A stretch of 36,570 bases of DNA. It comes from a bacterium. Lineage in GTDB: Bacteria; Hydrothermota; Hydrothermia; LBFQ01; DSFT01. Of the stretch, positions 1 through 36,570 are shown piece after piece. The stretch spans positions 1-36,570 of the forward strand of contig JAUQPS010000006.1 of assembly GCA_030550205.1 (NCBI GenBank). The letters run 5' to 3'. The position numbers were made by a program, and so were the translations under genes. The notes under the pieces are model-generated. The model ran no database searches and had not been told where the DNA came from. It saw only the letters and a list, made by a program, of their open reading frames with translations. The stretch's first letter is position 1. Every line of letters begins with the position of its first letter.

Positions 1-2
1 AA

Positions 3-1106
3 CCTATTATTTTTTATTATGGCATTCTTTTAAAAGCTCTTATTTTAAATAAGCATAAAGGAGAAAATTTATTTTTAATAGCTGACCATGATGAAAGGAA
101 AGAAATTTTTACATATACAATTGATAACAATTTTCAAATACATAAGGTATATTTTTTAAGGCTTGAAGAAAATACAATTTTTGAAAAATTTCCAAAAATA
201 ACTAAAAGCTTAATTTTTAGTTTTTATAAGGAACTAAAACAATTAACACATAAAAAGCTATTGAATAATTTAGAAAGGGCTTTTGAAATAGCTTTTGAAT
301 TAAATAAAGAAATTGATGATTATTCAAGTTTTATGATAAATTGGACTTTTAAATACTTTCAAATAGATGTTAAAGTGATAAAAGTTTCAGAAATTTCAAA
401 AAGTGAAAATTTTAAAAATTTTGTAATTGAAATATCAAATAGTGATTTTAAGGAAAAATTCAATGAAATTTTAATAAACTTAAAAAGAAAACCTTTTAGA
501 ATTCTCCAGCAAAATGAACTTCCTTTTTGGAAAGTTGTGAATAATAAAAGGCTTCCACTTATGATGGAAGATTTAAATAATATAGATAAAATTGAAGTTA
601 GACCAAGAGCTTATACATTAACTTTATTTTTTAGGAAAAATGGTTATGCTTTTTTACATGGATTTGGAGGTTATGGCTATGATAAAATAATTGAATATAT
701 TTATAATGATTTAGCACCTAAATTTTTAATTAGTGGAGATAAGTTTTTGGATTTGGATATTGAAATTAAAAATTTTGAAGAATTTTTTAAGCTTAAAAAT
801 ATAATAAGTGATTTAAAATGGCATAGTGAGTATTTATTTAAATGCAATTGTCCTATTAAGGATATTAATAATTTTTTTAATTGGAATTTAAAATTGTCTG
901 AAAATCTACTAAAACTTGAAAAATTTTTAGGAATTTTAGAAAGACCAAATGATTTTAAATTTTTTAGAGATATAAATGAAAAGTTATTTCTTCAAGCAAA
1001 GACAAGTAGTATTTATAGTTATTTGTTAGAAATATATAAAAAAGCAAAAGCTTGCACTTTTAGAGAATTTCCATTTTTTATGTTTTATGGTGACCAACTA
1101 TCATAA
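3..1106 (+). CDS. BshC-like protein, C-terminal part (5' end outside window)
   Basis: The frame is open from base 3, so the gene starts upstream of the window; 367 residues are visible. Two stretches recall the BshC family (putative cysteine-adding enzyme of bacillithiol synthesis). Near the visible N terminus is FYYGILLKALILNKH followed by FLIADHDERKE, which resembles the BshC segment with a conserved DHD. In the middle is RPRAYTLTLFFRKNGYAFLHG and then GGYGYDKIIEYIY, which matches the RPRA-LTLTLF ... HG-GG-YD pattern I know from BshC-like proteins of several phyla. Lysine and phenylalanine are very frequent, as in the other resident genes. The last 22 bases overlap a convergent gene. Family membership is moderately supported; whether this organism makes bacillithiol cannot be told here. 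Confidence 0.5.
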   Translation, partial: PIIFYYGILLKALILNKHKGENLFLIADHDERKEIFTYTIDNNFQIHKVYFLRLEENTIFEKFPKITKSLIFSFYKELKQLTHKKLLNNLERAFEIAFELNKEIDDYSSFMINWTFKYFQIDVKVIKVSEISKSENFKNFVIEISNSDFKEKFNEILINLKRKPFRILQQNELPFWKVVNNKRLPLMMEDLNNIDKIEVRPRAYTLTLFFRKNGYAFLHGFGGYGYDKIIEYIYNDLAPKFLISGDKFLDLDIEIKNFEEFFKLKNIISDLKWHSEYLFKCNCPIKDINNFFNWNLKLSENLLKLEKFLGILERPNDFKFFRDINEKLFLQAKTSSIYSYLLEIYKKAKACTFREFPFFMFYGDQLS

Positions 1107-1579
1107 AGTATTGCTACTAAAACATTATTATTAAAAACAAGAATTAAACTATGCCAATCATACTCTTCTTTTCCTTTTAAATAATATTCAACAAAATCTG
1201 CATTTTTAAAAATTTCCTTTATATTATCTTTTTTATTAGTTGGTGCTATTCTTTTGTTTAAGGATTTTTTGCCCTTTATATAATTTTTCTTTAAGTATTT
1301 TTCATAAAATTCTTTAAAAGTCATATAAATTTCCATTCCAGAACCACTTGCATAACCCCAAAATAATTTTGTAGTATCATTTAAAATTTTTTTAAAAATT
1401 TGAGGTGAAAATTTTGGGTCCGTTGTATCAATTATTGGATTTATTGAAAATATAATTCCCTTTTTATCTGCGTATTTCATAATTGCTCCAAAATCTCCTT
1501 TTTGAATAGATAGAACAATCTCATCAGAAATTTTATATATGTTATTTTTTGAAATTAAAGTAGCTAAAATTATAAGCAT
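1085..1579 (-). CDS. Small hypothetical protein, probably exported
   Basis: This 164-residue protein is not recognised. It starts with a short hydrophobic stretch (MLIILATLIS) that could act as a signal peptide but lacks a lipobox. The C-terminal part reads VEYYLKGKEEYDWHSLILVF followed by VAILYDSWSP, a pattern seen in small secreted or lipid-anchored proteins of unknown role (a beta-sheet domain ending in a hydrophobic strand and a Trp). The start ATG lies six bases after a TTTAAAATTT promoter element, which supports it over internal starts and suggests a leaderless transcript. It converges on and overlaps the BshC-like gene by 22 bases. No function is proposed. Confidence 0.6.
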   Translation of the reverse strand: MLIILATLISKNNIYKISDEIVLSIQKGDFGAIMKYADKKGIIFSINPIIDTTDPKFSPQIFKKILNDTTKLFWGYASGSGMEIYMTFKEFYEKYLKKNYIKGKKSLNKRIAPTNKKDNIKEIFKNADFVEYYLKGKEEYDWHSLILVFNNNVLVAILYDSWSP

Positions 1580-1585
1580 AGTTTG

Positions 1586-1597
1586 AAATTTTAAAGG
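1586..1597 (-). promoter_or_regulatory. Leaderless-type promoter element of the 1085-1579 gene
   Basis: On the minus strand this reads CCTTTAAAATTT, ending six bases before the ATG. The TAAAAT core is at 1588-1593. No SD is present. Confidence 0.6.
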
Positions 1598-1663
1598 ATC
1601 CTATAAAATCAAAACATCTTCCTTCTTGAATTTCCTTGTAGGTCAAAAGGGAGTTAAAAAAAC

Positions 1664-1692
1664 TTGACATTATTTTTGATGTGCTTTAAAAT
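1664..1692 (+). promoter_or_regulatory. Sigma70-type promoter of the accessory cluster
   Basis: A perfect TTGACA at 1664-1669 is followed after exactly 17 bases by TAAAAT at 1687-1692. The predicted transcription start is near 1699, giving a leader of about 80 bases before the first gene (ATG 1780). This promoter differs from the resident ones in having a full -35 box and a leader with an SD. Confidence 0.7.
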
Positions 1693-1715
1693 TTGAAAAC
1701 TTAACTTTAGTTATA

Positions 1716-1742
1716 TAAATTCCCGTTAAATATGGGAATTTA
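1716..1742 (+). promoter_or_regulatory. Inverted repeat (hairpin) in the 5' leader
   Basis: TAAATTCCC (1716-1724) and GGGAATTTA (1734-1742) are perfectly complementary over nine base pairs around a nine-base loop. The repeat lies in the predicted leader of the 1780 gene, between promoter and SD. It could be an operator, a leader hairpin or a decaying terminator; there is no U-tract directly after it. Confidence 0.5.
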
Positions 1743-1779
1743 AAATAGAGTAGTGCCAAAACAAAAAGGAGGTAATGAG

Positions 1780-2289
1780 ATGAGCTCAACTATACACAAA
1801 AAGATGGGTAAAATTGTATATTTCTTCGTGTTCCTGGGATTTGTTTTGTTCTTGGTTACTTGTAGTGGTGCTCAATCAGAAAAACCCCCTGCTACATCAT
1901 CAAAAACTGTCCAGTCCCAAACATCTGGAAGTGGGATTAACATGTGTAACATTTTGACCAAGGAAGAGGTAAGTGAGATTCTTGGTAAGAAAATCGTTGT
2001 CGCTAAGCTTGAACATCAAACTGGCGGTTTTCAGTGTGGTTATTATGGTCCAGACAACGATGGTCGGGCTTTCGTTGATTATGATATAAGTGAGGCTAGC
2101 CAGTATCGTTGGGAGCTTGCGAAACCTAAGGAGGTTATTCCTGGTCTTGGCGAGGTTTCTTGGAATGGTTTTTGGCTTTTTGCCTGGATCAATGGTGGAT
2201 TATTATCAATTCACGTGGTAGGAGTGGGTGAAAAGGGTAAGGATTTGGCTATTAGTATAGCGAAGAAAGTAAAGGGTCGGATAAAGTAG
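1780..2289 (+). CDS. Lipoprotein with cysteine-containing repeat-family domain (paralog 1)
   Basis: ATG 1780 is preferred because AAAGGAGG (1765-1772) lies seven bases upstream; an earlier in-frame GTG at 1753 would put the SD inside the gene. The N terminus has a basic start, a hydrophobic core and LVTC, a lipobox, so this is probably a lipoprotein of about 145 mature residues with a Ser/Thr/Pro-rich linker. The domain then starts with CNILTKEEVSEILGKKI and includes FQCGYYG, EVIPGLGEVSW, GGLLSI and a C-terminal AKKVKGRIK. The same order of motifs occurs in the proteins at 2313 and 3052, so the three are tandem paralogs. The family recalls small exported proteins such as DUF3558, but I cannot name it securely. 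At 2101-2160, 30 of 60 bases are G or C, against 10 of 60 at 781-840, which suggests transfer. Confidence 0.75.
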   Translation: MSSTIHKKMGKIVYFFVFLGFVLFLVTCSGAQSEKPPATSSKTVQSQTSGSGINMCNILTKEEVSEILGKKIVVAKLEHQTGGFQCGYYGPDNDGRAFVDYDISEASQYRWELAKPKEVIPGLGEVSWNGFWLFAWINGGLLSIHVVGVGEKGKDLAISIAKKVKGRIK

Positions 2290-2312
2290 TATTTTAGCGT
2301 GAGGTATGCAAA

Positions 2313-2744
2313 ATGAATGTAATTTTTATAATAGCTATGCTTTTTGAAAAGGGTAATGCCTGTGATCTTTTGGCTAAGAAAGAGGTGGAAGAGATCATGG
2401 GTGAGAAGATTGATTCTGTTGAGTTACAAGCTGGATACGGAAACTGCATTTACTATAAGAAAGATAAAGTTTTTGGACAGGTAATGAATCTTCCTATTGC
2501 TACTGTTGGTTTTTCAAGGAATGATGTTCAGGCTATTTGGAGTTATTGGTCTTCTATATCTAAGAAGGAGATTATTTCTGATGTTGGTGATGGGGCTATT
2601 TGGGCGCCAGAGTATGATTTTTTCGTTTGTCGTGTAAAGGGAGGGCTGTTGATGATTTCATTGGGAGGAAGCTCTGACGATGATAAAAAGAAGGAGATAG
2701 TAATTAAGTTGGCAAAAAAAGTTATAACTCGGATAAAGCCATAA
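2313..2744 (+). CDS. Small exported-type protein, paralog 2
   Basis: This 143-residue protein is closely similar to the one at 3052. Both have C-x-LL, an EVEEI-G-K-DSV stretch, QAGYGNCIYYK / QSGYGNCIYYR, a W-YW segment, the GDGA-W motif and CRVKGGLLMI. It starts at ATG 2313, eight bases after GAGG (2301-2304), 23 bases after the preceding stop. The N terminus is odd: MNVIFIIAML is hydrophobic but has no positive charge and is followed by FEKGNAC, so it is a weak signal peptide and may be degenerate compared with paralog 3. Function unknown. A strong terminator lies about 70 bases downstream. Confidence 0.7.
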   Translation: MNVIFIIAMLFEKGNACDLLAKKEVEEIMGEKIDSVELQAGYGNCIYYKKDKVFGQVMNLPIATVGFSRNDVQAIWSYWSSISKKEIISDVGDGAIWAPEYDFFVCRVKGGLLMISLGGSSDDDKKKEIVIKLAKKVITRIKP

Positions 2745-2812
2745 AGATGTGTGAGAATCTTTAATGATGAAACATCTAGTAGGCACATGTGTATATGTTT
2801 AGATAACTCCTT

Positions 2813-2834
2813 GCCCCCACTTGGGGGCTTTTTA
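2813..2834 (+). terminator. Rho-independent terminator after paralog 2
   Basis: GCCCCC (2813-2818), a four-base ACTT loop, GGGGGC (2823-2828) and a T-rich tail form a clear intrinsic terminator. Such a GC-rich stem is exceptional in this AT-rich window. Confidence 0.85.
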
Positions 2835-2872
2835 TACTTCATGTTTGATAATTATTAGAAATGGAGGCCTTG

Positions 2873-3040
2873 ATGATAACAGGAACTGACGCGAATGTTG
2901 GCAAGTTGGCTATTACACTGGCAGGTATCATCGTGCTTGTTATTTCTTCTACTCTAAGTGGAATCAAGCCACAAACTCCTATCTCAGAGGAGAGAAAAGC
3001 AGGGATTTTTCGGAGGCTAAAAGCTTTTGAAATACCCTGA
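2873..3040 (+). CDS. Small single-pass membrane protein (55 aa)
   Basis: This short frame is open from ATG 2873 (or ATG 2861, four codons earlier) to TGA 3038-3040. GGAGG at 2863-2867 is five bases before ATG 2873, which decides the start. The product has one hydrophobic segment (LAITLAGIIVLVISSTLSG) and then a polar, basic C-terminal tail with RRLKAF. It lies between the terminator and paralog 3, 11 bases before the latter's start, so the two are probably co-transcribed. Its G+C level matches the paralogs. It is not recognised; a role in membrane anchoring or a small toxin-like peptide are only possibilities. Confidence 0.5.
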   Translation: MITGTDANVGKLAITLAGIIVLVISSTLSGIKPQTPISEERKAGIFRRLKAFEIP

Positions 3041-3051
3041 GGTAATATAAC

Positions 3052-3507
3052 ATGAGGCTAAAAATCTATAACATTATGGTAGTAGCCATGTTCTTAACGA
3101 CATGGCAATTAGGGTATGCTGATACATGTGGCCTTTTGACCGAGGGAGAAGTGGAAGAGATTACCGGTCAGAAGGTTGATAGTGTGGGGGTACAATCAGG
3201 TTATGGAAATTGCATATACTATAGAAACGTAAATATCTTCGGGCAGATTATGAAAGCTCCTCTGGTTACCGTTGGTTACACAAGGAGTGATGTCCAGTCC
3301 CGTTGGGATTACTGGAATTCCAGACCAGATAAGGAGGTTATCCCTGGGCTTGGCGATGGAGCTGTGTGGTCACCGGGCGATGCCTTTCTGGTTTGTCGGG
3401 TCAAGGGTGGACTGTTAATGATCATGATATGGGGAGAAGTAGGCGATGGTTCAAAGAAGGACATGGCCGTTCAATTGGCCAGAAAGGCGATAACTCGGAT
3501 AAAATAG
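3052..3507 (+). CDS. Small exported protein, paralog 3
   Basis: This 151-residue protein has a good signal peptide: MRLK, a hydrophobic core, and likely cleavage after GYA, leaving DTCGLLTEGEVEEITGQKV. It shares with paralog 2 the YGNCIYY, GDGAVW and CRVKGGLLMI motifs and a C-terminal AxKAITRIK, and more distantly with paralog 1. Two conserved cysteines (in CGLL and GNC) plus a third in VCRVKGG suggest a disulfide-stabilised extracytoplasmic domain. GAGGT (3039-3043) is eight bases before ATG. The three genes show clear divergence, so this is an old tandem duplication or a multigene cassette acquired as a unit. No function assigned. Confidence 0.75.
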   Translation: MRLKIYNIMVVAMFLTTWQLGYADTCGLLTEGEVEEITGQKVDSVGVQSGYGNCIYYRNVNIFGQIMKAPLVTVGYTRSDVQSRWDYWNSRPDKEVIPGLGDGAVWSPGDAFLVCRVKGGLLMIMIWGEVGDGSKKDMAVQLARKAITRIK

Positions 3508-3622
3508 CTTTTTTAATGCCTGCCTTTGATACTTTGTAATCATTAAAAATCCCTTTTTCTAATCAATTTTTGTTTTATAAAGTTAGATGTAAAACGCTTA
3601 GGGAAGGGGGACTTGACAGTTA

Positions 3623-4204
3623 GTGACTTCCAACTTATATATTATTAATGTGGATAGGATAGATTTGTATACAATTTTTTGTGATATGGATAATACCTTG
3701 GTTTATACTAATTATGCTAATTATATAGCTTACAAGAGGGCTATAAGGGATGTATTAGATGAAAATTTTGTTTTCAATTCAAAATTAAGGCTTACGCGTG
3801 AGGTTATAAAGAAATTATTTCCTAATATAGATTATAAACAATATAATGCTATAATTAAACTTAAAGAGAAGTATTATAGTGATTACCTTTTTCTAACGAA
3901 GTTAAACTTGAATTTAGTTAATTTATTAAAAAAGTTTAAGAAAACAAGTAGAATAGTTTTAGTATCGTCAAGTAGGAAAATTAGAGTCCATCAGATATTG
4001 GATTATTATAAAGATGATATTCCAAAAGGAAAATTTTTTAATAAATATGAATATGCATTGTATGTTATGGGTGTTGATTCATCAAGAGTTATAATATATG
4101 AAGATGATTTAAATCAAGTTAAAAGCGCACTTGACTTTGGCATACCTTTGAAAAATATCGTTAATATAGACATAGGGGGTGATTATGAAAAAGTTTATTA
4201 TTAA
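3623..4204 (+). CDS. HAD-superfamily phosphatase, partner of the PRTase-DprA fusion
   Basis: The haloacid-dehalogenase signature is present: DMDNTL (nucleophile Asp21 and Asp23 counted from GTG 3623), motif II in VLVSSS, a lysine near KYEYAL, and motif IV in IIYEDDLNQVKSALDFGIP. About 190 residues with a helical cap between motifs I and II fit a small phosphatase of HAD type acting on a small phosphorylated molecule. The start is uncertain: GTG 3623 has GGAAGGGGG 11 bases upstream, while GTG 3650 gives a compact MDRIDLYTIFCDMDNTL start. The stop lies 20 bases inside the next gene, so the two are translationally coupled and likely act together, for example with the HAD acting on a ribose-phosphate or nucleotide product of the neighbouring phosphoribosyltransferase domain. 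That link is inference. Confidence 0.75.
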   Translation: MTSNLYIINVDRIDLYTIFCDMDNTLVYTNYANYIAYKRAIRDVLDENFVFNSKLRLTREVIKKLFPNIDYKQYNAIIKLKEKYYSDYLFLTKLNLNLVNLLKKFKKTSRIVLVSSSRKIRVHQILDYYKDDIPKGKFFNKYEYALYVMGVDSSRVIIYEDDLNQVKSALDFGIPLKNIVNIDIGGDYEKVYY

Positions 4205-5819
4205 AAAGAACAACTTTCTTTCAATAGATGTTTTGGGTTTCTATCATACTTACTATCTTGGATTTAATAAGCCCTGTAATCCGGACTACTTGAATATACT
4301 TAAAAATGATTTTAATAAACAATCACCAGCTTTGTTAAATAAAGCTTGTCAAGAAGTAGAAAAGATATTAGAGCAGGATTTACCTAAAATTCCAAAGGAG
4401 TTAGGTATTGAAAGGATGACTGTATGTGTTGTTCCCAGGGCTAAAGAACAAAGAAAATATCATTCAAATCAATTATTATTTAAGCAGGCAGTTAAAAATG
4501 TAGTATCAAAATTTAAAAATATATTTGAAGATGGCACAGATTATATACTTAGGATTAAAGATACTTTTACAACACATCTTGGAAATATAAAAGGTAATTA
4601 TGGTCCTGAGCCTTATCCTGGAATTACAAAAGATACTTGTAATATATCACAAAATGTAAAAGGTAAGGATATATTACTTGTTGATGATATTTATACACTA
4701 GGAGTTAATGTTGATGAAGATGCTATTGAGGCGTTATTTAAGAATGGTGCAAACTCTGTTACTTTCTATGCGGTTGCCTATACTCTTAAAAATTATACTC
4801 AAAATGCTTTAAATATCCTTACACTTCTTGAATATAAAGGGATTGGAAAGGATTTTATCGTTGAAAATATTCAAAAAATTAAAGAGATGGAAGAAAATAT
4901 AGATGATTTAGTTGATTGGGTAAATAGCATAATAAAGGAAAAAATTAGTATAAATGATTTTAAGCAAAAAAGAGAAAGTATTAAAAAGGAACTACAAAAA
5001 TGTGCTGATAATGATATTTATACTGTTGCTATTGGTGATGAAGCATATTCGGGACTTGTTGAACCTCGTATATCTCGTATAAATAAAATAAATAATAATG
5101 AAAAACCAATAGTGCTATTTCTAAAAGGGGATTTGAATTTACTATTAGATGAAAATAACTTAAATGTAGCGGTAATTGGCACTAGATATCCTAATGAAGA
5201 AGATGAACTTTTAGAAAAAGAAATTATTTGGTATTTATTAAGGAGAAGTAAGAAAGTTACTATACTTAGTGGTTTGGCAATTGGGTGTGATACAATAGCT
5301 CATAAGTCTGCTATTAAATATGGGGGTAAAACAATAGCAATTCTTCCAAGTCCAATTTTAAATATATTGCCTAAGAAAAATGAAAAACTTGCTAAGAAGA
5401 TTTTTGATAAGTGTGGATTACTAATATCTGAATATTACAAAGACCCTATTTCTAAGCAGGAATTAAAACGCAGGTATGTAGAGCGCGATCGCTTACAAGC
5501 TCTATTTAGTGATTGTATTATATTAATTGCAAGTCATGATATAAAGTATAAGCAAATTCTGAAAGGTCAAAAAAATGTTGATTTTGGTTCAAGACATGCA
5601 ATGAGATATGCAAAGAAGTTTGGAATTCTAAGAGCGGTTGTATATGATCATCAAAAACATTCAAATGATTTAAGATATAGCTTAAATAAAAAATTAGCAA
5701 ATGAAAAGTATGTAATAGCTATTAATGAGAGTAATAAAGTTGAAGTCATTAAGAAAATTTTGGAGAAGATTGAAAAAAGATATGATTTTAACGATATATG
5801 GGGAAAAAGGGGTTTATAA
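4185..5819 (+). CDS. Phosphoribosyltransferase-DprA (SMF) fusion protein, ShosTA-like candidate
   Basis: The protein has about 544 residues. Residues 1-200 carry a type I phosphoribosyltransferase fold with the PRPP-binding loop ILLVDDIYTLGVNVDEDAI (Asp167/Asp168). Residues 205-280 are a charged helical linker. From about 288 the sequence is DprA/SMF-like: YSGLVEPRISRI, then VLFLKGD, VAVIGTR (Gly332), LSGLAIGCDTIAHKSA (about 361-376), LLISEYYKD, RRYVERDRLQALFSD and GSRHAMRYAKKFG. That is the order of the DprA Rossmann fold. ATG 4185 is preferred over GTG 4179 because AGGGGGTG lies directly upstream. PRTase and DprA-like proteins occur as the separate toxin and antitoxin of the anti-phage system ShosTA (established knowledge); here they are one chain, with a HAD gene in front. 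Natural-transformation DprA is less likely because of the PRTase domain. Confidence 0.8.
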   Translation: MKKFIIKKNNFLSIDVLGFYHTYYLGFNKPCNPDYLNILKNDFNKQSPALLNKACQEVEKILEQDLPKIPKELGIERMTVCVVPRAKEQRKYHSNQLLFKQAVKNVVSKFKNIFEDGTDYILRIKDTFTTHLGNIKGNYGPEPYPGITKDTCNISQNVKGKDILLVDDIYTLGVNVDEDAIEALFKNGANSVTFYAVAYTLKNYTQNALNILTLLEYKGIGKDFIVENIQKIKEMEENIDDLVDWVNSIIKEKISINDFKQKRESIKKELQKCADNDIYTVAIGDEAYSGLVEPRISRINKINNNEKPIVLFLKGDLNLLLDENNLNVAVIGTRYPNEEDELLEKEIIWYLLRRSKKVTILSGLAIGCDTIAHKSAIKYGGKTIAILPSPILNILPKKNEKLAKKIFDKCGLLISEYYKDPISKQELKRRYVERDRLQALFSDCIILIASHDIKYKQILKGQKNVDFGSRHAMRYAKKFGILRAVVYDHQKHSNDLRYSLNKKLANEKYVIAINESNKVEVIKKILEKIEKRYDFNDIWGKRGL

Positions 5820-5829
5820 CTAACTTAAT

Positions 5830-6465
5830 TTAAATACTATTTAAAATTCCAAAATATCCATTCTTTGAAAAAATAATATGCTCTAAAAGTTCAATTTCTA
5901 AATGTTTTAAAAATTGTTTTAATTTTTTTGTAAATTCTATATCTTGACTACTCGGTATTAAGCTATTTGAAGGATGATTATGGGCTAGAATTAAGTAATT
6001 AGCATTATTTAATATGCAAATTTCAACAATATCTCTATAATGAACATTTACTATATTTTTTCTACCTTTTGCAAGCATTTCTACTCTTATTAATCTTTTA
6101 TATCCATCAAGTAAAATTGCAAGTAATATCTCACTTGTTTCACTTGTATAAGGAATTAAAATTTTATAAATATCATCCAAACTTTTAATAATTTCTCCTG
6201 AATTTGAAAATAATCTTCTTCCGAGTTCTATTGAGCTTATAATTCTTGAAGCTTTTGCAATTCCAAGACCATCAATTTGAAGTAATGTTTTAATATCAAT
6301 GTCTTTTAAGTTTTTTAAACCAATCGTATTAACAATTTTCCTTGACAATTGAAATACATCTTCATTTTTATTTCCTGTTCCAATAATAATAGCAATAAGT
6401 TCTTCATCTTTAAGATTTTTTACTCCAAGTTTTATTAATTTTTCTCTTGGTAAAATTTTATTCAT
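5830..6465 (-). CDS. radC: RadC-family JAB/MPN protein
   Basis: The 211-residue product has an N-terminal helix-hairpin-helix region (about 1-85, with IDGLGIAKASRI) and a C-terminal JAMM metallopeptidase-like domain. The metal motif is complete: AHNHPSNSLIPSSQD with His162, His164 and Asp175. It is the last gene of the rpsO-pnp-radC run; its start overlaps the end of pnp by eight bases and has no SD or promoter element, so translation is likely coupled. The cellular role of RadC is unsettled despite its old repair name. It converges with the PRTase-DprA gene, 10 bases apart, and looks resident rather than part of the island because its base use matches pnp. Confidence 0.9.
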   Translation of the reverse strand: MNKILPREKLIKLGVKNLKDEELIAIIIGTGNKNEDVFQLSRKIVNTIGLKNLKDIDIKTLLQIDGLGIAKASRIISSIELGRRLFSNSGEIIKSLDDIYKILIPYTSETSEILLAILLDGYKRLIRVEMLAKGRKNIVNVHYRDIVEICILNNANYLILAHNHPSNSLIPSSQDIEFTKKLKQFLKHLEIELLEHIIFSKNGYFGILNSI

Positions 6466-8518
6466 TTAAAGCTTGTTTTCTGGATAATTTTGGTCTTCCA
6501 AGTTCATCAATTTCAATAACTTTTACAAGCACTTCATCTCCAACTTTAAACATATTTCTTAAATCTTTTATTGGGACTTCATCAACTTCTGAAATATGAA
6601 CCAAACCAATTTTACCAGGCAAAATTTCTACAAATAATCCATAATTTTCAATCCTTGTAATTTTGCCTAAATAAACCTTTCCAACCTCAACTTCTTGTAT
6701 AATTTCGCTTATCATTTCTTTTGCCTTTTTAACATTTTCATAATCTAAACCAGATATAAGAGTCTTTCCAGTGTCAAAATCTATTTCAACTTTCGTATTT
6801 GTTGTATTTATAATTTTTCTAATAACTTTGCCACCAGGTCCAATTACATCACCAATTTTTTCCATTGGAATATTCATTACTAAAATTTTAGGAGCATATT
6901 TTGAAACTTCTTTCCTGGGCTCACTTATTGTTTTTGACATAATATCGAGGATATATTCTCTTGCTTCCCTAGCCCTTGAAAATGCTTCTTTTATAATTTT
7001 TACATTAAGTCCTTTTATTTTAATATCTAGTTGAATTGCGGTTATCCCTTTTCTTGTGCCTGCAATTTTAAAATCCATATCTCCAAAGTGGTCTTCCATA
7101 CCTACAATATCTGTTAATAATGCATATTTATCATAGTTTTCAAGCACTAATCCAATTGATATACCTGCTACCATGCTTGAAATTGGAACACCTGCATCCA
7201 TTAAAGCTAATGTTCCACCACATACTGTTGCCATAGATGTGGAGCCATTTGACTGAGTAATTTCAGATACAAGTCTTATTGTATAGGGAAATTTATCCTC
7301 ATCTGGTATTACATAGCTTAAGGCCTTTTCTGCAAGAGCACCATGTCCAATTTCTCTTCTACTTGGTCCTCTTAATGGTCTTACTTCATTTGTTGAAAAT
7401 GGATGGAAATTATAATGAACCATAAATCTCTTAAATTCCTCTTCCTCTAATTCTGATAATATTTGGGCATCTCTTCTTGTTCCAAGTGTTGCAATAACAA
7501 GTGCTTGTGTTTCTCCTCTTGTGAACAATGCAGAACCATGTGTTCTTGGTAATATACCAACTTCACAACTGATAGGTCTAATATCATTTAATTTTCTACC
7601 ATCAACTCTTATATTGTTATTTAATATCTCATTTCGCATTATTTGGGCAGATATTCTATATAATGCATCTGCTATTTCTATTTCACTATTTGGAAATTTT
7701 TCAATTAATTTTTGTGTTATTTCCTTATATAGATTTTCTAATGCTAAATTTCTTTCACCTTTTGAAGGAATATATAAGGCGCTTTTTATTTGCTCACTAA
7801 ATAATAAAACTTCATTATATATTTCATCACTTGCTTTTATAATTGTTGGTTCTGATTTTGGTTTTGAAAATGTTTGTAATAATTCTTCTTGATATTCAAT
7901 AGTTTTTTCAATATAAGGAATAGCAAATTCAATAGCTGATAGTAATAAATTTTCTTCGATTTCTTTTCCTCCAAATTCAATCATATGAATATAACCACCC
8001 TTTGTTCCAACAATCAGAAGGTCAAATTCACTTTTTTGAGATATCGTAGGATTTACAACAAATTTGTTGTCTACATATCCTATTCTTACCGCTCCAACCG
8101 GTCCTTCAAATGGTATCTCAGATGAACAAAGAGCAAAACTTGCTCCAATAATTGCAGGAACATAGGGTGGATTTTCATTATCATAAGATAATAAAAGTGC
8201 AATTATTTCTACATCATCTATCATTCCCTTTGGAAATAGTGGTCTTATTGAACGGTCAATTGCTCTTCCAATTATAATTTCTCTATCTGTTGCTCTTCCT
8301 TCTCTTTTTATAAAACCAGCAGGTATTTTACCCGCTGCATAAGCTCCTTCTCTATATTCAACAAGAAGAGGAAGAAAATCCTTTTTTTCCTCAGCTTTTT
8401 TCCATAAAGCACTTACTAAAACAACAGTATCGCCATAACTGGCAATTACTGTTGAACTTGCTAAATTTCCAATTTTTCCAAATTCTAACTTCAATATCCT
8501 ATCACCAATTTCTATCAT
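6458..8518 (-). CDS. pnp: Polyribonucleotide nucleotidyltransferase (PNPase)
   Basis: The 686-residue protein shows the full PNPase layout: a first RNase PH domain (1 to about 215), a helical linker, a second RNase PH domain (about 300-530, with [29 protein letters not shown] and [21 protein letters not shown]), a KH domain with [11 protein letters not shown] (about 550-605), and an S1 domain (about 612-680, [21 protein letters not shown]). It degrades RNA phosphorolytically from the 3' end and is usually a trimer bound to RNase E or a helicase. It lacks the long tail seen after S1 in some orthologs. The ATG overlaps the rpsO stop by four bases, the classical rpsO-pnp arrangement. Confidence 0.97.
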
Positions 8519-8787
8519 ACACCCCTTATATTAAGTTTTTTAATAATTTCATTATACTTTTCAGGTTTTTCTCTCTTTAAATACTTCAATAGCTTTTTCC
8601 TTTTACTTACAAGCTTTTGAAGTCCATATCTACTATGAACATCCTTTCTATGAATTTTAAGGTGCTCTGTAAGATAATTTATCCTTTCCGTAAGAAGCGC
8701 AATTTGAACTTCTACTGAACCTGTATCATTTTCAGATATTTTAAATTTTTCTATTATCTCCCTTTTCTTTTCCTTACTTAATGCCAT
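8515..8787 (-). CDS. rpsO: 30S ribosomal protein S15
   Basis: A 90-residue protein of the expected length with S15 signatures: [50 protein letters not shown]. It binds the central domain of 16S rRNA early in 30S assembly. It leads the rpsO-pnp-radC operon. The start codon follows the promoter element by only three bases, so there appears to be no 5' UTR; the leader-based S15 autoregulation known from E. coli and Thermus would then not be possible in the same form. Confidence 0.97.
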
Positions 8788-8790
8788 CCG

Positions 8791-8803
8791 AAAATTTTAA
8801 AGG
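8791..8803 (-). promoter_or_regulatory. Leaderless-type promoter of rpsO-pnp-radC
   Basis: Minus strand CCTTTAAAATTTT followed by CGG and ATG. Together with TATC upstream it forms one arm of a perfect 16-bp inverted repeat (8791-8806 and 8831-8846) shared with the divergent gene. Confidence 0.65.
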
Positions 8804-8814
8804 ATAACCCTTAC

Positions 8815-8851
8815 TTGATACTTTTAATTTTATCCTTTAAAATTTTGGACT
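8815..8851 (+). promoter_or_regulatory. Promoter of the PqqD-like gene with recognisable -35
   Basis: TTGATA (8815-8820), a 17-base spacer and TAAAAT (8838-8843) inside CTTTAAAATTTT; the ATG is at 8852, nine bases after the -10. This is the site that best shows that the recurrent element is a -10 region, with initiation at or within about two bases of the start codon. Confidence 0.7.
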
Positions 8852-9178
8852 ATGACCAGAAGAACGTTTTTAAAAATAGTAGCAATTGGGGGGCTCTTTG
8901 GTTTTGCTCTAAAAGGAAACCTCTTTGCCAATGCATATCCTAAGAAGTCCATAGAATATGTAAGGGAAAGTTCAGATGGTTATGAATTAGTTTTATCAGA
9001 TGGTTCTACTTTATCTGTAAATGAAACTGGACTTTATGTAATAGGGAGGTTGAAGGAAGGGGCAAGTGTAAATGAGATAGTAAATGAGCTTTCTAAACTT
9101 ACAAATAAAGATAAAAGTATTATAAGGGATGATATTGAAGTATTTTTGAATAATTTGAGAATTTTGAGAATTATTTAG
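8852..9178 (+). CDS. PqqD-like protein with twin-arginine signal
   Basis: The 108-residue product begins with MTRRTFLKIVAIGGLFGFA, a textbook Tat signal (Arg3-Arg4, F, L, K, then a weakly hydrophobic core), ending near NLFANA. The rest (about 33-108) resembles the PqqD family (peptide-chaperone/RRE-type winged fold): LVLSDGSTLSVNETGLYVI, then LKEGASVNEIVNEL and DIEVFLNNLRILRI. PqqD domains normally act in the cytoplasm, delivering a precursor peptide to a radical SAM enzyme; a Tat-exported version is unusual. No radical SAM maturase or precursor gene is adjacent. Confidence in the PqqD-like fold is moderate, in the Tat motif high. Confidence 0.7.
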   Translation: MTRRTFLKIVAIGGLFGFALKGNLFANAYPKKSIEYVRESSDGYELVLSDGSTLSVNETGLYVIGRLKEGASVNEIVNELSKLTNKDKSIIRDDIEVFLNNLRILRII

Positions 9179-9413
9179 TTGAATTTTCGTAAATAATTTT
9201 TCCTTCCTTTTTAGCAAAATAAATTATCAAAGAATTGCCTTTTTCCCATTCTTCATCAGAATAATATATGATATCAAATGGTTTAGCGATATTTTCCACC
9301 AATTTCCAATGAATATGCTTTGTTAAACTTGCAATTTCAAATCTATCAATATCACTATTTTCCTTTTCTTTCCCCTTTGCATAAGAACCAAAAATGATAA
9401 TTTTTTCAATACT
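9171..9413 (-). pseudogene. Remnant of MNT-type nucleotidyltransferase gene
   Basis: Translating the minus strand from about 9413 gives IEKIIIFGSYAKGKEKENSDID, the G-S...D-x-D signature of minimal nucleotidyltransferases, then jumps directly to DRFEIASLTKHIHWKLVENI and EEWEKGNSLIIYFAKKEGKI. About a dozen residues usually found between the DxD and the next helix are missing. There is an in-frame TAA just upstream (ATT AGT ATT follow it), and the only nearby ATG (GCTAAAGGAG context) is in another frame. The gene therefore looks frameshifted and internally deleted. It was the antitoxin-type partner of the HEPN remnant upstream. Its end overlaps the convergent PqqD-like gene by eight bases. Confidence 0.65.
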
Positions 9414-9691
9414 AATTTAATTTCTCCTTTAGCCATTGGAAAAACTCCTTTTATCATATTCGTTTAAAAGTTTCTGGATATCATCGGGATATCGTGTAGT
9501 TATACTTATATTGAGAAGGAATTTTAAGACCGATTTTTTTTGGTTCTTCGTTAAATTTTTTTGAGTAAATACCTTTTAATGCTTTTTCAATTGATAGGTG
9601 ACACATAAAAACTGTATATATATATCTTCCTGCTTTAAACATTGCTTCTTTTGAGCCATTCCTCAAATGGTTTAAAAGACTTTTCTTTCAT
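9414..9691 (-). pseudogene. Remnant of HEPN-domain gene
   Basis: From ATG 9691 (minus) the frame reads MKEKSFKPFEEWLKRS and stops; one frame over it continues KEAMFKAGRYIYTVFMCHLS and IEKALKGIYSKKFNEEPKK, then stops again; a third piece reads ITTRYPDDIQKLLNEYDK, and a fourth FFQWLKEKLN. Joined, these are the start, core and RYPDD tail of a HEPN protein of the type paired with MNT nucleotidyltransferases. At least three frame changes show it is dead. It still keeps the promoter element in front of ATG 9691. HEPN/MNT pairs act as toxin-antitoxin modules, so this is a decayed one. Confidence 0.7.
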
Positions 9692-9695
9692 TAGC

Positions 9696-9708
9696 TTAAA
9701 ATTTTAAA
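9696..9708. promoter_or_regulatory. Shared bidirectional palindromic promoter
   Basis: TTAAAATTTTAAA reads as the leaderless promoter element on both strands: seven bases before ATG 9713 (kdsB, plus) and six before ATG 9691 (HEPN remnant, minus). The two start codons are only 21 bases apart, so one AT palindrome appears to serve both directions. Confidence 0.6.
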
Positions 9709-9712
9709 CCTT

Positions 9713-10444
9713 ATGAAAAATATTATTGTAATTCCTGCTCGTTATCATTCTACAAGACTAAAGGGAAAAGTTTTATTAAAGCTTGGAAATAAAGCAGTTT
9801 TAGAATGGGTTTTAGATAATGTTTCAAAGTCTAAGTTTGCAGATGATATAGTAGTAGCAACAGAAGATGAAAGAGTTTATGAATTTGTAATAAGGCTTGG
9901 TTATAAGTGTTTTATAACATCAGATAAGCATGAGAGTGGAACTGATAGAATTGGTGAGGTTTTAATGAATTTACAAAATTATTATTATATTATAAATGTT
10001 CAAGCGGATGAGCCTTTTATAAAACCAGAAATTATAGATAAAATTTTTGAAGAATTACACAATGAAAAAAATGCCCATATTGTAACTCCAATTACAATAA
10101 TAAATAACTTACAAGAAATAAATAATCCAAATGTTGTAAAGGTCGTATTTGATAAAAATTATTATGCTATTTATTTTTCAAGAAGTCCAATTCCATACAA
10201 TAGAGGAGGTAATGCAATTTATTATAAACATATTGGGCTTTATGGATATAAAAGAGATGCTTTATTTAGCTTTATAAATTTGCCAAAGTCCTATCTTGAA
10301 AATGTAGAGAAATTAGAACAATTGAGAGCGATTGAAAATGGTTTAAAAATTAAATGTGTAGTTGTAGATTACGAAGGAATTTCTATTGATACGAAGGAAG
10401 ATTTAGAAAGGGCAGAGGAGTTTATAAAGAAATTAAAGTTATAG
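9713..10444 (+). CDS. kdsB: 3-deoxy-manno-octulosonate cytidylyltransferase
   Basis: The 243-residue product activates Kdo with CTP to CMP-Kdo for LPS inner-core synthesis in the cytoplasm. Seen in order: the nucleotide-binding IPARYHSTRLKGKVL at the N terminus, VVATEDERVYEF, SDKHESGTDRIGE, INVQADEPFI (family NVQGDEP, with Ala for Gly), YFSRSPIPYNR, HIGLYGYKRDAL and EQLRAIENGLKI. Length is normal. Its presence implies an LPS-bearing outer membrane. It starts seven bases after the bidirectional element, without an SD, and its end overlaps rsmG by 23 bases (convergent). Confidence 0.93.
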   Translation: MKNIIVIPARYHSTRLKGKVLLKLGNKAVLEWVLDNVSKSKFADDIVVATEDERVYEFVIRLGYKCFITSDKHESGTDRIGEVLMNLQNYYYIINVQADEPFIKPEIIDKIFEELHNEKNAHIVTPITIINNLQEINNPNVVKVVFDKNYYAIYFSRSPIPYNRGGNAIYYKHIGLYGYKRDALFSFINLPKSYLENVEKLEQLRAIENGLKIKCVVVDYEGISIDTKEDLERAEEFIKKLKL

Positions 10445-10934
10445 TTAAGTTCTTGATTTTTTCTTTTTTTATTTTAAATCCTTCAATTTCTACATCTGAA
10501 AATATAATAAAACTTCCACTTTCATTTAAAAACTTTTTTAGATGCTTTAATAATTCTTCATAATTTCCCAGAGCTCTTGCTAATATATAATCAAACTTAA
10601 AATTAAAATTCACATTTTTATAATCTTGGTTTATAACAAAAACATCTTTTAAATTTAATTGCTTTATTGCAATTTCTAAAAATGTGCATTTTTTTTCACT
10701 TCTTTCAACAAGATAAACCTTTAAATCATTTCTTACAATTTTTAATGGAATTCCCACAATTCCACCACCACTTCCAACATCCATTATAACACTATTTTCT
10801 TTAATAAATTTTTGAATGTAAATACTTTGACTTATTAACTCATTCAAATTTGCATTCTTTGAAGTTAAATGTAAAACTTTATTGTACTTTTTCAAAAGCT
10901 CCTTGTATATAATTAATGATTTTTTCTCTTGCAT
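10422..10934 (-). CDS. rsmG: 16S rRNA (guanine-N7) methyltransferase RsmG
   Basis: The 170-residue protein has RsmG features: YKELLKKYNKVLHLTS at the N terminus, the SAM-binding MDVGSGGGIVGIPLKI, LVERSEKKCTFLEIAI, LNLKDVFVINQDY and ILARALGNYEELL. It methylates G527 of 16S rRNA (E. coli numbering). It is somewhat shorter than the usual about 205 residues. ATG 10934 is chosen; TTG 10946 is also in frame. Either start lies well inside murG, giving an overlap of 56-68 bases, and a start after the murG stop would delete the conserved N-terminal motif, so the long overlap seems real. Confidence 0.9.
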   Translation of the reverse strand: MQEKKSLIIYKELLKKYNKVLHLTSKNANLNELISQSIYIQKFIKENSVIMDVGSGGGIVGIPLKIVRNDLKVYLVERSEKKCTFLEIAIKQLNLKDVFVINQDYKNVNFNFKFDYILARALGNYEELLKHLKKFLNESGSFIIFSDVEIEGFKIKKEKIKNLTITLISL

Positions 10935-11907
10935 ATGAATTATCAACTTTCATAAGATTTTTCTTATATTCTTCTCTGCGATTCATTAGTTCAATAATTG
11001 CTTCTTTAAGAACATTTAATTCTAAGTCTTTTTCTTCTATCATAATTCCACACTTCCTATCCACCATTGCTTTTGCATTATAATATTGATGGTTATCTTT
11101 TGCTTTTGGATAAGGGATATATATTGCTGGAATTTTAAAATATAAAAGCTCAGCAATAGCACTTCCTCCTGCCCTTGATATTGCTATATCGCTTGCAGAA
11201 TAAGGAACACTCATATCTTCAAAAAATTCAAAAACCTTTACGTTTTTTGGAATATAAACATCATTCCATAATCTATCATGGTCTTTACCAGCAATTAAAA
11301 TAAATTCATAATTATAAAGTTTTTCTGCAACTTTTACAACTAATCTATTTATTTTTCTTGAACCTTGACTTCCACCAAGAACAAGAATAACTTTTGAATT
11401 TTGTGGAATTCTTAAAATTTCTCTTGCTTCTTGCTTAGAAACTTTATTAAAAATTCTAACAGGAACACCTGTTACAACAAGATTATTTTTCTTTTTAAAA
11501 TAATTTTTTGCTTCTTCAAATGGTAAAAATACATATTTTGCACTTTTGCTAAACATCCTTACAACCCTTCCAGGAACAACATTTTCTTCAATTAAATAGT
11601 AAGGCTTTCTAAATAGCCATGCCCAAAGTAATATTGGAAATGATGCATAAGAGCCTGTTGCAATAATTTTTTTCTCTGAAAATACCCTTCTAAAAACTCT
11701 TATTGTATGTAATATAAGACTCAATTTGTCATATTTTGAATATATTTTTGCATTAAATTCTTCAAAGGCTTTTGTCTCTATTTTCGGTCCAATAACTATC
11801 ATTTTATATTTACCATTTCTCATTTTTATTTCTTGTGCTATTGCAATAGCAGGGAAAATATGTCCTCCTGTTCCCCCTGTTACAATCAAAAAACATTCAT
11901 TATTCAT
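10879..11907 (-). CDS. murG: UDP-GlcNAc--lipid-I N-acetylglucosaminyltransferase
   Basis: MurG makes lipid II from lipid I at the inner face of the membrane. The 342-residue sequence has the N-terminal TGGTGGHIFPAIAIAQEI, the middle VTGVPVR, the C-domain VLGGSQGSRKINRL, and the sugar-nucleotide site ISRAGGSAIAELLYFKIPAIYIPYP with KDNHQYYNA. The start overlaps panB by eight bases. GGAGG six bases before the ATG, inside the panB coding end, is a proper SD, in contrast to the operon-leading genes. murG is separated here from the usual mur/fts cluster. Confidence 0.95.
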   Translation of the reverse strand: MNNECFLIVTGGTGGHIFPAIAIAQEIKMRNGKYKMIVIGPKIETKAFEEFNAKIYSKYDKLSLILHTIRVFRRVFSEKKIIATGSYASFPILLWAWLFRKPYYLIEENVVPGRVVRMFSKSAKYVFLPFEEAKNYFKKKNNLVVTGVPVRIFNKVSKQEAREILRIPQNSKVILVLGGSQGSRKINRLVVKVAEKLYNYEFILIAGKDHDRLWNDVYIPKNVKVFEFFEDMSVPYSASDIAISRAGGSAIAELLYFKIPAIYIPYPKAKDNHQYYNAKAMVDRKCGIMIEEKDLELNVLKEAIIELMNRREEYKKNLMKVDNSYAREKIINYIQGAFEKVQ

Positions 11908-12676
11908 AACTTTCCTCCAAGCTTGGAAACTTGTTTCCTTTTACATCTTCAATATAATTTTTAACTGCATTTAAAAATAACTCATAAGCATTTAGATATT
12001 TTCTAACAAACTTAAATTTTTGTTTATTAAGTCCTATCATATCATGGAAAACTAGTACTTGACCATCACAATGGGGACCAGATGCTATTCCTATTGTTGG
12101 TATGTTTATAGCTTTTGTAATTTTTTCTGCAAGCTTGTAAGAAACTTTTTCTAATACTATTGAGAATGCTCCTGCTTGTTCTAAGCTTTTTGCAACATCA
12201 ATTAAACTTTCATCTGTTGCAAGTTTATAACCATAAAGATGAACTCTTTGGGGCATAAGTCCAATATGTCCCATTACAGGAACTCCATAAGTAGTTAATT
12301 TATTAACTAAATCTAAAATTTCATAACCCCCTTCAATTTTTACTCCATCGCAATTACCTTCCTTTAAAAATCTCATGGCATTTCTTATCCCTTCTTCTAA
12401 GGAGATTTGGTATGACATAAATGGCATATCACCAATTACAAGAGCTCTTTCTACTGCTTTTGAAACAATTTTACAATGATATATCATTTCATCCATACTA
12501 ACAGGAATTGTTGTTGTATTGCCTTGAATGACATTTGATAAAGAATCACCTACCAAAATTATATCAATTCCAGCTTCATCTAAAATTTTTGCAGTTATAT
12601 AATCATAAGCGGTAAGTGATGTTATTTTCTCTTTTCCTTTTTTTGATACAATATCGCTTACTTTTAACTTACTCAT
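11900..12676 (-). CDS. panB: 3-methyl-2-oxobutanoate hydroxymethyltransferase
   Basis: PanB adds a hydroxymethyl group from methylene-THF to alpha-ketoisovalerate, the first step of pantothenate synthesis. Signature segments: SLTAYDYITAKILDEAGIDI, VGDSLSNVIQGN, DMPFMSYQ, KIEGG, GHIGLMPQRV and GIASGPHCDGQVLVFHDMIGL. At 258 residues it is of ordinary length. It overlaps the preceding membrane protein gene by four bases (ATGA) and murG by eight, so all are one operon. panC and panD are not in the window. Confidence 0.95.
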   Translation of the reverse strand: MSKLKVSDIVSKKGKEKITSLTAYDYITAKILDEAGIDIILVGDSLSNVIQGNTTTIPVSMDEMIYHCKIVSKAVERALVIGDMPFMSYQISLEEGIRNAMRFLKEGNCDGVKIEGGYEILDLVNKLTTYGVPVMGHIGLMPQRVHLYGYKLATDESLIDVAKSLEQAGAFSIVLEKVSYKLAEKITKAINIPTIGIASGPHCDGQVLVFHDMIGLNKQKFKFVRKYLNAYELFLNAVKNYIEDVKGNKFPSLEESYE

Positions 12677-12987
12677 AATCCTTTTTTAATACCTACTATA
12701 TAAGCCAAGAAAATAATAATAAAAATTAAAAATGAAGTTAATTTATTTCCCAGCATTTTTGAAAATGGAATTAAAATAATAGGCAATAAAGCAAGGATAT
12801 AATGTAAATTCACATTTCTTTCTCCATTTATAAGAAGAATTATTCCAACTATATATTGGAAAAATAGGATGATATCTGCAATTCTTCTAAATTTTTTAGA
12901 AATGCCTTCATTAAATAAAGCTAATATAAATGTTATAAAATACATTAAAATAAGTGTTCCGCCTAAGATATGATGAAGTAAGGACAT
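12673..12987 (-). CDS. Small multi-pass membrane protein
   Basis: This 104-residue protein has about four hydrophobic segments (near residues 8-26, 37-54, 62-78 and 84-100) separated by short loops with a basic KKFRR turn. His5-His6 and His62 lie at or near membrane segments and could bind a cofactor, but that is speculation. It is the first gene of the panB-murG-rsmG operon and starts three bases after a promoter element. Not recognised. Confidence 0.7.
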   Translation of the reverse strand: MSLLHHILGGTLILMYFITFILALFNEGISKKFRRIADIILFFQYIVGIILLINGERNVNLHYILALLPIILIPFSKMLGNKLTSFLIFIIIFLAYIVGIKKGL

Positions 12988-12990
12988 TTG

Positions 12991-13003
12991 AAAATTTTAA
13001 GGC
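12991..13003 (-). promoter_or_regulatory. Leaderless-type promoter of the panB-murG-rsmG operon
   Basis: Minus strand CCTTAAAATTTT then CAA and ATG 12987. The element covers the TAA stop (12997-12999) of the upstream lipoprotein gene. Confidence 0.6.
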
Positions 13004-13680
13004 TTAGTATAAAATACACCTAAGGTGCTTGAGCCATAGGCGATAAATGAAAACTTATAACCTGGATATGGCTTAAATTTATCTAAAATTGTATAATTTA
13101 CTAGAAATATTCTTATTTCATATCTACTATCCTTTGTATCAATATAATAACCTGGAATTACAATGCTGTCAGTTTCTTTTGGTAAAAAATCTGTTTGATA
13201 AACAAGTGTAGGGTTTTTACTTTTATTTTCAAAGAAAACAACAAATTTATAATCATAAGTTTGAGTATATTTTTGACTTACTTTCCATTTAACTATTAAA
13301 TCTTGATATAATGATATGGTTTGAGATTCAGGATAGATAATAATAAATGTATCAGGAAGATAAATCGTTTTAAAATCAATGCTTTCAGAAATATCTCCAT
13401 AAAATAGCTTTAAGTTATATGGCTTATTCTCATAATAAGGATACTCTAAAACATAAAATGGATGAATATAATTTAGTTTTTGGTCATTAAGAAATATACT
13501 TGCATCTGATATAACTTGTGAGTTTTTTACATCATATAGCGCAGTATAAATTGTGCTAAATCCTGCTTGAGAATCTTTATAGAAAATCCCATATAAACTT
13601 ATATCATAATTTGAACTTGACTTTTTACAAGATATAAAGAAGACAAGAAAAATTGTTAAAAAAATTAAAGTCCTTTTCAT
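12997..13680 (-). CDS. Lipoprotein, paralog of the upstream gene
   Basis: The 227-residue product starts MKRTLIFLTIFLVFFISCKK, a lipoprotein signal with Cys at position 18. The mature part is beta-rich with many Tyr, Ser and Asn. It shares with the protein at 13677-14333 the segments ISDASIFLNDQKLNY / ISDATVKINDNNISYNG, LIVKWKVSQ / IYIRWQYYTN and FKPYPGYKFSFIAYG / FDPYPNFPSSLIFIG at matching positions, so the two are diverged tandem paralogs, perhaps with Ig-like sandwich domains. The start overlaps the upstream stop by four bases. Function unknown; the location with a beta-barrel lipoprotein suggests a cell-envelope complex. Confidence 0.7.
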   Translation of the reverse strand: MKRTLIFLTIFLVFFISCKKSSSNYDISLYGIFYKDSQAGFSTIYTALYDVKNSQVISDASIFLNDQKLNYIHPFYVLEYPYYENKPYNLKLFYGDISESIDFKTIYLPDTFIIIYPESQTISLYQDLIVKWKVSQKYTQTYDYKFVVFFENKSKNPTLVYQTDFLPKETDSIVIPGYYIDTKDSRYEIRIFLVNYTILDKFKPYPGYKFSFIAYGSSTLGVFYTKP

Positions 13681-14333
13681 CTTATTTTAATAACCTTATT
13701 AGCTCCTCTTCCTATAAAAATCAAAGAACTTGGAAAATTCGGATAAGGGTCAAAATTTTCAATAATGCAAAAGTTTCCACTTATAAATAATAAATCATAA
13801 TCACCAATTTCTAAATTTGAAGTATTCAACTGATAGCTTGTATCTCCAATAGGAATATAACCACTCCCAAAACTAAATTCAGCACTTCCTCCTTTTCTTA
13901 ATAATATCATATTATTCCCACTTGGATTAGTATAGTATTGCCACCTTATGTAAATGCTTTCACCCTTATTTACACTATCTCTATCAGTATAAATTTTTAC
14001 ACTATCCAAATCATTTGATAAACAATTTAAACTTATATTGTAGTTCTGAAAACTTATATCAATTTTATAGTTTTGATTTTTTTTGTAATTTAAAATTGCT
14101 GCATAACCAAATGCGGCTCCATTATAACTTATATTATTATCATTTATTTTAACAGTTGCATCTGATATATATACATTGTCAGTTAAGTTTTTAATTCTAA
14201 TAAGAGCACTTGCTAAGGTATCAGGATATCCATATAAAGTATTTATCGTCCCTGCAATAGCATATTTTGTTATATTTTTATTTTCCTGTTTTCCACATCC
14301 CAATAACATTAAAACAAAAATTAGAATTATCAT
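13677..14333 (-). CDS. Lipoprotein, paralog of the downstream gene
   Basis: The 218-residue product begins MIILIFVLMLLGCGKQENKN with a clear lipobox (LLGC). The beta-rich domain aligns by motif order with its downstream neighbour (see that entry), including the C-terminal PYP-x5-S-x-I-x2-G pattern. ATG overlaps the stop of the upstream gene by four bases. It has no SD or promoter element of its own, so it depends on the element at 14903. Confidence 0.7.
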   Translation of the reverse strand: MIILIFVLMLLGCGKQENKNITKYAIAGTINTLYGYPDTLASALIRIKNLTDNVYISDATVKINDNNISYNGAAFGYAAILNYKKNQNYKIDISFQNYNISLNCLSNDLDSVKIYTDRDSVNKGESIYIRWQYYTNPSGNNMILLRKGGSAEFSFGSGYIPIGDTSYQLNTSNLEIGDYDLLFISGNFCIIENFDPYPNFPSSLIFIGRGANKVIKIR

Positions 14334-14896
14334 CTTATAAAACCAAAACCTATGTTAAATATGGGAACATTGTAATCTGGTCTTAAATAGATGTTTATAC
14401 CACCTTGAACGAATGATTTATTGTAAATAATTGAAAGTGAGTTTAAAGATGTTATAATGCTAAAATTCTTGTAATCATAGATAAGTTTTAAAATCCCATA
14501 GAAATACTTTTGATTATAAGGTTTGAAAGGTCTTAAATTTAAATCTATATCATATATAACTTCACTTTTTAAACTTAAATTATTTAAAATGCGGTTTTTT
14601 ATGCCAACATTTATTCTTAAATAATTTGATGTATCTGAGAAGTTTTCAAATACTTGATATTGATTTAAGCTTGTTAAATTAATGTTAAATGAAAAATTTT
14701 CATATATTCTTTTTTCAAATCCACTGTTTATTATAATTTCCGAAAGGCTTTTGTCCCCCGATGGGGTTTTTGCTTTACTAACACTTACTCCATAAAATCC
14801 ATTTATAAATATATTATTAGATATTCTTGCTCTTTCCATCGTTATATTGTATCCACTACAACCAATTAGCAAAATAAATAAAAACTTCTTTATAAT
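14330..14896 (-). CDS. Outer-membrane beta-barrel-like lipoprotein with non-canonical start codon
   Basis: The frame is open upstream of the first TTG (14872) through ATT AAA-type codons: ATT 14896, ATA 14893, then KKFLFILLIGCSGYN. That is a typical lipoprotein signal (K-K, hydrophobic core, LIGC). Starting at TTG 14872 would leave only MLIGCS, too short for export, and no ATG, GTG or TTG exists earlier in the frame. The promoter element ends six bases before ATT 14896, the usual distance here, so initiation at ATT (or ATA 14893) is likely. The mature part alternates polar and hydrophobic residues (INLTSLNQYQVF, YLRINVGIKNRI, FGFIR end) like a small outer-membrane beta-barrel of about 8 strands. 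First gene of a three-gene operon. Confidence 0.65.
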   Translation of the reverse strand: MIKKFLFILLIGCSGYNITMERARISNNIFINGFYGVSVSKAKTPSGDKSLSEIIINSGFEKRIYENFSFNINLTSLNQYQVFENFSDTSNYLRINVGIKNRILNNLSLKSEVIYDIDLNLRPFKPYNQKYFYGILKLIYDYKNFSIITSLNSLSIIYNKSFVQGGINIYLRPDYNVPIFNIGFGFIR

Positions 14897-14902
14897 AGTT
14901 TT

Positions 14903-14914
14903 AAAATTTTAAAG
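14903..14914 (-). promoter_or_regulatory. Leaderless-type promoter of the lipoprotein operon
   Basis: Minus strand CTTTAAAATTTT, followed by AAAACT and then ATT ATA AAG AAG. The perfect element argues that translation starts at the ATT or ATA codon. Confidence 0.6.
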
Positions 14915-15144
14915 CATTAGATACCGACTTTAAAGTGAAGGAGAAATTTGAGAACAGGGACTTCCACCTCTTCCCATTAAAATGTTCTAAAATAAAATCA
15001 TGAAAATTAAATCCTCACGATTCTAAATTTTTATTACTTGTGAAAGAATAATCTTCAAATAGGGCACCCATCACCTTAAAATTAAGCAAATAGAGAGGTC
15101 TTTTTTAAAAACAACAAGTTAAGTTTTCAATAATTTTAAACTCA
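14915..15144. other. Intergenic region without recognised gene
   Basis: About 230 bases separate two divergent promoters, far more than any other divergent pair here. I see no SD-preceded frame, tRNA or terminator. There is an imperfect inverted repeat AATCATGA ... TCACGATT (about 14997-15024) and a short GGGCACCC palindrome near 15062. The stretch near 14960-14990 (CAGGGACTTCCACCTCTTCC) is richer in G+C than its surroundings. A small RNA or a decayed insertion is possible but not shown. Confidence 0.3.
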
Positions 15145-15156
15145 CTTTAAAATTTT
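15145..15156 (+). promoter_or_regulatory. Leaderless-type promoter of rtcB
   Basis: CTTTAAAATTTT, then seven bases to ATG 15164. A weak TTTTCA lies 18 bases before the TAAAAT core. No SD. Confidence 0.6.
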
Positions 15157-15163
15157 AAACATT

Positions 15164-16612
15164 ATGAAAGATTGGAGAAAAATTTTGGAGAAAATCACGG
15201 ATTATAAGTGGAGATTACCAAAAACATATAAATCAAATATGAATGTAGATGGAATTATCTTTGCTACAGAAGACTTATTAAATGATATAATTGAAGAAGG
15301 TGAAGCGCTTGAACAAGTTGCTAATGTAGCAACATTACCAGGTATTGTTAAGAATTCCATAGCTATGCCTGATATTCATTGGGGATATGGTTTTCCTATT
15401 GGAGGGGTTGCTGCATTTGATCCAGAGAATGGAGGGATTATAAGTCCTGGTGGTGTTGGATATGATATAAATTGTGGTGTTAGAATCATAAAAACGAATT
15501 TAACTGAAAAGGATATTGAAAAATATAAAGTAAAATTAGCGGATAAGTTATTTGATTATGTTCCAAGTGGTGTTGGAGCAAGAAGTAAATTTAAATTTTC
15601 TGATAAAGAATTAGAGAATATAACAGAACAAGGTTTAAAATATCTATCAAAACTTGGTTATACGTGGGATGATGATTATAACTATATAGAAGAGTTTGGA
15701 AGTATGCCAGGAGCGGACTTTTCAAAAGTTAGTCAAACTGCAAGAGATAGGGGTAGGGATCAACTTGGAACACTTGGAAGTGGAAACCATTTCTTAGAGG
15801 TTCAAATTGTAGATGAAATTTTTGATGAAGAAATTGCTAAAAAATTTGGTTTGTTTAAGGGTCAAGTTGTAATTATGATACATTGTGGAAGTAGAGGATT
15901 TGGACATCAAATAGCAAGTGATTATATAAGGGAGTTTGATAAAGTTTTAAATAAATATGGAATTAAGCTTGTAGATAAACAATTATCTTGTGCTCCATTT
16001 AACTCTAAGGAAGGTCAGGATTATTATAAGGCTATGGTTTGTGCTGCAAATTTTGCTTGGTCAAATAGACAATTAATTACATATCAGGTAAGAAAGGCAT
16101 TTAGTGAAGTTTTAAATAGAAGTGCAGAATCTCTTGAAATGAAGATATTATATGATGTTGCTCATAATATAGCAAAGTTAGAGGAATTTAATAATAAAAA
16201 GCTTGTAGTTCATAGAAAGGGAGCAACAAGGGCATTACCAAAAGGACATAAATTATTACCCCCTGCTTATAAGGATGTAGGTCAGCCTGTTCTTATTCCT
16301 GGGGATATGGGAACATATTCATATGTTCTTGTAGGTATGAAAAATTCTATTGAAGAATCATTTGCAAGTTCTTGTCATGGAGCAGGAAGAGTATTATCTA
16401 GAAGTAAAGCAAAGAAAATTGTTCAAAAGACATCATTATTAAAGAAATTATCAGAGAAGGGTATTGTTGTAAGAGCAGAAAGTGATGCTACTCTTCTTGA
16501 AGAAGCACCAGAAGCATATAAAGATGTTAGTAAAGTGGTTGAAGCAGTTGAGCTTGCAGGAATAAGTAAAAAGGTTTCAAGACATAGACCAATAATTGTA
16601 GTAAAAGGTTAG
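15164..16612 (+). CDS. rtcB: RNA-splicing ligase RtcB
   Basis: The 482-residue protein matches RtcB, the GTP- and Mn-dependent ligase joining 2',3'-cyclic phosphate or 3'-phosphate ends to 5'-OH RNA. Key segments: MPDIHWGYGFPIGGVAAFD, GYDINCGVR (Asp101, Cys104), LGSGNHFLEVQ, MIHCGSRGFGHQIA, DVAHNIAK, VHRKGATRALPKG (His350), PGDMGTYSYVL and SSCHGAGRVLSRS (His405, the expected guanylylated His). Length equals the archaeal/thermophile type. There is no archease gene or rtcR/rtcA next to it, so a role in RNA repair or tRNA splicing cannot be distinguished. Confidence 0.97.
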   Translation: MKDWRKILEKITDYKWRLPKTYKSNMNVDGIIFATEDLLNDIIEEGEALEQVANVATLPGIVKNSIAMPDIHWGYGFPIGGVAAFDPENGGIISPGGVGYDINCGVRIIKTNLTEKDIEKYKVKLADKLFDYVPSGVGARSKFKFSDKELENITEQGLKYLSKLGYTWDDDYNYIEEFGSMPGADFSKVSQTARDRGRDQLGTLGSGNHFLEVQIVDEIFDEEIAKKFGLFKGQVVIMIHCGSRGFGHQIASDYIREFDKVLNKYGIKLVDKQLSCAPFNSKEGQDYYKAMVCAANFAWSNRQLITYQVRKAFSEVLNRSAESLEMKILYDVAHNIAKLEEFNNKKLVVHRKGATRALPKGHKLLPPAYKDVGQPVLIPGDMGTYSYVLVGMKNSIEESFASSCHGAGRVLSRSKAKKIVQKTSLLKKLSEKGIVVRAESDATLLEEAPEAYKDVSKVVEAVELAGISKKVSRHRPIIVVKG

Positions 16613-16939
16613 CTATATATTAAATCCAAATGTTCTTAAAACTTCTCTCCCTTCATCGGTTATTCTATCAAGTGTCCAAGGGGGATCAAATGTAAATTCT
16701 ACTTCAACATCACTAACACCTTCCAATTGCATTAATTTATCTTTTATTTCAAAAGCGATGCTATCTCCAATTGGACAATGAGGAGCGGTTAAAGTCATTA
16801 AAATATAAATTTTTCCATCTTCTCTTATTTCAAGTCCATATATCAACCCCAAATCCACTATATTTACAGGAATTTCTGGGTCATAAACAGTTTTAAGAAC
16901 CTCAATTACCTCATCTCTTGAAATTTTTGCTTTTGCCAT
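16613..16939 (-). CDS. SufT/MIP18-type iron-sulfur assembly protein
   Basis: A 108-residue MIP18-family (DUF59) protein with VLKTVYDPEIPVNIVDLGLI, MTLTAPHCPIGDSIAFEIK and VSDVEVEFTFDPPWT, the C-terminal DPPW motif typical of SufT and PaaD-like members. These assist maturation of Fe-S proteins. The single Cys in APHCP is conserved. The stop codon abuts the rtcB stop with no gap; the start is 34 bases from the divergent pepA-like gene. No suf operon is nearby, so the SufT name is by similarity. Confidence 0.85.
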   Translation of the reverse strand: MAKAKISRDEVIEVLKTVYDPEIPVNIVDLGLIYGLEIREDGKIYILMTLTAPHCPIGDSIAFEIKDKLMQLEGVSDVEVEFTFDPPWTLDRITDEGREVLRTFGFNI

Positions 16940-16944
16940 AATTT

Positions 16945-16956
16945 AAAATTTTAAAG
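16945..16956 (-). promoter_or_regulatory. Leaderless-type promoter of the SufT-like gene
   Basis: Minus strand CTTTAAAATTTT, five bases before ATG 16939. It sits beside the opposite-strand element at 16959 within a 34-base intergenic region. Confidence 0.6.
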
Positions 16957-16958
16957 CC

Positions 16959-16970
16959 CTTTAAAATTTT
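16959..16970 (+). promoter_or_regulatory. Leaderless-type promoter of the leucyl aminopeptidase gene
   Basis: CTTTAAAATTTT followed by CGT and ATG 16974. Its upstream region is the neighbouring promoter, leaving no independent -35 box. Confidence 0.6.
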
Positions 16971-16973
16971 CGT

Positions 16974-18284
16974 ATGATTGAAATAAAAACTTTAAAGAGA
17001 TTTGAAGATTTGGGTTTTGGTGCAATTTTTGAGCCTGCGGATATAGAATCTGACTATAATTTTAAATCTCCAAATATCTTTCTTATAAAGTATGATAATG
17101 CAAGGAGTTATGCTCAAAGGATTTCAAAAATTGTAAAGGATTTTAAATTTGACAAAGTTCTCGTAAATTTAAAAAATAAAGATGATATTTCTTTTTTTAT
17201 TGAAGAGTTATATTTACAACATTATTCATTTGATAAGTATAAAACAAAAACAAATAAATTGAATGTAAGTTATTATGTAATTTTTGATGAAGAAAAAAAT
17301 TTTAATATTCAAAAAATAATAAGTGAGGGCGTAAATTATACAAGAGATTTAGTAAATGAACCACCAAATAGAATATATCCTGAAACATTAAAAGATGAAG
17401 CTTTAAAGTTAAGCAAAAATTATAATTTAAGTGTAGAAGTATTTAATAGGGAGCAGTTAGAGAAATTAGGATTTAATGCATTTTTAGCAGTTGCAAGTGG
17501 TTCAGATAAAGAACCTTATTTTGTTCATCTTTCATATAAAAGTGGAAATCCAAAATTAAAGTTAGCAATAGTAGGAAAATCCTTAACATTTGATAGTGGG
17601 GGATTGAACATAAAAACTTATGAAGGAATGGTAGATATGAAGATAGATATGGCAGGTTCTGCTATTATTTTAGGATTATTCAAAATAATTGGGGAGTTAA
17701 AATTAAATGATATTGAAGTTCATGGATTTTTTGCTAGTTGCGAAAATATGCCATCTGGTAAAGCAATGAAACCGGGAGATGTTGTAAAAGCATATAATGG
17801 GAAGACTATTGAGATATTAAATACAGATGCAGAAGGAAGATTAACCTTAGCGGATGCTCTTTCTTATGTGTCAGAAAATTATTCTCATTTAGATTATATA
17901 ATTGATTTTGCAACACTTACAGGGGCTATTGTAGTAGCACTTGGTGAATATAGAGCTGGTGTTTTTACACCAAATAAGGAACTTTATGAGAAAATTGAAT
18001 ATTATGGAAATTTAGCTAATGAGTATTATTGGTTAATGCCCTTAGATGAAAATATTGCAAAGAAATTAAAGAGTAAAGTGGCGGATATTAAAAATACAGG
18101 AGATAGATGGGGTGGGGCAATTTTTGCTGCTTTGTTTTTAAGAGAATTTTTAAAAGATCCTAATAAATGGGCTCATATTGATATTGCTGGTGTTGCTTAT
18201 AATAATGAACTTGGAGCAACCGGTTTTGGTGTAAGAACAATAATTTATTGGATACTTGATAAAATTAAATATCAGAATATGTGA
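16974..18284 (+). CDS. pepA: M17 leucyl aminopeptidase
   Basis: The 436-residue protein has the complete M17 di-metal centre: VGKSLTFDSGG (Lys202, Asp207), MKIDMAGSA (second Lys and Asp), and NTDAEGRLTLADAL (Asp285, Glu287, catalytic Arg289). It removes N-terminal residues, preferably Leu, from peptides in the cytoplasm and is usually a hexamer. The N-terminal domain (1 to about 130) is short compared with the 500-residue E. coli enzyme and poorly conserved. The last 20 bases overlap pyrC (convergent). Confidence 0.9.
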   Translation: MIEIKTLKRFEDLGFGAIFEPADIESDYNFKSPNIFLIKYDNARSYAQRISKIVKDFKFDKVLVNLKNKDDISFFIEELYLQHYSFDKYKTKTNKLNVSYYVIFDEEKNFNIQKIISEGVNYTRDLVNEPPNRIYPETLKDEALKLSKNYNLSVEVFNREQLEKLGFNAFLAVASGSDKEPYFVHLSYKSGNPKLKLAIVGKSLTFDSGGLNIKTYEGMVDMKIDMAGSAIILGLFKIIGELKLNDIEVHGFFASCENMPSGKAMKPGDVVKAYNGKTIEILNTDAEGRLTLADALSYVSENYSHLDYIIDFATLTGAIVVALGEYRAGVFTPNKELYEKIEYYGNLANEYYWLMPLDENIAKKLKSKVADIKNTGDRWGGAIFAALFLREFLKDPNKWAHIDIAGVAYNNELGATGFGVRTIIYWILDKIKYQNM

Positions 18285-19515
18285 TTTTTCCATCTTTCAT
18301 TGTAAGAACAATTTTTCCTTTAAATTTCCAATTTATAAAGGGTGAATTTTTACTCTTTGATAAAATTAAATTTTCACTAAAAATCCATTCCTTACTTTCA
18401 TCAAATAAAATCAAATTTGCTCTATAACCTTCTTTAATTTCTCCAACATTCTTTAACTTTAAAAATTTTATTGGAAATTTAACAAATTTTTCAATGATAA
18501 AGTTTAAATCAAAACCTCTTTTAATAGCTTCATTATATACTACATTAAAAGCAGTTTGAAGTCCAATTACCCCTCTTTCTCCTTCTATAAAGTCCAATTT
18601 ACTTTCAAATTCATGGGGTGCATGGTCTGTTGCAATAGCATCAATTGTTCCATCTTTTAAACCTTCCCAAAGGGCTTCAATATCTTCCTTTGACCTTAAA
18701 GGTGGATACATTTTAAAGTTTGGTGAATAATCATTAGCTTTAATATAACTATAATTTAGAACTAAGTGATGTGGTGTTGTATCTGCAGTAATTTTAGCAC
18801 CAAGCTTTTTAAAATATCTTATAATTTCAACAGATAGCTTTGAACTAATATGGGCAAAGTGAATCCATCCACCTGTTTCAAGTGCTAATATGCAATCTCT
18901 TGCTATAATGCTTGCCTCTGAACTTTCAGGTATTCCAATCAATCCATCTCTTAAACTTTCAAATCCCCAACCTGTTGAATAATTTAAAGATAGCTTTGTA
19001 TCTTCTGGATGTTGAATAATAGGAAGATTAAACATTTTAAGATAAATTAAAGCATTCCTTAAAACATTTGTATTTAATATACAATTTCCATCATCTGAAA
19101 AGCCTATTGCCCCTGCTTTATATAATAAATAATATTCTGCCATTTCATTCCCTTCTCTTTTCTTTGTAGCACAAGCTACTGGAAATATATCTACAAGTCC
19201 AACTTCTTTTCCTCTTTGAATTTGATATTTTACTAATTCTGGACTATCCGTAGGTGGATTTGTATTTGGCATTGTGCAAACTGCCCAAAATCCTCCAAAA
19301 CTTGCACTTTTACTTCCGCTTTCAATATCTTCCTTATATTCAAATCCTGGTTCCCTAAAATGAGCGTGTAAATCTATAAAAGCGGGAAGAATTTTAAGTC
19401 CATCTGCATTTATAACCTTATCTACTTGCTTTGAAACTTTTCCAATTTCCTTAATAATTCCATCTTCTATAAGGATATCCCCCTTATCTGTATTTTTAAT
19501 AAGAATTGTCTTCAA
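18265..19515 (-). CDS. pyrC: Dihydroorotase
   Basis: A class I-type dihydroorotase of 416 residues that cyclises carbamoyl-aspartate in pyrimidine synthesis. Seen: FIDLHAHFREPGFEYKEDI (metal His50 and His52), MPNTNPPTDSPE, GFSDDGN, QHPED, HFAHIS, DTTPHHLVLN and AIATDHAPHE. The start is TTG 19515, five bases after a promoter element that lies within the apbE coding region; the first 20 bases of pyrC overlap the end of apbE. No ATG near the N terminus would fit. pyrB is not adjacent. Confidence 0.93.
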   Translation of the reverse strand: MKTILIKNTDKGDILIEDGIIKEIGKVSKQVDKVINADGLKILPAFIDLHAHFREPGFEYKEDIESGSKSASFGGFWAVCTMPNTNPPTDSPELVKYQIQRGKEVGLVDIFPVACATKKREGNEMAEYYLLYKAGAIGFSDDGNCILNTNVLRNALIYLKMFNLPIIQHPEDTKLSLNYSTGWGFESLRDGLIGIPESSEASIIARDCILALETGGWIHFAHISSKLSVEIIRYFKKLGAKITADTTPHHLVLNYSYIKANDYSPNFKMYPPLRSKEDIEALWEGLKDGTIDAIATDHAPHEFESKLDFIEGERGVIGLQTAFNVVYNEAIKRGFDLNFIIEKFVKFPIKFLKLKNVGEIKEGYRANLILFDESKEWIFSENLILSKSKNSPFINWKFKGKIVLTMKDGKITYSDI

Positions 19516-20212
19516 TGTTGAAAATTTTAAGGGCTTTTACCTTAATTTTATTTTTTAAATCTGGTTTTATTATAAATGCTTTTGAATATGCTTCACATTC
19601 TGTTGCATTCTCACATATTACAAGCACTGTTAAATTTTTCTTTATTGGTTTTGATGTTCTTGGGTCATAAATATGATATTTATTTTCTTTAATTGTTGAA
19701 GAGATAGAAATTGCCTCATTAAAAATTTCAAATTCTCCAAATTCTTCACTATAAAGCTTTAATTTATAATTTCTTGAATAAATTGAACTACTTCCAAAAT
19801 TAATATAAAATGTATCTATTTTAAAGCTTAGAAGGATATCTCTTACTTTATCTACAACATAACCTTTTACAATTCCTCCCAAATCAATTTTTAATCCCTT
19901 TGGAAAATACCAAACTTTATCAGAAATTCTTATAGGAAATAAATTTTTTGACTTATAAAATGGATTAAATGTGCTATCTGTAATTTCAATATAGTATGAA
20001 CTCAATTTTAAAATTTCATCAGTTTCATCTTCAACAGCAATTGTATCACCATTCGCTTCAAAATTCTTGTAAAACTTATACCATATACTATTTAAATAAT
20101 TAGCATATTTAAATGCTGAATCTACTGCTATTTGTGAAATTGGATTATTCTCTATAATACCAATTTTTAAGATACTTCCCATTATAAATTGCGCCCTTAT
20201 GAGATATTCCAT
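19496..20212 (-). CDS. apbE: FAD:protein FMN transferase (ApbE family)
   Basis: The 238-residue protein has ApbE features: MGSILKIGI, DLGGIVKGYVVDKVRDIL (family GG-KG-A-D), FYINFGSSSI, SISSTIKENKYHIYDPRTSKP and VICENATECEAYSKAF. ApbE moves FMN from FAD onto Thr residues of flavoproteins such as NqrC/RnfG. It is about 100 residues shorter than secreted ApbE and has no signal peptide or lipobox, so a cytoplasmic form is expected. It overlaps the upstream oxidoreductase gene by 16 bases. No Nqr or Rnf genes are visible to identify the target. Confidence 0.8.
   Translation of the reverse strand: MEYLIRAQFIMGSILKIGIIENNPISQIAVDSAFKYANYLNSIWYKFYKNFEANGDTIAVEDETDEILKLSSYYIEITDSTFNPFYKSKNLFPIRISDKVWYFPKGLKIDLGGIVKGYVVDKVRDILLSFKIDTFYINFGSSSIYSRNYKLKLYSEEFGEFEIFNEAISISSTIKENKYHIYDPRTSKPIKKNLTVLVICENATECEAYSKAFIIKPDLKNKIKVKALKIFNIEDNSY
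19521..19531 (-). promoter_or_regulatory. Leaderless-type promoter of pyrC inside apbE
   Basis: Minus strand CTTAAAATTTT, five bases before TTG 19515. In the apbE frame the same bases encode LKIF, so the promoter is embedded in coding sequence. Confidence 0.55.
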
Positions 20213-22227
20213 GCTTTTAAAGTAAAATAAGTGGAATCATAAGCGCTTTGGAAATCAATAGGACTATCTTTTCCTTCAATTAATGATTTTACAAAAAGTT
20301 CAATAAGTTTTTCTTGTCCTTTATCTTGCTTGCTTGTTTTAAAAATTACTTTATTATTTAAAATTAGCTCTTTAAAGTCCCTTATAATAATACTATCATT
20401 ATCTGCATCAATTCTAATAATTTCCTTTTCAAGCATTTTATTACCTTCGGAAAAATAAATGATATTAGCCATTTTATTTAAATAGCGAAAGCTAATTGTA
20501 AAGTTTTCTTGATTTAAAACATTTGAAAAATAAAAGTTTGGCTTTCCAAATAGAAATAATATATAATCTACAAAATGACACCCTTCTCCAATTAATCTCC
20601 CCCCTCCAATGTTAATATCTAAGAGCCAATGTTTATTTAGCTTCCCAGCATTTATAATATAATTAATTATAATTTTATCTTTGTTTTTTAAAAGCTCTTT
20701 TAATTTTTCTGTAAAAATTGAAAATCTTCTATTAAAACCAATGCAAAATTTAATAGGATTTTTTTCATATGCTATTTTTAATTCTTCAAGTTCATTAAAA
20801 TTAATAGCAAGTGGCTTTTCTGTATAAACCGCTTTATTATATTCAATTGAAAGTTTTATAAGCTTTGCATGTAAATTATGTGGAGTTGAAATTACAATTA
20901 AATTAACATTTTCATCCTTAAATGCCTCTAAATAATCAACACTTGCATATTTAAATCCATATCTTTTTGATAAATTAACAGCATTTTCTGGTCTTGATGT
21001 AATTAAATATAAGGGATTAACTTCTTTGTATTTTAAGAAATTTGGAATTAAAACATTTTGAGCATAACTTCCTGCTCCTATAATTGCCATATTAATTTTT
21101 GAAAATTTATTAAAATTTTTAACAATTACAACACTTTTTGGCTCACTATGATTACTATATTTAAATACTACTCCAAGATAATTTTTTTCTTTTTTTAGCA
21201 TTTCAAAAGCTTGTGGTGCATTTTCAAAATCAAATTCGTGGGTAATAATTTCATTTAGATTTAATTTTGGTAAAATTTCTATAAATGATTGTAAATTTCT
21301 ATTTATTGTCCATTTAACATAACTTTCAGGATAATCTATTCCTTTAACTTCATAATTTTCATCATATCTTCCAGCACCATAAGCCCTACTCATTTTTACT
21401 TCAAGCTCCTTATAATAAAACTCCTTATATGGAATTAATAATTTTGATTGTCCTACTACAATTATTCTACCCTTTTCTCTTAATACTTCACAAGCAAACC
21501 TTATTGCATTTCCTGTTTTATCATTTGCACAAATTATAACTCCATCTACTGGATAAATTTTTTCAACTAAACCTTTTTCCTTAAAATTAAATAGTTTATA
21601 AGCATAATTTTTAGCAAATTCCAATTTATAATCTGAAATATCTACTCCAATTGTTTTTACATTCATTAAATTTAATATCCTTAAAACAATTTGACCAATT
21701 AATCCAAGACCAATTACTAAAAATTTTTCTCCAATTTCAGGTTTTGAAATTCTAATACTATTTAAAGCAATTGCTCCAATTGTTGAAAAGCTCGCACTTT
21801 TCAAATCTACATTGCTTGGAATTTTTAATAATAAATTTTTTGGAATTAAATTATATTCAGAATGTAATGCGTATTCTCCTCCTGCCCCTATTACAAAATC
21901 TCCTTCATTTATTCCATCAATTCTACTTTCAACAACAATTCCACTTATACTATAACCCAAGGGTCCATATGAGCTTAATTTATTTATAACTCTTTTAAAT
22001 GTTTCAGATATTCCTAAATTTTTTATAGATTTTAATACAAGCTCAATTTGGTCCTTCCTTTCAACTAAAACATTAAATAAATTTGTTCTTAATCGTGAAA
22101 GTTCTGTTCCAACACTTACTGCTGAATATAATGTTTTTACAATTGCAAAATTATCTTTTATTTTTGGATAAGGAGCATCTATTAATATAGCTTTTGATGT
22201 TTTATAATCTTGAACTAAAACCTTCAC
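20197..22227 (-). CDS. Bi-domain oxidoreductase (alcohol dehydrogenase-like + Gfo/Idh/MocA)
   Basis: The 676-residue protein joins two NAD(P)-binding modules. Residues 1 to about 350 are a medium-chain dehydrogenase: SVGTELSRLR, GYSISGIVVE, FLVIGLGLIGQIVLRILNL and the C-terminal catalytic lobe; the usual catalytic-zinc Cys is absent. From about 375, MAIIGAGSYAQNVLIPNFLK starts a Gfo/Idh/MocA domain with YTEKPLA (EKP motif) and GGGRLIGEGCHFVDYILFL. Such fusions occur in surface-polysaccharide gene sets (established), where they are thought to modify sugars. GTG 22227 overlaps the nuoD stop by four bases. Confidence 0.85.
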   Translation of the reverse strand: MKVLVQDYKTSKAILIDAPYPKIKDNFAIVKTLYSAVSVGTELSRLRTNLFNVLVERKDQIELVLKSIKNLGISETFKRVINKLSSYGPLGYSISGIVVESRIDGINEGDFVIGAGGEYALHSEYNLIPKNLLLKIPSNVDLKSASFSTIGAIALNSIRISKPEIGEKFLVIGLGLIGQIVLRILNLMNVKTIGVDISDYKLEFAKNYAYKLFNFKEKGLVEKIYPVDGVIICANDKTGNAIRFACEVLREKGRIIVVGQSKLLIPYKEFYYKELEVKMSRAYGAGRYDENYEVKGIDYPESYVKWTINRNLQSFIEILPKLNLNEIITHEFDFENAPQAFEMLKKEKNYLGVVFKYSNHSEPKSVVIVKNFNKFSKINMAIIGAGSYAQNVLIPNFLKYKEVNPLYLITSRPENAVNLSKRYGFKYASVDYLEAFKDENVNLIVISTPHNLHAKLIKLSIEYNKAVYTEKPLAINFNELEELKIAYEKNPIKFCIGFNRRFSIFTEKLKELLKNKDKIIINYIINAGKLNKHWLLDINIGGGRLIGEGCHFVDYILFLFGKPNFYFSNVLNQENFTISFRYLNKMANIIYFSEGNKMLEKEIIRIDADNDSIIIRDFKELILNNKVIFKTSKQDKGQEKLIELFVKSLIEGKDSPIDFQSAYDSTYFTLKAWNIS

Positions 22228-23417
22228 CTATCTACTTCACCAAGCACAATATCAATTGTTCCAATTAAAGCTACAAAATCCGCTATTAAATGTCCTGGTG
22301 CTATCTCTTCAAGGGCTTGTAAGTTTATAAAGCTTGGTGGTCTTATTCTAAATCTATAAGGCTTTGAAGAGCCATCTGATACTATATAAAATCCAATTTC
22401 TCCTTTTGGACCTTCAACTGCTGCATAAACTTCACCTTCTGGCACTAAAAATCCTTCACTCATAATTTTAAAATGATGTATTAGATATTCAATTTGTGAA
22501 TATAAAATTTTCTTTGGTGGTGGAACAATTTTATAATCATCAATTAAAACATCTCCATCAGGAATTTTTTCAATAGCTTGCTTAATTATTCTACAACTTT
22601 GTCTCATTTCTTCCATCCTTACTAAAAATCTATCATATGTATCTCCATTTTTACCAATAGGTATTTCAAAATCAAATTCTGGATAAACAGAATAAGGCTC
22701 ATCTTTTCTTAAATCCTTTTTTACACCACTTCCTCTTAATAATGGTCCTGTTAATGATAAGTTTATTGCTAATTCCTTTGGAATAACACCAATACCAACT
22801 GTCCTTTGTTTAAAAATAGGATTTTCTGCTACTAAATCCATAAGCTCTGGCCAAATTTTCCTTTCAAATTCATCTGCCCATTTATAAACCTTTTCAAGCC
22901 AACCATCTGGGCAATCTGCTGCAACTCCACCAAATCTAAAAAATGTATTATTCATCCTTTGACCTGAAATCTCTTCTAATAAATCGTAAATTTTTTCTCT
23001 TTCTCTAAATGCATGTAAGAAAAATGTCCAAGCTCCAATATCCATAACATGTGTTCCAACGCCTACTAAATGACTTGCTATTCTTGATAGTTCTGCCAAA
23101 ATAACCCTTAGATATTCTGCTCTTTTTGGAATTTTATTTTCAATGCCAAGTAATTTTTCAACAGCTCTTACATATGCAAAGTTATTTGAAAGTGGAGCTA
23201 AATAATCTAATCTATCAGTATATATTAGCATTTGATAATAATTTTTATCTTCACCAAGTTTTTCAGTTCCTCTATGTAAATATCCAAGCTTACATTTTGC
23301 CTTTACAATTCTTTCTCCATCAAGTGTTAAAACTACCCTCAAAACACCATGCGTTGCAGGATGTTGTGGTCCTACATTAAGTTCAATATAATTTTCCTCT
23401 TTTGTTATAATTTCCAT
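22224..23417 (-). CDS. nuoD: NADH-quinone oxidoreductase subunit D (49-kDa type)
   Basis: The 397-residue protein is a standard complex I NuoD: LNVGPQHPATHGVLRVVL (the His-rich quinone-site loop), LGYLHRGTEKLGEDKNYYQ, YTDRLDYLAPLSNNFAY, RMNNTFFRFGGVA, GPLLRGSGVKKDLRK, GDTYDRFLVRMEEMRQS and the C-terminal IADFVALIGTIDIVLGEVDR. It lines the quinone-binding cavity with NuoB. The other nuo genes are not next to it; upstream is a decayed gene and downstream an oxidoreductase. It starts four bases after a promoter element. Confidence 0.95.
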   Translation of the reverse strand: MEIITKEENYIELNVGPQHPATHGVLRVVLTLDGERIVKAKCKLGYLHRGTEKLGEDKNYYQMLIYTDRLDYLAPLSNNFAYVRAVEKLLGIENKIPKRAEYLRVILAELSRIASHLVGVGTHVMDIGAWTFFLHAFREREKIYDLLEEISGQRMNNTFFRFGGVAADCPDGWLEKVYKWADEFERKIWPELMDLVAENPIFKQRTVGIGVIPKELAINLSLTGPLLRGSGVKKDLRKDEPYSVYPEFDFEIPIGKNGDTYDRFLVRMEEMRQSCRIIKQAIEKIPDGDVLIDDYKIVPPPKKILYSQIEYLIHHFKIMSEGFLVPEGEVYAAVEGPKGEIGFYIVSDGSSKPYRFRIRPPSFINLQALEEIAPGHLIADFVALIGTIDIVLGEVDR

Positions 23418-23421
23418 AGTG

Positions 23422-23433
23422 AAAATTTTAAAG
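23422..23433 (-). promoter_or_regulatory. Leaderless-type promoter of nuoD
   Basis: Minus strand CTTTAAAATTTT, then CACT and ATG 23417. No SD and no clear -35. Confidence 0.6.
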
Positions 23434-23683
23434 CAAGAAAATTGCCTTCCTATCTCATTACACTTTTCTATAAATTTTGCTTTCGCTTCACCTATAATTA
23501 TAAATTCTTTTGACTTTTCAAAAGCCTTTCTCTTAATTCATTAACTGCTTGTATTAAACTTTCAATAGCTTGCCATATTCTTTTAAATTCTTCATTCATC
23601 CTTTGTTCCATTCTATTATTACTTTCTTTAATTGCTTGTGTTAAAATATTTACTCTTTGAGTAAGTTTAAACAAACCTTTCAT
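23430..23683 (-). pseudogene. Remnant of a coiled-coil, nuclease-like (DUF3782-type) gene
   Basis: From ATG 23683 a 61-residue frame gives a coiled coil (LTQRVNILTQAIKESNNRM, then EEFKRIWQAIESLIQAVNEL). After its stop, another frame continues without break as KEFIIIGEAKAKFIEKCNEI up to the nuoD promoter. Proteins that combine such N-terminal heptads with a PD-(D/E)xK-like GE-x-K strand are common in thermophiles (DUF3782-like). The short length, frame change and abrupt end suggest a truncated, dead copy; the 61-residue peptide alone could still be made. Confidence in the family is low. Confidence 0.4.
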
Positions 23684-23756
23684 TATGGGCTTTATTTATC
23701 ATCCTCCTATTTTGTTCAAACCCTTCCTTTATTATAATTAAAAAAATTTTAGAGTG

Positions 23757-25127
23757 TTATTTGACATAGTTCAATTGAAAATTTATGCTAAAAGCGATTG
23801 GTAAAGAGTTTTCTTGAAAGCTATAAATATAATTTTTAAATGTGTTTTTAATTAAATTATGTGCATTATTATAAAAACTAATTTTTGAACCAAAGCTAAA
23901 AAGAAAGCTACCTGTTGGAACAAGCACATTAAAAAATAAAGAATGATAATTTAGTAAATTGTTTTTTGTGTAAATATATCCATAGTTAGAAAGTGTTTTG
24001 GCATAAAATTTATGCATTAAAGAAAAACCTCCATATAAATTATTTAAAGGCTTTTGACCTAAAAATAAGCTTATTGTTAAGAAGTTAATTTTAAAATACT
24101 TATAAAATTCGGCAATTATACTTGAAGGAATTTTATAAGAAAACTCATAAGAATTCGTATAAGTTGTATCTTTATAATTAAAGAAGAGATAAACAATGGC
24201 ATAATTTACAATTTCAGTTGTATCGCCATTTTTAATAGCATAAAGATAATTTTCACTATATTTAATAGAATCTACATTATTTGAAAGGCTTGTGATATAT
24301 CTAATTTCATCTGTAATTTTACCTTTTATTGTAAGTTCTGGTGAATAGCCTAATTTTAATAAAGTTGTAGGATTGTAATAAGTAAGATAAAAGCTAAAAT
24401 GAGATGTGTTATCTACCTCAAATGTGCGCTTTAATCCAAATGGATTATTTATATAAGGAATAGCGTATAAATAAGCAAGCCATTTATAGTTTGTATAATT
24501 TAAAATTTTAACTTTTGGACTTGATGAAAGATAATAATTTTTGGCATTATATTCAATAAAATTGCCATTTTGATTAAAAAATCTTGCTTCAAGAGATAAT
24601 AAAAAGCTTTTATAACCAATTTCAAAAGTTATTGGATTTGAGAAGATAGAGAATTTTCCTGATGAAGTTAAATTTAAATTTCTATAAAGAGAATCAAAAT
24701 TATATTCAACAATAATACTTCTATCAAGTCCTTGAACATCACTTGGATATAAAGTATCTATAATTTTCCCAAATATAGTATCCCATGGTTTTATATCTCT
24801 TTCTTGAGTAGTTTCAATATAAATCATTTCATTAAAATGATATTTCAAATCCATTTGAAACTCATTAATTTTAAAACCCATACTTATTGCATTAAATCCC
24901 CCTCTTTGACCAAATACTTGCCTTTGCTCAATAAATAAACTATCACTTAATATCCCATTTGGATTATAATTTAGTTTAATTAAGGAAGTTTTAGATTCCT
25001 CTGAATTTAAAGAAATAGAAAAGTAAAACTTCTTAAAAGCATATGGATTTTTAATAGGAAATACAAGCTCATAAATTTGAGGTGTTTTAAAAAGTGTGTT
25101 TAAAGTGTTTATAATTAAGAAAAGCAT
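23757..25127 (-). CDS. Predicted outer-membrane beta-barrel protein
   Basis: The 456-residue protein is full of alternating hydrophobic/polar strands rich in Tyr, Phe, Ser and Asn (FKKFYFSISLNSEESK, FHFSFYLTYYNPTTLLKLGY-like stretches, LPIAFSINFQLNYVK at the end), as expected for an outer-membrane barrel of about 20 strands. A short hydrophobic N terminus (MLFLIINTLNTLF) may be the signal. There is no plug or TonB box visible. Not assigned to a family. It starts six bases after a promoter element that overlaps the tadA stop codon. Confidence 0.65.
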   Translation of the reverse strand: MLFLIINTLNTLFKTPQIYELVFPIKNPYAFKKFYFSISLNSEESKTSLIKLNYNPNGILSDSLFIEQRQVFGQRGGFNAISMGFKINEFQMDLKYHFNEMIYIETTQERDIKPWDTIFGKIIDTLYPSDVQGLDRSIIVEYNFDSLYRNLNLTSSGKFSIFSNPITFEIGYKSFLLSLEARFFNQNGNFIEYNAKNYYLSSSPKVKILNYTNYKWLAYLYAIPYINNPFGLKRTFEVDNTSHFSFYLTYYNPTTLLKLGYSPELTIKGKITDEIRYITSLSNNVDSIKYSENYLYAIKNGDTTEIVNYAIVYLFFNYKDTTYTNSYEFSYKIPSSIIAEFYKYFKINFLTISLFLGQKPLNNLYGGFSLMHKFYAKTLSNYGYIYTKNNLLNYHSLFFNVLVPTGSFLFSFGSKISFYNNAHNLIKNTFKNYIYSFQENSLPIAFSINFQLNYVK

Positions 25128-25133
25128 AGTTTG

Positions 25134-25143
25134 AAATTTTAAT
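25134..25143 (-). promoter_or_regulatory. Leaderless-type promoter of the outer-membrane protein gene
   Basis: Minus strand ATTAAAATTT, then six bases to ATG 25127. It covers the TAA stop of tadA (25139-25141). Confidence 0.55.
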
Positions 25144-25579
25144 GGTAATAAAAATTCTTTAAAAGCTCTTTAAATTCATTTTCAAAATAATTTACTTTCC
25201 TTACAATTACTCTATGATTTAATCTTATATCACTTGGAATTTGATAAAGACTATATACTCCTCCAAATTTTGGCTCTCTTAAAACATATATAATTTCTGA
25301 AATCCTTGAAAGAACAATTGCAAAAGCACACATAATACAAGGTTCAACATTAACATAAATTTTACACTCATATAAAAATTTTCTATTTAATTTTTTAAAA
25401 GCTTTTCTCATAGCAATTATTTCTGCATGCTCTAAAACATTATTTTTTGTTCTATTTATAGCTTTTGAAATAATTTTATCTTTATATGTTATAATTGCAC
25501 AAATAGGAATTTCATTTTTCTTAATTGCTTTTTTACAATCTCTTAAAATAATTTCAAAAATTTTCTCTTCATTTAACAA
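25139..25579 (-). CDS. tadA: tRNA-specific adenosine deaminase-type protein
   Basis: The 146-residue protein is a zinc-dependent CDA-fold deaminase: LEHAEIIAMRKA (His51 zinc ligand, Glu53 proton shuttle) and VEPCIMCAFAIVLSRI (Cys81 and Cys84). TadA converts A34 to inosine in tRNA-Arg(ACG). The motif VEPC-MC-FA differs slightly from the usual PEPC-MC-GA, so a related nucleoside deaminase (guanine deaminase type) is possible. TTG 25579 lies inside the end of rimO (11-base overlap) with GGAGGG upstream. Confidence 0.8.
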   Translation of the reverse strand: MLNEEKIFEIILRDCKKAIKKNEIPICAIITYKDKIISKAINRTKNNVLEHAEIIAMRKAFKKLNRKFLYECKIYVNVEPCIMCAFAIVLSRISEIIYVLREPKFGGVYSLYQIPSDIRLNHRVIVRKVNYFENEFKELLKNFYYH

Positions 25580-26861
25580 TCAAATCTCCCTCCTCATTCA
25601 CATCACTTATTTTTAAGTTATAAATCTCGCCTAATTTAAATTTGCCCTTTAAAACTACTTTTCCATCAACCATAGGAGCATCATATATACTCCTTCCATA
25701 AAAATAACCTCTTTCATAATTTTCTACTAATATCCCAATTTCTTTGTTTATTAAACTTTTTTGAAATTCTAAAAATTTTCTAAATGAAATTTCACTTGCT
25801 ATTTCGTATCTTCTCATTTTTTCATCTTCATCAATTTGATTTTCAAAATTATATGAAGGAGTTGAATGTTCTCTATAATATGGAAAAACCCCTATTCTTG
25901 AAAATGGACTATTCATTATAAATTCCATCAATTCATCAAATTCTTCTTCACTTTCAGAAGGAAAACCTACTATAATTTCTGTTCTTAATGTATAATTTTT
26001 TAAATACTTATCAATAATTTCAAGTGCCTTTAAAACTGATGATTTTCCACCAGTTCTATTCATAAGTTTTAAAATTCTATCATTTATATGTTGAATAGGA
26101 ACTTCAAGATATGGTAAAAATTTAGAATTATTTAATTCCTTTATAAATTCCTCATTTTTTACAATCCCATCAGGATGAATATATAAAATCCTATACCATT
26201 TAATACTATCAATTTTATTTAAAGCTTCTATTAACTCCAAAATTGCACATTTATTATATAAATCATAGCCATATAATGTAAAATCTTGGGCTACTAAAAC
26301 TACTTCCTTTATATTTAATTCTGATAACATTTTTACTTCATTTATAATATCTTCAATTGGCCGTGAGCGAAAGTTTCCTCTTATTGAAGGAATTGTGCAA
26401 AATGTACATCTTCTTGAACAACCTTCTCCAATTTTAACATAAGCATAATAATTTGTTGTTATTATTCTTGGTAAGTTTGAATTTGGAACATATCTTGGAT
26501 TTTCAAATATCTTCGGCTTTATACCATTTTCTATTAACTTTACAATATTTGGAATATCATCATGTCCAATAATTAGATCAATATCTGGAAATTTTTCAAT
26601 AATTTTTTGCTTTTCTCTTTGAACTAGACATCCTGCTACAATAACTTTTTTAATCTCACCCCTCTTCTTCTTTTCAATATAATTCTCTATCTCTTCTTCG
26701 CTTTCCTTAACAGCACTATTTATAAATCCACATGTATTTATAATAACAATATCTGGCTTATTTGAAAATTTATAATTTGAACTTTCTAACAATCCCATAA
26801 TAATCTCACTATCTACTAAATTTTTAGGGCATCCAAGATTTACAATTTTATAAGTTTTCAT
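25569..26861 (-). CDS. rimO: Ribosomal protein S12 methylthiotransferase RimO
   Basis: The 430-residue radical-SAM enzyme adds a methylthio group to Asp of ribosomal protein S12. UPF0004 domain: VNLGCPKNLVDSE (Cys11, the RimO rather than MiaB signature), INTCGFI (Cys44), AGCLVQR (Cys78), which bind the auxiliary [4Fe-4S] cluster. Radical SAM motif: GEGCSRRCTFC (Cys148, 152, 155) with IPSIRGNFRSRP. A TRAM-like domain occupies the C terminus. It starts four bases after a promoter element and is followed by overlapping tadA. Confidence 0.93.
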   Translation of the reverse strand: MKTYKIVNLGCPKNLVDSEIIMGLLESSNYKFSNKPDIVIINTCGFINSAVKESEEEIENYIEKKKRGEIKKVIVAGCLVQREKQKIIEKFPDIDLIIGHDDIPNIVKLIENGIKPKIFENPRYVPNSNLPRIITTNYYAYVKIGEGCSRRCTFCTIPSIRGNFRSRPIEDIINEVKMLSELNIKEVVLVAQDFTLYGYDLYNKCAILELIEALNKIDSIKWYRILYIHPDGIVKNEEFIKELNNSKFLPYLEVPIQHINDRILKLMNRTGGKSSVLKALEIIDKYLKNYTLRTEIIVGFPSESEEEFDELMEFIMNSPFSRIGVFPYYREHSTPSYNFENQIDEDEKMRRYEIASEISFRKFLEFQKSLINKEIGILVENYERGYFYGRSIYDAPMVDGKVVLKGKFKLGEIYNLKISDVNEEGDLIVK

Positions 26862-26865
26862 CTTG

Positions 26866-26877
26866 AAAATTTTAAAG
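26866..26877 (-). promoter_or_regulatory. Leaderless-type promoter of rimO-tadA
   Basis: Minus strand CTTTAAAATTTT followed by CAAG and ATG 26861. Confidence 0.6.
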
Positions 26878-26878
26878 T

Positions 26879-26890
26879 CTTTAAAATTAT
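26879..26890 (+). promoter_or_regulatory. Leaderless-type promoter of the YdcF-like gene
   Basis: CTTTAAAATTAT, two bases before ATG 26893. It abuts the rimO element head to head, so both promoters fit in a 31-base gap. Confidence 0.55.
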
Positions 26891-26892
26891 CA

Positions 26893-27555
26893 ATGTTTTA
26901 TATTTATAAGTTTCTAAAAGGTTGGCTATTTCCACCAGGTATAGTAATTATTATTCTTCTTTTAAACTTCTTTTTAATAAGAAATGCTATAATGCGCATT
27001 TTAAATCTTACTTTTGCTTTTATTTTATATATTTTATCTATATCACCTACAACAGATTTTTTAATGTTATTTTTGAAAGTAAATAATACGAATTTACAAA
27101 AACCTGATGTAATTTTTATTTTAGGAGCTGGACTTTCAGATGAAAGTATTTCAAGAATTGTAAAAGGTTATGAGCTTTTTAAAATTTATAAAGTGCCCAT
27201 TGTAATTTCTGGATATAAAACAGAAGCAAAAATGATGAAAAATAAATTATTAAGTTTTGATGTTCCAGAAAGTTTAATAATTGTAGATAGTTTTTCAAGG
27301 AATACAAAAGAAAATGTAAATAATTTTATTAAAATTTCAAAAGAGAAAAACTTTCATAATGTTTTTGTTGTAAGCTCATATTATCATTTAAAGCGCATTG
27401 AAGAAGAATTTAAAAATTCTCAATTAAATTTAAAGTTTATTGCTTCAAATCCTATGGATTATACTGCAAAAACATTTTTAGATTTCATTCCTTCATATAG
27501 TGCTTTTAGTAGAAATATGAAGTATTTAAATGAAATTATTGGAAGAAAGCTTTAA
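26893..27555 (+). CDS. YdcF/SanA-like (DUF218) membrane protein
   Basis: The 220-residue protein has two N-terminal membrane segments (about 10-30 and 34-55) and then a DUF218 domain: PDVIFILGAGLSDESISRIVKG, VPIVISGY, ENVNNFI and NVFVVSSYYHLKRIEEEF. Related proteins (ElyC, SanA, YdcF) work in envelope integrity; enzymatic activity is unclear. ATG 26893 is chosen over an in-frame TTG 26863 because the 30 bases between hold two promoter elements. Diverges from rimO. Confidence 0.8.
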   Translation: MFYIYKFLKGWLFPPGIVIIILLLNFFLIRNAIMRILNLTFAFILYILSISPTTDFLMLFLKVNNTNLQKPDVIFILGAGLSDESISRIVKGYELFKIYKVPIVISGYKTEAKMMKNKLLSFDVPESLIIVDSFSRNTKENVNNFIKISKEKNFHNVFVVSSYYHLKRIEEEFKNSQLNLKFIASNPMDYTAKTFLDFIPSYSAFSRNMKYLNEIIGRKL

Positions 27556-27560
27556 AATTT
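27550..27560 (+). promoter_or_regulatory. Leaderless-type promoter of the 27568 gene
   Basis: CTTTAAAATTT overlapping the TAA stop of the YdcF-like gene (27553-27555), seven bases before TTG 27568. Confidence 0.45.
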
Positions 27561-27567
27561 GGATGTT

Positions 27568-28569
27568 TTGGTTGAGCTTTCACTAATTTTTAAGCTTGAT
27601 TTTTATCCATTTTTGATATTTAGCGAAAGTGATATTATTTATTTTATAGGAAATAAAATTGAAGCTTATAGAGAAAACAAGAGATTATATAGCTATAAAT
27701 TGAAATCAAATTTTGTAAATGCTTGTAAGACTTCAAATTATGTTTTTTTATTGTTAGAGAATGAAATTTTAAAATTTGATTATCAAAATAATAAGGTTGT
27801 AAATTCAATAAGTGGAAATTTTTCTAATATCTCTTGTGGAAAAGAACACATTATAGTTTGGAAAGATACAAGTTTTTATATTTTTGATTTGAATTTAAAT
27901 AAAGTTAATCAAATATCTGGAAAATATAATGTTATAAATAGTTTTTTAGTTTTATCCGATACTATTTCAAAAAGGGTGCCTCTTTTATCTATAAATAACT
28001 TTGATACTTTACATATTAGAAATTTTGAAGGTTTTTTGCCTTATTTTGCAAAAAGTGATAGTGTTTATGATTTAATAGCAGGTTCTTCTAAAAAAAACTT
28101 TTATATTTATCTTTTTGAAAATAAAAATTTAAGGTGGTATAATAGAATTTCGCTAAAAATTGTAATTTCAGATATACTTTTTAATTATAAGGATAGAACA
28201 ATTATTATTTTTGGTTCATCACAAAGAAGTTTTTATTTAAATTTAAAGGATATTATGGGGGATGATATTTGGATATATAATCCAAAAGTTTTGGGTATTT
28301 ATTATTTAGATGAGGCTTTTAGAGGAATTTTGATAAGAGATAATAAAATTATTGCTTATGGTTATTCTGTAAGAGAGGGTGAAAAAAGAGGGGTAATTAA
28401 GGTATTTGATTATCATTCGGGGGAGGAAATTTTGGAGCATTTTGATAATCAATTAGAAGATATATTAAAAATTGTAGAAGTTAATAATAAATTGTTTTTG
28501 GTTGGAATTACAAAGAAGTTCATAGGTTTTTATCGTTTGGATTTTGATAAAAGGGCAAAATCTAATTAA
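27568..28569 (+). CDS. Hypothetical beta-propeller-like protein
   Basis: This 333-residue protein has repeated short strands such as SDIIYFIGNKIEAYRENKRL, YVFLLLENEILKFDYQNNKV, IIVWKDTSFYIFDLNLNKV and IIAYGYSVREGEKRGVIKVF, which recall WD40 or PQQ-like propeller blades. No signal peptide is evident, although FYPFLIF is hydrophobic. The start is uncertain: TTG 27559 lies within the promoter element, so TTG 27568 (MVELSLIFK) is preferred; the ATG at 27563 is in another frame and closes at once. It precedes proS by 18 bases. No function assigned. Confidence 0.6.
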   Translation: MVELSLIFKLDFYPFLIFSESDIIYFIGNKIEAYRENKRLYSYKLKSNFVNACKTSNYVFLLLENEILKFDYQNNKVVNSISGNFSNISCGKEHIIVWKDTSFYIFDLNLNKVNQISGKYNVINSFLVLSDTISKRVPLLSINNFDTLHIRNFEGFLPYFAKSDSVYDLIAGSSKKNFYIYLFENKNLRWYNRISLKIVISDILFNYKDRTIIIFGSSQRSFYLNLKDIMGDDIWIYNPKVLGIYYLDEAFRGILIRDNKIIAYGYSVREGEKRGVIKVFDYHSGEEILEHFDNQLEDILKIVEVNNKLFLVGITKKFIGFYRLDFDKRAKSN

Positions 28570-28571
28570 AG

Positions 28572-28583
28572 CTTTAAAATTTT
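28572..28583 (+). promoter_or_regulatory. Leaderless-type promoter of proS
   Basis: CTTTAAAATTTT, then CTCT and ATG 28588. The whole 18-base gap between the upstream stop and proS is this promoter. Confidence 0.6.
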
Positions 28584-28587
28584 CTCT

Positions 28588-30270
28588 ATGAAATTTAGTC
28601 AAATGTTTATTCCAACATTAAGAGAGAATCCACAAGATGCAGAAAATATAAGTCATAAATTGTTAGTTAGGGGTGGATTTGTAAGGCAATTGGCATCGGG
28701 GGTTTTTATATTTTTACCCCTCGGATGGAGAGTTATTAAAAAAATATATAAAATTATAACTGAGGAAATGGATAGAATAGGTGCCCAAGAATTATTCTTA
28801 CCAGCATTATCTCCATCACAATTATGGAAGGAAAGTGGAAGATGGTATTCTTATGGGGATGATGTATTTAAATTAAAAGATAGGAAAAATAGGGAATATT
28901 TACTTGCTCCTACACATGAAGAAATTATTTCAGAAATAGCAAGGAAATATGTTCATTCTTATAAGGATTTGCCCCAAATTTGGTATCAAGTTCAAACAAA
29001 ATTCAGAGATGAGCCAAGGCCAAGGGGTGGCTTATTAAGAGTTAGGGAGTTTTTAATGAAAGATTCTTATTCCTTAGATGCAACATGGGAGGGATTAGAT
29101 AGAAGTTATGAATTGCATAGGGAAGCTTATATAAGAATTTATAAAAGATGTGGTCTTAAATTTATAAATTTAAAAGCTTCAAGTGGTTTAATGGGCGGAA
29201 GTCAGTCAGAAGAGTTTGCTATAATTTCTGATGCAGGGGAAGATGAAGTAGCATTATGTGAAAATTGTGGATATAGTGCGAATGTTGAAGTTGCTATTTC
29301 AAAAATTCCCAATTTTGTGAATGCTAAATATAGAGAGTTTAAAAAAGTTTTAACAAAAGACCTTACAACAGTTGAAGAAGTTTCAAATTTCTTAGATGTT
29401 CCAAAGGATAACATTATAAAAAGTATGCTTTATTACTCAAATAATAAACCATATTTGGTTTTAATTAGAGGAGATTATGAAGTGAATGAAGAAAAATTAA
29501 GGAAAATAATTGGAGAATTTTTATATGCAACAGATGAAGATATTTTAAGTTTAAATAGTTATCCTGGATTTATTGGACCTTATAATTTAAAAGATGTTCA
29601 AATTATTGCTGATGAATCACTTAAATATATAGATTATGGAATAATTGGGGCTAATGAAAAGGATTATCATTTTGTAGGTTATAAAGTAGAATTTGAAAAT
29701 TATTATGATGTTAGGAAAGTTAAAAAGGATGATATTTGTCCTGAATGTGGAAGTAAGCTTGATGTTAAAAAAGTTATAGAAATTGGGCATATATTTAAGC
29801 TTGGAACAAGATATTCTGAAAGTATGAAAGTATATTTTCAAGATAAAGATGGTTCATTAAAACCTGTAATAATGGGAAGTTATGGAATAGGTCTTGGAAG
29901 AATTATGGCAGGTGCTGTTGAGCTTTATAATGATGAAAAAGGTATAATTTGGCCTATTAGTATTTCTCCATTTGATGTTATTATAATAGATATTGAAGGA
30001 AGCGGTATTGGTAATGAAATTTATGAAAAGTTAAAGAATGATATAGAGGTTTTGATTGATGATAGAAAAGATGTTTCACCTGGTGTTAAATTCAATGATG
30101 CTGATTTAATAGGTATTCCATTTAAAGTAATTGTTGGTAAAAAAGTGAAGGAGAATAAAATTGAAATTCAAAGGAGGGATGGTAAAGAAAATTATGAGGT
30201 TAGCTTAAATGAAGCTGTTGAATTTATTAAAAAGATTGTATTAGAAGAAAAGAAAAAATTTGAGATATGA
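28588..30270 (+). CDS. proS: Prolyl-tRNA synthetase
   Basis: The 560-residue protein is a class II synthetase of bacterial type. Motif 1 region: GGFVRQLASGVFIFLPLGWRV; motif 2: FRDEPRPRGGLLRVREFLMKD; the editing (INS, YbaK-like) domain lies at about 240-380 (KSMLYYSNNKPYLVLIRGDY); motif 3: MGSYGIGLGRIM. Two CxxC pairs (CENCGY and CPECGS) flank the editing domain as in other bacterial ProRS. The anticodon-binding domain ends the protein. It starts four bases after a promoter element and overlaps the lptF-like gene by four bases. Confidence 0.96.
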   Translation: MKFSQMFIPTLRENPQDAENISHKLLVRGGFVRQLASGVFIFLPLGWRVIKKIYKIITEEMDRIGAQELFLPALSPSQLWKESGRWYSYGDDVFKLKDRKNREYLLAPTHEEIISEIARKYVHSYKDLPQIWYQVQTKFRDEPRPRGGLLRVREFLMKDSYSLDATWEGLDRSYELHREAYIRIYKRCGLKFINLKASSGLMGGSQSEEFAIISDAGEDEVALCENCGYSANVEVAISKIPNFVNAKYREFKKVLTKDLTTVEEVSNFLDVPKDNIIKSMLYYSNNKPYLVLIRGDYEVNEEKLRKIIGEFLYATDEDILSLNSYPGFIGPYNLKDVQIIADESLKYIDYGIIGANEKDYHFVGYKVEFENYYDVRKVKKDDICPECGSKLDVKKVIEIGHIFKLGTRYSESMKVYFQDKDGSLKPVIMGSYGIGLGRIMAGAVELYNDEKGIIWPISISPFDVIIIDIEGSGIGNEIYEKLKNDIEVLIDDRKDVSPGVKFNDADLIGIPFKVIVGKKVKENKIEIQRRDGKENYEVSLNEAVEFIKKIVLEEKKKFEI

Positions 30271-31352
30271 AAAAAATTGATTTTTATATTCTTTATGAAT
30301 TTTTGAAAGTTTTTATTGTGATTATAATTGGGGTAATAATGCTTTATATAATTGTTAATTTTTTTGAAAATTTGGACACTTTTATAAATCCACAAAGGGG
30401 GTTTAAATTATTCTCTATAATCAAATATTATTTTTATCAAATTCCATATTTGTTTGTTTTAATGTCTCCTGTTGCTTTAATGCTATCTTGTTTTTTCGCA
30501 ATTGGTGACCTTTCAAGAAGATTTGAAATTATTGCTATTAAATCCATAGGTATTAGTATGAAAAGAGCATTTTTTACAATTTATTTATTTTCAATATTTA
30601 TTACATTAATCACATTTTATTTATATTTGGATGTTGTAGGTTCTTGGATGAAAAAAGCGGAATGGGTAAAAGCAGTTGAAATAGAGGGTAAGAAAATTCC
30701 AAAGGAAAGAACATTCGCTACAAATTTAACATTTGTAAGTGGGAATAAAGTTTACTTTTTTAATGATATTAGTGCTTTAACAAATAGTGCAAGGGGTATT
30801 GTAATTGTAGAGCTTGAAAAAGAAGGAAAAGTTAAAAGGAGAATAGATGCAAATAGTGGAAATTATGAGAATAATATGTGGGTTCTTTATGATGTTAAAG
30901 AAAGGGATTTGAATAGTGATAATGTGAGTTTCAGATTTTATAAGCAAAAGGAATTTGTTGAAATTGAAGAAAGTCCATTTGAATTTTTAACTGAATTAAA
31001 GGAATTACAACAGATGAACTTTAAGGAATTAAGGCAAAGGATTGAAAAGCTTAAAAGAGCTGGATTTGAAATAAATGCAGAATTAACAGAACTTTATACA
31101 AGAATATCCTTTCCATTTATGAATATAATAACAATTATTTTATCTTTACCAATTGCAGTTGCTATAAGGGGGAAAGGAAAGGCTTGGGGATTTGGGATTG
31201 CAGTTTTATTTGTATTTATATATTGGGGACTTTCAGAAGCATTTAGAACATTGGGAAATGTTGGAAAATTAGAGCCAATTTTATGTGCTTGGATACCAAA
31301 TGCATTTTTCTTTACAATTGGTATTTTTGGATGGTTTAGGATTGAAAAGTAG
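30267..31352 (+). CDS. LptF/LptG family LPS export permease
   Basis: The 361-residue membrane protein belongs to the YjgP/YjgQ family, the transmembrane part of the LptB2FG ABC transporter that extracts LPS from the inner membrane. The N terminus KKIDFYILYEFLKVFIVIII is typical, followed by helices about 12-35, 57-80 and 100-122, a periplasmic jellyroll-like domain (about 130-265) and three C-terminal helices (FPFMNIITIILSLPIAVAIR). F and G cannot be told apart. Only one of the pair is in the window. Coupled with proS by ATGA overlap. Confidence 0.88.
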   Translation: MKKIDFYILYEFLKVFIVIIIGVIMLYIIVNFFENLDTFINPQRGFKLFSIIKYYFYQIPYLFVLMSPVALMLSCFFAIGDLSRRFEIIAIKSIGISMKRAFFTIYLFSIFITLITFYLYLDVVGSWMKKAEWVKAVEIEGKKIPKERTFATNLTFVSGNKVYFFNDISALTNSARGIVIVELEKEGKVKRRIDANSGNYENNMWVLYDVKERDLNSDNVSFRFYKQKEFVEIEESPFEFLTELKELQQMNFKELRQRIEKLKRAGFEINAELTELYTRISFPFMNIITIILSLPIAVAIRGKGKAWGFGIAVLFVFIYWGLSEAFRTLGNVGKLEPILCAWIPNAFFFTIGIFGWFRIEK

Positions 31353-31353
31353 G

Positions 31354-32430
31354 TTAAAACTGAGATGTAAAATAAGGTTTTGGGTCAACTGCTTCCTTTC
31401 CTATTCTTAATTCAAAATGAACTAATTCATCTCCCACTTTTGCTATTTGTTGTCCCTTTATAACTTTATCTCCTCTCTTTACACTAATTCCGATTACTTG
31501 ACTATATACTGTATAAAATCCCGAATGTTCAATTATAATTATATTTCCATAGCCTTCTATAAATCCAACATAAACAACTATTCCACTTTCTGCTGCTCTT
31601 ACTGGACTATTTCTTGGTGCTTTTATATCTATGCCACTATTTTTAATTCTCGTTCCATAAACATTATCAAATATATATCCAAAATCATTTACAATTTTCC
31701 CATTTACTGGCATAAGTAAAGATATTGCAGATGTTTTCTTTGCTTCCTCTTTTTTCTTTGAAAGCTCTGATATAATTTTTTCAAGTTTTTGCTTTGATTT
31801 TTCAAGTTCTGATAAATAATTTTGCTTTTGAATTTTATTTTTTCTAATTTTTTCCAATTTTGCTTGTTTTAAATTTTTTAATTTTTCAAGTTCCTTTAAT
31901 GCAATTTCTTCTTCAATTAAACTTTGCTCTAAAATTTTTAAATTTTTATTTATTTCATTCTCTGTAATTTCAAGTTCTTTTTGTTTAGCTTTTAAATTAT
32001 CTCCAAGGGCTTTATAATACTTTAAAATTGACATTAAACTAACCTCAATTTTATATGATTCATAAAATGAACCTGTTCTTAAAAGCAATTCCCACATATT
32101 ATTTTTTGGAAGTTTGTAAAGTAACTTTGCAGATGTGCTAAGTTTTTCTTTTGTTTTTTCAATTTCTTCCAAAATTGCTTGCTTTTTTATATTTAAAACA
32201 TAAATTTCATCTGAAAGTTTTTGAATTTGTCCTTTTAATAAATCAAGTTTTTGATTGTATAATTCAATTCTTGATTGTAAAACAGATAATTCATAAAGGA
32301 TATTTTTTTCTTCCTTTTTTAATTCTTCAAGTTTATTTTGATTTTCAATAATAAGTTGATTTATTTGTTCAAGTTGCTTTTGATAATCTTCAATACTCTG
32401 TGCTAATAGCCATAGCAACACTTCCTCCAC
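31354..32430 (-). CDS. EnvC-like coiled-coil protein with degenerate LytM (M23) domain
   Basis: The 358-residue protein has a long coiled coil (about 12-235, EENQNKLEELKKEEKN-like heptads) and a C-terminal M23/LytM fold (about 240-352). The metal site is broken: the HxGxD motif reads NSGID (Asn264, Asp268), the catalytic His of YxH is Gln311, and the HxH reads LVH (Leu336, His338). Such degenerate LytM proteins (EnvC, NlpD) activate cell-wall amidases rather than cut peptidoglycan. Starts at GTG 32430 or, better placed after AGGAGG, GTG 32421; both are inside the thiolase gene, leaving only a very short hydrophobic N terminus (VLLWLLAQS) as a possible signal. Confidence 0.75.
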   Translation of the reverse strand: MEEVLLWLLAQSIEDYQKQLEQINQLIIENQNKLEELKKEEKNILYELSVLQSRIELYNQKLDLLKGQIQKLSDEIYVLNIKKQAILEEIEKTKEKLSTSAKLLYKLPKNNMWELLLRTGSFYESYKIEVSLMSILKYYKALGDNLKAKQKELEITENEINKNLKILEQSLIEEEIALKELEKLKNLKQAKLEKIRKNKIQKQNYLSELEKSKQKLEKIISELSKKKEEAKKTSAISLLMPVNGKIVNDFGYIFDNVYGTRIKNSGIDIKAPRNSPVRAAESGIVVYVGFIEGYGNIIIIEHSGFYTVYSQVIGISVKRGDKVIKGQQIAKVGDELVHFELRIGKEAVDPKPYFTSQF

Positions 32431-33559
32431 CTCCTAAACAAAGTCCTGCTATTCCAAGCTTTTTATTGTTTCTCCTTAAAGCATAAATTAAAGTTGTTAA
32501 AATTCTTGCCCCACTTGCTCCAATTGGATGTCCAAGGGCTATTGCCCCTCCATATATATTAAATTTATTCCAATCCCATTTAAGCTCCTTATAATCTGCA
32601 AGAACTTGACTTGCAAATGCCTCATTTAATTCAATCAAATCAAACTCATTTATATCTTTTATATTTAATTTATTCATAAGTTTTCTAAATGCTCCTATTG
32701 GTGCAAAAAATAAATCTTTTGGTTCTGTAAAATAACTTGTATAATCCAAAATCCAAGCCAATGGTTTTAAATTAAGCTCTTTTACTTTCCTTTCAGATGC
32801 TAATATAAGAGCACTTGCTCCATCACTTAATGATGGTGCGTTTCCTGCTGTTACTTTTCCATCCTTTTTAAAAGCGGGTTTTAATTGAGATAATTTTTCA
32901 ATTGATGTATCTCTTCTTGGTGTTTCATCTACTTCTATTATTTTCCCATCTACTTCAATTGGAACAATTTCATCTTTAAAATATCCATTATCAATTGCTC
33001 TTATTGCTTTTAGATGACTTTCATATGCAAATTGATCCATTTCCTCTCTTGATATGTTTGCTTTTTCTGCTGTATATTCTGCTAAATGTCCCATATGAAC
33101 ATTATTATTAAATTGACAAGATAATCCATCGTATATCATTAAATCAATAACTTCTGAATTTCCATATTTTATACCATTTCTTAAATATATTGCATGTGGA
33201 GTGTTTGTCATACTTTCCATACCACCCGCTACAACAATTTCTGCATCACCAGCTTTAATAGCTTGTGCTCCAAGCATAACCGCTTTAAGTCCAGAACCGC
33301 AAACTTCATTTATAGTAAATGCTTCTATGGAACTATTTAACCCCCCTAAAATTGCAGATTGTCTTGCAGGATTTTGACCATTTCCTCCTTGTAAAACTTG
33401 TCCCATTATTACTAAATCAATAAGCTCCTTATCTATATTTGCTCTTTTTATTGCCTCTCTTATTACAATAGCACCAAGTTCAACTGCTTTAAATTTAGAG
33501 AGATTTCCAAGGATTTTTCCTATTGGTGTTCTTACCGCACTTATAATAGCAACACGCAT
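32390..33559 (-). CDS. Acetyl-CoA acetyltransferase (thiolase)
   Basis: The 389-residue protein has thiolase signatures: NEVCGSGLKAVMLGAQAI with nucleophile Cys87, GGMESMTNTPH, NEAFASQVLAD, GGAIALGHPIGASGARI with catalytic His, and GLCLGGGGSVAMAI with the second active-site Cys. It condenses or cleaves acetoacetyl-CoA; a biosynthetic (AtoB/PhaA-like) role is likely from the compact length. No beta-oxidation genes lie nearby. It starts three bases after a promoter element and overlaps the EnvC-like gene by 41 bases at its end. Confidence 0.93.
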   Translation of the reverse strand: MRVAIISAVRTPIGKILGNLSKFKAVELGAIVIREAIKRANIDKELIDLVIMGQVLQGGNGQNPARQSAILGGLNSSIEAFTINEVCGSGLKAVMLGAQAIKAGDAEIVVAGGMESMTNTPHAIYLRNGIKYGNSEVIDLMIYDGLSCQFNNNVHMGHLAEYTAEKANISREEMDQFAYESHLKAIRAIDNGYFKDEIVPIEVDGKIIEVDETPRRDTSIEKLSQLKPAFKKDGKVTAGNAPSLSDGASALILASERKVKELNLKPLAWILDYTSYFTEPKDLFFAPIGAFRKLMNKLNIKDINEFDLIELNEAFASQVLADYKELKWDWNKFNIYGGAIALGHPIGASGARILTTLIYALRRNNKKLGIAGLCLGGGGSVAMAISTEY

Positions 33560-33562
33560 AAG

Positions 33563-33574
33563 AAAATTTTAAAG
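33563..33574 (-). promoter_or_regulatory. Leaderless-type promoter of thiolase
   Basis: Minus strand CTTTAAAATTTT followed by CTT and ATG 33559. Confidence 0.6.
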
Positions 33575-33589
33575 CTTAAAAGGGTAATG

Positions 33590-33601
33590 CTTTAAAATTC
33601 T
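33590..33601 (+). promoter_or_regulatory. Leaderless-type promoter of sucD
   Basis: CTTTAAAATTCT then CACT and ATG 33606. It shares a 46-base intergenic region with the thiolase promoter. Confidence 0.6.
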
Positions 33602-33605
33602 CACT

Positions 33606-34475
33606 ATGTCAATTCTTGTAGATAAAAATACAAGAGTTCTTGTTCAAGGAATAACGGGAAGGGATGGCTCATTTCATACAAAGCTTATGCTTGAATATGG
33701 AACAAAGATAGTAGCAGGGGTTACACCTGGTAAGGGGGGTAGTGATTATCTTGGCATTCCTGTATTTGATACTGTAAGAGAAGCGGTTAAGAAAACTTCT
33801 CCTAATGCTTCTATAATTTTTGTTCCTCCACAATTTGCAGTTGATGCTATATATGAAGCGGTGGATAATGGAATAGAGTTAATTGTAGTAATTACAGAGG
33901 GTATTCCTATCCATGATATGGTGAAAGTTAAAAATTATATTGATAAAAAAGGAGTAAAGTTAATTGGTCCTAATTGTCCAGGGGTTATAACTCCAAATGA
34001 ATGTAAAGTTGGAATTATGCCTGGACATATATTCAAAAGGGGTAATATTGGAATTGTATCAAGAAGTGGAACATTAACATATGAGATTGTTCATCAATTA
34101 ACATTAAATGGATTTGGACAATCAACCGCTATTGGTATTGGTGGAGATCCAATAATTGGTATGAAATTTATTGATGTTTTAAAATTATTTAAAGAAGATA
34201 AAGAAACAGAAGCGGTTGTTATAATAGGGGAGATTGGTGGAACTGATGAACAAGATGCAGCAGAATATATAAAAAGAGAATTTAATAAACCTGTTGTTGC
34301 TTTTATAGCTGGTAGAACCGCACCTGCGGAAAAGCGTATGGGACATGCGGGAGCAATTATTGCAGGAAGTGAAGGAACTGCAGAAGAAAAAAGAAAAGCT
34401 TTTGAAAGTGCTAATGTAAAGGTAGCAAATATACCAGAAGAGGTTCCACAATTATTAAAGCAGATTATGAAATGA
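33606..34475 (+). CDS. sucD: Succinyl-CoA ligase, alpha subunit
   Basis: The 289-residue protein carries the CoA-binding [20 protein letters not shown] and [10 protein letters not shown], the [11 protein letters not shown] segment, [15 protein letters not shown], and the active-site loop MGHAGAII with phosphohistidine His247. It works with the beta subunit SucC in the TCA cycle (ATP or GTP specificity sits in SucC). sucC is not adjacent, which is unusual since sucCD are normally an operon. It is followed by an overlapping hypothetical gene. Confidence 0.95.
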
Positions 34476-34900
34476 CATTTTTAGTTGATAGTCTTTTAGT
34501 TTTTTATATTACTTTGGATAGTTTAAAAGTTATAAATTTTAATAAAGATATTGAGCTTTTTGAATTTGCAAATTATAAAGTGAAGGATAGTTTAACACTT
34601 TTAACAAAAGAGATAAGTGGTTTAAAAAATTATGTAATTTATTTTAATAACAATAAGAAGCAAGAGGGTAAAATTTATTTTGAAAAGGGGAAAAGTGCTA
34701 ATTATTTTTTGATATTTTTTAAAAGTAATGATTGGTATGTTTTTGGTATTTCTCAAAGTCCAAGTAGTGTTTGGATTAATGATAGTGTAATAGATTTAAT
34801 AAATGGTGAATATTTCTTTAAAAAATTATCAAAAGCTCCATATAAATTGAAAATTGTAAAAAATAAATTTATTGTTTTAAAGGAATATAAATTTGAATGA
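34472..34900 (+). CDS. Hypothetical protein between sucD and the UbiA fusion
   Basis: This 142-residue protein is not recognised. It starts with a moderately hydrophobic stretch ([20 protein letters not shown]) that might be a signal or a buried helix, followed by strand-rich sequence ([36 protein letters not shown]). ATG overlaps the sucD stop and the TGA overlaps the next start, so the three genes are translationally coupled. It might be a small envelope protein accessory to the UbiA-type protein downstream. Confidence 0.6.
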
Positions 34901-36570
34901 TAAGGAAATTTATTGAACATTTTGAAAATACAAGTTTTATAAATGCTTTAATAATTGCTCTTCTTGCTCCAATAATAAGAGGTGTTCTTGAAGGAGCAAT
35001 TGACCATGGCAGAATGCTTACAAATCCCCTTGAATATAAATCAGTTTTATTTATATTTTTACATCAATATAGTTTTTTCTTTGCTGTTTATCTTTCACTT
35101 GCTCTTATTATTAAAATTTTATTCCCCTTTAAAAACCTCATTCAAACAATAAAATTTATATTTTCAACTTCTATTGTTATAGTAATACCACCGCCTATTG
35201 ATGCTCTTTTTGGAGGAAATTTTAGACCAAAATATATATTTTCCATAGAAGAGTTTTTATATAGTCTTTTGAATGTTTTTAATCCTTTTGTTCAGTTAGA
35301 ATCATTAAGTCCAGGTATGCGATTTGAATTATTTCTTGTAGTAATTGGAATTTTCATTTATACATATATAATTGGAAAAAATATTTTAAAATCAATTCTT
35401 ACTATTTTGCTATTTTTATTTATAACTGCTATTATTGGCTCATCACCTGCATTTATAGGAAGAGAATACTTTAAGAGTTTTTCATTAATTGAAACAGATA
35501 CACAGCGTTATGCATTAATTGACCTTTACTTTTTAATAATTTTTCTTTCTCTTTTATTTCCAAGCTATTTATTGAAAATTCTTAAAATGCGCATTTATAA
35601 ATTCTTATATTATTTACCACTTCTTATATTTGGTTTTATAGTGGGTATAAAAGTTGTAAAATTTACTTATTTTAAGGCATTTGAAAATATATTTGATTAT
35701 CTTGGAATTTTTAATATCATTTTAGCTTTATTTTTAGCTTTCTTGGTTGCCCTTGTTTTAAATGATTATTATGATAGAGAAATTGATAAGATAAATAATA
35801 AAATGAATGTTTTTAATGATGGTATTTTAAAGGAGAGTGAATTTATTCCATTTATTTTAATTGTTTTATCAATTTCCATTTCTCTTGCCCTTTGCACTTC
35901 ATATTCAGTTTTTGTTATTTTATCTATTATTCTCTCTTGTGCAATTTTATATTCTATGGAGCCTATTAGAATTAAACGATTTTGGCTTTTATCTACATTA
36001 AATTTAAGTTTTATAGCTCTTATGAGTATAGTGCTTGGAATAAGTTATTTTTATAAAGAAAATCCTTTGCTTATTCTAAATGAAAAAATTATTATTAGTA
36101 TTATAGTTGGTATAACGCTTGGTTTTGGAATTAAGGATTTATCTGATGTTGAAGGTGATAGAAGAGGTTTTATTTTTACTGCATATACAATATTTGGAAA
36201 TTTTGGAAAATATATTCAAGGAATTTTAACAAGTTCAACCTTTTTAATTATTTCAAAAATTTTAGAATTGCCTATTATAATTGGAGTTATCTTCTTTATT
36301 ATAAGCTTGATATTTTCAATTCAAAAAAAATTTTATGAATTTATATTTTTAGTTTTATTTTCAATTTTCGCTTTAATTAGCTTTTTTAAAATTTATAAGG
36401 GGGAAAAATTCTTTATTGAGGTAAGTTATAAGTATAGTAGATTTGAGATTGAGAAGTTAAGAAATTTTGATTTGATAGAAAGGAGATTGAATGAAATTTT
36501 GAGTGTTGAGCCTTGTAATGAAGATGTTAGATTAAATCAAATGATATTGTTTTATAATTTAAGAAGATAT
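34897..36570 (+). CDS. UbiA-type prenyltransferase domain in a large membrane fusion (3' end outside window)
   Basis: From ATG 34897 the frame stays open to the window end (558 codons). Residues 1 to about 260 are a multi-pass membrane region with several long helices and no family I recognise. A UbiA-type domain follows with both Asp-rich motifs intact: NDYYDREID (Asn289, Asp290, Asp293, Asp297) and DLSDVEGD (Asp414, Asp417, Asp421), which bind Mg and prenyl diphosphate. After about residue 495 a soluble, charged tail begins (EVSYKYSRFEIEKLRNFDLI, VEPCNEDVRLNQMILFYNLR), perhaps TPR-like. Substrate unknown. It is the third gene of the sucD operon. Confidence 0.7.
   Translation, partial: MIRKFIEHFENTSFINALIIALLAPIIRGVLEGAIDHGRMLTNPLEYKSVLFIFLHQYSFFFAVYLSLALIIKILFPFKNLIQTIKFIFSTSIVIVIPPPIDALFGGNFRPKYIFSIEEFLYSLLNVFNPFVQLESLSPGMRFELFLVVIGIFIYTYIIGKNILKSILTILLFLFITAIIGSSPAFIGREYFKSFSLIETDTQRYALIDLYFLIIFLSLLFPSYLLKILKMRIYKFLYYLPLLIFGFIVGIKVVKFTYFKAFENIFDYLGIFNIILALFLAFLVALVLNDYYDREIDKINNKMNVFNDGILKESEFIPFILIVLSISISLALCTSYSVFVILSIILSCAILYSMEPIRIKRFWLLSTLNLSFIALMSIVLGISYFYKENPLLILNEKIIISIIVGITLGFGIKDLSDVEGDRRGFIFTAYTIFGNFGKYIQGILTSSTFLIISKILELPIIIGVIFFIISLIFSIQKKFYEFIFLVLFSIFALISFFKIYKGEKFFIEVSYKYSRFEIEKLRNFDLIERRLNEILSVEPCNEDVRLNQMILFYNLRRY

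What the first reader, a model, noticed from the sequence alone, without database searches (positions are those of the whole stretch)
3623..5819. Fused phosphoribosyltransferase-DprA protein with overlapping HAD phosphatase: candidate defence system
One chain joins a PRPP-binding transferase (LLVDDIYTLG) with a DprA/SMF domain (GTR, SGLAIGCDTIAH). In ShosTA these activities are two proteins, a toxic PRTase and a DprA-like antitoxin (established for that system). Here the fusion would tether the toxin to its sensor/inhibitor, and a HAD phosphatase is translationally coupled upstream, possibly detoxifying or completing a nucleotide product. It sits in an island with its own SD-type translation signals and foreign-looking genes.
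Basis: partly seen in the sequence, partly recalled or inferred. Interest (0 to 1): 0.85.

Follow-up and report, generated by a model that had tools for sequence, protein, structure and literature searches.

The report
ShosTA-like defence cassette, rearranged domains
A bacterial gene joins, in one protein, a suspected nucleotide-making toxin and the DNA-binding partner that normally controls it from a separate gene, next to a phosphatase gene; it looks like a rearranged form of the known anti-phage system ShosTA rather than a new kind of system.

Summary
Window 4185-5819 (+) encodes one 544-residue chain: an N-terminal PRPP-binding phosphoribosyltransferase (PRTase) and a C-terminal DprA domain, joined with almost no linker. 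A HAD phosphatase gene (3623-4204) overlaps it by 20 nt. The ShosTA-like reading is supported, with one correction: the HAD is not an extra part. Canonical ShosT is itself a HAD-PRTase fusion, so the window holds the same three domains with the fusion point moved: HAD + [PRTase-DprA] instead of [HAD-PRTase] + DprA. The closest relatives (a Synechocystis plasmid, bacteria of several phyla) keep PRTase and DprA as adjacent separate genes, some with HAD. The PRTase-DprA fusion was seen only here: not in six full relatives nor in 53 viral DprA loci. The genome has its own housekeeping DprA; the fused DprA groups with PRTase-associated DprAs. DNA similarity to the sister genome begins exactly at the cassette's downstream edge. 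Most likely it is an anti-phage abortive-infection device in which the DprA part senses DNA and restrains the PRTase in cis. Toxicity, protection and regulation are inferred. A one-base assembly error at the junction is not excluded. New variant of a known kind.

The parts
3623..4204 (+). HAD-superfamily phosphatase, 193 aa, helical cap between motifs I and II; start codon uncertain (GTG 3623 or downstream)
3683..3697 (+). HAD motif I DMDNT (catalytic Asp pair intact, unlike E. coli ShosT, which reads FSIAD)
4174..4179 (+). Shine-Dalgarno AGGGGG inside the HAD gene, 5 nt before ATG 4185
4185..4793 (+). PRTase domain of the fusion (residues 1-203), likely true start ATG 4185
4671..4703 (+). PRPP loop ILLVDDIYTLG
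4794..5819 (+). DprA/SLOG domain of the fusion (residues 204-544): helical N-terminus with KGIGK, Rossmann core, no C-terminal extension like that of the housekeeping DprA
5268..5303 (+). DprA signature SGLAIGCDTIAH
5811..5830 (.). downstream edge of the accessory block: DNA similarity to the sister genome (79%) begins here and continues through radC-pnp-rpsO

Best explanation
A ShosTA-like anti-phage cassette with rearranged domains. The HAD phosphatase is a separate protein, and the PRTase (toxin arm) is tethered to the DprA-like DNA-binding protein (sensor and restraint) in one chain. Proposed working: in uninfected cells the DprA part holds the PRTase off in cis. When phage replication or stalled host replication exposes ssDNA or an SSB/recombination complex, the DprA part binds it and releases the PRTase. 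The PRTase then spends PRPP to make or deplete a purine-type nucleotide, helped by the HAD, which removes pyrophosphate or dephosphorylates the product. The resulting nucleotide imbalance damages DNA and stops infection. Shown here: domains, motifs, gene order, relatives, predicted fold, accessory position. Inferred: toxicity, trigger, direction of control, role of the HAD, phage protection.
For: Same three domains as canonical ShosTA: E. coli ShosT carries HAD 30-127 and PRTase 303-357 and matches PDB ShosT 8zvb/8zvc end to end. The fusion model matches ShosA 8zva (E 1.2e-15), and its first PRTase match among the PDB hits listed is ShosT-PRPP 8zvc (E 1.3e-3). Profile comparison joins its PRTase with ShosT-type PRTases (prob 96.6) and its HAD with ShosT-type HADs (95.9). 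HAD, PRTase and DprA recur together in other orders and fusions: Synechocystis pSYLB, Caldilineales, Clostridia, Segatella, Sinorhizobium, Bermanella, Priestia, Psychrobacter. 23 of 53 viral DprA loci sit beside a HAD-PRTase fusion. Synechocystis has AbiD next to the cassette (E 9e-72); a mobile-element copy pairs HAD and PRTase beside an integrase. The fused DprA groups with PRTase-associated DprAs, not with the housekeeping DprA. Mechanistic background: ShosT as PRTase and pyrophosphatase disturbing purine metabolism, ShosA binding DNA (PMC12593503); phage protection by a DprA-PRTase pair (PMC9122126); activation linked to phage SSB or replication complexes (PMC10732053).
Against: No other PRTase-DprA fusion was found, so the one-chain form rests on one MAG sequence. 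Three of six full relatives lack a detectable HAD next to the pair, so the HAD is not essential to the family. The PADLOC match to ShosT is weak (4e-6) and that model also rings in 13 of 14 control genomes. No recognised defence gene was found among the neighbouring proteins scanned. No functional data.
Confidence: 0.66

Rival explanations
1. The fusion is an assembly or sequencing artefact: one base is missing at the junction, and in reality PRTase and DprA are two overlapping genes as in all relatives. The cassette is then an ordinary distant ShosTA-like three-gene system.
For: All six full relatives have separate, adjacent or overlapping genes. One extra base anywhere from 4744 to about 4812 would give a PRTase stop (4791 or 4833) and leave upstream ATGs in the DprA frame; a run of five A lies in that stretch.
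Against: The error would have to fall within about 70 nt of a 1.6-kb gene. Single-base losses are rare in short-read assemblies (general knowledge). All other motifs are intact.
Confidence: 0.12
2. A nucleotide-metabolite or DNA-repair module (PRTase and HAD making or trimming a nucleotide, DprA guiding it to ssDNA) that is not a toxin and serves repair or DNA uptake.
For: PRTase plus HAD pairs are proposed to make nucleotide signals in the Ter system (PMC7824862); ComFC takes part in DNA transport and ssDNA handling in transformation (PMC9005727, abstract). HAD catalytic residues are intact.
Against: The genome already has a DprA with the usual C-terminal extension. Distribution is sporadic: about 1 in 200-400 genomes of the groups searched. 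Copies lie on a plasmid, on a mobile element and in an accessory block, which fits defence better than housekeeping.
Confidence: 0.15
3. A decaying or inactive remnant in which the fusion is a by-product of degeneration.
For: Only one instance; HAD scores are low.
Against: All residues invariant among the relatives are kept, including the PRPP loop and DprA signatures; the model is confident.
Confidence: 0.07

Closest known systems
HAD-PRTase-DprA operon of Synechocystis sp. PCC 6714 plasmid pSYLB (D082_RS16550-16540)
   Same: same gene order; 40%, 54% and 48% identity for HAD, PRTase and DprA
   Different: three separate genes; no fusion
ShosTA (E. coli APEC O1 / P2-type prophages; PDB 8zvb ShosT, 8zva ShosA)
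   Same: same three domains: HAD, PRTase, DprA-like; same fold of PRTase and DprA parts
   Different: there HAD is fused to the PRTase (ShosT) and DprA is separate (ShosA); here HAD is separate and PRTase is fused to DprA; E. coli ShosT HAD has lost motif I while this one keeps it; full-length sequence identity is low
PsyrTA / RqlHI
   Same: PRTase toxin kept in check by a DprA-like partner
   Different: there the PRTase is fused to a RecQ-type helicase; none here
ComFC and DprA of natural transformation
   Same: same two superfamilies (PRTase, DprA)
   Different: separate housekeeping genes; the genome's own DprA is a different, distant protein

Membership tests
ShosTA | DprA-like (SLOG) protein outside the housekeeping DprA clade, linked to a PRTase | tested here: met
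ShosTA | PRTase of ShosT type with PRPP loop | tested here: met
   (superfamily-level; first PRTase among listed PDB fold matches is ShosT)
ShosTA | HAD and PRTase in one polypeptide (ShosT) | tested here: not met
   HAD is a separate gene; canonical ShosT is fused
ShosTA | toxin and antitoxin are two separate proteins | tested here: not met
   single ORF 4185-5819 with no start near the junction
ShosTA | match to curated ShosT/ShosA profile models | tested here: inconclusive
   ShosA 1.7e-47 and ShosT 4e-6, but the housekeeping DprA scores higher (183.8 vs 160.1 bits) and the ShosT model rings in 13 of 14 controls
ShosTA | toxicity of the PRTase, neutralisation by DprA, phage protection | not testable with these tools
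   needs experiments
PsyrTA / RqlHI | RecQ-type helicase fused to PRTase | tested here: not met
   no helicase domain; contrast L078
Housekeeping DprA (competence) | C-terminal extension (presumed winged helix) and placement with genomic DprAs | tested here: not met
   separate housekeeping copy in L001
ComFC | ComF family score above cut-off | tested here: not met
   19.0 bits against a cut-off of 233.55
Ter-type PRTase/HAD system | TerB/TerC/TerD-type neighbours | tested here: not met
   none among the neighbouring proteins scanned with Pfam

The most novel reading that the evidence does not exclude
A single-chain switch: a PRTase toxin covalently joined to its own DprA-type DNA sensor/inhibitor, so that a system known as a two-protein toxin-antitoxin pair works here by intramolecular allostery rather than by loss of a labile antitoxin, with the HAD acting in trans.
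Probability: 0.4. Interest if true: 0.62.

Novelty: new variant of a known kind. Interest (0 to 1): 0.45.

Why it matters
In the ShosTA literature that I could read, it is not settled how the DprA-like protein controls the PRTase: by binding it, by repairing its damage, or by being removed. A natural protein in which the two are fused argues that they act in contact or in cis at a 1:1 ratio, and it speaks against antitoxin loss as the trigger in this version. Comparison across layouts also shows that HAD, PRTase and DprA are exchangeable modules of one system, and that the HAD belongs with the toxin arm.

Tried and rejected
PADLOC scores as proof of ShosTA membership: rejected, because the models also match the genome's housekeeping DprA and common PRTases. 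A single-protein scan of genome contigs found nothing; the two-sequence PRTase alignment found five loci (one of them, L091, is only a short partial match). A first viral scan with the PRTase pair found nothing; with five sequences it found one relative. Second DprA copies in the same phylum turned out to be PsyrTA-like (L072, L078, L082), a PRTase-DprA gene pair (L071) or lone DprAs, not relatives of the fusion. Phylum or class searches of about 400 genomes each gave only one extra relative (G1010). The HAD model is of low confidence (pLDDT 66), so its substrate was not inferred from it.

Full report
What is there. The two ORFs are at the stated coordinates. The second ORF opens at GTG 4179, but that codon lies partly inside a Shine-Dalgarno sequence (AGGGGG 4174-4179), and ATG 4185 follows 5 nt later, so the chain probably has 544 residues and overlaps the HAD gene by 20 nt. 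Pfam finds DprA with E=2.1e-32 and the PRTase only weakly. The PRTase identification rests on the intact PRPP loop, on 46-54% identity to its homologues with more than 50 invariant residues, and on the fold: AlphaFold2 gives pLDDT 86.6, and among PDB matches DprA and ShosA lead, with ShosT-PRPP (8zvc) the first PRTase in the list. The HAD is divergent but has DMDNT, a Ser-rich motif II and an acidic motif IV, and its low-confidence model matches HAD-IA phosphatases and a pyrophosphatase.

Relatives. The nearest named relative is a Synechocystis plasmid carrying HAD, PRTase and DprA in the same order as three genes. The group is rare: 1 of 400, 1 of 391 and 2 of 369 genomes in the groups searched, counting the centre genomes themselves. 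None fuses PRTase to DprA.

The HAD. The ShosT whose structure is solved (8zvb; the P2-type copy L092 matches it end to end) is itself a HAD-PRTase protein; so are the ShosT-type proteins of PfAC02a, Psychrobacter and Priestia and those beside 23 of 53 viral DprA loci. Elsewhere HAD is a separate neighbour. The window is thus another permutation of three modules, with the PRTase joined to DprA instead of to HAD. In E. coli ShosT the HAD has lost the motif I aspartates (MYLKAVIFSIAD); here they are present.

Is it ShosTA? It resembles ShosTA in anatomy but fails two layout features (one toxin polypeptide with HAD; two separate proteins). I therefore call it ShosTA-like, not a member. PADLOC scores do not decide: the genome's own housekeeping DprA gets 183.8 bits from the ShosA model against 160.1 for the fusion, and the ShosT model matches 13 of 14 control genomes. 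A maximum-likelihood tree of DprA domains puts the window with its six relatives (support about 94) among PRTase-associated DprAs and away from the housekeeping DprAs; some deep nodes are weak.

Context. The same genus's other genome (G001) shares radC-pnp-rpsO, and DNA similarity starts at window position about 5811, at the last codons of the fusion. The genes upstream that were searched (3-1106 and the gene at 3052-3507) have no counterpart in the sister and family genomes. No tRNA was found in the window. The block has 21-42% GC while the rest of the window is mostly 22-34%, so composition alone does not mark the cassette itself (about 27%) as foreign. Most other neighbours scanned are housekeeping genes, and none matched a defence family. 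In Synechocystis an AbiD gene lies just upstream.

Mechanism. From the literature read here: a review of Pu et al. 2025 (PMC12593503) says that ShosT acts as a PRTase and pyrophosphatase, disturbs purine pools, and causes DNA duplications, filamentation and death; that ShosA binds DNA; and that T7 Gp0.7 is a trigger. A DprA-PRTase pair protects against T7 and lambda (PMC9122126). ShosTA is listed among systems activated by phage SSB (PMC10732053). [quoted passage not shown] From this I infer that the DprA part restrains the tethered PRTase directly and releases it on sensing abnormal DNA, and that the HAD assists the PRTase. The HAD-PRTase fusion in ShosT and the HAD-PRTase pair without DprA place the HAD on the toxin side, but its absence from half of the relatives shows that it is dispensable for some.

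Doubt about the fusion. A single missing base in the stretch 4744 to about 4812 would turn two overlapping genes into this one. Without reads this cannot be excluded; I give it about 12%.

Noticed in passing
window 1753-3507: Three tandem, related small secreted-looking proteins (the first weakly DUF3558-like; 52% and 42% identity to the third); the one searched has no match in the three nearest genomes.
   Followed up: partly
L073:1414-4308 (-), genome G044 of the same phylum: A 964-aa protein joining a DprA domain (N-terminal) to an N6 DNA methylase and a type I specificity-like region: a second kind of DprA fusion to a defence enzyme.
   Followed up: partly
L173:2402-4597: Mobile-element contig with a HAD (fused to a 290-aa N-terminal region) next to a PRTase of the window's type, no DprA, beside a tyrosine integrase and a mobilisation-type gene.
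   Followed up: partly
PADLOC models PDLC03961, PDLC03962 (tested on L001 and the window): The ShosA and ShosT models match housekeeping DprA and common PRTases; annotation by these models alone will over-call ShosTA components.
   Followed up: yes
L092:1199-2473 (E. coli-type ShosT): The HAD domain of canonical E. coli ShosT lacks the motif I aspartates, while ShosT-like proteins of PfAC02a and Psychrobacter keep them.
   Followed up: partly
window 1-127 and G000:C184 right end: The last 127 bases of contig C184 equal the first 127 of the window (assembly overlap), placing a purH-like gene just to the left of the window.
   Followed up: yes

Follow-up and report, generated by a model that had tools for sequence, protein, structure and literature searches.

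Animal mitochondria translate leaderless mRNAs that start with AUG, AUA, or AUU, with a modified tRNA-Met and with AUA read internally as Met. Among bacteria, an unbiased selection in mycobacteria recovered ATG and GTG as the sole codons able to initiate leaderless mRNAs and showed that ATT works only behind a Shine-Dalgarno (SD) sequence (PMC4633059). Leaderless initiation in Escherichia coli strongly prefers AUG, and according to a review, the recognition of leaderless starts is not understood (PMC9031893). In Deinococcus-Thermus, a -10 box adjoining leaderless ORFs has been shown experimentally (PMC12340547). The AUU and AUA starts of infC, cvfC1, and ccpN in Staphylococcus aureus rest on extended SDs (PMC13009471). 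Among open-access sources, mostly titles and abstracts, we found no report of AUU or AUA starts on leaderless bacterial mRNA or of leaderless translation in WOR-3.

The locus described here lies in a stretch of 36,570 nucleotides (the window), contig C178 of the 1.89-Mb draft MAG of an uncultured candidate division WOR-3 bacterium. Its lipoprotein gene (positions 14330 to 14896, minus strand; an open frame of 188 codons counted from ATT) was proposed in a sequence-only reading to start at ATT or ATA on a leaderless mRNA. The sister genome used for comparison was that of candidate division WOR-3 bacterium SKYB27 (G001), and statements about the genus refer to these two genomes. The window PNPase is 84% identical to the PNPase on SKYB27 contig JANXBH010000010.1 (60,446 bases, with 91x in its name). 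Gene counts cover portions of approximately 776 kb of the window MAG and 733 kb of SKYB27. As set out below, initiation at AUU (or AUA) on a leaderless mRNA, tolerated in this genus, is the best reading of the gene and a likely one.

A -10-like element lies a few nucleotides before many starts

The lipoprotein gene is preceded by the element CTTTAAAATTTT (positions 14903 to 14914, minus strand), a putative -10 box of a leaderless or nearly leaderless transcript, as judged by positional enrichment and spacing. CTTTAAAATTTT is found upstream of many starts within the window, where 8 TTTAAAATTTTAAA-like sites were present versus 1.57 expected in shuffled sequence, and none of 100 shuffles reached 8. 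TTAAAAT was located 5 to 14 nt before the first canonical start of 174 of 660 genes in the window MAG and 186 of 633 genes in SKYB27. The element is thus present at 26 to 29% of genes in both species, and its distance to the start peaks at 6 to 10 nt. Elsewhere upstream, the background was 8 to 10 occurrences per 10-nt bin, which makes the enrichment approximately twentyfold. The consensus over the 660 and 633 genes is (G/A)CTTTAAAATTTT, and no -35 box was visible 5' of the element among the genes of both species. The promoter element that had been described as intact is therefore real by its enrichment, and we infer its promoter role from the spacing, since such a peak is what the -10 box of leaderless or nearly leaderless mRNAs gives. 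The divergent RtcB-like gene serves as a comparison site (positions 15145 to 15166, plus strand): the same CTTTAAAATTTT is followed there by a normal ATG at 15164. SD-like sites were found before 113 of 660 genes in the window MAG and 82 of 633 in SKYB27; therefore, both initiation modes exist.

Three divergent gene pairs in the window (positions 8788 to 8851, 16940 to 16973, and 33560 to 33605) carry the element on both strands of a short spacer (AATTTTAAAG ... CTTTAAAATTT). This arrangement suggests compact back-to-back leaderless promoters.

The lipoprotein gene has no canonical start before its signal peptide

The minus-strand frame runs TAA (14911) AAT TTT AAA ACT ATT (14896) ATA (14893) AAG AAG TTT TTA TTT ATT TTG (14872) CTA ATT GGT TGT. 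No ATG, GTG, TTG, or CTG occurs in frame between the TAA at 14911 to 14909 and the TTG at 14872, and the 33 nt 3' of the gene's TTAAAAT contain no ATG, GTG, or TTG in any frame. The signal peptide IIKKFLFILLIGC is intact and is read directly as KKFLFILLIG with the lipobox LIGC (positions 14858 to 14893, minus strand; Cys at 14860 to 14858). KKFLFILLIGC presents the charged n-region, hydrophobic stretch, and lipobox cysteine of a lipoprotein only when the start is ATT or ATA. The first conventional start, TTG (positions 14870 to 14872, minus strand), was the ORF finder's call (14330 to 14872) and lies inside IIKKFLFILLIGC, so a canonical start is impossible without sacrificing the signal peptide. 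Direct reading of the minus strand thus bears out the earlier statements that the signal is intact, that only ATT 14896 and ATA 14893 stand at the expected start, and that TTG 14872 would remove the signal. The protein had no match to a Pfam family, and a scan of genome contigs with it did not find relatives. Two lipoprotein-like genes follow on the same strand (ORFs 13677-14333 and 12997-13680; 12997 to 14333 overall); because the ATG of each overlaps the preceding stop (ATGA), translation of both is probably coupled to that of the first gene.

Initiation 5' of the element was rejected, because an in-frame TAA at positions 14911 to 14909 (minus strand), within CTTTAAAATTTT itself, intervenes and excludes it, barring readthrough. 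An upstream start with an SD, which the sequence-only reading had named as the observation that would count against it, was looked for and not found; the sequence upstream of the ATT is TTTAAAATTTTAAAACT, without an SD. An in-frame ATG at 14917 (ATG CTT TAA), absent from that reading, is cut off by the element's TAA. On a longer mRNA, translation could begin at this ATG, two codons from the stop, and proceed by readthrough of the TAA or by re-initiation after it. A re-initiating ribosome would be near the ATT and ATA, and re-initiation could aid nonstandard codons. However, the TAA is part of an element seen at hundreds of genes, and MurJ and the OPT, MFS, MtnA, and heptosyltransferase genes discussed below have no such upstream in-frame ATG. 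There is also no upstream gene for coupling, since the upstream neighbor is divergent. We regard the longer mRNA as very improbable.

AUU is the probable start codon, at a site shared with SKYB27

The ATT (positions 14894 to 14896, minus strand) begins 9 nt past TTAAAAT, and the ATA (positions 14891 to 14893, minus strand) begins 12 nt past it. Among canonical leaderless starts of the window MAG, 37 of 187 are at +9 and 0 of 187 are at +12. ATT is also the start-site codon common to both species in MurJ and RlpA. Because the +9 spacing is common and +12 is unused, ATT 14896 is favored over ATA, and the gene probably starts with AUU.

The only orthologue found was that of SKYB27, which is 56% identical. 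It reads TTG AGA AGA TTA TTA TTT GTT TTA TTA AGT GGT TGC, beginning eight nt after TTAAAAT, and aligns without gaps to ATA AAG AAG TTT TTA TTT ATT TTG CTA ATT GGT TGT in the window gene, so that its TTG faces the ATA. Its signal peptide, MRRLLFVLLSGC, has the same architecture. Since TTG occupies the equivalent place, the initiation site is the same and the codon alone differs. Orthologues had been suggested as a check for an ATG at this position, and the sole orthologue has TTG there, not ATG.

If the start has been lost, the gene may be decaying, or TTG 14872 may give rise only to a truncated protein that stays in the cytoplasm. Decay commonly sets in with start loss, and TTG is a used start in these species (21 of 187 leaderless genes in the window MAG and 27 of 193 in SKYB27). 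Such a loss is nevertheless unlikely: all 188 codons are intact in a genome of approximately 28% GC, the signal peptide and lipobox are intact, and the downstream genes are probably coupled through ATGA overlaps. Substitutions between the window gene and its orthologue are concentrated at the third codon position (57/45/94 by position), and MurJ is in the same state in both species, which is hard to see as decay.

Ten element-bearing genes lack a canonical start

Two scans were performed, one for open frames that carry the element but no canonical start and one, motif-free, over 240 reciprocal-best gene pairs. A gene was kept only if an orthologue, a signal peptide, or a match to a family profile supported it. 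Many matches from the motif-only scan were rejected as chance, being within genes, antisense, or next to an SD-led ATG, and were left out of the count. Across the two species, ten element-bearing genes have no canonical codon at the expected protein start. The codons at the expected place are ATT or ATA in eight, GTA in one, and CTG in one, with MurJ and RlpA counted once each. Measured from TTAAAAT in the window MAG, ATT is at +5 in MurJ (L247), at +5 in RlpA, and at +6 in an OPT transporter. In SKYB27, MurJ has ATT at +6, and RlpA has ATA at +5 and ATT at +8, with 0 ATG, GTG, or TTG in 209 codons. ATA is found at +6 in an MFS gene, at +5 and +8 in MtnA, at +8 in CoaX, and at +10 in a PCuAC lipoprotein whose window MAG orthologue has ATG there. 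The SKYB27 heptosyltransferase (GTA at +6) and ZIP transporter (CTG at +9; a TTG seven codons downstream is a possible start) are weaker cases.

Family profiles place the protein start at these codons. Position 3 of NCBIfam TIGR01695 aligns at residue 3 of MurJ in both species, position 2 of TIGR00512 at residue 4 of MtnA, position 3 of TIGR00671 at residue 4 of CoaX, and position 1 of TIGR00733 at residue 4 of the OPT transporter. The next in-frame canonical codon in these four is 24 to 65 codons downstream. In a search with MurJ, the query was approximate over its last ~14 residues, and the match covered residues 1 to 69. No purine-rich SD precedes the ATT or ATA of the window gene, MurJ, RlpA, OPT, or MtnA. 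Following the start of normal leaderless genes, 22% of two-codon stretches and 37% of three-codon stretches contain ATT or ATA; against 0.22 to 0.37 expected, 8 of 10 gives binomial values of 0.0001 and 0.007, which are guides only, because genes were selected partly by hand.

This recurrence bears on the possibility that positions 14891 to 14896 contain an error of sequencing or assembly, or represent a minority strain, and that the population has ATG there. A single base change makes ATG of either codon, and the window belongs to a draft MAG that is 86% complete with 6.7% contamination in 210 contigs. Against this, nine other element-bearing genes show the same pattern, the two separately assembled species have ATT in common in MurJ and RlpA, and errors would need to strike start codons selectively. 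A base error is also unlikely in the SKYB27 contig, given the coverage in its name (cov_91). Because the pattern recurs and both species have ATT in MurJ and RlpA, a chance read error is an unlikely explanation, and we give an error or variant at the window gene little credence. Together, these data are strong evidence that neither sequencing error nor decay is the general cause. The same recurrence and shared ATT support the AUU/AUA start on leaderless mRNA put forward by the sequence-only reading.

Outside these ten, a lipoprotein gene on L068 near 4189 is a candidate for the same pattern. The SKYB27 copy of the OPT transporter (L074:1485-2328) appears pseudogene-like, because its match is split over several pieces and frames; the window MAG copy, with the ATT start, is intact.

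The ATT of MurJ and RlpA is present in both species

At the start site, MurJ has ATT AAA CTC AAA TCC in the window MAG and ATT AAT TTT AAA TCT in SKYB27; the MurJ family in another genus starts TTG AGA TTC. RlpA has ATT ATC TTT in the window MAG and ATA ATT CTT in SKYB27, with the ATT of both species in one column of the gap-free protein alignment; in that other genus it has ATG CCC ATG. The dN and dS values were 0.136 and 1.06 for RlpA, 0.175 and 1.44 for MurJ, and 0.32 and 2.27 for the window gene, giving ratios of approximately 0.12 to 0.14 with dS near saturation. For the window gene, two sequences cannot tell which lineage carried the constraint. The ATT of MurJ and RlpA thus appears to have been kept in both species under purifying selection.

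The inspected initiation machinery is ordinary

In each of the two genomes, the sole match to the initiator stem-loop GGG-CUCAUAA-CCC has the anticodon CAU. An altered initiator anticodon was therefore rejected, as the CAU loop is normal and flanked by three G-C pairs. Loss of IF3 was also rejected, since IF3 is present and aligns normally; the candidate starts of its own gene, after AAGGAGGT, are TTG and ATT. The initiator tRNA of this genus (L254:1472-1545 and L255:1472-1545) has a C1-U72 mismatch, and that of a neighboring genus (L256 and L257) has the usual C1-A72. Because IF3 and the initiator anticodon are ordinary, the tolerance is unexplained by the inspected parts of the machinery.

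Element-free starts and other observations

RdgB/HAM1 (L097:3316 and L136:5294, both minus strand) begins CTG AAA 2 to 3 nt after tRNA-Tyr in both species, and the TIGR00042 profile starts at the residue after the CTG. Possibly, 3' processing of the tRNA releases an mRNA with a CUG start. Pyruvate dehydrogenase E1-alpha (L083:9558, minus strand; L151:15619, plus strand) has no ATG, GTG, or TTG for 95 and 34 codons, respectively, past its conserved KFNRE start, and an SD-like AGGAGG or AAGGAG is found upstream in both species. In the window MAG, AGGAGGGTAA is directly 5' of AAG TTC, so an SD-led non-NTG start is possible. By eye, window positions 4179 to 5819 encode a 546-amino-acid protein with phosphoribosyltransferase-like and DprA-like parts seemingly in one frame, and positions 1753 to 3507 encode three tandem paralogues (178, 143, and 151 amino acids) with signal peptides and a common C..LT..EV.EI.G.K motif.

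Discussion

The genes described here resemble the leaderless genes of Deinococcus-Thermus and mycobacteria in having, at many genes, a -10-like motif a few nucleotides before the start, with no -35 box and no SD (PMC12340547, PMC4633059). They differ at the codon: in those bacteria the 5' end carries ATG or GTG, whereas the expected starts here include ATT or ATA, GTA and CTG once each, and many TTG. The window gene, with ATT or ATA, thus departs from the mycobacterial rule of a 5'-terminal AUG or GUG. Third-position near-cognate starts conserved between species are also known from infC of E. coli and S. aureus and from cvfC1, ccpN, and citZ of S. aureus (PMC13009471). The S. aureus infC, cvfC1, and ccpN starts are few, regulatory, and behind an extended SD; here there is no SD, the window gene has no extended SD of the infC or ccpN kind, and the affected genes include housekeeping ones, among them MtnA and the cell-wall gene murJ. 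Unlike animal mitochondria, these bacteria have a bacterial initiator tRNA whose anticodon loop is ordinary, and we assume the standard code.

In the mechanism that we propose, CTTTAAAATTTT would drive an mRNA that begins at, or a few bases 5' of, the lipoprotein coding sequence and has no SD. The ribosome (70S or 30S) would probably load with fMet-tRNA on the free 5' end and initiate on AUU 14896, with AUA 14893 as the less likely site. The ordinary CAU anticodon of the initiator would pair with a third-position mismatch, and Met would be inserted. The start is perhaps picked by its proximity to the 5' end and not by the identity of the codon, and AT-rich drift perhaps converted some AUG and UUG to AUU and AUA. 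The genus would tolerate nonstandard starts in a few percent of its leaderless genes. A broader version is more tentative and falls somewhat short of an even chance: start codon identity may be relaxed genus-wide, with 5' position defining the start on leaderless mRNAs, with AUU, AUA, GUA, and CUG all serving, and with some element-free genes (RdgB and pyruvate dehydrogenase E1-alpha) included.

If AUU or AUA does initiate these leaderless mRNAs, the AUG/GUG rule for the leaderless 5' end, thought to be general in the bacteria studied, would not be universal. Standard gene finders would truncate or miss such genes in such genomes. The genus, with murJ among the affected genes, would offer a natural setting in which to test what determines the choice of start.
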